Shown here piece after piece: positions 1 to 39,172 of a stretch of DNA of 39,172 nt (position 1 is its first letter; each line of letters begins with the position of its first letter). This stretch comes from Methanobacteriota archaeon (GTDB taxonomy: Archaea; Thermoplasmatota; Poseidoniia; Poseidoniales; Poseidoniaceae). Made by a program: the position numbers and the translations under genes. The notes beneath the pieces were generated by a model that was not told the origin of the DNA, did not search any database, and saw only the letters and a program-made list of their open reading frames with translations. The stretch is taken from NCBI GenBank assembly GCA_018701175.1, contig JABIWF010000029.1:1-39172 (forward strand), read 5' to 3'.

Positions 1-122
1 AAACCATCTTAGTTGGGGGTGGGTGAGGCTGCGCTTTATGGCGTATTCGAGCCTGTCTTCGACAAGGAGGGTTAAGTCGTAACAAGGTATCTGTAGGGGA
101 ACCTGCAGATGGATCACCTCCT
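1..122 (+). rRNA. rrs: 16S ribosomal RNA, 3' end (partial)
   Basis: This is the last part of a small-subunit rRNA gene, truncated by the left edge of the window. It shows the distal part of helix 44, the universal GTCGTAACAAGGTA block (around 77-90), the helix 45 hairpin with its GGGGAACC loop region, and the terminal GGATCACCTCCT tail ending near base 122. The tail supplies the anti-Shine-Dalgarno sequence, which pairs with the GGTGA and GGAGG motifs found before several genes here. The helix 45 stem is ATCTG/CAGAT rather than the GC-rich form of many archaea, with pairing kept. No tRNA-Ala or 23S gene follows, as expected for Marine Group II, where 16S and 23S are unlinked. Confidence 0.97.
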
Positions 123-131
123 AAGAAAACC

Positions 132-176
132 GGAGGCTGGAGTTCTTTGTCGAACTCCAGTCTCCACCCTTTTTTT
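132..176 (+). terminator. 16S trailer hairpin followed by a T-run
   Basis: Bases 132-145 and 152-165 form an inverted repeat of 14 pairs (one G-T wobble) around a 6-base loop. A run of seven Ts follows at 170-176. It lies ten bases after the 16S 3' end. It could end transcription of the free-standing 16S gene, act as a maturation signal, or both. The archaeal bulge-helix-bulge processing stem needs the 16S leader, which lies outside the window, so that role cannot be tested here. Confidence 0.6.
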
Positions 177-254
177 ACGCCAATGGCGCTTTACTTTTTA
201 CACCGCCGGATATCATTAAGAGTTGTGTCTTGTAGCAACTCTTGAGGAAGTCTT

Positions 255-704
255 GTGCAACCCGATGATAACTCTCAACCAACCATTCAGGACAGTGTGG
301 TTGGTAGGGATATGCATACTGGAAACGTCATTCATAATCATTATCACCTTCCACCTACGCCTCAGCCGGCTCAACAACCACCGCCGCAAACGGTGATTTA
401 TTCTGGCCTTCCTCCACAATCGATTCCCTATCAGCAACCACAGCAATTGTTTATTCCTTACAAGAAGATTCACGCCTTCGATTGGGTCGTTTATGGAGTT
501 ATTTCCATTCTTTTTGCTTTTTTCCCAGGTGTGAATATTTGCTGTGGATTGGTCAGTGGTGTGGGTATTCTTTCGATGTTACCACACCTCCACAAGTCCA
601 AGAATAAGCTTCATCCTGAATCCGGTAAGATTGTGCCTGCCATTGTTCTCAATTCTATTGCTCTTTTCCTCAGCATTTTTGTTATGATCTTAATGGGCGT
701 CTAA
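255..704 (+). CDS. small membrane protein with an N-terminal VIHNHY motif (paralogue 1)
   Basis: Function not recognised. The 149-residue protein has three parts. Residues 12-30 carry a short motif with SVVGRDMHTG followed by NVIHNHY. Residues 32-66 are a Pro/Gln-rich linker. The rest is a membrane region with a long hydrophobic stretch at about 77-109 and another at about 127-148. There is no signal peptide, so the N-terminus is probably cytoplasmic. The start is a GTG at 255, preceded by a GAGG-like site. The first in-frame ATG (312) would cut the motif in half. The next gene is a full-length paralogue with the same motif and the same membrane layout, so the two look like a tandem duplication. 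Inference only: the motif may be a beta-strand or oligomerisation element. Confidence 0.75.
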   Translation: MQPDDNSQPTIQDSVVGRDMHTGNVIHNHYHLPPTPQPAQQPPPQTVIYSGLPPQSIPYQQPQQLFIPYKKIHAFDWVVYGVISILFAFFPGVNICCGLVSGVGILSMLPHLHKSKNKLHPESGKIVPAIVLNSIALFLSIFVMILMGV

Positions 705-722
705 TTTTTTGATTGTGAGATT

Positions 723-1154
723 ATGGATTTGAAATCACCCCGAAAGAATCTGTCGAATGAGGTTGTACAACGTGACCTTCATACAGGTGATGTCATCCAT
801 AATCACTACTATTCTGCAACACTGGAATCCTCCGAGACCTCAATAAGGCCGATTCCTGCTGAAATAGAAGTTGCCGTTCCTCAATATTTCAGTTACAAAG
901 AAATCGGTGCAGGAAATTGGATTTTCATTGCGATAGTGAGTGGACTTTGTTCTGCTTTCATACCGTCTGTGTCTCCAGTGACGGGTTTTTTTAGTTTCCT
1001 TGGACTACTTATCCTCACTAGAAATCGAGATATTGCCATTCGAGAGCCCGGGCATCCCGATTCCGAACTCATTGGAATTGCATTCTGGTTTATTGTCGTC
1101 TCTGTCCTTTGCCTACCGTTTGGTTGGCTTTATGGATGGAGTATTTTCTTTTGA
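723..1154 (+). CDS. small membrane protein with an N-terminal VIHNHY motif (paralogue 2)
   Basis: Function not recognised. The 143-residue protein repeats the plan of the upstream gene. Residues 13-29 read VVQRDLHTG then DVIHNHY. A divergent linker follows, then a YKxI-x-W segment entering a hydrophobic region (about 66-98) and a last hydrophobic segment (about 116-140). Alignment by eye runs the full length, including a shared P-x-S turn before the final membrane segment. The gene starts 18 bases after its neighbour, so the two are probably co-transcribed. Its TGA stop abuts the stop of the convergent NAD kinase gene, the two together reading TGATCA. The linker has diverged far more than the motif, which suggests that selection acts on the motif. 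Confidence 0.75.
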   Translation: MDLKSPRKNLSNEVVQRDLHTGDVIHNHYYSATLESSETSIRPIPAEIEVAVPQYFSYKEIGAGNWIFIAIVSGLCSAFIPSVSPVTGFFSFLGLLILTRNRDIAIREPGHPDSELIGIAFWFIVVSVLCLPFGWLYGWSIFF

Positions 1155-2048
1155 TCAACGTTTCTTAGTCAATGCTTCGAGTTTGTCTTGCATCGAATTT
1201 CGGAACGTGAGTAACCGGAGTTTGGGTGCTTCAGCATTGACGGTAATCGTGGCGCCACGGTTGAAATGAACTTCGTCCCATCCATCGGGGACTACATATC
1301 CACGGTGCATGTCTGAAGTAATCGTTGTTGATTCTTCGGTCCAATCCATCCACGACCATGGCATTCCTTCACGTTCTAAAGGGGAAATGTCTCGCGCTAA
1401 AACGAAGTAATGGGTGTTTTTTTGATTCTTTTCTACGCGGTTCAGCAGGTGTTCAAGATCCGTTTTGCTTACTGCATTGCTTAACCACGCACCTTGTCCC
1501 AACCATGTTGAAAACAGCAGTCCACTGCTTTGTTGCTGGCATTTGTTATCTCCCCGTCGGAGATGATACTTGCTTGGTGCGTATTGGTGCGTATTTGCGA
1601 TTAAGAGATCATTCATCGCCGGATCGGTCGTGAATTGATTTCCAGATGTCGTATCGATAATCGCTTGTAAGCGGGGTAATTCGTTGATAATTGATTCTCC
1701 ATTAAGGGCAGTTTCAAGATCTTCTGCAAAGGTATCGATGTTTGAGTCCATGTAGAATCCAAAACTTCCAGTGGGGTCACCCGCTCTAGGATGCGAGTTT
1801 ACTCCCATTACAGGAGTCGCTGCGTCAATATTGTGAGATATGCTTGTGAGTGTGCCATCGCCACCGAGAACAATGACCAGGTCTCTTCCAATGAAGTCTG
1901 CACGTCTGACTTGTTCACGAGCACGGACGTCTATTCGTAGTCCTCCCCGATTTTTACTGGATGTCTCAAGGGCTTGGGTGACTAAATCGAGACTTGCGTC
2001 ATGCACGGCCTCAAAGTTTTTCTTGTACACTACCAGTATGTCGGCCAT
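1155..2048 (-). CDS. nadK: NAD kinase (NADK2-like ATP-NAD kinase)
   Basis: Phosphorylates NAD to NADP in the cytoplasm. The 297-residue protein has the family GGDGT motif at residues 62-66, after a Rossmann-like first half. An MNDLLIAN segment follows where classical NAD kinases have an NE motif. After it comes a QQSSGLLFSTWLGQGAW stretch that resembles the SSGL..TGTGSKAW region of mitochondrial-type NADK2 more than the bacterial GSTAY form. The start at 2048 is preferred over an upstream GTG/ATG because a strong GGAGG site lies just upstream (2052-2061) and the protein then begins MADILVVYKK, the expected first strand. It is divergent from the membrane-protein gene at 2152 and convergent, with zero spacing, with the VIHNHY gene. 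The substitution of D for E in the NE motif deserves an alignment check. Confidence 0.88.
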   Translation of the reverse strand: MADILVVYKKNFEAVHDASLDLVTQALETSSKNRGGLRIDVRAREQVRRADFIGRDLVIVLGGDGTLTSISHNIDAATPVMGVNSHPRAGDPTGSFGFYMDSNIDTFAEDLETALNGESIINELPRLQAIIDTTSGNQFTTDPAMNDLLIANTHQYAPSKYHLRRGDNKCQQQSSGLLFSTWLGQGAWLSNAVSKTDLEHLLNRVEKNQKNTHYFVLARDISPLEREGMPWSWMDWTEESTTITSDMHRGYVVPDGWDEVHFNRGATITVNAEAPKLRLLTFRNSMQDKLEALTKKR

Positions 2049-2051
2049 CGT

Positions 2052-2061
2052 CTCCCTCCTT
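2052..2061 (-). promoter_or_regulatory. ribosome binding site of nadK
   Basis: On the minus strand this reads AAGGAGGGAG, three bases before the ATG at 2048. It contains GGAGG, complementary to the CCTCC of the 16S tail seen at the left edge of the window. It decides the start of nadK against in-frame alternatives further upstream. Confidence 0.75.
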
Positions 2062-2151
2062 ACTGTTGCCACGGCGTTCTCCCTCTTCAACACCACCATT
2101 CTCCGAACCCTTCAGACAAGCATTGATATGCCCTGTTGCCGGCTTTGAACC

Positions 2152-2727
2152 ATGCAGCCGAACCCATGGAACGATGGTAGTTATTCTACGCCACAGTCTG
2201 AACAGCAATTCCCTCAGGCTCAGCAATATCTTGCCGGAACTCCACAAGCGATGGAGTACCCCATTTACCTCCCGCCGCCTTCGTCGACTCCAAAGGTTAT
2301 CGGAGTTCTGTTCATTCTCTACGGTCTGGTAAGTGGTCTTGGAGTTCTCTCTCCTCTCGAACCTCTTCTCGCCGGTGAGGGAGGGGCGTCAGCACTTCGA
2401 ATACCCATGATCAACGCGGTGAGTTCTCTGGTCTCTGCTGTGACTGCCATTTTGGGCGGATATTGGCTCATTAACTACCAAAGGCGAGGCGTTCAGCTCA
2501 TCATTCTCGGTATTCTCATGTCGAGTGCTCTTGCCTTTTTGACCTACTACCTTGGTGAAGACGGAGGTTTGTCGGAAGGGCTTAGGATAGATGAATCGAC
2601 GGCATTTGGGATTCTCAGTGTTACACAAGCCATCGTTACTGTCGTGTGCGGCCTCATTGCGGCCATACCCATACTCACCTCATCTGTTGGTTTGGACCGC
2701 TCATCACTGTTTTCAGGACTGAAATAA
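2152..2727 (+). CDS. four-helix membrane protein of unknown function
   Basis: Function not recognised. The protein has 191 residues. A hydrophilic Gln/Pro/Ser-rich N-terminus (about 1-45) resembles the linkers of the two VIHNHY proteins upstream but lacks the motif. Four hydrophobic segments follow at about 47-67, 86-107, 112-134 and 151-176. There are no catalytic motifs or cysteine clusters. The ATG at 2152 has no clear ribosome site. A weak AT-rich TGATATG lies about 25 bases upstream, so the message may be leaderless. The gene is divergent from nadK across 103 bases. It precedes the YjbQ gene by 28 bases and could be co-transcribed with it. Confidence 0.75.
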   Translation: MQPNPWNDGSYSTPQSEQQFPQAQQYLAGTPQAMEYPIYLPPPSSTPKVIGVLFILYGLVSGLGVLSPLEPLLAGEGGASALRIPMINAVSSLVSAVTAILGGYWLINYQRRGVQLIILGILMSSALAFLTYYLGEDGGLSEGLRIDESTAFGILSVTQAIVTVVCGLIAAIPILTSSVGLDRSSLFSGLK

Positions 2728-2755
2728 TCAACAACCGCCACTCACTCGGGAGTGC

Positions 2756-3217
2756 ATGGGAACTCTCATCACCGGGCAAGCAGCAACATATGTTGAAGAA
2801 ATTTGGGTGAATACAACCGAGAGATACGAAATACGTTGCATCACCAATGAAGTACAACGAATTGTCCGTGAAAGTGGGATAAAGGATGGTTTGGTTCTGG
2901 TGAACCCTATGCACATTACTGCTTCATGCTATGTCAACGACTTGGAAAGTGGATTGCATCACGACATCATGAAATGGTTAGAGAAGATTGCTCCATACCA
3001 CGGACAGGATGGAGCGACTGGAGATGAGTATCATCACCATCGCACTGGGGAGGATAACGGTGATGCTCATCTTAAGCGTCAATTGTTGGGCCAACAAGTC
3101 ACGATGGCAGTCCATGACGGAAGACTGCATCTCGGAACATGGGAGCAAATACATTATGCGGAATTTGACGGGTGCCGAGATAAACGCATTCTCATCAAAG
3201 TGGTTGGTGTGATTTAA
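2756..3217 (+). CDS. YjbQ/UPF0047 family protein
   Basis: A 153-residue member of the YjbQ (UPF0047) family. Some members have been linked to a weak thiamine-phosphate synthase activity, but the physiological role is unsettled. Family signatures are clear: NPMHITAS at 50-57, YHHHRTGEDNGDAHLKRQLL at 92-111 with the conserved H105, LGQQV, and GTWEQIHYAEFDG at 127-139 followed by the terminal basic R.KRILIKVVG strand. Usual members have about 130-140 residues, so there may be some 10-15 extra residues at the N-terminus. The next in-frame methionine is far inside the domain, so the ATG at 2756 is kept. It is a small soluble protein. No thiamine genes are seen nearby. Confidence 0.9.
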   Translation: MGTLITGQAATYVEEIWVNTTERYEIRCITNEVQRIVRESGIKDGLVLVNPMHITASCYVNDLESGLHHDIMKWLEKIAPYHGQDGATGDEYHHHRTGEDNGDAHLKRQLLGQQVTMAVHDGRLHLGTWEQIHYAEFDGCRDKRILIKVVGVI

Positions 3218-3285
3218 TTTTGAAACAATACCTTCGAGTGTTTACGGCTCGGAATGGTTTTACAGTATCTCCGACAGCGTGAATC

Positions 3286-4659
3286 ATGTCACTGGATAAT
3301 GTTAATCTCGACAGAGGTTTTTTTCATCTTACGAAACCCTACAAATGGTTCAACTGGATTTTTTGGATTGTAGGGTTCATTTTGGTCATTGCAGGAGCTG
3401 CCACGCTCAGTATCGAAGGCGGCGTTCTAGCAGCATTCGGATTCTTGGTGATAGCATTGTTTTCCCCTCCGTCTCTGGAGGCAGATTTGCATAAGGTTCG
3501 AAAAAATGCTCCTCAACCCGATGATTTAGAAGAGGCTGCATTGAAGAAGGGGTACGAACTTGAGTCGTGGTTCTTTGGCCGCTCATCGTACACTCCTACC
3601 GCTGATCCGAACGATTGGATACTTCCCGCACCTGGGCCATCGACTTGGAATCAAGACGATCGATACGCACCAGATGGAGATGGCTCCGCAATTCCAGAAC
3701 ACCCGAGTAAGGTTGGGACACCACAACCAGCCACGCTTTCGACATTTGGAGTTTGCATGGTCATGTTCATCATTCTTCTCTGTGTTTCAATCGGTTCAAT
3801 GATGGTAGATCAGCAAGCAGCCGTTGACAATGGCGAACTACTGGAAGAAGACGCAGGAATGAAGTATGCTCCCCTTGCAATCACGATTATCGGCTTCATA
3901 TGGCTTCTCCCCGGATTCTTCCAGCATAAGCGACAACAGCAAATGATCGACACGCCTACATCTCTGGTTCGTTCAGTGGCAGCCGGTTCAGCAGAACTGG
4001 TAGGTCAGGTACGGCCTGCACCAGAACAATGGATTAATGTGGTCGTTGATGGAAATCCCAACCGAATGATACCGGGCTGTGTTGATTTCAGATGGGAATA
4101 TGAAGTCTATGTGTGCCGTCAAGTGACCTCAACTGACTCGGAAGGAAACACAACGACCAGAGAAGAATGTAATTGGCAAAGTGTGCGCTCAGACAGCGGC
4201 TATGTCCCATTCATGCTTCATGATGGCACTGGAGGAATACGTGTAGAATCGGGTAGTTTCAGGAGAAAAGATCTTGGAAACTATGTCAAGATGTGGACTT
4301 CAAGCCATGCAGATACCCTACGCGACCACTTCCAAACTGAATTTGCTGCTCGCCTGTTTATGGATGGTGATGTTCGCAAGCACCGCTGGACTGCCTTCGC
4401 TCTGCGAATTGGCAACCCAGTCTACTTGTTGGGAATGGTCAAACCTCGGAGTAGAGCAGAATTAGATGCAGAACAGATCAACGGCACCGTCGGCCATACG
4501 ACGATTTCGGTTCATGGAGAAGATACTCCTGGCATGAAGGCAAACATTCAACGAGGTACAGAATTAGCCAACCTCGGTCGTATTCGTTCTTCTGCAGAAT
4601 TACTTATTATGCCAATTGTATGTGTTTTGTGCGGTATTGCGCTGTTCGCTCTTCTTTGA
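3286..4659 (+). CDS. GIDE-domain membrane protein without a RING finger
   Basis: A 457-residue membrane protein. Hydrophobic segments lie at about 21-41, 46-60, 152-173, 196-212 and 438-457. Between the fourth and fifth, residues 223-325 match the GIDE (BAM-like) domain of MUL1-type proteins. The cues are a T.LVRSVAAGSAELVGQV opening, a conserved cysteine in the middle strand region, a W..VRSDSGYVPF segment, then LHDGTGGIRV and a closing strand. Eukaryotic MUL1 adds a C-terminal RING ubiquitin ligase domain. None is present here and the protein ends with a membrane helix. Prokaryotic GIDE proteins are found near LemA-family genes, and a LemA gene lies about 9 kb downstream. Function unknown; a membrane stress or envelope role is only inference. 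Start: ATG at 3286 with TTTTACAG about 29 bases upstream. Confidence 0.8.
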   Translation: MSLDNVNLDRGFFHLTKPYKWFNWIFWIVGFILVIAGAATLSIEGGVLAAFGFLVIALFSPPSLEADLHKVRKNAPQPDDLEEAALKKGYELESWFFGRSSYTPTADPNDWILPAPGPSTWNQDDRYAPDGDGSAIPEHPSKVGTPQPATLSTFGVCMVMFIILLCVSIGSMMVDQQAAVDNGELLEEDAGMKYAPLAITIIGFIWLLPGFFQHKRQQQMIDTPTSLVRSVAAGSAELVGQVRPAPEQWINVVVDGNPNRMIPGCVDFRWEYEVYVCRQVTSTDSEGNTTTREECNWQSVRSDSGYVPFMLHDGTGGIRVESGSFRRKDLGNYVKMWTSSHADTLRDHFQTEFAARLFMDGDVRKHRWTAFALRIGNPVYLLGMVKPRSRAELDAEQINGTVGHTTISVHGEDTPGMKANIQRGTELANLGRIRSSAELLIMPIVCVLCGIALFALL

Positions 4660-4719
4660 AGACGAATCATCATGGCGTTGGATGCATGATATTATCACCC
4701 GCAGGCCACTGGTCGCATC

Positions 4720-5940
4720 ATGACCGAAGATGTCGTGATTATTGGCGGAGCAAGAACACCTTTTTGTGAATGGGTGGGCGGAAAGCGTGGCGATGGAAAG
4801 CAAGGCGGACTTTTGAAATCCTTGAGTGCACAATACCTCGGCGGAATTGCAATTCAGGCAGCTTTGGAAAAGACCGGTACCGATCCAGCCAAGGTTGACC
4901 ATGTCGTAATGGGATACGCTTTGCAAACCTGCTCGCAGTCAATCTATGGTGCTCGACACGCTGGTCTTCAAGGTGGAATCCCTCATGAAGTTCCAATGCT
5001 GACGCTGTCACGCATTTGCGGCTCTGGCGTTCAATCCATCGTTTCAGGGGCTCAAATGATCATGCTCGGAGAAGCATCAACTGTAGTCTCGGGTGGAATG
5101 GAAAACTTGAGTCAGGCACCTCACGTCATGCGTGGGGGACGTGAAGGATGGAAACTTGGCCGTTCACCAAAAGTTGAAGACTACATGATGACGAATCTAC
5201 AGGATATGACCTGTGGTTTGTTTATGGCGCAAACTTCCGATGAACTATGCAAGCGAAAGGGAGTCACTCGTGAAGAGATTGATGAATTTGCCGCACTTTC
5301 TCATGCCCGTACAACCGCCTCAATCGAAAACGATGTTTTCGAGCAGGAAATCGTTCCGGTCACGGTCAAGAGCCGCCGAAGTGAAACTGTGATTACCCAC
5401 AAGGATGAGGATCACGTAGTCAAAAATACGACTGCAGAGTCACTCTCTAAACTTCCAACTGCCTTTGGACCTGAGTCCTTTGTAACTGCTGGAAACGCTT
5501 CCGGAGTTGTCGACGGTGCTGCAGCCGTGGTCATCAAATCTGCTTCCCAAGCAAAGGCCGACGGGGACAAACCTCTTGCACGAATTGTGTCTTGGGGAAT
5601 TGTCGGTCTTGAACCAGCCATCATGGCTTACGGCCCTGTACCTTCATCTCGTAAAGCTCTTGAAAAAGCAGGTCTAACAACTTCGGATATTGACCGCTGG
5701 GAAATCAACGAAGCCTTTGCAGGACAAGCGGTTGCTTGCATCAAGGATTTGGAATTGGATGTAGAGAAAGTCAATGTCAACGGCGGTGCAGTCGGTCTTG
5801 GTCACCCTCTTGCAGCAACCGGGACACGTTTGGTGCTCACCCTCGCTCATGAATTGAAGCGTTGCGGTGGCCGTTACGGTGTTGCAACTGCTTGTATCGG
5901 TGGCGGTCAAGGAATCGCTATGGTCATCGAATCCATTTGA
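4720..5940 (+). CDS. thiolase family acetyl-CoA acetyltransferase
   Basis: A 406-residue classical thiolase, which condenses two acyl-CoA units or cleaves 3-ketoacyl-CoA. The three active-site blocks are intact. The nucleophile is C100 in SRICGSGVQS. The WEINEAFAGQ block follows, then GHPLAATGTR with H362 and the C-terminal ACIGGGQGIA with C392. The sequence is of the bacterial/organellar AtoB-FadA kind. It does not look like the archaeal thiolase that sits with HMG-CoA synthase and a DUF35 protein in mevalonate operons, and neither partner is next to it. A role in fatty-acid or ketoacyl-CoA breakdown is therefore as likely as isoprenoid synthesis. The ATG at 4720 has an AT-rich ATATTA about 29 bases upstream and no ribosome site, so the message may be leaderless. 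Confidence 0.92.
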   Translation: MTEDVVIIGGARTPFCEWVGGKRGDGKQGGLLKSLSAQYLGGIAIQAALEKTGTDPAKVDHVVMGYALQTCSQSIYGARHAGLQGGIPHEVPMLTLSRICGSGVQSIVSGAQMIMLGEASTVVSGGMENLSQAPHVMRGGREGWKLGRSPKVEDYMMTNLQDMTCGLFMAQTSDELCKRKGVTREEIDEFAALSHARTTASIENDVFEQEIVPVTVKSRRSETVITHKDEDHVVKNTTAESLSKLPTAFGPESFVTAGNASGVVDGAAAVVIKSASQAKADGDKPLARIVSWGIVGLEPAIMAYGPVPSSRKALEKAGLTTSDIDRWEINEAFAGQAVACIKDLELDVEKVNVNGGAVGLGHPLAATGTRLVLTLAHELKRCGGRYGVATACIGGGQGIAMVIESI

Positions 5941-5987
5941 ATGGCATTCTCTCAAACACTGTTGTTTGGATTCAGTTCAAACACCAA

Positions 5988-5994
5988 TATATAA
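5988..5994 (+). promoter_or_regulatory. archaeal TATA box before the MMPL exporter gene
   Basis: TATATAA sits in an AATATATAAG context, with its centre about 26 bases before the ATG at 6017. That is the usual TATA-to-transcription-start distance in archaea, so the mRNA probably begins at or within a few bases of the start codon. No GGTGA or GGAGG is present between the box and the ATG. The box also supports 6017 as the start, against a 50-residue N-terminal extension that would overlap the thiolase gene. Confidence 0.7.
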
Positions 5995-6016
5995 GCCGAG
6001 CACTGAAGCCAAAGTC

Positions 6017-8794
6017 ATGCTGAACCCTTTTACTTGGATGAGCAATGCAAGCGTTCAATCTCCAAAGAAAGCCTTTGGAATCGTCATGTTGATTGTTCTC
6101 CTCTTTTCAAGCGGAGCAATGCATCTTCAATTTGACAACAGTGAAGACGGTTTTTTCCCCGATGATGAGAATGTCCAATTGCTCAACCAACTTGAAGCAG
6201 AATACCAAGCCTCTGTTGACTTTGTAAGGGTAATCCGTGATGTTGAAGAAGGTGACTTGCTGGTAAATTCAACATGGTTGGAACTGGCAGAAATTGAAGC
6301 CTCAATGTTGGATAATGAAGATTTCAAACCTTTGCATTACCCGTTGTTTGGAACTCAAGCCAACAGTGGAATGGCAGGATATGCCATTCAGTGGCAACTC
6401 TGGCAATACGCAGAGAATGCTGACTGGATCCCGGTATTCCAATCTGCTCTTCTTGAGGTTCAAACCGCAAACAGTTCGCAACTGCAGAGCGCTCTAAGCA
6501 ACCTCTCAGCAGCCTCTCAATCCATGCCTCAAACAGGAGAAATAACTCCTGAGCAGATGCGAGCGTGGTCACCAGGTAATCCTTCAGAATGGTTGCCGCA
6601 TATAGATGAGGGCAACAACCTATCCGCAGAAATAGGCGCACTTATCGGACAGATGAACGGCCTGACAGCAAATCGTACTGCATCCGAATCCGGTCAAATT
6701 ATGGCTGTCACCGGTCCGCTTAACGGCCAACTCATCCCACTTTCATTCCTCCAAGATATCGATTACAGAGCCGCAATCTTGGGCTGTATGCCTGTCGCAG
6801 AACGAGAAGACCCTTGGAACATGAGTGGTCCAGTTCTTACCACGCTGGTCATCAGTACAGAACCTGCTGATTATGGCCACACTGTCCTGGATGATGTCCA
6901 GTTAGACATTGGAGACTGGTCTCAAACCATGCTTGACAACATGAGCGCCTCGACCGGAAACGAAGAACTTCGGACCTTTTCCTTCGCACAATTCGCACTT
7001 GGAGCAAACGGCAGCCTCGGCAAGGAAATCGGTATGCTGACCGGTGCAGCGATGCTCCTCTTGGCCGGGATTTTATGGCTGAACTTTAGAAGCGTCAGAG
7101 ACACCGCATATGTTACATTCCTAACCATCATTTCGATTGCAGCGACCTACGGAATCGCTGGTTGGTTGCAATTTATGGGAGTCAACATGGTGTTCAACGC
7201 TGCGATGAATTCAATTCCAGTCCTACTTTTGGCAATTGGTGTCGACTACGGTCTCCACGTCGTCCTTCGAATACGAGAAGAGATGCAAAATCTCGACTCA
7301 GAAGATTCTATAGAACGGAGAACTCTTGCTGATTTCTCACACGAGGCGCGCATGATTGCTGTTCGTCGTGGTACTGTTTTAACTTCGATTGCTCTTGTTA
7401 TAGCTATTTTCACAGACATGGTTGGATTCCTGTCGTTCAGATTTTCTGCACTTTCATTCCTGCAAGTGTTTGGTACAGTCATTGCCATCGGTTTGTTTGC
7501 CGTCTACCTGCTAAGTATCACTGCGTTACCAGCTCTCATGCTCATTTTCCCTCCGAAGAAACTGGCACTATCGAAAGCCAGCAAGATTTCCATCGGACGT
7601 GTTTCCTTGGCTTTGGGAAGATTGTCTACACAACCTGTAAAGGTCGGCGTTATCGCCTTGCTTTTGTTGACGCCGATGTATTTTGGATTCCAGCAATTGG
7701 AGGTTGGTTTCGACCAACGCGACCAGTTGGATCAAGAAATCCCAGTTGTTGTTGATTTCCTCATGTTGTCAGATGATTTCCAAAGCAGCCGTTCTCCGTT
7801 GTATTTGGTTGTTGATGTGGATGCAGTCTCACCCGAAGGTAAGGTTGCTTGGGATGCCGCACACGCGATGCTCATGGACAGCGAAGACGTAAGTGGGACT
7901 CCGAATGGGTTGTGGAATCTGCTGTCCGAAGCCCAAGTCAGAGATTCGACACTTAACGAATTAATGACCTCTCTCAATGCTTCTTCAACCGCATCTTACG
8001 ACGCGCTCTCAGACTACTTACTCACCAACGCCACTGGGCGTCAATTAACTGGAGCAGTTCTGGCTGCCGATGGTCAACAGACCGTTCTTTCCTTCCAAGC
8101 AGAGACGCTTGACTGGCAAGCAACTATCGATTTGTATGACCGTTTGAGCGCATCTACTCAAATCACGGAAGATTCACTTGACAGCGATGCGACCCTCCGT
8201 ATAGGAGGTCGTAGCCTCATCGTTGCACAAACAACATCCGATGTGGCTGAGTCAGCAGTACTCTCTACCTCCGTCGTTGCGTTCGTTATTCTCGGGATGC
8301 TCGTTGGAATCCACACCACTCGGCAAAAGGATATCAAGCAAGGTCTTGCACGAGGATTTGTCTCTTGGATTCCACTGATGATGGTTGTAGGGTGGGTATA
8401 CGGAATCATGGGTTACACCGGATATCAAATCAATGCACAAACGGTTACGATTGGAGCACTGTCTCTCGGTTTGGGTGTCGACTATGCCGTTCACTTCTCG
8501 ATACGCCTCGAAGAGGAAGTCGAACACCATCCAACTCATTCTCAAGAAGTTTGGGTGACCAATGCATCTGCCACGACCGGCCGGGCAATGTTCGCTGCAG
8601 CATTGACCACTGCTGGTGGATTTTCGGTGTTAAATCTCTCAGCTTTGCTACCATTGCGTCTCTTTGGCCAGGCGTTCGTCGTTGCCATCACGTTAGCATT
8701 ACTGTCGAGCATGATTCTTTTGCCAGCATTCTACACTCCATTCTTGAAGCAAGACGCAAAACGCATTGCCTTGGAACATTCTGAGGCGGAATAA
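6017..8794 (+). CDS. MMPL/RND family exporter (HAE3-like)
   Basis: A 925-residue RND-superfamily transporter expected to use an ion gradient to move hydrophobic or lipid cargo across the membrane. The architecture is the duplicated RND plan. Each half has one helix (the first at about 20-38), a large extracytoplasmic domain (about 40-340 and 560-740), and then a bundle of about five helices. Both halves carry the family core in the fourth helix of the bundle: GVDYG at 408-412 and GVDYA at 820-824. Length fits archaeal and bacterial MMPL/HAE3 proteins. The nearby TATA box fixes the start at 6017. Its stop overlaps the next start by one base (TAATG), so it is translationally coupled to an ABA4-like protein, and DUF2071 and DCC genes follow. 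The cargo is unknown. The neighbours suggest a lipid, pigment or membrane-maintenance role. Confidence 0.92.
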   Translation: MLNPFTWMSNASVQSPKKAFGIVMLIVLLFSSGAMHLQFDNSEDGFFPDDENVQLLNQLEAEYQASVDFVRVIRDVEEGDLLVNSTWLELAEIEASMLDNEDFKPLHYPLFGTQANSGMAGYAIQWQLWQYAENADWIPVFQSALLEVQTANSSQLQSALSNLSAASQSMPQTGEITPEQMRAWSPGNPSEWLPHIDEGNNLSAEIGALIGQMNGLTANRTASESGQIMAVTGPLNGQLIPLSFLQDIDYRAAILGCMPVAEREDPWNMSGPVLTTLVISTEPADYGHTVLDDVQLDIGDWSQTMLDNMSASTGNEELRTFSFAQFALGANGSLGKEIGMLTGAAMLLLAGILWLNFRSVRDTAYVTFLTIISIAATYGIAGWLQFMGVNMVFNAAMNSIPVLLLAIGVDYGLHVVLRIREEMQNLDSEDSIERRTLADFSHEARMIAVRRGTVLTSIALVIAIFTDMVGFLSFRFSALSFLQVFGTVIAIGLFAVYLLSITALPALMLIFPPKKLALSKASKISIGRVSLALGRLSTQPVKVGVIALLLLTPMYFGFQQLEVGFDQRDQLDQEIPVVVDFLMLSDDFQSSRSPLYLVVDVDAVSPEGKVAWDAAHAMLMDSEDVSGTPNGLWNLLSEAQVRDSTLNELMTSLNASSTASYDALSDYLLTNATGRQLTGAVLAADGQQTVLSFQAETLDWQATIDLYDRLSASTQITEDSLDSDATLRIGGRSLIVAQTTSDVAESAVLSTSVVAFVILGMLVGIHTTRQKDIKQGLARGFVSWIPLMMVVGWVYGIMGYTGYQINAQTVTIGALSLGLGVDYAVHFSIRLEEEVEHHPTHSQEVWVTNASATTGRAMFAAALTTAGGFSVLNLSALLPLRLFGQAFVVAITLALLSSMILLPAFYTPFLKQDAKRIALEHSEAE

Positions 8795-9261
8795 TGGATT
8801 CGCTCACCATTGGGCTGTTCTGGACCTCGTCATTGCTGATTTTCCCGTTTTGGTTTTTGATGTGGTTCATGCCAGGACATCACTTGACGAAGCGTTACGT
8901 TGGTGATGTACGATGGTGCATCGTTCCGTTACTTGTTTCATACACTGTTCTGGCACTGCCCAATGCTGCTGAAGTGCTGATGACCTTCGCCACACAGATG
9001 CCAACCCCCGAAATCGTAGTTGGCTTGTTTGAAGAAGATGAATTCGTCGTTTTGGCTTGGATGCATTTACTTGCACTCGATCTTTTTGCAGGGCGCTATG
9101 TTTGGCTTCGTATGCTCTCTGCAAAGAGGCCAATGTACGTGTCCACACCGATTCTCATCATGTGTATGATGATGGGTCCTCTTGGCTTCTTAATGGGGCT
9201 TTTTGCAACATGGAATGTTCTTTATCCAGAACCTCTTGAATCCGAAACTCTTTCTGAATAG
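8794..9261 (+). CDS. ABA4-like membrane protein (DUF4281)
   Basis: A 155-residue protein with four hydrophobic segments that matches the DUF4281/ABA4-like family. The cues are a LIFPFWFLMWFMPGH first helix region, an R.....PLLVSYTVL second helix, a central AWMHLLALDLFAGRYVW segment (conserved H and D), and a final GPLGFLMGL helix. Plant ABA4 is needed for neoxanthin formation from violaxanthin. Prokaryotic members have no established reaction. The start ATG shares its A with the stop of the MMPL gene, and a DUF2071 gene begins two bases after its stop, so co-expression is near certain. Marine Group II archaea often carry rhodopsin and carotenoid genes, so a pigment-linked function is possible, but nothing in this window makes retinal or carotenoid. 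Confidence 0.82.
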   Translation: MDSLTIGLFWTSSLLIFPFWFLMWFMPGHHLTKRYVGDVRWCIVPLLVSYTVLALPNAAEVLMTFATQMPTPEIVVGLFEEDEFVVLAWMHLLALDLFAGRYVWLRMLSAKRPMYVSTPILIMCMMMGPLGFLMGLFATWNVLYPEPLESETLSE

Positions 9262-9263
9262 TT

Positions 9264-10064
9264 ATGCAGGAAGGGATGGTTCAATACGGTACGCCTTCTC
9301 CGAGAATCATGGAAGCAAGGCATTCTTTGGATTGCAGCCACATTCCTTTTGCAATGCCTGAAGAAAAATGCACTTTGTATCAAAACTGGATACATTTGAC
9401 ATTCATGCATTGGGAAGTTGATGCCGTAAAGCTCGAATCTTATTTGCCAGAAGGAGTCGAAGTCGACTTTTTTGAAGGGCGTGCTTATGTTGGAGTCATT
9501 CCTTTTACCATGGAAAAGGTACGTCCCCGAATGCTTCCTTGGGTTCCCTTTGTTTCCACCTTCGGTGAATTTAACATTCGCACTTATGTCGTTAAGGATG
9601 GCATCCCAGGTGTTCTTTTCCTAACATTAGATGCGCAAAGTCGAATCACTTGTTTCCATGCTCCTCGATCGTATGGCCTGCCGTACAGACATGCGAAAGC
9701 AGTAGTCAAGGTTGCCGATGATGGAACCTATTCTTGGAACTCAGTTCGCTCAAATGGCGGTGAATCTTTGGTAGGTACTGCTCGTTCCTCCGGTGAAGTT
9801 CTTCAGGCGAAACCTGGGTCGCTTGAATATTTCTTATTTGAGCGGTACAGTCTTTACACCTCACATAAAGGTCGAGCGCACAGAGCCTATACACATCACC
9901 TGCCATGGGATTTTACAGTTGCTGAGGCTCAAGTCGAAGTAAACTCCCTCTTGGAGTCTTACAATCTCGGTATTGAAGATCCTCTGGCTCCTGAACACAT
10001 TCACATGAGTTCTGGTGTTGAGGTAAGCACATGGAGCGTCAATCCTCTTGAGGTGGCTCAATGA
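9264..10064 (+). CDS. DUF2071 (YqjF-like) protein
   Basis: A 266-residue protein of the DUF2071 family, which has an acetoacetate-decarboxylase-like fold. Family cues in order are an IHLTFMHWEVD opening (about residues 43-53), a YLPEGVEVDFFEGRAYVG strand pair, VIPFTMEKVRPR, then FGEFNIRTYV and PGVLFLTLDA. A later hairpin region has FERYSLYT followed by a His-rich stretch. No membrane helix is seen, so it should be soluble. The ATG at 9264 follows the DUF4281 stop by two bases, and alternative methionines at residues 5 and 16 cannot be excluded. The stop overlaps the next start by four bases (ATGA). The biochemical activity of the family is unknown. Confidence 0.85.
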   Translation: MQEGMVQYGTPSPRIMEARHSLDCSHIPFAMPEEKCTLYQNWIHLTFMHWEVDAVKLESYLPEGVEVDFFEGRAYVGVIPFTMEKVRPRMLPWVPFVSTFGEFNIRTYVVKDGIPGVLFLTLDAQSRITCFHAPRSYGLPYRHAKAVVKVADDGTYSWNSVRSNGGESLVGTARSSGEVLQAKPGSLEYFLFERYSLYTSHKGRAHRAYTHHLPWDFTVAEAQVEVNSLLESYNLGIEDPLAPEHIHMSSGVEVSTWSVNPLEVAQ

Positions 10065-10453
10065 GTGAGAAAGACACGCTTCTCATGGATGGCGATTGCG
10101 GACTTTGTACGCATACTGCTGTTTTTCTCCACCCTCGACTGAAGGACGTTCACTCCATTCGCTTCGTCGCTATTGAAACTCCAGAAGGGAAGGAATTAAT
10201 CTCGAACTTTCCTCAAAAGTTGAGAGATGCGGATACGGTCTATCTCATACGCAACGGTACCCCTTACATGCGTTCAGCCGCCGGTATACGGTTTCTACTC
10301 TACATGAAATGGTATTATTCGATGTGGTTTCCAGTTCTATGGCTTGTTCCATTACCGTTACGTAATGTTGCATACCGAATCATTGCCAAAAACCGCCATC
10401 GGGTATTCAAACGCCCAGCAACATGTGTCTTTCCTGGACTAAATATCGACTGA
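10061..10453 (+). CDS. DCC family thiol-disulfide oxidoreductase-like protein (DUF393)
   Basis: A 130-residue protein of the DCC (DUF393) family, named for the D-x-x-C-x-x-C motif. It is seen here as DGDCGLC, with D10, C13 and C16 in an expected thioredoxin-like first strand-turn. A second family block near the middle has a YLIRNGTPYMRSAAGIRFL pattern. A hydrophobic C-terminal half (around 85-105) may touch the membrane. The family is assumed to do thiol-disulfide exchange; no substrate is established. It overlaps the DUF2071 gene by ATGA and is the last member of the tightly packed exporter cassette. DCC and DUF2071 proteins both occur near lipid and membrane genes in bacteria, but the link is inference. 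Confidence 0.85.
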   Translation: MSEKDTLLMDGDCGLCTHTAVFLHPRLKDVHSIRFVAIETPEGKELISNFPQKLRDADTVYLIRNGTPYMRSAAGIRFLLYMKWYYSMWFPVLWLVPLPLRNVAYRIIAKNRHRVFKRPATCVFPGLNID

Positions 10454-10485
10454 AGACTCATGACCCTGTTTCACTTGGACGAGTT

Positions 10486-12384
10486 ATGTCGCAGACATGG
10501 ATTATTGATTCAAACTGCTTTATCCACCTTGGTTCAATGGCTCCTGACACCTTCATTCGTGATCTCAAAAAAGTTCTATCGGGACACAAACACTCCCTTT
10601 TTGTGACGACAGGAGTTCACGGTGAGATTCAAAATGTCAGATTTCAACGATGGTCGAAGAAACCTAAAGTTTTGGACGAATTTATGCCGTTGATGACGAC
10701 CGTGACCGTTGATGAGAATCAAGTGAAAGGTCTTGCTCAACTTATCGGAGAAAAAGCGTCACCACAAGATGTTGACCTTTCATTGATGGTTTTGGCTTCT
10801 AAAATGACTCGAGAGGGCGAGAATGTAATTCTCGTAACTGATGATTTCAAGATGACCACTACGGGTGAAAAAGCAAACTTGGGTTACGAAACATGCCCAC
10901 CTTCGACATTCATCCAACGTCTCGCTTCGCTTAGTGGTTCGAAGAATAAAGGCCGTATGAAGAGTCTTTCGCGAAGGGTTCGGGCGGCAGAGATGAGATA
11001 CGCAATCAGTCGCGTTCACCAATACGATATTCAGGCGAAATTGACATGGATGGTTGATTCTTTGATAGAAGACAGGCCGCAGGTTCAGAGGAGGTCAACA
11101 CCAGAATCAGGTGAGATGAATCTCAAAATTGCCCTCCAACGGACTCTTGCAGGAGAAGACATCAAAGGAAAGTATACCAAAAGGCTTGGAGCCTTGCCTG
11201 AGATTTGTAAGCCAATACTTTCACTCGATACTCACATTTCTCAGTTGACTTCGACCAACACTTCAGAAGATTTACTCGAAGCATATCAAGAGACATTGCT
11301 GATGATGAGTGAAGTTCTCGAAGCGATTGGCCTTGATTTGGCTCCTCTCGACGAAACGGCGGCAGAAATAGCTCACAGTGCGTTAAGTGCGTACCTTTAC
11401 CGCTCAGAAACGGCTCTTGGTCTCATGGCTAAAATGTCTGGTAAAAGAGACACTGCTCGGCTTCATCTTTCTCGTGCACTCCAATCTGCGACATTGATTG
11501 ATGATTCATTTGCTGAAATGCACGCCGTTTATCAATTGGGGCTTTTAGCAATGGCTTCCGGTAAATGGGAGCGTTCAGCTCGGCTGTTTGAAACTGCAGA
11601 AATGCAAGCTCAATCGATTTCAGCATATCGCTTACCGTACTTAGTCTGCTCCGGAATTTCACGCCACTTGAGTGATGATGAAGAAACAGCACAGAAGCAT
11701 ATTTTGTTGGCAAACCAGCTGGTGGCCGAGGACAAGCAGAAAGCCTCGGTCGTTTTGATGAAACTTGGTGAAGCCCTGCTGGCAATTGACCAACCCGGTT
11801 TAGCACTGGAAGTTCTGGACGAGGCAATGGAATGTACGCTGGAGACTGGTTCTCAAGAGCAGTTGGAAACCCTTGCGGAGCATATTCTCATGGCAAATGC
11901 CGCAATGACGCACGATGACATTATTCAACATGAAGGGCTACGGACACTTCTTGATGGTTTGAATCAATTAACTGAACTTGAAGCTGAAGAGTTTGCAAAG
12001 AAGATACAGGTGATTGAGAAGCGGGCCGACGAGCATACATTGCCTCTTGAAGAAACTTGGAACGACTGGCAAGCAGCAACGAAACTTATCCCACAAGATG
12101 CTACTCTGAAAGTGGTACGCGCTGAAGTCGATGAAAATCAAGATACATTGGTGGTCGTCCATCACAATGAACTTGGCTCAATTGGGATTTGGCTACCTCA
12201 CGGAGAATGGAATGTATCTTCTGGACACTTGCTATCAATCGGAGACACTCGCGTCAAACTGGCATCACCTACCGAAGAACTTCAAGAAAAACACAGTCTT
12301 CGTGGGTTGGTTGCCGTCGAAGATTCATCAAAACTCATGTTCAAAGCACCAAGTGAAGGCCTTATGTTCGAATCTGAAGATTAG
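10486..12384 (+). CDS. PIN-domain nuclease fused to TPR-like helical repeats
   Basis: A 632-residue protein with two parts. Residues 3-150 look like a PIN nuclease domain. D8 sits in WIIDSNCFI, E47 in TGVHGEIQN, D97 in PQDVDLSLMVLA and D119/D120 in VILVTDD, together giving a complete metal-binding acid set. From about residue 290 to 480 there are repeated amphipathic helix pairs of TPR type (LGLLAMASGKWERSARLFE is one). A beta-rich C-terminal stretch of about 75 residues closes the protein (around 555-632). PIN domains with this acid set cleave RNA, as in VapC, Nob1 and SMG6. The TPR part should bind a partner. No antitoxin gene adjoins it, so it is not an ordinary VapBC toxin. The ATG at 10486 directly precedes the first PIN strand. 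Its stop overlaps the TauE stop (TTAG). Confidence 0.8.
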   Translation: MSQTWIIDSNCFIHLGSMAPDTFIRDLKKVLSGHKHSLFVTTGVHGEIQNVRFQRWSKKPKVLDEFMPLMTTVTVDENQVKGLAQLIGEKASPQDVDLSLMVLASKMTREGENVILVTDDFKMTTTGEKANLGYETCPPSTFIQRLASLSGSKNKGRMKSLSRRVRAAEMRYAISRVHQYDIQAKLTWMVDSLIEDRPQVQRRSTPESGEMNLKIALQRTLAGEDIKGKYTKRLGALPEICKPILSLDTHISQLTSTNTSEDLLEAYQETLLMMSEVLEAIGLDLAPLDETAAEIAHSALSAYLYRSETALGLMAKMSGKRDTARLHLSRALQSATLIDDSFAEMHAVYQLGLLAMASGKWERSARLFETAEMQAQSISAYRLPYLVCSGISRHLSDDEETAQKHILLANQLVAEDKQKASVVLMKLGEALLAIDQPGLALEVLDEAMECTLETGSQEQLETLAEHILMANAAMTHDDIIQHEGLRTLLDGLNQLTELEAEEFAKKIQVIEKRADEHTLPLEETWNDWQAATKLIPQDATLKVVRAEVDENQDTLVVVHHNELGSIGIWLPHGEWNVSSGHLLSIGDTRVKLASPTEELQEKHSLRGLVAVEDSSKLMFKAPSEGLMFESED

Positions 12385-13190
12385 AAACCAGTCAAGTCGA
12401 TCACATATCTGGTTACAACGACGAACAGTATCACAAGGAATACTCGCATCAATTGTTTTTCTGAAAGGTACTTCATACCGTACTTGGCACCACTCCTTGC
12501 ACCAAGGAAAGTAAGAATCATGAAAATGAGTATGGGAATAACCTCCTCGCTTAGCCTGTTGAACATGTCGGAAGGTAAGGCAAGAAGGTGAGCCAGAATT
12601 GCTACTGGGACAACGACCATCATGAAGTGGAGGCTTGTACCAATTGCTTTACGAGGCTCGAGTTGACCGAAAGTTCTCAACACTGGCACATAGATGACAC
12701 CCGCTCCAATAGCAAGGACACTCGAAAGTATTCCTCCGATTCCTGCACCTATTTGCAACGCGAGGGGTTGAACGACGATTGCGTTAAATTCGTCACCATC
12801 TGCCTTGGATTCATCTTTCATCTTACCAATGGTTTTGTAGATGGCCCACGTAATCATCACGATGCTCAAGATTTTGAACACGAAATCCATTTTGTCATCA
12901 ATGAGGGCAACGATTCCAACGCCAACTACAGCACCTGGTACTGCACCTTTTATGCCGATTTTTAGAGTTGAATCATCGTAATGATCCTGCTTTCGATGAG
13001 CAAGGCCGCTGCCCCAGCTCACCACTGCTGTGAGTGAGAGGGAAACGGCAAACAATGCCCCGTTGATTTCCCATCCTAGGCCATAATGCAACAATGGGAC
13101 GAACAACATCCCTCCGCCCAGTCCGATTGGGGCGAACATGAATGCAACAGCAAATACACCGAAGGAAATGAAAAGTGTCTCAGTAAGCAT
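12381..13190 (-). CDS. TauE/SafE family permease
   Basis: A 269-residue membrane protein of the TauE/SafE (former DUF81) family, whose members export or import sulfite, sulfonates and other organosulfur or organic anions. It has seven to eight hydrophobic segments in two related halves. The first half carries the family IGLGGGMLFVPLL signature, the second the IGAGIGGILSSVLAIGAG counterpart. Each is followed by a P-L-L or P-V-L helix break, and a conserved IGTS (KAIGTSLHF) segment follows in the second half. The substrate cannot be told from sequence, and no sulfur metabolism genes flank it. Two ATGs lie in tandem. A GGAGG seven bases before the second (13190) favours that start. The gene is divergent from LemA across 126 bases and convergent, with overlapping stops, with the PIN-TPR gene. 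Confidence 0.88.
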   Translation of the reverse strand: MLTETLFISFGVFAVAFMFAPIGLGGGMLFVPLLHYGLGWEINGALFAVSLSLTAVVSWGSGLAHRKQDHYDDSTLKIGIKGAVPGAVVGVGIVALIDDKMDFVFKILSIVMITWAIYKTIGKMKDESKADGDEFNAIVVQPLALQIGAGIGGILSSVLAIGAGVIYVPVLRTFGQLEPRKAIGTSLHFMMVVVPVAILAHLLALPSDMFNRLSEEVIPILIFMILTFLGARSGAKYGMKYLSEKQLMRVFLVILFVVVTRYVIDLTGF

Positions 13191-13316
13191 CATGTTCCCT
13201 CCTTCACATAACTGCTCGCAGTCTATGTCTGTCGGTAGGGGTTCTGTATCAATACATTTCTCTCAACGCCGGGCTGAACCAATAGGTTCAATAAGGAAAG
13301 TCCAAAGTCGAAAAAC

Positions 13317-13892
13317 ATGTCCAGTGCACTCATAATTGGCGGAGCAGTCGTAGGTTTTTTACTCCTCATCACACTTTTTTGGTTCTTTTCAACATGGAAT
13401 CGCCTCGTAAGTCTAGAGTTGAATGTTGATAATTCTTGGGCTCAGATTTCTGTTTTACTGAAGCAACGGTACGACATGATTCCAAATCTCGTCAACATTG
13501 CCAAAGGCATAGCAAAGCAGGAAATTGCTTTCTTCGACAAACTGTTCGAGGCTCGACTTGCTGCAGCAGGTGCTCTTCAGAGCGGAGATATTGAAGGAAC
13601 AGCACGAGCAGAATCATCATTTGCTGCAATGATTCCACGAATCAATATGGTTGCTGAGCAATATCCTGAATTGAAATCCGACTCCGCTTTCTTGAACATC
13701 CAAAACCAATTGGTTGCTCTTGAAAACAGCATAGCCGACCGCCGTGAATTCTACAACTCGAGCGTGACAACCTTCAACAAGGCAATTCAAATGATTCCAA
13801 GCGTTTTTGTTGCCAACATCAAGGGTTGCGAGCAACGAAACTTGTTCGAAATCTTTGACCATGAGCGTGAAAACGTCATCATTGAGTTTTGA
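13317..13892 (+). CDS. lemA: LemA family protein
   Basis: A 191-residue LemA family protein. It has an N-terminal membrane helix (about 4-26) followed by a long helical bundle exposed to the other side. Family cues are FWFFSTWNRLVSLELNVDNSWAQISVLLKQRYDMIPNLVNIAKG, which is near canonical (given here as two adjacent blocks, residues 21-40 and 41-64), and later N..FNKAIQMIPSVFVA. The family's role is poorly defined and is usually linked to the membrane or envelope. In many bacteria it pairs with a TPM-domain or GIDE-domain gene. A GIDE-domain gene is present about 9 kb upstream. The ATG at 13317 has a CAATAAG element about 26 bases upstream and no ribosome site, suggesting a leaderless message. 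Confidence 0.92.
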   Translation: MSSALIIGGAVVGFLLLITLFWFFSTWNRLVSLELNVDNSWAQISVLLKQRYDMIPNLVNIAKGIAKQEIAFFDKLFEARLAAAGALQSGDIEGTARAESSFAAMIPRINMVAEQYPELKSDSAFLNIQNQLVALENSIADRREFYNSSVTTFNKAIQMIPSVFVANIKGCEQRNLFEIFDHERENVIIEF

Positions 13893-13952
13893 AACTGAAT
13901 TGGCCTAGCGTAACTTCATAACGCATCGACCCGAATGCAAATTGGTGAAAGG

Positions 13953-15356
13953 ATGTTTCTTATCATCGGCTCAGGACATCTCGCTGTTCGTTTGAGCCAA
14001 TGGTGTGCTCTTCGCCGTCGAAGTGTTTTGATTGGTCTAGCATCAAATCTCCCTCTCGATGGTCCACTTGAGGGTTGTGAAATCATTGCCTTGCCTTCGC
14101 CAATGCCACTTAATTCCCTTCCGCTCGAAGCACGAAAACCGACTGCAGTTCTTTTGCTAAACCCTGAAGCATTGGCTGACGAAAACCCCCTTGAGGCTAT
14201 CCAGAACCACTGGCAAGATGTTCCCATTTTAACTACACTTTCTCTCGAAGGTGACGGAGTGGACTTGATCAGTGTCGATGATGTATCTTTTGCAGCAATG
14301 CAAGACCGTATTCGTTCATGGGAGCAAAAAGACGGAGCAAGCGTTCTTCATCATTACCTTCATTCTGTTCCTGAAGGGTCGAAAGTTGCTATCTTCTGCC
14401 ATGATAATCCCGACCCTGACGCATTAGGTGCAGGCCTTGCAATGCATGAACTCGTTCAAAGCATGGGGTTGGAACCAATGCTGCTGCATGGCGGTCTCAT
14501 TGAGCATCAACAAAACCGTGCCATGGTACGTCTGCTCGATATTCCGGTTCGGCGACTTATTCTTGATTGGGAAGTACAGGACGTGTTACGCGATGCTGCC
14601 GTTGTCATTACCGTTGACTTTCACCGTCCCGGTGCAAACAATGTTCTTCCAGAGGATTGTGTCCCACACATTGTCCTTGATCATCACACCTCTGATGAAT
14701 CGGTTGCAGCGGATATTTCGATGCTCCGGCCCGAGTACTCTGCGACCTCTTCCTTGGTCGCTAGCCTCCTCATGAGTCTCAACTACCCGATGACGGCGCG
14801 TGTTGCTACTGCACTTGCTTTCGGTATTCGGACGGATACTCTCGGCTTCACACGGCATTTCAATCCGGTCGATATTCGAGCACTCTCATGGTTAAATGCT
14901 TATGTCGACTCTGAATTAATTCGTTCTATAGAAGAACCTCCAAGATCTCAGGACACCTTGGAATCGTTTGCTGAAGCACTTTCATCGAGGACATTGGTTG
15001 GTTCAACCCTTCTCGCCCCCCTTTCCTCCATGCCAAATCGAGATTCATTGGCGCAAATAGCGGACTTCCTTTTGCCAACAGAGGGCATAGACACTGTGGT
15101 GGTTTTTGGCCCTCGCCGAGGTAAAGTAATCCTTTCGGCACGCTCAAAGGACGAAGGCATTCACCTCGGACGCTTGCTCTCGGATACCTGGGGTGGTGGT
15201 CTTTCCGGTGGTCACAAAGCCCTTGCAGGAGGGCAGATCCCCTTCGAGGTTCTTCTCAATCAACTGCCTGAAAACCCTGAAGAAGCCGATGTTCAGGCCG
15301 TAGATGCTATGTCTATTCGCCTTCGAGAACTCTTTGCTGGAGGTGCTGATGAATGA
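13953..15356 (+). CDS. DHH/DHHA1 phosphoesterase with an N-terminal Rossmann domain
   Basis: A 467-residue protein. Residues 1-120 look like a TrkA-N-type Rossmann domain, opening MFLIIGSGHLAVRL and followed by small strands with acidic ends. Residues 145-330 are a DHH phosphoesterase core: HDNPDPDALG at 150-159, a VDFHRPGANN block with D222, and the DHH triad at 243-245. Residues 380-440 match DHHA1, with GGLSGGHKALAGGQIP as the substrate loop. Such enzymes hydrolyse short oligonucleotides, pAp or cyclic dinucleotides (NrnA, GdpP), and some archaeal ones act on pRNA. The start at 13953 is chosen because a GGTGA lies five bases before it and the Rossmann glycine loop then begins the protein; an ATG at 13935 would add six residues. 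Its stop overlaps the TraB start by four bases (ATGA). Confidence 0.87.
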   Translation: MFLIIGSGHLAVRLSQWCALRRRSVLIGLASNLPLDGPLEGCEIIALPSPMPLNSLPLEARKPTAVLLLNPEALADENPLEAIQNHWQDVPILTTLSLEGDGVDLISVDDVSFAAMQDRIRSWEQKDGASVLHHYLHSVPEGSKVAIFCHDNPDPDALGAGLAMHELVQSMGLEPMLLHGGLIEHQQNRAMVRLLDIPVRRLILDWEVQDVLRDAAVVITVDFHRPGANNVLPEDCVPHIVLDHHTSDESVAADISMLRPEYSATSSLVASLLMSLNYPMTARVATALAFGIRTDTLGFTRHFNPVDIRALSWLNAYVDSELIRSIEEPPRSQDTLESFAEALSSRTLVGSTLLAPLSSMPNRDSLAQIADFLLPTEGIDTVVVFGPRRGKVILSARSKDEGIHLGRLLSDTWGGGLSGGHKALAGGQIPFEVLLNQLPENPEEADVQAVDAMSIRLRELFAGGADE

Positions 15357-16516
15357 CGGAAACGCCTTACATTGATATCAGTCCGACTTTACGAATTCTT
15401 GGTACTGCTCACGTTTCTACAGCGAGTGTTGAAGCCGTTCGAGAACAGATCTCAACGTATCAACCAGAACGTGTCGCCGTCGAACTGTGTGACTCTCGTT
15501 ATCAAGCCTTAACCAGTGATCGCCGGTTGGACAAAGAAGGCTTGTTGAAAGTCGTCAAGGAAGGTAAAGCACCATTGGTTCTGTTGCAATCTCTTCTCGC
15601 AGCTGAACAACGAAAAATGGGCTTAGATGAAGGCCAACAACCCGGTGCTGAACTCCTTGCAGCAGTACAAGAGGCTGAGGCAGCCGAACTTGAGGTCGCA
15701 CTCATCGACCGTGATATTCAAACGACACTTCGTCGGGCATGGAAGAAAATGCGATTCCGTGAGAAAGTTCGTATTCTTTGGTCGTTACTTGGTGAAGATG
15801 AGGACGAAGACGCACCCGAAGTCAGCGAACTTCTCGAGAATCAAGACCTTCTCACTTCCTTGATGGAGGAATTAAGGACATTTTCGCCCGGAGCAGGACT
15901 TGTGCTCATCGATGAGAGAGACTCCTATCTTGCTGGAAAACTCGCTTTATTGCACGATGGCAAGAAGAAAACACTTGCTGTTGTCGGGGCGGGTCATCTG
16001 AAGGGGATAGAGAAACACCTTGCCCAACAATCCATGCCGGATCAAGCCTCATTGGATAATCTGAATCAACTTCCCGTACGAGGGCGCATCTCTAAGAGCA
16101 TACCATGGCTTATTCCGCTCTTTGTCATGACGCTGATTGGCTATTCATTGGCCACCGGTTCAAAAGACAGTTTAATCGAAATGTTCACTGTTTGGACCGC
16201 AGCAAATGCAGTATTTGCCGCATTGGGGTGCGCACTGGCTCGAGGCCATCCGTTGGCAATTTTAACAGCCGCAGCAGCATCTCCAATCACCTCGCTGAAT
16301 CCTACTTTGGCGGCAGGTTGGTTCGCTGGTTATGTGCAACTCAAAATCAAAGAGCCAACTGCTGAAGATTTACAGCAATTCCTCAAGTTGGAAAGTCTCG
16401 GATCATTCTGGTCCAACAAGGCAGGGCGCGTCCTCATGGTGACTTCACTTTCCAATCTTGGAAGTATGGCCGGTGCTTGGTTTGCAGCAACTGGGTTGGT
16501 TGGCAGTTTGATTTAG
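15353..16516 (+). CDS. TraB/PrgY family membrane protein
   Basis: A 387-residue TraB-domain protein. The domain opens with the GTAH motif at 17-20, followed by RVAVELCDSRYQ with E44, a QSLLAAEQRKMG helix and a VALIDRD strand. A later VVGAGHLKGI (second conserved His) closes the soluble part. The C-terminal third has four hydrophobic segments. The plan matches archaeal TraB proteins named after the enterococcal pheromone-shutdown protein PrgY. They resemble Tiki/EreA-type metal-dependent proteases or esterases, but the archaeal role is not established. It is translationally coupled to the DHH phosphoesterase by an ATGA overlap. Its TAG stop overlaps the convergent folP stop (TTAG). Confidence 0.9.
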   Translation: MTETPYIDISPTLRILGTAHVSTASVEAVREQISTYQPERVAVELCDSRYQALTSDRRLDKEGLLKVVKEGKAPLVLLQSLLAAEQRKMGLDEGQQPGAELLAAVQEAEAAELEVALIDRDIQTTLRRAWKKMRFREKVRILWSLLGEDEDEDAPEVSELLENQDLLTSLMEELRTFSPGAGLVLIDERDSYLAGKLALLHDGKKKTLAVVGAGHLKGIEKHLAQQSMPDQASLDNLNQLPVRGRISKSIPWLIPLFVMTLIGYSLATGSKDSLIEMFTVWTAANAVFAALGCALARGHPLAILTAAAASPITSLNPTLAAGWFAGYVQLKIKEPTAEDLQQFLKLESLGSFWSNKAGRVLMVTSLSNLGSMAGAWFAATGLVGSLI

Positions 16517-17379
16517 TCGACTGCACTGAGTACTCTGAACAAATCAATGTGTTCTTGAACATCGTGAACACGCACGATATCGATTCCCTCGTAGTACGCC
16601 ATTGCTGCAACAGCAAGAGTTCCACTCAACCGGTTTTCAGGGTCCTTGTGCCCTGTGATTTCTCCTATCATCGATTTGCGAGAAACACCCCACAGAACAG
16701 AGAAACCTTCATTCCCACGGAATAAATCGTGCCGTTGCAAAAGGTCGATGTTGTGTTCAAGCACTTTCCCAAATCCAATTCCGGGGTCGAGTGCGATCAA
16801 TTCAGCAGGCAGTCCAGCCGCAATTAATCCACGAGCAGTTTCAAGTAATTGTGTACTTACTTCGATAGCGCAATCGTTGTATGTGGGTTTTTCTTGCATG
16901 GATTTTGGTTCACCTTGCATGTGCATGATACAGACTCCGCATTGTTTTTCGAGAACCAGTGCCACCATTTCTGGGTCTCTTAATCCAGACACATCGTTGA
17001 TGATGTCTGCTCCAGCATCAATGGCGGCTCGAGCAACTTGTGGGCGGCGAGTGTCAATTGAGATGAGTCCACTTTCATTCTGTAAGCGCAAGGCAGTTAT
17101 GACGGGCAGTACACGTTGTATTTCCTCTTCCACTGAGACAAAATCAGCCCCTGGGCGAGTTGATTCTCCACCAATGTCAATCCATGTAGCTCCTTGTTGC
17201 CACATTGCGATGGCGGTTTCAATCGCTTGTTCAACAGTCGTTCTGCGACTTTGTGCATGGAACGAATCGGGTGTGACGTTGACGATTCCCATGACATGGC
17301 ATGGTTGCTCCTCACTACGGTGGAGGCCCATCGAAAGACGGTCTCGGCTCTTTCGATTAGGTGGTAAGGAGATGCCCAT
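16513..17379 (-). CDS. folP: dihydropteroate synthase
   Basis: Condenses hydroxymethyl-dihydropterin pyrophosphate with an aminobenzoate in folate-type cofactor synthesis. The 288-residue TIM-barrel protein has both family signatures: MGIVNVTPDSF at 30-40 and GGESTRPGA at 70-78. It also has the SIDTRRP strand, the DIINDVSGL block (Asp and Asn that contact pterin), MHMQG, a DPGIGFGK strand and GVSRKSMIG near the C-terminus. A 28-residue N-terminal extension precedes the barrel. FolB (34569-34931) and a pterin dehydratase (27888-28163) elsewhere in the window belong to the same chemistry, favouring folate use over methanopterin. The divergent membrane-protein gene starts 51 bases away, so the promoters must be compact. 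Confidence 0.95.
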   Translation of the reverse strand: MGISLPPNRKSRDRLSMGLHRSEEQPCHVMGIVNVTPDSFHAQSRRTTVEQAIETAIAMWQQGATWIDIGGESTRPGADFVSVEEEIQRVLPVITALRLQNESGLISIDTRRPQVARAAIDAGADIINDVSGLRDPEMVALVLEKQCGVCIMHMQGEPKSMQEKPTYNDCAIEVSTQLLETARGLIAAGLPAELIALDPGIGFGKVLEHNIDLLQRHDLFRGNEGFSVLWGVSRKSMIGEITGHKDPENRLSGTLAVAAMAYYEGIDIVRVHDVQEHIDLFRVLSAVD

Positions 17380-17430
17380 GAACTCCCCGAGTTCGGCAGA
17401 TTTGATAAGATGTGAGTGTCAAGGACACCT

Positions 17431-18066
17431 ATGACCGAAGACATTCCTGCCGATTCCCCGGATGTTTTGGGGTCTCCGTCGATGCAAAATCAAGGTCATG
17501 TGGCCAGTGAACATCGGCATGAACTGGCAGACCGACTGATTCGTCGCCTCGATGTCAAAGACAACAATGCTATCTTCGAAATGATCTCTGCCAAAGCCTA
17601 TTTTGGGGGGATTTTGATTGCTATACTTGTTTTATTTTACTGGATATTCATCTCTTCAGCGGACGACAACGTCGATACGGGCGTTTCAATTCTTCGTTCC
17701 CTTAGTTTCCCAGATGTTGCTGTTGCCGTTTTGGTGTTGGGGCTCTTCTCTTCTTTGTTTAGATATTACAGTCGTGAGTTAGGGCATTTATTCCCGTCTC
17801 TCGTATCAGGTGCCATGATTATTGTGTGTGGCTTTTACGCTGTTGAACCACTCGTGTATGGATTTGTCACCAATGAACTGGAAGCACAGACGGCTCTTTG
17901 GCGCAGCGCTCGACTCGGAGTGCTTTGGGGTGGCGTGACATATTGTGCTCACTATCTTGTTGATGCGTTCCTTCTTTACTGGCTGAAACAATTTTGTGCG
18001 AACCATGACATCGATATTTATTCTGGAGAGGAGTCGAATGTTCACGAACTCCAAGCCTCAGATTGA
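17431..18066 (+). CDS. four-helix membrane protein of unknown function
   Basis: Function not recognised. The 211-residue protein has a hydrophilic N-terminus of about 50 residues, then hydrophobic segments at about 56-76, 94-111, 121-143 and 160-187, and an acidic tail. There are no cysteine clusters or known catalytic motifs. The ATG at 17431 is preferred to a GTG at 17416 because AAGGA lies five bases upstream of it. It is followed after 45 bases by the Trm56 gene in the same direction, and co-transcription with Trm56 and carAB is possible. Confidence 0.7.
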   Translation: MTEDIPADSPDVLGSPSMQNQGHVASEHRHELADRLIRRLDVKDNNAIFEMISAKAYFGGILIAILVLFYWIFISSADDNVDTGVSILRSLSFPDVAVAVLVLGLFSSLFRYYSRELGHLFPSLVSGAMIIVCGFYAVEPLVYGFVTNELEAQTALWRSARLGVLWGGVTYCAHYLVDAFLLYWLKQFCANHDIDIYSGEESNVHELQASD

Positions 18067-18111
18067 GTTTTAGACTGCACCTTTCTTGTAGGATTGTTCA
18101 GTCGAAGCATC

Positions 18112-18681
18112 ATGACAGGAGAGCGTGTCGATGTTCTGCGCCTTGGCTACAGGCTTGGCAGAGACCCTCGGATTACCACGCACCTCGCCCTTGTCGGCCG
18201 TGCACTTGGTGCAGACCGTTTTCTTTTGGCCGGCGATGAGGACCCCAAAATGTTTGAAAATTTGGATTCGGTTGCCAGTCGCTTTGGCGGTGGTATGGAC
18301 TCAGAACACATACAATCGCCGATGGGTTGGCTTCGACGCTTTGTCGAAGAAGATGCAGGTGATGGCAGCCCAGGCGTCGCGGTACACCTCACAATGTACG
18401 GGGAACCCTTCCGTGAGGCGATTCCACGCATTCGTCGTGACAGGCCGATGGTCATAGTGGTCGGAGGTGCTAAAGTTCCTGGTGATGTTTACAAGCATTG
18501 CCAATACAATGTGGCAGTTGGTAACCAACCTCATTCGGAAGTTGCAGCACTCGCACTGTTCCTCGACGCTTGGTACGGTGAAGCTGGAAGTAACCGTTCC
18601 TTCGATGATGCGCGTCTAATTATTCAACCGACGGCGAACGGAAAGAGAGTTCGAGATTTAGACCGGGAAGAAGAAGAGTAA
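18112..18681 (+). CDS. trm56: tRNA (cytidine(56)-2'-O)-methyltransferase
   Basis: Archaeal Trm56 methylates the 2'-OH of C56 in the tRNA T-loop using S-adenosylmethionine. It is a SPOUT (trefoil-knot) enzyme. The 189-residue protein matches the family from its first line, VLRLGYRLGRDPRITTHLAL, through a GADRFLL strand, VAVHLTMYGEPF, and the knot region VIVVGGAKVPGDVYKHCQYN followed by VAVGNQPHSEVAALALFLD. Family length is 170-200 residues. The ATG at 18112 begins nine residues before the conserved R-L-G-x-R block; an upstream TTG would add six residues without support. The enzyme replaces the C/D RNP-guided modification in most archaea. It precedes carA in the same direction. Confidence 0.95.
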   Translation: MTGERVDVLRLGYRLGRDPRITTHLALVGRALGADRFLLAGDEDPKMFENLDSVASRFGGGMDSEHIQSPMGWLRRFVEEDAGDGSPGVAVHLTMYGEPFREAIPRIRRDRPMVIVVGGAKVPGDVYKHCQYNVAVGNQPHSEVAALALFLDAWYGEAGSNRSFDDARLIIQPTANGKRVRDLDREEEE

Positions 18682-18763
18682 GCATTCACCTACTTGACCT
18701 TAGTATCGTTCTTTCACCCCTATTTCTACTTGACACTTGGGCGACTCAATTCATCGTTCTTCG

Positions 18764-20110
18764 ATGCCAATTATTATGGGGGTTCGTTTTCGACAAAAAC
18801 TGATGTCGGGAGGTGCTACACAAAACGGCAGTTTCTGTCCTGGTCAGAATCAGCGTGGCGTGACCGATGCTCCTTCCTTTGCCGACGCTGCAGATGGACT
18901 TTCTTTTGGCATCGATTTACCCCCCTCTGCAGAGGGTCCTGGTCTCTTGCTCACTGCTGACGGAGGTCGCTACCAAGGCACACTCTTCGGTGCTCAGGGG
19001 TACGGTGAGGGGGAACTCGTTTTCACTACCGGGATGATGGGATATCAGGAATCACTCACCGATCCATCTTTTGCTGGGCAAGTCCTCACGTTCACTTACC
19101 CCTTGATTGGTAACTACGGCATACATGCTGGGGCTTCTGAGTCGTCTGGGGTTTGGCCTCGTGGCGTTGTTGTCCGCCATGCCATGCATCAACCAGACCA
19201 CCGGCATTCCATTGCACCTGTCGAGGATTTACTTCGCCTCCACAATGTTCCCGGGATTCAGGGGATTGATACTCGATCTATTACTCGTCGCGTGCGTGAA
19301 CTTGGAACAGTATTGTGTGTCTTTGGTCCAGCAGAAGATGAAGACCTTCTCCGCTCTCGGTTGAAAGAAATGACATCGCCGGACTTGGAAGACCTCGTCG
19401 AACAAGTCTCGATATCTTCTCCTGTTGTCCTCAACCCTGGGGCGCTGGATGTGCTGGATCAACCCCTTCCTCGGCTTGGTGCTCTCGACTGTGGGATTAA
19501 ATTCAACATCTTGCGTAATCTATGCAGGCATTTTGAGGTTGTTTGGTGTCCTCCGGAAACTTCATTCGATATTCTTACGAACGAATATCAGATTGATGCG
19601 CTTTTTTGCTCAAATGGACCTGGTGACCCTGCTCATACGGGAAAGGCAACCATGGCTCGTAACACCCTCGCTCAAGCAGTTCAAGCGAGATTACCAGTCA
19701 TGGGAATCTGCTTAGGACATCAGTTGATGGGCTTGGCATCAGGTCTTCAGACCTACAAAATGCGCTACGGTCATCGCGGTGCAAACCAGCCTGTTGTGGA
19801 TTTGAAAACGGGCCGAGTTTCCATCACCAGTCAAAACCACGGTTTTGCAGTGGCCGACCCCGATGCTGGAATGCTCGCCGCCCATCCGAGTGGAGCATGC
19901 TCGCCACCTGGTGAGAATCTTCATGGTGCAGAGGTTACGGTGAGATTTGTCAATGCCAACGACAGGACCGTCGAAGGTTTAGATTTGGTTGGGCATCCCT
20001 CGTTTACGGTTCAGTTTCACCCAGAGGCTTGTCCAGGTCCTCATGATGCTGCCCCTCTGTTTGAACAATTTCGAGATATTGTAGATCGAGCACTCGGAGG
20101 TGAATACTGA
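18764..20110 (+). CDS. carA: carbamoyl-phosphate synthase small subunit (glutamine amidotransferase)
   Basis: Releases ammonia from glutamine and passes it to CarB for carbamoyl phosphate, feeding pyrimidine and arginine synthesis. The first domain shows the YQGTLFGAQG and FTTGMMGYQESLTDPSFAGQ blocks of CarA. The class I amidotransferase domain has its triad intact: C316 in GICLGHQ, H419 and E421 in FHPEACPG. The N-terminus is the uncertain part. ATGs at 18764, 18776 and 18803 are in frame, none has a ribosome site, and all leave 40-55 residues before the conserved region, longer than usual. 18764 is given as the most upstream ATG. Its stop overlaps the carB start by one base (TGATG). Confidence 0.93.
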   Translation: MPIIMGVRFRQKLMSGGATQNGSFCPGQNQRGVTDAPSFADAADGLSFGIDLPPSAEGPGLLLTADGGRYQGTLFGAQGYGEGELVFTTGMMGYQESLTDPSFAGQVLTFTYPLIGNYGIHAGASESSGVWPRGVVVRHAMHQPDHRHSIAPVEDLLRLHNVPGIQGIDTRSITRRVRELGTVLCVFGPAEDEDLLRSRLKEMTSPDLEDLVEQVSISSPVVLNPGALDVLDQPLPRLGALDCGIKFNILRNLCRHFEVVWCPPETSFDILTNEYQIDALFCSNGPGDPAHTGKATMARNTLAQAVQARLPVMGICLGHQLMGLASGLQTYKMRYGHRGANQPVVDLKTGRVSITSQNHGFAVADPDAGMLAAHPSGACSPPGENLHGAEVTVRFVNANDRTVEGLDLVGHPSFTVQFHPEACPGPHDAAPLFEQFRDIVDRALGGEY

Positions 20111-23100
20111 TGCCTCGTCGTGATGATTTGAAAACCATTCTCGTGCTTGGTAGTGGGCCGATTAAGATTGGTCAAGCTGCCGAGTTTGATTTTTCTGGAA
20201 GCCAAGCAGTACGGGCGTTACGAGAAGATGGATACGAGGTAATCTTGGTGAATTCCAATCCTGCAACCATTCAAAACGACCCAGAAATGGCAGACAAAGT
20301 GTACATTGAACCACTCCTTCCAGACACAGTGCGTCGAATATTGGAGATTGAAAAACCGTGTGCCCTCCTCGCTGGTATGGGTGGGCAAACCGCTCTGAAC
20401 ATTGCCAGTGAACTGGCCCACGACGGTTCTCTGGACCGACTGGGTGTCGAACTCATTGGCTCGGACCTGGACGCTATTGACAAAGCGGAAGACCGTGAAT
20501 TGTTCAACCAAGTGTGTGAATCGATTGGGCTGCCGATTTCCGAAGCCATTGCATGCAATACCATGGACGAAGTCATTTCAGCTGCAGAATCAATCGGTGC
20601 TTGGCCTGTATTGATTCGTCCGGCATTCACACTTGGCGGATTGGGTGGTGGCACGGCTTGGGACATTGGTCAACTCGTCGAAATTGCTACTCTTGGATTG
20701 AGAAACTCTCGTATCAATCAAGTATTGATTGAAGAATCAATTCTAGGTTGGCAAGAGTTAGAGTACGAAGTTATGCGTGATGGTGCAGATAACGCAACGA
20801 TCGTGTGTACGATGGAGAACATTGACCCAATGGGTGTTCACACCGGTGAATCTACAGTCGTTGCACCTTTGCAATCGTTTTCAGACGCTGACCATCAAAT
20901 TCTTCGTGACCAAGCCCTTTCACTTATTCGAGCGTTGAACATCAAAGGAGGTTGTAACGTCCAGTTCGCTTTCAACCAGTTCACCGGTGAAATTCGAGTG
21001 ATTGAAGTCAATCCTCGCGTCTCACGCTCTTCCGCACTTGCCAGTAAAGCAACTGGATATCCAATAGCGAGGATGGCTGCAAAGATTGCAGTAGGTTATA
21101 CGCTTGATGAACTACCGAATCCGATTACTGGTGAAGGGACTACTGCAGCGTTTGAACCAACTTTAGATTATTGTGTCGTCAAGATCCCTCGCTGGCCGTT
21201 TGACAAGTTTAGAACAGCAGATCGAGTTTTAGGGACTTCGATGAAGTCAACCGGCGAAGTCATGGCAATTGGACGGAACTTCGAAGAAGCCTTCCTAAAG
21301 GCTTGGGCATCTCTTGAGCAAGGCTGTGCACATCCTCGACCGTTGACACGTGCTGACGAGTCGGAAGGTGAAGGAATGGCAGACAGGGCACTCACTGCAC
21401 TCCCCGATTCCACACTGGTCGAATGGTGCAGAGTTGCTACAGACCGACGAATGGGTGCTTTGATTGAAGCCTTCCGAAGAGGTTGGAGTGTAGAAAAAGT
21501 ACACGAAATCACCCGGATAACTCGCTGGTTCTTGTACCGTTTTGAGAACATTGCCAAGATGGAAAAAGAAATTACTCAGACCTCTGCACTTCCAACGGAG
21601 TTAACTCGCGAACAATTACGCCACTGGAAGAGCCACGGGTTCTCAGACAATCACATTGCTGACGCATTGGCAGGTTTCCCTCCAGCAGGTCCTCGCTCAA
21701 TTCCGGTTGGTCGTAACGAGGAGGCAGTAATGAGTCGTAGACACGCATTAAGCCTTCATCCTCGCTATAGAATGGTTGACTCATGCGCTGCAGAATTTGC
21801 TGCAAAGACTCCATATTACTATTCAACGTATGAATTAGATAACGCATCAGGGATTGACCTTCTACCGGACATGGAGGCACGAACCAAAGAACGCCTCGTT
21901 ACAGTAGGTAGCGGTCCAATTCGTATTGGTCAGGGAATTGAATTCGATTATGGATGCGTTCACGCTGTCAAAGCAATTCGGGAGGCAGGTAAGGATGCGA
22001 TTATAATCAATAACAATCCTGAAACTGTATCAACTGATTTTGATACTTCTGACCGTTTGTATTTCGATCCATTGACACTTGAATATGTCTCGGAGATACT
22101 GTTGCGTGAGAGAGCTCACGGTATTTTGTTGCAATTTGGTGGTCAGACTGCGATTAACTTGGCTTTGCCGTTGAACGAGAGATTACCGCTTCTCAAACCA
22201 ATGGGGCTCGATCTTTCCATTATGGGCACTTCTTGCGATGCTGTCGATGAAGCGAGCGACCGCGAGCGTTTTGAGGCCTTTGCCAAGCGTTCTGGGTTAC
22301 GAATGCCGAACGGCACCACAGGGACTACAGCAGAAGATATTCGAAACGCAGCCATGGACATTGGCTTCCCAGTGTTGATTCGTCCATCGTATGTTCTTGG
22401 TGGACGTGGAATGGAGATTCTTTCGAACGAACAGCAATTAAACGCCTACCTTGAAGAAGCCTATTTGGCACCTGACAAGCCTTTGTTGGTCGATGATTAT
22501 CTCGGTCATGCGACCGAAATTGATGTTGATGCAGCCTGCGATGGTACGGATGTCTTGGTAGGTGCAATCATGGAACATCTTGAGGAAGCAGGGATTCATT
22601 CCGGTGATTCGACATGTTTCATCCCTGCACAGAATATTTCAGAATCGATGTTAGCGAAGATTGCTGAGCAAACGAAAATAATCGGTCTTGGTCTTAAAAT
22701 CAGGGGATGTTACAACATACAGTTTGCGCTGCAAGGTGATGATTTGTACGTACTTGAGGTCAATCCTCGCTCATCCCGTACGGTTCCTTTTGTAGCGAAG
22801 GCGACTGGGCTTCCAATGGCCAGAATTGCAGCCAACATCACCATTGGAATCCCGCTTTCAGAGCAAGAAATACCTCGACGAACGACAGGTCAGATATGCG
22901 TCAAAGCCCCAGTATTCCCATTCATCAAACTGCGAGGTCTCGACCCAGCACCTGGCCCTGAAATGAAATCCACTGGCGAAGTCTACGGTTCCGATGTTTC
23001 GGCTGACAAAGCCTACCTCAAAGCTCGTCTTGCCACTGAAGTTCCTGTAGCGACAAGCGGTGGAGTTTACCTCACTGTTCGTAACGAAGACAAGCAAGGT

Positions 23101-23454
23101 TTGATTCCAATTGCCCAAGAATTGGTTGACCTTGGATTCAATCTGTTTGCTACACCAGGAACATGTGATACCCTCAGGCAAGCAGGAGTTCCCGTTAGTG
23201 TCGCCTATAGAATCGCTGATAAGAACCATCCTGATGCTCTTGACCTCATGCATAAAGGCGAAGTCTCCTTCATTGTGAATGTTCCAACGGTTTCTGGTGG
23301 TGCAGTTCGGGATGGGAACATGATGCGTCGACTGGCCGTAGAATTGAACATTCCATTTGTCACAACTCTACGTGGAGCAAAGATGGAAGTTGCTGCCAGC
23401 AGGGCACGGCTTAGCGGACCTTTGGAGCCTCGCCGATTGACAGTTCACTACTGA
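20110..23454 (+). CDS. carB: carbamoyl-phosphate synthase large subunit
   Basis: Makes carbamoyl phosphate from bicarbonate, two ATP and ammonia delivered by CarA. The 1114-residue protein has the duplicated plan. The first ATP-grasp half starts at GSGPIKIGQAAEFDFSG (about residue 14). An oligomerisation region follows at about 410-590, and the second half starts at GSGPIRIGQGIEFDYG (about 598). The C-terminal MGS-like allosteric domain (about 960-1110) includes ELVDLGFNLFATPGT. Both halves have the VLIRP...GG.GG or GGRGM nucleotide loops and the N-P-R-x-S-R-S/T metal-binding block. The part between halves appears some tens of residues longer than in E. coli. It starts inside the carA stop. 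Its stop abuts the convergent zinc-ribbon gene, the two stops together reading TGATCA. Confidence 0.97.
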   Translation: MPRRDDLKTILVLGSGPIKIGQAAEFDFSGSQAVRALREDGYEVILVNSNPATIQNDPEMADKVYIEPLLPDTVRRILEIEKPCALLAGMGGQTALNIASELAHDGSLDRLGVELIGSDLDAIDKAEDRELFNQVCESIGLPISEAIACNTMDEVISAAESIGAWPVLIRPAFTLGGLGGGTAWDIGQLVEIATLGLRNSRINQVLIEESILGWQELEYEVMRDGADNATIVCTMENIDPMGVHTGESTVVAPLQSFSDADHQILRDQALSLIRALNIKGGCNVQFAFNQFTGEIRVIEVNPRVSRSSALASKATGYPIARMAAKIAVGYTLDELPNPITGEGTTAAFEPTLDYCVVKIPRWPFDKFRTADRVLGTSMKSTGEVMAIGRNFEEAFLKAWASLEQGCAHPRPLTRADESEGEGMADRALTALPDSTLVEWCRVATDRRMGALIEAFRRGWSVEKVHEITRITRWFLYRFENIAKMEKEITQTSALPTELTREQLRHWKSHGFSDNHIADALAGFPPAGPRSIPVGRNEEAVMSRRHALSLHPRYRMVDSCAAEFAAKTPYYYSTYELDNASGIDLLPDMEARTKERLVTVGSGPIRIGQGIEFDYGCVHAVKAIREAGKDAIIINNNPETVSTDFDTSDRLYFDPLTLEYVSEILLRERAHGILLQFGGQTAINLALPLNERLPLLKPMGLDLSIMGTSCDAVDEASDRERFEAFAKRSGLRMPNGTTGTTAEDIRNAAMDIGFPVLIRPSYVLGGRGMEILSNEQQLNAYLEEAYLAPDKPLLVDDYLGHATEIDVDAACDGTDVLVGAIMEHLEEAGIHSGDSTCFIPAQNISESMLAKIAEQTKIIGLGLKIRGCYNIQFALQGDDLYVLEVNPRSSRTVPFVAKATGLPMARIAANITIGIPLSEQEIPRRTTGQICVKAPVFPFIKLRGLDPAPGPEMKSTGEVYGSDVSADKAYLKARLATEVPVATSGGVYLTVRNEDKQGLIPIAQELVDLGFNLFATPGTCDTLRQAGVPVSVAYRIADKNHPDALDLMHKGEVSFIVNVPTVSGGAVRDGNMMRRLAVELNIPFVTTLRGAKMEVAASRARLSGPLEPRRLTVHY

Positions 23455-24723
23455 TCAGCAGGCGTCGTATGCCTCAATGATGTACTTGGTAAGAGGGCTA
23501 GTCCATGCGAGTTCGCTGATGCCTTCTTCACCTTCAACATCGTAAATGCGTACCACATCACGAACACGGACATTACCTTGGGCAGAACGTGCTAAAATTG
23601 TAGCAGGTTTGACCGCTTTTCCAGTTCCGTGTGGGTCGTATACAGTGTCCAAGGCATCGGCAAGGAACCATTCTGCTTTTCCACCAGGTTCACCTTCGTA
23701 TGTCTTTTTGATTTTCTTTGGACCGAACATGCCACTTGACTTCTTTTTCTGTGTTCCAGCAGCCGCTTTTGATGCGGCAGCCTTGGTTGAATCCTTCTTT
23801 TGTTTTGGCTTTGGAGTTGACTTTGGTTTTGCAGTGGAACTGCTTGCAGCACCGCGGCCTTTGAACTCCTCTTCCAGTTCTGCTCGAATCTCTTTTTCAA
23901 GTTCGCTTCGAATGCTCTTTTCCAGTTTGCTACGTACTTTGTCTTCAAGTGCAGCAGGGTCACCCTTGGCAAGCTTTGCCAAAGCGTCATCACGCTCATC
24001 TTGCATGGCTTGCATGACATTGATGTAGTGTGCAGCAACTTGGATGAGGGAAGTTTCCATCGATGCTTCCAGTTGCATTGAGACTACTTCGCTGGATGAA
24101 TCCCTCCACTTGCGCCATTGGAGCATTGTGTTTGCGTGTATATCTGAACCGCACTTGGGACAGAAGCTTCTCTTTGGTGGCTTAAGGACAGGAATTGCAC
24201 GCATTGCATCAGGGTCGATACCTTCGTGTTCACCGCTGGCCACATCGTGAATGTGCGTTGATGCTTCCATTCCGTTATCCATTGCTTCTCGGAACATACC
24301 TTCTTTCAGGTTCAATTTACCAGCCTGAATGAGTTCCCAACCGTTTGTGCCTCGAACAACCGCTCGAACTGCAGCGTTTGCAGCGGGTGATTGTCCCCAC
24401 TCGTAGTTGGTGAAAGCAGAACTGGACGAAGGTTGGAGCGTCTCGCTCTCAAAAGCACCGGCAAGGTCGAATTCTTCGCCTTCTGCTGGTGCAGCGATGC
24501 CGAGTACGATAGGGTTTGCACCGTCTTCGATTTTAGCAATCATGTCGAATTTTTCTGCCATCGAAAGGTCATCTCGTATGCGAATGACCTCTTTCAACTG
24601 GTTCAAATCGTGGCCTGTAGCCGTGATTGGTCCTTGGACTGTGAGGTCATGCCCACATGAGAGGCAGAATTTGGCTGCAGCCTCAACACCTGCTTCACAA
24701 GTTGGACAGTAGACTCCCGCCAT
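23455..24723 (-). CDS. zinc-ribbon and coiled-coil protein of unknown function
   Basis: Function not recognised. The 422-residue protein begins with a zinc ribbon (C6, C9, C20, C23). A second CPKCG motif near residue 190 has no obvious partner pair. Residues about 245-295 are a strongly charged, probably coiled-coil helix built of EL/EK repeats. A Lys/Ala/Ser-rich low-complexity linker (about 296-340) follows. A C-terminal globular part of about 80 residues begins KAEWFLADALDTVYDP. The ATG at 24723 places the first cysteine at residue 6; an upstream TTG and ATG add two or three residues. It lies 87 bases after lysS in the same direction and may have its own promoter. The basic linker suggests binding to nucleic acid or ribosome, but this is inference. 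Confidence 0.78.
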   Translation of the reverse strand: MAGVYCPTCEAGVEAAAKFCLSCGHDLTVQGPITATGHDLNQLKEVIRIRDDLSMAEKFDMIAKIEDGANPIVLGIAAPAEGEEFDLAGAFESETLQPSSSSAFTNYEWGQSPAANAAVRAVVRGTNGWELIQAGKLNLKEGMFREAMDNGMEASTHIHDVASGEHEGIDPDAMRAIPVLKPPKRSFCPKCGSDIHANTMLQWRKWRDSSSEVVSMQLEASMETSLIQVAAHYINVMQAMQDERDDALAKLAKGDPAALEDKVRSKLEKSIRSELEKEIRAELEEEFKGRGAASSSTAKPKSTPKPKQKKDSTKAAASKAAAGTQKKKSSGMFGPKKIKKTYEGEPGGKAEWFLADALDTVYDPHGTGKAVKPATILARSAQGNVRVRDVVRIYDVEGEEGISELAWTSPLTKYIIEAYDAC

Positions 24724-24810
24724 GAACATCAATGGTTACCGACTACTTTTCAAGTGTGACGGTCGGAATTGGGTAAAACAGGCTGAATAACCCTCTTGTC
24801 AACAAATCCA

Positions 24811-26418
24811 TCATTCGGTAATACTCGTCAAGCATGCGCGAAGCAGACCAAGAATTTCCTGTTTTTCCATTTCGGCTAAAATCGGTGCTAATCGGGGTCC
24901 TTTCTCTGTACCCATAAGAGCGGCATACGCCACTTTGAATGCACTGCGAGGAGATAAATCGAGGTCATGTGCTGCTTGAGGGATACTTGCGCCGATGGAT
25001 TGGGAATCCCAGTCACATGCTTCCATAGCAGCAGTCATGTTGGCTAAGATTTTCTTTTCATCATCATCAAACATTTTGAGCATTTCCAGATTTGGTTGCT
25101 CGAGAATAGTAATTCTCATTTCTGCAGGGAAATGCCGTGAATGAATCCAGTGGCGCATTCTGCTTAATCGGTCTTGCAATTCTGGAGTTACTGCGCCAAT
25201 TGCGCCTGATGATTGGAGACTCGACCAAACATCTTCGTCGTTCTTTTTGGTTTGAGCCAGAAGAGCAAGGTGTCGGAATGTCACTGCCGTCGCTTGAGCT
25301 TTACCGCCTGCCACGGTGCTCGCCATTCGTAAAGCTCCAGCGGCATCCTCAATCTGAACACGCTGTCGTCGACTGAGTTCATCATTTGCAAGTTCTTTGT
25401 CGAAGTCTCTAGCAGCAAGCCGTTCATATTCATCTGCCAATGTGACCAGACCCATGCCTGTGTCGAATTCAATAGCCTTGTTCGGCTTTGATTTTGCGAT
25501 CAGTAAACGGAGGATTTCGGGGGGGACTAACTCAAGTGCTTCAATAGGGCCAATGGTGTTTCCAGCAGAAGATGACATGGCTCCTTGGCCTTTGAGGCTA
25601 ATCCATTCATACACCAAGGGTTGAGGAGGTTCATGGCCGAGTAATTGGGCGATTTCTCTACCCGTCGAATAAGAGCCGCCTGCTGCACCGTGATCCTTTC
25701 CAAATGCCTCACATGTAACTCCAATCCATCCCCATTTTGCCGGCCAGTCAATCCTCCAAGGGAGTTTTCCTTCGCCTTTTGAAATGTCTGATGAGCCAGT
25801 TTCACCGTATTCGTCTTTCCAATGAACCAACGGATAATCATATCCTGTGACTTTTACTTTGTCCAGTCCTTTCTTTGAGTTCAGTGGACTCCATGGGAAC
25901 CAGTTGTCGGGCAATTCTCGGCTTGAAATACGTTCGATGCATTCTCGAATGTCCTCTGCTCGGTCGCATGCAATCTTGGAAAGTTCAGCGAAGCGACCGC
26001 TTCTATAGGATTCAAGGTTGTCGATGAGGCGCGGTTTGACTCCAATCTCATTGAGCGCTTTCAAAAATGGTTCTAGAAAGTGATTTGCATATGTCCAACC
26101 TTCTTTTTCGAAGCGTTCCCAATCAGGGTTTCCATCTTCGTCCGGGGCGGGAATCGCTCCAAGTTGATTTCCAACAAATTGTTCGTATTCGGATCCAAGG
26201 AAATCATAGACTTTGCGAAGCGGGTCTGCGCTGTCGATAATGAATACGAACTCTACATCGAGGCCTGCATCTTGTGCCGCTCTTGCAATCATATCACCGG
26301 TGAGGATTTCTCGCAGGTGCCCGATGTGGAACTCTCCACTCGGTGTTATTCCAGTTGATACAATGTGCTTCTTTCCTTTATGGGAAAGAGACTGCGCCGT
26401 CACGTCGGTCCAGTGCAT
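24811..26418 (-). CDS. lysS: lysyl-tRNA synthetase, class I
   Basis: Charges tRNA-Lys with lysine. This is the class I enzyme found in most archaea and a few bacteria, unrelated to bacterial class II LysRS. The 535-residue protein has the class I signatures: HIGH at 31-34 within GITPSGEFHIGHLREIL, and the KMSKS-equivalent AMSSSAGN at 280-287. SADPLRKVYDFL after the first block is typical of LysK. The C-terminal half is helical (anticodon binding). A GAGGTGA site five bases upstream fixes the start at 26418. The gene begins nine bases after the stop of a GfcR-like regulator, so the two form an operon. Some databases name this gene lysK. Confidence 0.96.
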   Translation of the reverse strand: MHWTDVTAQSLSHKGKKHIVSTGITPSGEFHIGHLREILTGDMIARAAQDAGLDVEFVFIIDSADPLRKVYDFLGSEYEQFVGNQLGAIPAPDEDGNPDWERFEKEGWTYANHFLEPFLKALNEIGVKPRLIDNLESYRSGRFAELSKIACDRAEDIRECIERISSRELPDNWFPWSPLNSKKGLDKVKVTGYDYPLVHWKDEYGETGSSDISKGEGKLPWRIDWPAKWGWIGVTCEAFGKDHGAAGGSYSTGREIAQLLGHEPPQPLVYEWISLKGQGAMSSSAGNTIGPIEALELVPPEILRLLIAKSKPNKAIEFDTGMGLVTLADEYERLAARDFDKELANDELSRRQRVQIEDAAGALRMASTVAGGKAQATAVTFRHLALLAQTKKNDEDVWSSLQSSGAIGAVTPELQDRLSRMRHWIHSRHFPAEMRITILEQPNLEMLKMFDDDEKKILANMTAAMEACDWDSQSIGASIPQAAHDLDLSPRSAFKVAYAALMGTEKGPRLAPILAEMEKQEILGLLRACLTSITE

Positions 26419-26422
26419 TTAC

Positions 26423-26429
26423 TCACCTC
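26423..26429 (-). promoter_or_regulatory. ribosome binding site of lysS
   Basis: The minus strand reads GAGGTGA five bases before the lysS ATG, matching the CACCTC of the 16S tail. It overlaps the stop codon of the upstream regulator gene, so the two genes are probably translated from one message. Confidence 0.75.
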
Positions 26430-27012
26430 AAACAGGGACTGCTCGTATGATTCCACGGAGAGGGACTCCTTTGATTTCATTGCGAGTGGACTTGTTCACC
26501 AAGACAATTACGAGTCCGACTTCTCCTCCTGCGGCACGGATTGAGTCAATTGTACGACTCATTGTAGTTCCCGTCGAAAGCACATCGTCAATGATAACGA
26601 CCTTCTTTCCAGCAACTTGGCCGTATTTGTTGGAGAGGACGCCGTGTCCATCATCGCCGTCGACGTTACGGTAAATTGTGTACTCGGAGCCTAAGCATCG
26701 AGCAACTTCGTGAGCAAAACTGATTCCATTGATGGAAATTCCAACGATCGTATCGATGTCATCGAGCCCAAGTTCTTCATCCGCTACATCTGCCATGATG
26801 GTTCCTATAGCTGCAATGCGTTCGGGTCGAACTCCGATACTACGCCACCCAATCCTGACATCTGTTGGCCTGTCTTTGGATTCACCGCCAGCAAGTAGCC
26901 ATGAAATTGTGTCTTGAGAGAGAGAGAGTTCGTCTGCAATTTGTTGGGAATTCAATCCTTCTTTTCTCAATCCAAACGCTTGGGCACGTAATTCTTCAAT
27001 ACTCGATACCAT
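26428..27012 (-). CDS. GfcR-like regulator (HTH plus phosphoribosyltransferase-like domain)
   Basis: A 194-residue protein combining an N-terminal helix-turn-helix (about residues 5-40, with LNSQQIADELSLSQDTISWL) and a type I phosphoribosyltransferase domain. The PRPP loop IDDVLSTGTT is intact at 141-150. An NGISFA block is present near 95-100. The plan matches archaeal proteins labelled orotate phosphoribosyltransferase-like, including GfcR, a transcription regulator of sugar metabolism in haloarchaea. Such proteins probably sense PRPP or a nucleotide. True PyrE proteins lack the HTH. It is the first gene of an operon with lysS. The ATG at 27012 is chosen over an in-frame TTG three codons upstream. 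The targets in this organism are unknown. Confidence 0.85.
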   Translation of the reverse strand: MVSSIEELRAQAFGLRKEGLNSQQIADELSLSQDTISWLLAGGESKDRPTDVRIGWRSIGVRPERIAAIGTIMADVADEELGLDDIDTIVGISINGISFAHEVARCLGSEYTIYRNVDGDDGHGVLSNKYGQVAGKKVVIIDDVLSTGTTMSRTIDSIRAAGGEVGLVIVLVNKSTRNEIKGVPLRGIIRAVPV

Positions 27013-27128
27013 TGTTCTCAAACGAAGGGTAAGGTCACTAACTCATCAACCCTTTGTCTCTCATGTATGTCGAAGAACCGGATGAGCCTCTCCAAAGGCT
27101 TCAAGAAAGAGCGATACAGGGCAACACC

Positions 27129-27539
27129 ATGAGCGACTTTGATTACGAGTCCCTGCTCGACCGGGCAAGGGAAAACATTCCTCAGGAAATCTCCTCACGT
27201 TCGAGGTGGCGATTGCCAGAACCTCAAATCATGATTGAGGGTCAAAACACTATTTTTCGTAACTTCAATGAAGTTGTATCAATGATGGACAGAGACGATA
27301 ACCACGTCTATCAGTATATCTTGAACGAACTCGGGACTTCAGGTTCTAGAGACGGCCCTCGTGCTCGATTCAAAGGGCGTATTCCTCCAAAGAGAATCAA
27401 GAAGACAATTGTGAATTATGTCAATTCCTTCATCAAGTGCAGTCAATGCTCTGCACCTGATACCCACTTCATCAAGCAAGACCGTACCACTCTGCTCAAG
27501 TGCCAAGCATGTGGTGCAACTCGACCGGTCAAACTTTGA
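27129..27539 (+). CDS. eif2b: translation initiation factor aIF2, beta subunit
   Basis: The beta subunit of the aIF2 heterotrimer, which delivers initiator Met-tRNA to the 30S subunit. The 136-residue form begins MSDFDYESLLDRARENIP, the normal aIF2-beta N-terminus that binds the gamma subunit. The central alpha-beta domain has the FNEVVSMMDRDDNHVYQYIL block. The C-terminal zinc ribbon uses C104, C107, C125 and C128. An upstream in-frame ATG at 27063 would add 22 residues; family length argues for 27129, though the extension cannot be excluded. The stop lies one base from the stop of the convergent ferredoxin gene (TGATTCA). It is divergent from the GfcR-like gene. Confidence 0.93.
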   Translation: MSDFDYESLLDRARENIPQEISSRSRWRLPEPQIMIEGQNTIFRNFNEVVSMMDRDDNHVYQYILNELGTSGSRDGPRARFKGRIPPKRIKKTIVNYVNSFIKCSQCSAPDTHFIKQDRTTLLKCQACGATRPVKL

Positions 27540-27540
27540 T

Positions 27541-27891
27541 TCACTCGTTCAATTCCAATCGGAGATGTTCGGCAACTTTACCAGTTTTGAGATGTGTAAG
27601 CACATCCTCAATTGAAGATTCATCCGGGAGTGAATACCAAACGCCTTCTGGATAAACGACACATGTCGTTCCAAACTCACAGAAGTCGAGACATCCGGAT
27701 TTTTGAACTCGAACATTTTTGATTCCAGCCTTTTTTGCTGAGGTCTTCAATAGACGCATCAAATTAAGACTGCCTCTGTGAGTGCAGGACGGCCTAGATG
27801 CTCCTTCAGCGCGTTCATGGCCACAAACGAATACATGCCGCTCATATCCCGGCTCGGTTCTACCCTTCGGATCTTTTGACACATCGCTCAC
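27541..27891 (-). CDS. thioredoxin-like 2Fe-2S ferredoxin
   Basis: A 116-residue electron carrier of the thioredoxin-like 2Fe-2S family. Its likely cluster ligands are C23, C36, C67 and C71, in the blocks RHVFVCGHER, RPSCTHRG and VQKSGCLDFCEFG. The VVYPEGVWYSL strand after the last ligand is characteristic of the stand-alone cyanobacterial and proteobacterial members. C77 is an extra cysteine. The start is a GTG at 27891 that overlaps the TGA of the upstream pterin dehydratase gene (GTGA), indicating translational coupling. The redox partner is unknown. The neighbouring dehydratase recycles tetrahydrobiopterin-type cofactors elsewhere, so a pterin-dependent oxygenase partner is possible but not seen here. 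Confidence 0.88.
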   Translation of the reverse strand: MSDVSKDPKGRTEPGYERHVFVCGHERAEGASRPSCTHRGSLNLMRLLKTSAKKAGIKNVRVQKSGCLDFCEFGTTCVVYPEGVWYSLPDESSIEDVLTHLKTGKVAEHLRLELNE

Positions 27892-28163
27892 TCCGAGTGA
27901 AGGGCAGATATTTTCTCTGCGAGTTGATAGTCGAGTTCAGTGATTTTCTCTTCATCATGCGTGAACAATTCGATGACAACATAGCCCCATCCAAAATGGA
28001 TGTCCGGATGGTGATTTTCCTCTTCCGAAAGTTGTGAGACGGCATCTACAAATTGCTTTGCAGAAGCAAAGTCTGGGAATGCATACTCTGCCATCAGTCG
28101 GTCTTCGATTTGTTCCCAGCCTATGGGGGCGTCCATGACTTCAGCCCCAAAGATGAGCATCAT
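27888..28163 (-). CDS. phhB: pterin-4a-carbinolamine dehydratase-like protein
   Basis: A 91-residue protein of the PCD/DCoH family, which dehydrates 4a-hydroxytetrahydropterins. The active-site blocks are present: GWEQIEDRL, FPDFASAKQFVDAV, EEENHHPDI (H51, H52) and ELFTHDEEKITELDYQLA (H69). The start is uncertain. Tandem ATGs at 28163/28160 give a usual-length N-terminus and overlap the upstream gene by 23 bases, an ATG at 28196 would overlap it by 56 bases, and an ATG at 28136 would give no overlap but a short protein. In archaea such proteins are often of unknown role, since pterin-dependent hydroxylases are rare. It is co-transcribed with a ferredoxin and a possible Sm-like protein. Confidence 0.85.
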   Translation of the reverse strand: MMLIFGAEVMDAPIGWEQIEDRLMAEYAFPDFASAKQFVDAVSQLSEEENHHPDIHFGWGYVVIELFTHDEEKITELDYQLAEKISALHSE

Positions 28164-28587
28164 CGCTTCCCTGGCTTTCTTTCTCCACCTTTTCATGGAG
28201 TTTTGAACGCCGCTTCATGTCAGCTCGTTCAAACGCAAGAAGCGCTTTGTCGTCAATGTATGCTGGGCGTGTGTGAGCAACCAGGACAATTTGAGCAATG
28301 ATGTCACGTGCCAAGAATACTGTTCTTCCATCATCGGTAAGCAGTTCAATGTTGGATTTGCCAGAGGCGAGAAGGCGACCTCTCATCCATGACTCATCAT
28401 CGGATTGAATTGAGCGGGAGTCGAGGAGAATCTCGACCAAATCGTCTCGACGAAGACCGTGCCGTCGTTCGAGGAGATCGCCGTTATGGACATCGACAAA
28501 CTTCGAAAGGTCCGGTGACCCCATGTCCTTACAAAGGGGAGTTGCCCAGTCGGGTAGCGTGATTTCCTGCTTTTTCTTAGCGGCCAT
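28141..28587 (-). CDS. conserved hypothetical protein, possible Sm-like fold
   Basis: The family was not firmly recognised. In the 148-residue protein, residues 66-103 (SWMRGRLLASGKSNIELL, then a DDGRTVFLARDIIAQIVLV strand pair) have the strand-turn-strand spacing of Sm/LSm-type small beta barrels. They lack the exact Sm1 and Sm2 consensus. Residues 104-140 are a charged, helical tail. The N-terminal 60 residues are basic then mixed. The ATG at 28587 is chosen because any longer form would run into the promoter and start of the divergent NOG1 gene. It overlaps the pterin dehydratase gene. An RNA-binding role is a guess from the possible fold. Confidence 0.65.
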   Translation of the reverse strand: MAAKKKQEITLPDWATPLCKDMGSPDLSKFVDVHNGDLLERRHGLRRDDLVEILLDSRSIQSDDESWMRGRLLASGKSNIELLTDDGRTVFLARDIIAQIVLVAHTRPAYIDDKALLAFERADMKRRSKLHEKVEKESQGSDDAHLWG

Positions 28588-28712
28588 GTACCGTTCACGA
28601 GCCGAGGCTACTTGAACCTCGCTCCTTGACTTCAATGAAACCGTTTCTAGGCACATGTTGGACGGATGTCTTCTTGAAGGGTGGGCGACCGGCTTAGAAC
28701 GGGGAGAAGGGT

Positions 28713-29828
28713 ATGAAAGTCTCATGGCGCAAACTCCCAACCGTTCTTCTTGAAGAGGAAATTCTAGACAAAGCCTTCTCACGGGCTAAGAAGGCCGCTG
28801 ACCGAGTCGACGATTCTGACCGTGTTTTTCGTGTTCGCAAGCAGATGAACAGAATGGTGCAAACGGCTGCAGATATCATTGCGACCACTTTCCAAGACAT
28901 GGTCAACACTTGGCCTTCTCTCGATCAATCTCCACAATTTGATGTATCGATGATTGATGCATGTGTTGGTTGTGATGATTATCGTCATCATCTCTCCATG
29001 CTTCAATGGGGCGGCAAACAGGTCGCTAACATCGCCGGCCAGAACAGTAAGAAAATTGTTCGAACAGGTCGAACTGAATTGATGCATGATGCTCGCCGAG
29101 AAGCTTACGGGAGAATCTCATCCATCATGCGCCGTGTTGGTCCTTCTTTGACATGGTTGAGTGATGCCCGTGAGGTGCTCAAGCGTTTACCCACCATTGA
29201 CCAACTTCTCCCTTGTATCGTAGTGTGTGGTGCACCGAATGTCGGGAAATCAGCCTTTATCTCCGCATTGAGTTCAGGTAACATGGAAGTCAACCATTAT
29301 CCATTCACGACCAAACAGATTCACGTTGGTCACTTTAGTCATCGCCGATTACAATTCCAACTTGTCGATACGCCAGGTCTTCTTGACCGACCATTGGACA
29401 AGAGAAATGCCATCGAATTGCAAGCGATTGCAGCGTTGGAAAACATCGGTTCTTTGGTGCTTTTCCTTATGGATGAAAGCGAGGCGTGCGGAACCTCCAT
29501 CGAAGAACAAATGCACCTTTTGGAAGATGTTCAACAACTTCTACCAGGTACTGATTTGATGGTTGTAACTTCAAAGGCGGATCTCCTTAATCCGCTACCT
29601 TTGATGTGGGATGACGTGAATGCGGCTGAACAAGAATGGCGCGATGAAGGCTCTGAAGGTGAACCTGATTTGCCATTGTTGTACGACCCGCAAGGAAGAG
29701 TAACAATGTCGGCAACAGAATTTGTTGGCATGGACTCAATGCGACTTGAGATTGTTCGCCGAGTACGAGTTGCTCGTCCAAACAATCCAATGGAGTTGCC
29801 AGAAGGTTGGTATCGAAGAGACCAATAA
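28713..29828 (+). CDS. NOG1-type GTPase
   Basis: A 371-residue TRAFAC GTPase of the NOG1 family, which in eukaryotes acts in 60S ribosomal subunit assembly and is conserved in archaea. The N-terminal 160 residues form the helical bundle typical of NOG1. The G domain has G1 GAPNVGKS at 173-180, a Y-P-F-T-T switch I (G2), G3 DTPGLLDRP from 219 and a T-S-K-A-D sequence at 286-290 in the G4 position, where N-K-x-D is usual. The guanine-contacting Asp is kept but the Asn is Ser. The ATG at 28713 follows a purine-rich GGAGAAGGG. Its stop lies three bases from the argS stop. It is divergent from the possible Sm-like gene. Confidence 0.92.
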   Translation: MKVSWRKLPTVLLEEEILDKAFSRAKKAADRVDDSDRVFRVRKQMNRMVQTAADIIATTFQDMVNTWPSLDQSPQFDVSMIDACVGCDDYRHHLSMLQWGGKQVANIAGQNSKKIVRTGRTELMHDARREAYGRISSIMRRVGPSLTWLSDAREVLKRLPTIDQLLPCIVVCGAPNVGKSAFISALSSGNMEVNHYPFTTKQIHVGHFSHRRLQFQLVDTPGLLDRPLDKRNAIELQAIAALENIGSLVLFLMDESEACGTSIEEQMHLLEDVQQLLPGTDLMVVTSKADLLNPLPLMWDDVNAAEQEWRDEGSEGEPDLPLLYDPQGRVTMSATEFVGMDSMRLEIVRRVRVARPNNPMELPEGWYRRDQ

Positions 29829-29831
29829 TCT

Positions 29832-31610
29832 TCACATTTGTTCGACTGGGACGATTCCAAGGCCCTGCATGCTTGTTCGCATCAGGTTTCGGGCAAGTTC
29901 TGAAAGTTGAAAGTTGAACACATTGAGTTCACCGTCTTGCAGAATCATGCAATCTCGATAGAAGGCATTGAACGATGTTGCGAGTTGCAATAACTGGTTC
30001 GCAAAGAGATGAGGTCTGCGATCATTTACGGCTTTACTGAGCACATCTTGATGAACACACATGGTTCTTAGAAGTTCAACCATGCCTTTGGGCATGGATG
30101 AGGGCAATTCCGTGCTTGAATCGACTGCTGCGTCAAGATCAATCCCTTCCGCAGCGCACTTTCTTGCTATAGAGCAGGCTCTTGCATGACTGTACATGAT
30201 GAATGGTGCTGAGCCACCTTCGAATGCTAAAGCCTCTTCCCAACGGAACGTGAATCCCTTATCTGGACTTACCTTGATGATGTTAAAACGAACAGCGGAT
30301 GTTCCCGCCGCTTCGGCAATTTCAGCCACCATTTCGGGGGAGTAATCTGGGTGAATCTCTCCGACGACGGCTGCAGCTTGTGCTTGTGCTTCTTCGAGCA
30401 AATCATCCATGTAGACAACGTTTCCTTTACGGGTTGACATCTTTCCTTCTGGAAGTTTGATGAATGAATAAAACAGTACGTCAGGTATTTTTTCTCCAAG
30501 TTCAGTAAGTGTCATTCCGACTTGTTTCGCCTGTAATTTATGATCTTCTCCTAGGACATTGATTAATCGGTCACATTGATTCCATTTCCAGATGTGATAC
30601 GCTATGTCACGTGTGGCATAGAGTGAAGATCCATCTCCTCTTCGGAAAAAGAACTCGGTTTTTCCTTTGAGACCTCGTGCGCCAAGGTCAAGGAATTCTG
30701 CTCCATTGTCTGCAGTTCCATGAATCTCAAAAGTTTTGAATTTCTCCATAAGTTTCGAAACATCACCGTTTGTGACAAACATTGACTCTTTAGTGAACGT
30801 GTTGAAATCTATTCCGAGTCTTTTCAAAGTCTCGAGCATTCCATCGAGAACGGGTTGGTATGCGTCTTGAAATGCTTGAAGCACTTCTTCATCGCCGTGC
30901 TCACTGGCGTGGACCATGCGTCCTATTTCCGCCTCGATGTCTTCCTTATCAGAGCGCTCTTGTCGAATTGCTTGGGCTGCTTGATACCAGCGGACACGTT
31001 CATGGTCGGCCTTACCCAGCCATTTTTCATCGATTGGCTCTCGGCCAACGAGTGTTTGTTCAACTTCCACTTTGCTCAAGTGTTTCAATGCCCAGGCCAG
31101 TACTCCCACTTGTTTGCCCATGTCATCAACATAGTATTCAGCACGTACATTGTTGCCAAAGAGGCGGTGTAATCGAACCAATGTGTCGCCTAAAATCGCA
31201 TTTCGAGCACGGCCGACATGGAAAGGGCCGTTCGGATTTGCTGAGGTGTGCTCAATCAAAATATGCGTATTGTTCGCAGGTTTCTTGCCGAATGCATCTC
31301 CAATCCGTATTGCGTTATCCATCACCTGTTGAGCCAACCATGTAGGATTTGCTTTAATGTTCAAGTAACCCGCCACTGCATTGACTTCGCCTATTGCAAA
31401 GTGTGCTTCTAAGGATTCGGCGATTTGCTGGGCGATTTCAATCGGTGATTTACCTAATTCTTTGGCGAATGGAAAGCAAGGAAGCGATAAGTCGCCTTGG
31501 TCGTGTTCTCGTGAGCGCACAAGCATGCTTCGCCAATGTGCATTGGTGACGCCAATCGACTTTAGGACTTCATCCAACAATGGTTCGAGGATTTCTCTGA
31601 GCATCTGCAT
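29832..31610 (-). CDS. argS: arginyl-tRNA synthetase
   Basis: Charges tRNA-Arg with arginine. The 592-residue class I enzyme has an N-terminal Add1-like domain (about 1-100). The HIGH-equivalent HVGR sits at 131-134 inside EHTSANPNGPFHVGRARNA. The YYVDDMGKQVGVLAW block follows, then a KMSTRKGNVV motif, and a DALR-type C-terminal anticodon domain ending in SELARNLMRTSMQGLGI. The KMS loop is better preserved than in many ArgRS. The ATG at 31610 follows the aRF1 stop by nine bases, with GAGGTT between, so the two form an operon. A second ATG two codons in is equally possible. Confidence 0.96.
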   Translation of the reverse strand: MQMLREILEPLLDEVLKSIGVTNAHWRSMLVRSREHDQGDLSLPCFPFAKELGKSPIEIAQQIAESLEAHFAIGEVNAVAGYLNIKANPTWLAQQVMDNAIRIGDAFGKKPANNTHILIEHTSANPNGPFHVGRARNAILGDTLVRLHRLFGNNVRAEYYVDDMGKQVGVLAWALKHLSKVEVEQTLVGREPIDEKWLGKADHERVRWYQAAQAIRQERSDKEDIEAEIGRMVHASEHGDEEVLQAFQDAYQPVLDGMLETLKRLGIDFNTFTKESMFVTNGDVSKLMEKFKTFEIHGTADNGAEFLDLGARGLKGKTEFFFRRGDGSSLYATRDIAYHIWKWNQCDRLINVLGEDHKLQAKQVGMTLTELGEKIPDVLFYSFIKLPEGKMSTRKGNVVYMDDLLEEAQAQAAAVVGEIHPDYSPEMVAEIAEAAGTSAVRFNIIKVSPDKGFTFRWEEALAFEGGSAPFIMYSHARACSIARKCAAEGIDLDAAVDSSTELPSSMPKGMVELLRTMCVHQDVLSKAVNDRRPHLFANQLLQLATSFNAFYRDCMILQDGELNVFNFQLSELARNLMRTSMQGLGIVPVEQM

Positions 31611-31619
31611 GGTTCAACC

Positions 31620-32867
31620 TCACATCATTGGGTATCGGCAAATTCCAGCCAAGCCACCAAATCCGTAAAGGAGTTGAGAGCCTTCTTCGGTGTCTACTGA
31701 TATATAGACGACTTCTGTATTGCTCTTTGAAGCCATTACCGTGAGTTCGTCAATCAGAGAGACATTTTTCAATTCCTTGGCGTTATCACCGGATGCTTTG
31801 CATGAAGGGCAATCCGGAATTGGCTCATTGCGTGAAAGGCTAACATCCCACTCATGGCTGCATGAGCCACATTGGAGTGTGACTGATGACTTTCTCAGTG
31901 CTTCTGAGATGAGAAGTCTACCAACTGCGCCTTGGTCCAGTGCTTGCCGGACCATTTTTTCTCCATACGTGGCTTTTGGTGCGGATTTGACCAGTTCACT
32001 CAAAAATACATTCATGACTTGACGTTCTGCATCAAGTTCGATTTCACCCATCATTGCACCGGCGTTTTCGACTAATTCACGTACTCCGCTGTCGTTGGAG
32101 TAGCCCACATCAAAGGTTGTCTTGGCAATCTTCTTTGCAATTTCGTGATGGAAATAATCGTTTTTGACGACGAAATCTTTGGTTGCACCAGGTCCGCCTA
32201 CGATGATGGCTTGAATGTCTTCAAGATTTGGAAGCCAATAGGAAGATGCGTGTTCTGTAGCACGTTTGAAGAAATTGTGAGCCGCTTCTTCGATGAGCCG
32301 TTCGAAACGTTGGGCAGACTGGCCACCTTGGCGGTGCTTACCCATGATGTTGGATACGAGGTGTTCTTGAACGTGGATACGCTTTCCCGATGCTATTCCA
32401 AAGGCAGCCTCTGAGCGATCAATCACGAATAATCCATAGGACTTCTTATCGACAAGCATGTCTTCAAGTTGTGTCAACTCAAACACAGAATCGCATCGGT
32501 AGCGGAAAGAAATCAAAGGTTGAGGTGGTTCTTCGACGACGAGATTGACCATTCTGTTTTTGTTGTTGCCGATGATAATCGAGCCGACGAACAGTGCGAT
32601 TCCGTTTTCACCGGCATTCTTGTATTTCGAGAGCGTTGAAAGAGCTGATTCGATTGCACCTTGCACATTCTTTCGTGTGCCCTTTGATTTGATGTTGGCT
32701 GCTTGTCCGTGTTCGTTTTGCAGCAAAGAACGTGCGTCAGAGACTTGTCGGTCTGGTGGGATGATAATGGTTACCAGTTCAGTACCAAAGCCTTTCATTT
32801 CTCGTAGGTCTTCGAGGGCAATCTTTAGCCGAAGTCTACGAGTTGCGAGCAATGCATCGTCAGACAT
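31620..32867 (-). CDS. prf1: peptide chain release factor aRF1
   Basis: Recognises all three stop codons and triggers peptide release. The 415-residue protein has the stop-decoding NIKS motif at 58-61 in the N domain, the catalytic GGQ at 181-183 (GKHRQGGQSAQRF), a VGGPGATKDF block in the middle/C-domain boundary region, and a C-terminal zinc mini-domain (C-x-x-C pairs near residues 333-356). Length is normal for archaea. A TATA box lies about 50 bases upstream. The leader then carries a GAGG near the start. It shares a 150-base divergent region with pyrH and leads an operon with argS. Confidence 0.96.
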   Translation of the reverse strand: MSDDALLATRRLRLKIALEDLREMKGFGTELVTIIIPPDRQVSDARSLLQNEHGQAANIKSKGTRKNVQGAIESALSTLSKYKNAGENGIALFVGSIIIGNNKNRMVNLVVEEPPQPLISFRYRCDSVFELTQLEDMLVDKKSYGLFVIDRSEAAFGIASGKRIHVQEHLVSNIMGKHRQGGQSAQRFERLIEEAAHNFFKRATEHASSYWLPNLEDIQAIIVGGPGATKDFVVKNDYFHHEIAKKIAKTTFDVGYSNDSGVRELVENAGAMMGEIELDAERQVMNVFLSELVKSAPKATYGEKMVRQALDQGAVGRLLISEALRKSSVTLQCGSCSHEWDVSLSRNEPIPDCPSCKASGDNAKELKNVSLIDELTVMASKSNTEVVYISVDTEEGSQLLYGFGGLAGICRYPMM

Positions 32868-32912
32868 AGGGTGGCCTCAAACTTACGGCATCGTTGAGGG
32901 GTCTTCAACTCT

Positions 32913-32921
32913 CTTATACAA
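32913..32921 (-). promoter_or_regulatory. TATA box of the prf1-argS operon
   Basis: The minus strand reads TTGTATAAG, about 50 bases upstream of the prf1 ATG (32867). Transcription should start near 32891, leaving a leader of about 25 bases with a GAGG before the start. On the other strand, CTATTTTATG at about 32950-32959 is a candidate TATA box for pyrH, so the 150-base region probably holds two back-to-back promoters. Confidence 0.55.
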
Positions 32922-33017
32922 TAGAGTCATTTCCACAGAAGTGTTTGGCTATTTTATGGGTCCTGTATGCCCTTGCAGGGGGATAGTCTCAAAGTATGTG
33001 GGCATGAGGGGTGTTTG

Positions 33018-33722
33018 ATGACCCGTCGCCAAGTTGTTGCCCTCGGAGGAAGTCTTCTGCGACCGGAAGAATCGGAACAACGAACAGCATGGTTTGGCCA
33101 ACTCCGCCAATTAGCAGTTCACATCGAGGGAAACGGACGGCATCTCGGTATCGTCGTTGGAGGGGGACTGCCAGCACGAGAAGGTATTAATTTGGCAAAA
33201 ACCATGCTCAGTGATTCGCACAGACTCGATGAAGTTGGAATTGCAGCGACTCGACTGAACGCAACCATCATTCAGCAGGTACTCCTTGACATCGGTTGTG
33301 ATGTTGCTCCAGTAATTCCTACGACGACTCAGCAAGCTGCTGAACTCTTGGACCAACATCACTTGGTCATCATGGGCGGTACTACTCCCGGCCATACGAC
33401 CGATGCAGTAGCTGTGGCATTTGCTCGGGACGCAGGTGCCGGACACTGCATCATCGCCACGAATGTTTCACATGTGTTCGACAAAGACCCACGGGAACAC
33501 GATGATGCTGAATCATTCAGTATGATGTCGTTTGACCAACTCGCCGAAATCACCGGTATTGGAGAGCCTTTGTCTCCTGGTGCATCCGCAGTCATTGACC
33601 CAGTAGCAGTTGGGTGGGCGAAAGACGCTGCTATTACGCTCGCAGTTCTTGATGGGAGAGATACATTGCGCCTTGAGCAGGCGTTGGATGGCCAATCCTT
33701 TGAGGGCACATTGATTCAATGA
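33018..33722 (+). CDS. pyrH: uridylate kinase, archaeal type
   Basis: Phosphorylates UMP to UDP in pyrimidine nucleotide synthesis. The 234-residue protein belongs to the amino acid kinase fold. It has the ALGGSLL strand-loop at the N-terminus, GIVVGGG, a D-E-V-G-I-A-A-T-R-L-N-A block, VIMGGTTPGHTTDAVAVAFA and TNVSHVFDKDPREH. These are archaeal UMP kinase features, close to the bacterial hexameric enzyme but shorter. A GAGGGGTG just upstream fixes the ATG at 33018; an upstream in-frame ATG (32967) would add 17 residues without support. A DUF2116 protein gene follows by nine bases. CarAB in the same window feeds the same pathway but is not linked. Confidence 0.94.
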   Translation: MTRRQVVALGGSLLRPEESEQRTAWFGQLRQLAVHIEGNGRHLGIVVGGGLPAREGINLAKTMLSDSHRLDEVGIAATRLNATIIQQVLLDIGCDVAPVIPTTTQQAAELLDQHHLVIMGGTTPGHTTDAVAVAFARDAGAGHCIIATNVSHVFDKDPREHDDAESFSMMSFDQLAEITGIGEPLSPGASAVIDPVAVGWAKDAAITLAVLDGRDTLRLEQALDGQSFEGTLIQ

Positions 33723-33727
33723 GGTGA
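33721..33727 (+). promoter_or_regulatory. ribosome binding site of the DUF2116 gene
   Basis: GAGGTGA overlaps the end of pyrH and lies four bases before the ATG at 33732. It matches the 16S tail exactly and shows that this downstream gene is translated from a shared message. Confidence 0.75.
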
Positions 33728-33731
33728 ACAT

Positions 33732-34010
33732 ATGGTAGATGCATCGAAAGTCAAAGAAAACATTGCAAAAATGACCAACAAGGCTCGGGGTTCACTCGCA
33801 ACTGGGAAAGTACAACCGCACAAGCATTGTCGTGTTTGTTTTACACCAATCAAAATGTCTGCAGAACCACGGGTTTGTAAAGATCAAGAATGCATTGACA
33901 AGAACAGCCGTGATGAGCGAAATCAGAAACAAATGCGTATCTGGATGTTTGTGTTCTTAGGCTTGTTTGCTTTCAGTTTCGTAGGTCCAATTGTCCTACG
34001 TTCGTTGTGA
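33732..34010 (+). CDS. DUF2116 zinc-ribbon membrane protein
   Basis: A 92-residue archaeal protein with a short zinc ribbon and one C-terminal membrane helix, matching DUF2116. The ribbon uses C33, C36, C49 and C54 in PHKHCRVCFTPI and RVCKDQEC. The helix is at about 69-88, with the ribbon expected on the cytoplasmic side. The N-terminal 25 residues are basic and helical. The function of the family is unknown. It is co-transcribed with pyrH. Its 3' end overlaps the convergent zinc-cluster gene by 15 bases, so the last four codons of each gene are read from both strands. Confidence 0.88.
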   Translation: MVDASKVKENIAKMTNKARGSLATGKVQPHKHCRVCFTPIKMSAEPRVCKDQECIDKNSRDERNQKQMRIWMFVFLGLFAFSFVGPIVLRSL

Positions 34011-34532
34011 TTCTTTGTCTTTGGACGAGTTCTCGAATTCTTCCATCATGGCTTGAGGTTGTTGCTCCCCAAGCGAATCGACCCGCGAAACGGCTTTCAT
34101 TTGGTCACCAATTTTGAACAACTCACTGAAGGCTTCTTCGATATCTTTGGTTTGCTTGAGGAATCGTATTGGCGGCCAACCGCAGTCGATAACGCCGGGC
34201 TCTACCGTGCTTTCTTCGACCCAAGCAGCGCATGCATCACCATGGCACAGCGCAGAGAAATTTTCTAAATCCATCCAAAATGTACGTCGTCCACAAACAG
34301 GGCAGTCTTTGCATTCCATCGTCGAAAGAACCGTAATTCCGTTTTCGCCAATGACGTCAACATCCCATACGACGACTGAAGATGATACGAGCAGCATTTG
34401 GTCGCTTTTTTTCAGGAAACTCCGCAACACTTGCCATGCCGTCTCCTCTGTTGAGAAGCATCCCAGAGCAATTGAGCCTCCACCTTCTTCGACAGCAGAC
34501 GGTACAAACACGCGTTGAACTTCATCCGCCAT
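33996..34532 (-). CDS. hypothetical protein with a zinc-binding cluster
   Basis: The family was not recognised. In the 178-residue protein, residues 1-70 form an alpha-beta domain with strands around FVPSAVEEGGG and MLLVSSSVVVWDVDVIG. A cysteine cluster follows: C74, C77, C80, C96 and C101 (MECKDCPVCGRRTFW, ALCHGDAC). The C-terminus is helical and acidic. The gene is last in a minus-strand run (M28 peptidase, parvulin, folB) and starts 36 bases after the folB stop. Its own stop lies inside the convergent DUF2116 gene. Two zinc-ribbon genes facing each other with overlapping ends is curious but probably coincidental. Confidence 0.75.
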   Translation of the reverse strand: MADEVQRVFVPSAVEEGGGSIALGCFSTEETAWQVLRSFLKKSDQMLLVSSSVVVWDVDVIGENGITVLSTMECKDCPVCGRRTFWMDLENFSALCHGDACAAWVEESTVEPGVIDCGWPPIRFLKQTKDIEEAFSELFKIGDQMKAVSRVDSLGEQQPQAMMEEFENSSKDKESQRT

Positions 34533-34568
34533 GAATTACCGTGGCTGTTGTTGTGTTTCAAGGCTCGG

Positions 34569-34931
34569 TCAGTTTCGACTCCATTCCAGTTCAACTACAG
34601 CTAAACCGCCGGGATGCGGTAACGGCGCTTCAGGTTTCTCTATCCGAACATGGATTGAGGCGACATTGGATTTTTCTTTAAGTATCTCAGTGACTCGCTG
34701 TGCCATGGTTTCTAACAGCAGTATTGGTTTTTGAGCGTTTAACATCACTTCATCTATAGCAATTTGAATATCTGCATAATTGAGCGTGTTCTCCAAGTTT
34801 TCATCGATTGGCTGCTCAAGGAGTGTCGTCCATACACTAAACACAAACGGCTGTTCGTTTTCATGTTCATGGGTAAAATAACCGTGCTTCGCCATGACAG
34901 TGTAGGATTCCAAGGCAACTCGAAAGGTCAT
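34569..34931 (-). CDS. folB: dihydroneopterin aldolase family protein
   Basis: Cleaves or epimerises dihydroneopterin to supply hydroxymethyl-dihydropterin for folate. The 120-residue protein matches the bacterial FolB/FolX fold: a KHGYFTHEHENEQPFVFSV opening with the active-site Glu, an N-T-L-N-Y-A-D block, a KPILLLETMAQRVTEIL helix, and VRIEKPEAPLPHPGG at the end. Classical archaea use an unrelated aldolase (MptD), so a bacterial-type FolB fits folate synthesis along with the folP gene here. A GGTGA site five bases before the ATG fixes the start. The gene follows the parvulin gene by eight bases. Confidence 0.9.
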   Translation of the reverse strand: MTFRVALESYTVMAKHGYFTHEHENEQPFVFSVWTTLLEQPIDENLENTLNYADIQIAIDEVMLNAQKPILLLETMAQRVTEILKEKSNVASIHVRIEKPEAPLPHPGGLAVVELEWSRN

Positions 34932-34935
34932 CGTA

Positions 34936-34941
34936 TCACCT
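34936..34941 (-). promoter_or_regulatory. ribosome binding site of folB
   Basis: The minus strand reads AGGTGA four bases before the folB ATG. Together with the TAG stop of the parvulin gene that it partly overlaps, this indicates one message for the two genes. Confidence 0.75.
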
Positions 34942-35227
34942 ATTCATCACGTTCATGAACCCAAATCAAGTGGTATCCAAATTGGGTTTTGACAGGTTCA
35001 GACACGCTTGCAACTGGGATCGTCCAAACTGCTTCTTCAAACTCGCGAACCATTTGTCCTTTACGAAACCAGCCAAGGTCACCGCCTTTCTGACTCGATG
35101 GGCAAGTACTCTTCTTTCGTGCGAGTTTTTGAAAATCCTTCAATTTGCTTACCTTCTCCTTGATTTGTACTGCCTCTGATTTCGAGGTGACCAAAATATG
35201 AGATGCCCATGCACTCGGAGCGACCAT
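34940..35227 (-). CDS. parvulin-type peptidyl-prolyl isomerase
   Basis: A single-domain PpiC/parvulin, 95 residues long, that speeds cis-trans isomerisation of Xaa-Pro bonds. Family blocks are complete: WASHILVTSKSEA, FQKLARKKSTCPSSQKGGDLGWF (shown by its ends: FQKLA and GGDLGWF), FEEAVWTIPVASVSEPVKTQ and FGYHLIWVHE. No signal peptide or membrane helix is present, so it is cytoplasmic. The ATG at 35227 is chosen because it starts just before the first strand; an upstream GTG (35239) would add four residues. It sits between the SAP-M28 peptidase and folB in a co-directional run. Confidence 0.93.
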   Translation of the reverse strand: MVAPSAWASHILVTSKSEAVQIKEKVSKLKDFQKLARKKSTCPSSQKGGDLGWFRKGQMVREFEEAVWTIPVASVSEPVKTQFGYHLIWVHERDE

Positions 35228-35266
35228 GCGACAAGCCACTGGCTTCAGTTATTGAAAGTCTCGCTA

Positions 35267-37054
35267 TCAAGCATCTAGGTCGTAGGCTAGCAATCTGATG
35301 TATGTTCCATACACCGTAGATGAAACCGAAAGCGATTCTTCGTTAAACCGGTCCATAGTATCGAGGTATGTGTGGTACTCCCAACTGCCACTGCCGTAGC
35401 ATACCGCAGCTCGTCCGTTCTTCGAACCTAAATCGTAGACAAATGGACAGTGGTCCGAGTTGCATGGCATTTGGTCAGGTTCACCTTGCGCTCCGTCGAG
35501 TAAACTGAATTGGATGTCGTATTTGTCAGCAATTTCACTTCTTTCTTGTTTGTAGAGGTCGGTAATTCGTACGATGTGTCCGTAGTCATCCTTGTTGTTG
35601 GTGAACAACTGAAGCGAATTGCCCCTGTTTGCAAAGTCTGCATCAACATGATTCATATCGAGATTGATGTAGAGTCTTAGGTTGTCACGGAGACTACTTT
35701 GCATCTGAGCGACATACGCTCTACTGCCCCATAGTCCCTCTTCTTCTCCACCCCATGTGCAGAAACGAATTGTTCGTTCAGGTGTTCCAGTCTCGTTGAT
35801 GACTTCTGCAATCTGTCTCGCCATCTCGAGAACACTTGCTGTCCCGGAGGTGTCGTCTACTGCTCCTTGACCGTGATAGACTGTATCGTGGTGGGCACCT
35901 GCGATCACGACTTCCGACGTCCTACCTTCAATGGTGCCACAGGGGACATAAATCGGACGTTCCTGGTCGTTGGTGACATCGATGATTAACTCTATAGATG
36001 CAGGTTCTGTTGAGTTAAGGACCAGTGTTTCAAATATATCTCCAGCATCTTTGGACATGGAGATAAACGGGATTTCCGTAGGTAGGCTTCCACCGTTTGC
36101 TTCGACCAGTGCATCGTAGTTCGTTCCCTTGAAAATTGGAACGCAGTCGTTGCCTTCTATTTTCCCGCAATTGTAATTCTTGTTTACACTGATGAGTCCT
36201 GCTAGGTCGTTGATTGCAGCGTTACTGTACAATTCTGTGTTTCCAACCTTGGAGCTGTCTCCACGAACATATCCGATTGTTCCAGTCGCTGTTTGCCATA
36301 ATGCCTCGTCAGTGCCGTTGCCCAAGTCTGTGACTGATATTTCTTCATTGAACATGTATTCTGACTGACCAGAGAATCCTTGAATGACATAGTCGGAACG
36401 GTGCTGGAAAGAGGTCACTTGAGAGCCGATTGCACCAAATCCTTCACACGGAGTAGTTTGGCCCAAGACTCCTCGAACACAGAGCCTAAAACTGGGTTCA
36501 GAGTTCACATGATGCATTGGGACTTGGAACTCATTGTTTTGAGGTGTATACCCCATGTCCTGTAACTTATCGAGAATATACTGAGACGTATTTGTTTCCT
36601 CAACGGTTCCACTCATTCGTCCTTCCCAATCTGGGTGCCCTAAATTGACGAGGTCCTGAGCATAATTACGAGCCTGGTCTTGATCGAAATCAATTAACTC
36701 ATAATCGTACTGACGTTCAAACCCAAGCCATGTTGGCTTGAACACGAGAATTGTAGCCGTTACCATGAGAACGGCCATCGCAATTGCTATGACTGCACCC
36801 ACATTGAGTGGGCCGTAGACTTGAACACCCATTCTTTGCTTGAAGGTTAAGCTTCCAGCCTGTCGATCATCGTCCTCAAGACTCAAGGTATTTTCAGAAG
36901 TAAGAACTTGGCTATTGGACTGTTTTTGTAGTGGTGAAGAGTCGTTCAACCGAGCGATGAGTTCTGCCTTGCGCCCGCTGACGGCCAGTCCTTTGCTGCG
37001 CAGCATTTCTTTGAGTTCTGCCACGGAATGTTGGGACAACTTGGTCTCGTCCAT
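35267..37054 (-). CDS. membrane-anchored M28 family peptidase with an N-terminal SAP domain
   Basis: A 595-residue protein with an unusual order of parts. Residues 8-40 are a SAP motif (SVAELKEMLRSKGLAVSGRK, then AELIARL), normally a DNA-binding helix pair. A linker follows, then one membrane helix at about 83-106, so the SAP end should be in the cytoplasm and the rest outside. The outer part has a PA-like insert (about 200-360) and an M28 aminopeptidase core. Zinc and catalytic residues are visible: H388 and D390 in GAHHD, D400 in AVDD, E437/E438 in GGEEEG, D466 in NLDMN and the H of SDHCPF near 546. It probably degrades peptides outside the cell. The ATG at 37054 follows a GAGGG. Confidence 0.9.
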   Translation of the reverse strand: MDETKLSQHSVAELKEMLRSKGLAVSGRKAELIARLNDSSPLQKQSNSQVLTSENTLSLEDDDRQAGSLTFKQRMGVQVYGPLNVGAVIAIAMAVLMVTATILVFKPTWLGFERQYDYELIDFDQDQARNYAQDLVNLGHPDWEGRMSGTVEETNTSQYILDKLQDMGYTPQNNEFQVPMHHVNSEPSFRLCVRGVLGQTTPCEGFGAIGSQVTSFQHRSDYVIQGFSGQSEYMFNEEISVTDLGNGTDEALWQTATGTIGYVRGDSSKVGNTELYSNAAINDLAGLISVNKNYNCGKIEGNDCVPIFKGTNYDALVEANGGSLPTEIPFISMSKDAGDIFETLVLNSTEPASIELIIDVTNDQERPIYVPCGTIEGRTSEVVIAGAHHDTVYHGQGAVDDTSGTASVLEMARQIAEVINETGTPERTIRFCTWGGEEEGLWGSRAYVAQMQSSLRDNLRLYINLDMNHVDADFANRGNSLQLFTNNKDDYGHIVRITDLYKQERSEIADKYDIQFSLLDGAQGEPDQMPCNSDHCPFVYDLGSKNGRAAVCYGSGSWEYHTYLDTMDRFNEESLSVSSTVYGTYIRLLAYDLDA

Positions 37055-37099
37055 GAAACCCTCAACCGGTTATGGTTCAAGAATGCCGTGGTTGGAAGT

Positions 37100-37672
37100 T
37101 CAGTCGATTTCTTCGCCCGTCCAACGTGTACCTAGTTTGTGCTCGATGCCGATGTGGTCAAGAATTCGAGCGACAACAAAATCCACCATGTCGTCGATGG
37201 TCTTTGGATGGTTGTAAAACCCTGGAGATGCAGGAATCACAATTGCACCCCATTGCGAGAGTTTGTGCATGTTTTCCAGATGAACGGTTGCATACGGTGC
37301 TTCTCGAGGTACGATGATGAGTTTTCTGCGTTCTTTCAAGGCGACTATTGCCGAACGAGTGATGAGATTATCACCGATTCCAGCGCCAAGTTTGCCAAGT
37401 GTTGTTCCAGAGCAGGGGCAAAGCACAACTGCGTCAATGTTTGCTGAGCCAGAAGCAGATTTGGCGCCGATGTTTTTGTCGTTCTCCAGCAAAGCGCCAG
37501 TTTCTTCAGCGAGTATTTCTTTGGTCGTGTTGCATTCATGCTTGAGCGTTATTTCTCCGGCGTTGGTAACGACCAGACGGACAGGAATATCCTTCGATGT
37601 CAAAACCTCGACCAAGCGCTTACCATAGACTGCACCGGATGCACCTGATATTCCAACGACGACTTCGCCCAT
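37100..37672 (-). CDS. ubiX: flavin prenyltransferase UbiX/Pad
   Basis: Makes the prenylated FMN cofactor used by UbiD-type decarboxylases. The 190-residue flavoprotein opens with VVVGISGASGAVYGKRL (GISGASG at 7-13). It has the VLCPCSGTTLGKLGAGIGDN and RKLIIVPREAP blocks, then PASPGFYNHPKTIDDMVDF, all standard for UbiX. Length is normal. No UbiD partner is in the window; archaeal UbiX often serves quinone or aromatic acid metabolism. A candidate TATA box lies 25 bases upstream of the ATG with no ribosome site, so this gene may have its own leaderless message rather than share that of lipB, which ends 82 bases earlier. Confidence 0.95.
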   Translation of the reverse strand: MGEVVVGISGASGAVYGKRLVEVLTSKDIPVRLVVTNAGEITLKHECNTTKEILAEETGALLENDKNIGAKSASGSANIDAVVLCPCSGTTLGKLGAGIGDNLITRSAIVALKERRKLIIVPREAPYATVHLENMHKLSQWGAIVIPASPGFYNHPKTIDDMVDFVVARILDHIGIEHKLGTRWTGEEID

Positions 37673-37692
37673 GAACTTAGGTGAAGGTTCTG

Positions 37693-37700
37693 CCTTTTAT
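37693..37700 (-). promoter_or_regulatory. TATA box of ubiX
   Basis: The minus strand reads ATAAAAGG with its centre about 25 bases before the ubiX ATG. No GGTGA or GGAGG lies between the two. It suggests a separate promoter and a leaderless message for ubiX within the otherwise continuous minus-strand run. Confidence 0.55.
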
Positions 37701-37754
37701 GCACTTGTTTTACGAAAAAACGCTCGGGAAATATTACTCTCTATAGAATGGATG

Positions 37755-38393
37755 CTACAAGAGTGGCTCACGGTTAATGGAGTCCTGCATAGTCGCATAC
37801 AGTGCTTCGAGGAGTTCCTTTCGTTGAACTTGAATTCCTTCTCCTGCTAGAGATGTTGTGGTATTTTCGTCTAAACCGCATCCTGCAAGCATTTCTACTC
37901 GGCCTTTTGGAGTATCATAGTTGATTGTGAAACCGTGACGGGAAGTCCATCGTAAGAAGGAGAGCCCAATGCTTGAAATCTTCTTTCCATTGACCCATAC
38001 GCCCTGCATCCTCTCGTCTAAGTGCCCTTCAATGCCACATTCTTTCAATGCGTTGATAATCCATTTTTCGAGCAAAGAAATAATCGCAGCTACCGATACT
38101 TCCCCCTCAAGGTCCCATTTGAAAATTGGGTAAGCCACAATTTGGCCTTTGCCATGCCATGTGAGTCCGCCTCCTCTGTCCACTGGGTGCGAGGCATAAC
38201 CTTCGGGAGGGGTGATGCCATCGTTACGAGCGCGAGGTCCTACTGTTACGATTTCAGGATGTTCAAGAAGAAGCAAAGTGTCAATGATTTCATCGCCGAT
38301 GCGTTGCTTTTGCAAGTCCTTCATTAATTCGAGCGCGTCAACATATGGCACGCTGCCCAACAAGCGGACATCGACACCTCGTTCTCCGCTCAT
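37755..38393 (-). CDS. lipB: lipoyl (octanoyl) transferase
   Basis: Transfers octanoyl from acyl carrier protein to the lipoyl domains of 2-oxoacid dehydrogenases or the glycine cleavage H protein. The 212-residue protein has all LipB signatures: RGGGLTWHGKGQIVAYPI from 73, GVWVNGKKISSIGLSF with the catalytic Lys (K138), SRHGFTIN at 151-158, and the catalytic Cys C172 in the A-G-C-G-L block. LipB is common in bacteria and scattered in archaea, where LplA is more usual. No lipA gene adjoins it. The gene starts 40 bases after the dut stop in the same direction. Confidence 0.95.
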   Translation of the reverse strand: MSGERGVDVRLLGSVPYVDALELMKDLQKQRIGDEIIDTLLLLEHPEIVTVGPRARNDGITPPEGYASHPVDRGGGLTWHGKGQIVAYPIFKWDLEGEVSVAAIISLLEKWIINALKECGIEGHLDERMQGVWVNGKKISSIGLSFLRWTSRHGFTINYDTPKGRVEMLAGCGLDENTTTSLAGEGIQVQRKELLEALYATMQDSINREPLL

Positions 38394-38433
38394 GTTTGTC
38401 CCAACCGGAACTGTAGCATCAATTCATGCCTCG

Positions 38434-38886
38434 CTAAAACTTGCCAGTCGAACCAAATCCGCCAACACCGCGTTCTGTTTGGCCAAGTTGTTCGATGCTT
38501 GTTTCTTGAACAGTGACCAGGGGTACAGGTGCAAAAAGCAGTTGAGCAACTCTTTCGCCTTTCGCCACGATGAATTTCTTTCCTTCTCCAATCCATGTTG
38601 CTAGGACCATGAGTTCACCGCGATAATCCGAATCGATGGTTCCAATGCCATTGGGCATAATCATCCCCTTCTTGCCGAGAGAAGAACGACAACGAATCTG
38701 CCCTTCCCAGCCCTCTGGAATCGCAACGGCGAGCCCAGTACGTATCATCGCACTTTTGTGCCTGGTCACTTGCGTTTCTTCAAGGGCATACAAATCCCAA
38801 CCTGCAGCTTGCGGTGAGCCTTGCGTTGGAAGTCTTGCCCCATCGTCGAGACGGGCGAATTGTACGTTAAGTTGGACTCTTTCCAT
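38434..38886 (-). CDS. dut: dUTP diphosphatase
   Basis: Hydrolyses dUTP to dUMP, keeping uracil out of DNA and feeding dTMP synthesis. The 150-residue trimeric-type dUTPase has all five motifs: AAGWDLYA at 27-34, RCRSSLGKKG at 65-74, GIGTIDSDYRGE at 80-91, KGERVAQLLF at 109-118 and RGVGGFGSTG at 139-148. The Gly-rich fifth motif has Val-Gly-Gly where many have Gly-Gly. Archaeal dUTPases are often fused to or replaced by dCTP deaminase forms; this one is the bacterial/eukaryotic kind. Start: ATG at 38886. The 121 bases upstream, before the truncated gene at the edge, hold no feature I can name beyond probable promoter sequence. Confidence 0.96.
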   Translation of the reverse strand: MERVQLNVQFARLDDGARLPTQGSPQAAGWDLYALEETQVTRHKSAMIRTGLAVAIPEGWEGQIRCRSSLGKKGMIMPNGIGTIDSDYRGELMVLATWIGEGKKFIVAKGERVAQLLFAPVPLVTVQETSIEQLGQTERGVGGFGSTGKF

Positions 38887-39007
38887 GTTTCAACCAAATG
38901 AAGACGGCTTTTGACAATTGTCGTTGGAATCTTTGTTGAGCGGAAGGGATATCGTTTATTTTGACTTTGACGCAAATCGGATTTCCTGATTCGACTGAAC
39001 CACTGTT

Positions 39008-39172
39008 TCATGATTTTTTACTGAATCGAGGGAGAAGTGCAGGCGTCTCATCCCTGTATTTTTGGTATTCTGGATGATTGGCCCATTTTTCTAGAGCGCG
39101 CCGATCGGGTAATGGGATTCCACTCACTTTGGTTAACAGGACATAAATGAAGAGAGGTGAAATCCAAGCAAC
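39008..39172 (-). CDS. DUF1295 / steroid 5-alpha-reductase-like membrane protein (C-terminal part only)
   Basis: An open frame enters from the right edge on the minus strand and ends at a TGA (39008-39010), giving the last 54 residues. They read as a membrane helix (WISPLFIYVLLTKVSGIPL) followed by PDRRALEKWANHPEYQKYRD and ETPALLPRF. This is the standard C-terminal end of DUF1295/ICMT-type membrane reductases and methyltransferases (G-I-P-L-x-x-x-R, W-x-x-x-P-E-Y-x-x-Y, T-x-x-L-x-P). The 5' end is outside the window. It is in the same direction as dut, 121 bases upstream of it. Confidence 0.8.
   Translation of the reverse strand, partial: VAWISPLFIYVLLTKVSGIPLPDRRALEKWANHPEYQKYRDETPALLPRFSKKS

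Follow-up and report, generated by a model that had tools for sequence, protein, structure and literature searches.

The window, a stretch of 39,172 nucleotides, comes from a Poseidoniales metagenome-assembled genome (Marine Group II, family Poseidoniaceae), and carries at 6017-10453 four + strand open reading frames that code for an MMPL transporter, an ABA4-like membrane protein, a DUF2071 protein and a DCC protein, all downstream of a TATA box (Table 1). This box, described as clear in an earlier sequence-only reading, is the sole + strand match in the window to the four 7-mers that were scanned, and relatives with upstream DNA to compare have a TATA element at about the same distance 5' of the MMPL start; its position predicts a leaderless or near-leaderless transcript. 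The upstream thiolase gene is probably a separate unit. The TAATG and ATGA junctions noted in the same reading are present in the sequence; the two-base junction that it placed between the ABA4-like and DUF2071 genes is doubtful, since the DUF2071 start kept in relatives corresponds to a later ATG (9309; M-x-A-x-H-x-L-D-C-S-H-I-P-F) and residues 1-18 of the protein model have a pLDDT below 50, so that the gap is probably one of 47 bases. The downstream end of the cassette is not sharp, because a PIN/TPR-like gene (ATG 10486) lies close behind the DCC gene and is the same successor in those relatives of the window's genus (g1) that have DNA there.

Table 1. Features of the cassette and its flanks, in window coordinates.
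Feature	Position	Strand	Basis or remark
Thiolase 5' of the cassette	4720..5940	+	Syntenic in genus; 76-base gap, contains TATA box
TATA box, TATATAA	5988..5994	+	22 bases from box end to MMPL ATG
MMPL/RND transporter, 925 aa, HAE3-like	6017..8794	+	PF03176; sterol-sensing/Patched-like TM region
ABA4-like membrane protein, 155 aa, class A	8794..9261	+	PF14108, tree, model
DUF2071 protein, acetoacetate-decarboxylase-like fold	9264..10064	+	PF09844, Foldseek; likely true start 9309
DCC1-like thiol-disulfide protein, 130 aa	10061..10453	+	PF04134; motif DGDCGLC
PIN/TPR-like gene 3' of the cassette in genus	10486..12384	+	32-base gap; possible operon continuation

All four families are as previously named, each protein scoring over its Pfam cut-off. 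The MMPL protein matches PF03176 in two stretches (80.3 bits, cut-off 20.5; 1.7e-22) and Patched at 1.4e-06, and reaches 149 bits against the HAE3 model TIGR00921, under the cut-off of 351.9. It shares the MMPL architecture and TM-half similarity with the lipid-transporting RND proteins HpnN, BstA and MmpL3, but falls far under all of these substrate-specific NCBIfam equivalog cut-offs (38 vs 1100, 25.7 vs 1400 and 24 vs 1400), and its matches to the structures of MmpL3, MmpL4 and MmpL5 are weak; by analogy with its family it is a putative exporter. The DUF2071 protein matches PF09844 (193.8 bits, cut-off 27; 3.9e-57), and Foldseek aligns its model with MppR and acetoacetate decarboxylase (ADC) at E 5.8e-12 and TM 0.58-0.64, with 24 ADC-type chains at E<=0.001. 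The ADC fold of DUF2071 has already been pointed out, PF09844 being without an invariant lysine (PMC4520260). In our alignment of 28 archaeal DUF2071 sequences, the Schiff-base lysine that is invariant in ADC appears in none of the invariant or nearly invariant columns, and the protein is thus not an ordinary acetoacetate decarboxylase. The DCC protein matches PF04134 (65.2 bits, cut-off 27.8; 1.6e-17), and across 20 sequences D10, G11, C13, G14, L15 and C16 are invariant and D12 nearly so, in keeping with a D-x-D-C-x-x-C motif.

The ABA4-like protein covers positions 2-125 of the 127 of PF14108 (86.8 bits, cut-off 27; 2e-24), and its structure is predicted with a pLDDT of 92.7. Residues P18, W20, M23, P27, P45, W89, H91, D96, W104 and P129 are invariant in the family alignment, H91 being the single invariant histidine, and R106, located in a long helix, is nearly invariant. 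Neither Foldseek (best E 1.7, to SdhD, TM 0.38) nor a sequence search matched the protein to an entry in the PDB, and no mechanism can therefore be drawn from the fold. In a sample of the phylum, confident matches occur in Poseidoniales only, and the tree separates them strongly into two archaeal clades, B (100/100) and A (99/99), the window protein being of class A. Plant ABA4 is also a member of PF14108, and likewise a small multi-helix membrane protein with a carotenoid context. Its neoxanthin synthesis, which the sequence-only reading took as established, was too strongly put: its enzymatic activity is not established (PMC8770946), and a part in trans-to-cis violaxanthin isomerisation has been postulated (PMC8151144). 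The plant substrate is an epoxyxanthophyll, whereas no gene for an epoxidase or for xanthophylls was noticed beside the archaeal copies that were read.

The full four-gene order is found in at least 13 genomes of the window's genus and on further named Poseidoniaceae contigs, which rules out a chance neighbourhood in a single assembly and bears out the proposed coupling of the genes; the order is not unique to the window's genome, and the families do occur together elsewhere. Beyond the genus it was not found in the genomes searched. Conservation across both MG-IIa and MG-IIb, which had been put forward as a check, thus holds at the level of the genus and not across the two groups: the MG-IIb loci that were read have only DUF2071-DCC and crtI-ABA4 pairs. 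The cassette is composed of two modules. The MMPL-ABA4 pair occurs Poseidoniaceae-wide, class A ABA4 being preceded by an MMPL gene in 43 of its 57 distinct loci, while DUF2071-DCC is a separate pair throughout the order Poseidoniales, present in many genomes without an adjoining ABA4 or MMPL gene. The earlier suggestion that tight coupling reflects one process for all four genes does not hold up in this form, because DUF2071-DCC is an independent module and a single process is not demonstrated. It is plausible, if on the less probable side, that the two pairs are unrelated and came to lie side by side behind a single promoter in one genus, with no joint process at all. The solitary occurrence of each pair and the varied contexts of DUF2071-DCC speak for such a view; on the other hand, the genus has kept the four-gene order with its tight junctions even where protein identity drops to about 50-60%, and ABA4 is accompanied by thiol-redox proteins both in the cassette and in sister genera. 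Genus g2 has the order MMPL-c25-c4-ABA4, where c4 is a thioredoxin-like lipoprotein; lipoproteins of the c4 type also lie between crtI and ABA4 in several genera of the second family and in genus g3, and adjoin the crtI of g1, while in genus g14 crtI has a c25 homologue beside it.

The association with carotenoid genes is direct in relatives. Over both families, the ABA4-like gene lies immediately 3' of a CrtI-family phytoene desaturase gene, on the same strand and at 31-1419 bp, in 52 of 118 places, and in the second family in all 42 of 42; a partner desaturase passes TIGR02734 (481.9 bits, cut-off 238.1), and SQS_PSY (CrtB-like) genes adjoin in many places. Class B widely occupies the slot behind crtI, which class A, the clade of the window protein, occupies in four loci of genus g9. 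In three genomes ABA4-B follows blh directly on its 3' side, within clusters of the retinal type that also contain crtY. These linkages to crtI, crtB and blh lend substance to the earlier guess at a pigment, and our literature search found no paper describing the ABA4-like/crtI association. In g1 itself no carotenoid gene lies next to ABA4-A or MMPL, so that the link at the window locus is made via homologues. Among bacteria, a CrtD-like desaturase gene (TIGR02733, 5.8e-113) is followed after 18-34 bp by an ABA4-like gene in two Anaerolineae (Chloroflexota) genomes; a general carotenoid linkage is unsupported there, as only these 2 of about 36 sampled loci have a carotenoid neighbour, TetR regulators being the commonest, and the family may thus have other roles too. 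Since its archaeal relatives sit directly behind carotenoid-making genes, the ABA4-like protein is probably a pigment-processing step.

We therefore favour, with a probability of roughly 0.5, the reading that the cassette is a pigment (carotenoid or isoprenoid) module that pairs an ABA4-type membrane carotenoid isomerase with an MMPL carotenoid/isoprenoid transporter. ABA4-A would be an integral-membrane, probably cofactor-free protein acting on a C40 product of CrtB and CrtI made elsewhere in the genome, most likely by rearranging it through redox-neutral acid/base chemistry (isomerisation, either cis-trans or of an end group), for which the invariant H91/D96 pair and R106 would be used. The co-transcribed MMPL protein would shift the carotenoid so formed, or an isoprenoid related to it, across or within the single membrane. 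DUF2071-DCC would be a separate two-gene module, with an ADC fold and a thiol-disulfide protein, recruited into the operon in the window's genus, where DCC may give the thiol-redox function supplied by the c4 lipoprotein in sister genera.

The operon could instead handle a non-carotenoid membrane lipid (an isoprenoid ether lipid, a polyprenol or a squalene-type compound), exported by MMPL and modified by ABA4-A, the linkage of paralogues to crtI reflecting shared isoprenoid chemistry only. Hopanoid, sterol and mycolate transporters are among the relatives of MMPL, the genome contains additional genes of the SQS_PSY family, the larger of which matches best with HpnD and HpnC, and the g1 cassette stands apart from crt genes; we nevertheless judge such a role unlikely, as class A itself occurs behind crtI in g9 and both c4 and c25, which belong to the g2 operon, are found with crtI as well.

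Co-occurrence was surveyed in 146 genomes, in which the ABA4-like family tracks CrtI (odds ratio 41) and rhodopsin (odds ratio 16.7, p 2.6e-12, uncorrected for phylogeny), as the carotenoid idea had led one to look for; the counts at the genus level are 15/0/1/5 (p 2.9e-4). Genus g14 speaks against the favoured reading, having CrtI (5 of 8 genomes) and rhodopsin (2 of 8) but no ABA4-like gene. Rhodopsin is present in 95 of the 146, Blh (PF15461) in 14, with strong CrtY matches limited to approximately the same 14, and CrtYcd (PF18916) and RPE65 (PF03055) in none. The window's genome (86% complete) gave no Blh, CrtYcd or RPE65, and weak PF05834 matches only (about 30 bits at best), in a search that covered the CrtY, CrtYcd, Blh and RPE65 families. 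A canonical crtB-crtI-crtY-blh retinal cluster resembles the archaeal loci in that ABA4-B can adjoin it and rhodopsin co-occurs, but most MG-II genomes are without crtY and blh, and the crtI-(c4)-ABA4 arrangement is foreign to the known cluster. Known carotene cleavage enzymes employ several histidine metal ligands. The ABA4-like protein, B behind crtI or blh and A in the cassette, might perform the missing late retinal step, lycopene cyclisation and/or carotene cleavage, as suggested by the counts for rhodopsin, Blh, CrtY, CrtYcd and RPE65 and by its recurrence as a membrane gene behind crtI in blh-less genomes, yet this is unlikely, given its single invariant histidine, the redundancy of such a role in the three crtY-containing clusters with blh, the rhodopsin of genus g14 without ABA4 or Blh, some genomes with ABA4 and CrtI and no rhodopsin match, and the possibility that MG-II import retinal.

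Marine Group II ranks with the most common archaea in sunlit ocean waters; the majority of its genomes hold rhodopsin without a recognised retinal route, most lacking an annotated beta-carotene 15,15'-monooxygenase (Tully 2019, PMC6336850); the group is listed among the blh-less rhodopsin holders (PMC7734400). An archaeal ABA4-like gene beside crtI would make both the retinal question in MG-II and that of the plant ABA4 reaction testable. On a broader and speculative view, the ABA4-like proteins could form a class of carotenoid enzyme so far overlooked in prokaryotes, one that acts with CrtI to finish the making of pigment, possibly retinal, in the rhodopsin-bearing, Blh-less majority of MG-II; the window cassette would then be a derived version, tied to an MMPL transporter dedicated to carotenoids. 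A carotenoid-antenna rhodopsin in the window's genome finds no support, as the residue that aligns with F152 of GPR is read as Leu rather than Gly. In one MG-IIb genus, phytoene desaturase transcripts drop in dark incubation (PMC9723583).

The four cassette genes, read from sequence alone as encoding an MMPL exporter, an ABA4-like membrane protein, a DUF2071 protein and a DCC protein, are confirmed in position and family by the sequence and by family profile matches, and the TAATG and ATGA junctions are likewise present. The two-base junction proposed before DUF2071 probably reflects a start codon placed too far upstream: position 9309, 47 bases past the ABA4-like stop, is the most likely start of this gene. 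The TATA box described before MMPL holds up: it is the sole such 7-mer on the window's + strand, and a TATA element lies at about the same distance in relatives with upstream DNA, in a spacer that has otherwise diverged. A PIN/TPR-like gene, syntenic across the genus, follows 32 bases past the cassette; the transcription unit may therefore exceed four genes. Upstream of a thiolase gene, a GIDE-like (E3-ligase-like) gene is tandemly duplicated in some genomes of the genus (L034, L096, L099), the second copy being only ~27% alike to the first.

Coordinates of features in the window and in related loci
Feature	Location	Coordinates	Strand
TATA box	window	5988-5994	+
MMPL	window	6017-8794	+
ABA4-like	window	8794-9261	+
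DUF2071 (likely start at 9309)	window	9264-10064	+
DCC	window	10061-10453	+
PIN/TPR-like	window	10486-12384	+
GIDE-like	window	3286-4656	
c4 family	L041	8609-9214	
c4 family	L046	8143-8706	
c4 family	L083	6690-7310	
c25 family	L041	8027-8566	
ABA4-like, apparently decayed	L088 (G045:C37)	5048-5434	
Two SQS_PSY-family genes	L076 (G000:C94)	7829-10334	

The window belongs to a 1.9-Mb MAG of the order Poseidoniales (Marine Group II, MG-II), whose sampled genomes fall into families f1 and f2; among contigs matching the window's locus, those with a name are Candidatus Poseidoniaceae. Thirteen genomes of the window's genus, including G002 (single contig), carry all four genes in this order, and a few members (G022, G053 and relatives) lack MMPL and retain ABA4-DUF2071, with DCC also present where the contig extends that far. 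Beyond the genus, the order splits into two modules. MMPL and ABA4 form either a direct pair or, in g2 (contigs labelled Poseidonia sp.), the series MMPL-c25-c4-ABA4, and class-A ABA4, the window's clade, has MMPL upstream in 43/57 distinct loci. The DUF2071-DCC pair is retained in both families in varied contexts, lying within 1.3-2.7 kb of a rhodopsin gene in all five genomes of genus g20 (L175-L178, from G056, G128, G114 and G083, and G134, where DUF2071 is the part near rhodopsin). The cassette joins, within one genus, two modules that are each more widespread, MMPL-ABA4 and DUF2071-DCC, and the proposal of one process for all four genes therefore finds weak support.

ABA4-A is predicted to be a small helical membrane protein (high-confidence model, pLDDT 92.7), and sequence and structure searches gave no PDB match. 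P18, W20, M23, P27, P45, W89, H91, D96, W104 and P129 are invariant in both archaeal clades and R106 nearly so; H91 and D96, on a long modelled helix (82-109), would be natural acid/base candidates. MMPL is similar to transporters of the HAE3, hopanoid, sterol and mycolate kinds but stays below every one of their cut-offs. DUF2071 has a predicted acetoacetate-decarboxylase-like fold, as reported earlier (PMC4520260), with no conserved lysine in the archaeal alignment. DCC retains its DGDCGLC motif. In sister operons, c4 is a lipoprotein that carries CxGC and a TP motif typical of thioredoxin-like folds and has weak PDB matches to disulfide isomerases, so that a thiol-redox partner, DCC or c4, appears to accompany ABA4 in both arrangements. 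The c4 family, without Pfam match or name, is common to MMPL-ABA4 and crtI (phytoene desaturase) loci. The c25 family (L041, L197, L198, L208), a membrane protein without Pfam or NCBIfam match, sits between MMPL and c4 in g2, beside crtI in g14 and beside ABA4-B in g8.

Within 18 kb around ABA4-like genes, recurrent neighbours are an FAD desaturase above the curated TIGR02734 (phytoene desaturase family) cut-off, squalene/phytoene synthase, ABC1 kinase, a photolyase-like protein, RibA, an AhpC-type protein and a TrmB-type regulator. The ABA4-like gene lies directly 3' of crtI on the same strand in 52/118 places across 146 genomes, including all 42 places in f2, and in three genomes it lies 3' of blh (carotene cleavage) in retinal-type clusters. 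The tree separates clade A (f1 only; support 99/99) from clade B (both families; 100/100); in g9 class A sits behind crtI, so both clades fill this slot. Such linkage is rare among the bacteria sampled, two Anaerolineae genomes carrying an ABA4-like gene immediately behind a CrtD-like desaturase. The link to pigments first suggested for the cassette is thus strengthened by independent linkage in relatives.

Across the order, a light-related block is conserved: photolyase-like, RibA, AhpC/TSA, TrmB-like, ABC1 kinase and crtI (L046, L062, L065, L071, L195, L200, L204). In G045, the ABA4-like copy behind crtI holds two in-frame TAG codons; another copy is intact. CrtI matches in G050:C41, G103:C22, G032:C2 and G028:C6 hold or abut one in-frame TGA, which may reflect pathway decay, an error of assembly or a match that extends beyond the stop codon.

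ABA4-like and rhodopsin genes occur together in 84 of the 146 genomes, ABA4 only in 16, rhodopsin only in 11 and neither in 35; for CrtI the corresponding counts are 96, 4, 17 and 29. By genus, 15 have both, none ABA4 only, one (g14) rhodopsin only and five neither (p 2.9e-4, in tests that take no account of phylogeny or MAG incompleteness). Contig breaks explain some absences: in G040, for instance, the 3' side of the crtI match reaches the start of the contig; g14, with ABA4-like in 0/8 genomes, looks like a true exception. In a phylum sample of 293 genomes, every confident ABA4-like match falls in Poseidoniales.

Rhodopsin is present in 95/146 genomes and Blh in 14/146, strong CrtY matches being limited to roughly the same genomes, and neither CrtYcd-type cyclases nor RPE65-type cleavage enzymes were found in any of the 146. 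This pattern is consistent with Tully 2019 (PMC6336850) and with the finding (PMC7734400) that an actinobacterium without blh produces retinal through some as yet unidentified pathway. Since these enzymes are scarce or absent while rhodopsin is common, ABA4-like proteins are candidates for a pigment step so far without an assigned enzyme. The three genomes with ABA4-like behind blh have clusters that also contain crtY, which argues against plain replacement of Blh or CrtY and favours an additional, isomerase-like role, as postulated for plant ABA4 (PMC8151144). Involvement of the order's ABA4-like proteins with carotenoids is probable; the most likely mechanism (probability about 0.5) is that the ABA4-type protein would isomerise a carotenoid in the membrane, coupled to movement of the product by MMPL.

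A bacterial-type crtB-crtY-blh cluster in ~14 scattered MG-II genomes (L080, L054, L081, L090, L091-L094), several with a second CrtI, suggests horizontal acquisition of retinal synthesis alongside resident crtI. In the window's own genome, besides a crtB-like gene, two divergent SQS_PSY-family genes lie side by side, and the larger has its highest scores with HpnD and HpnC, which may point to a squalene-type pathway.
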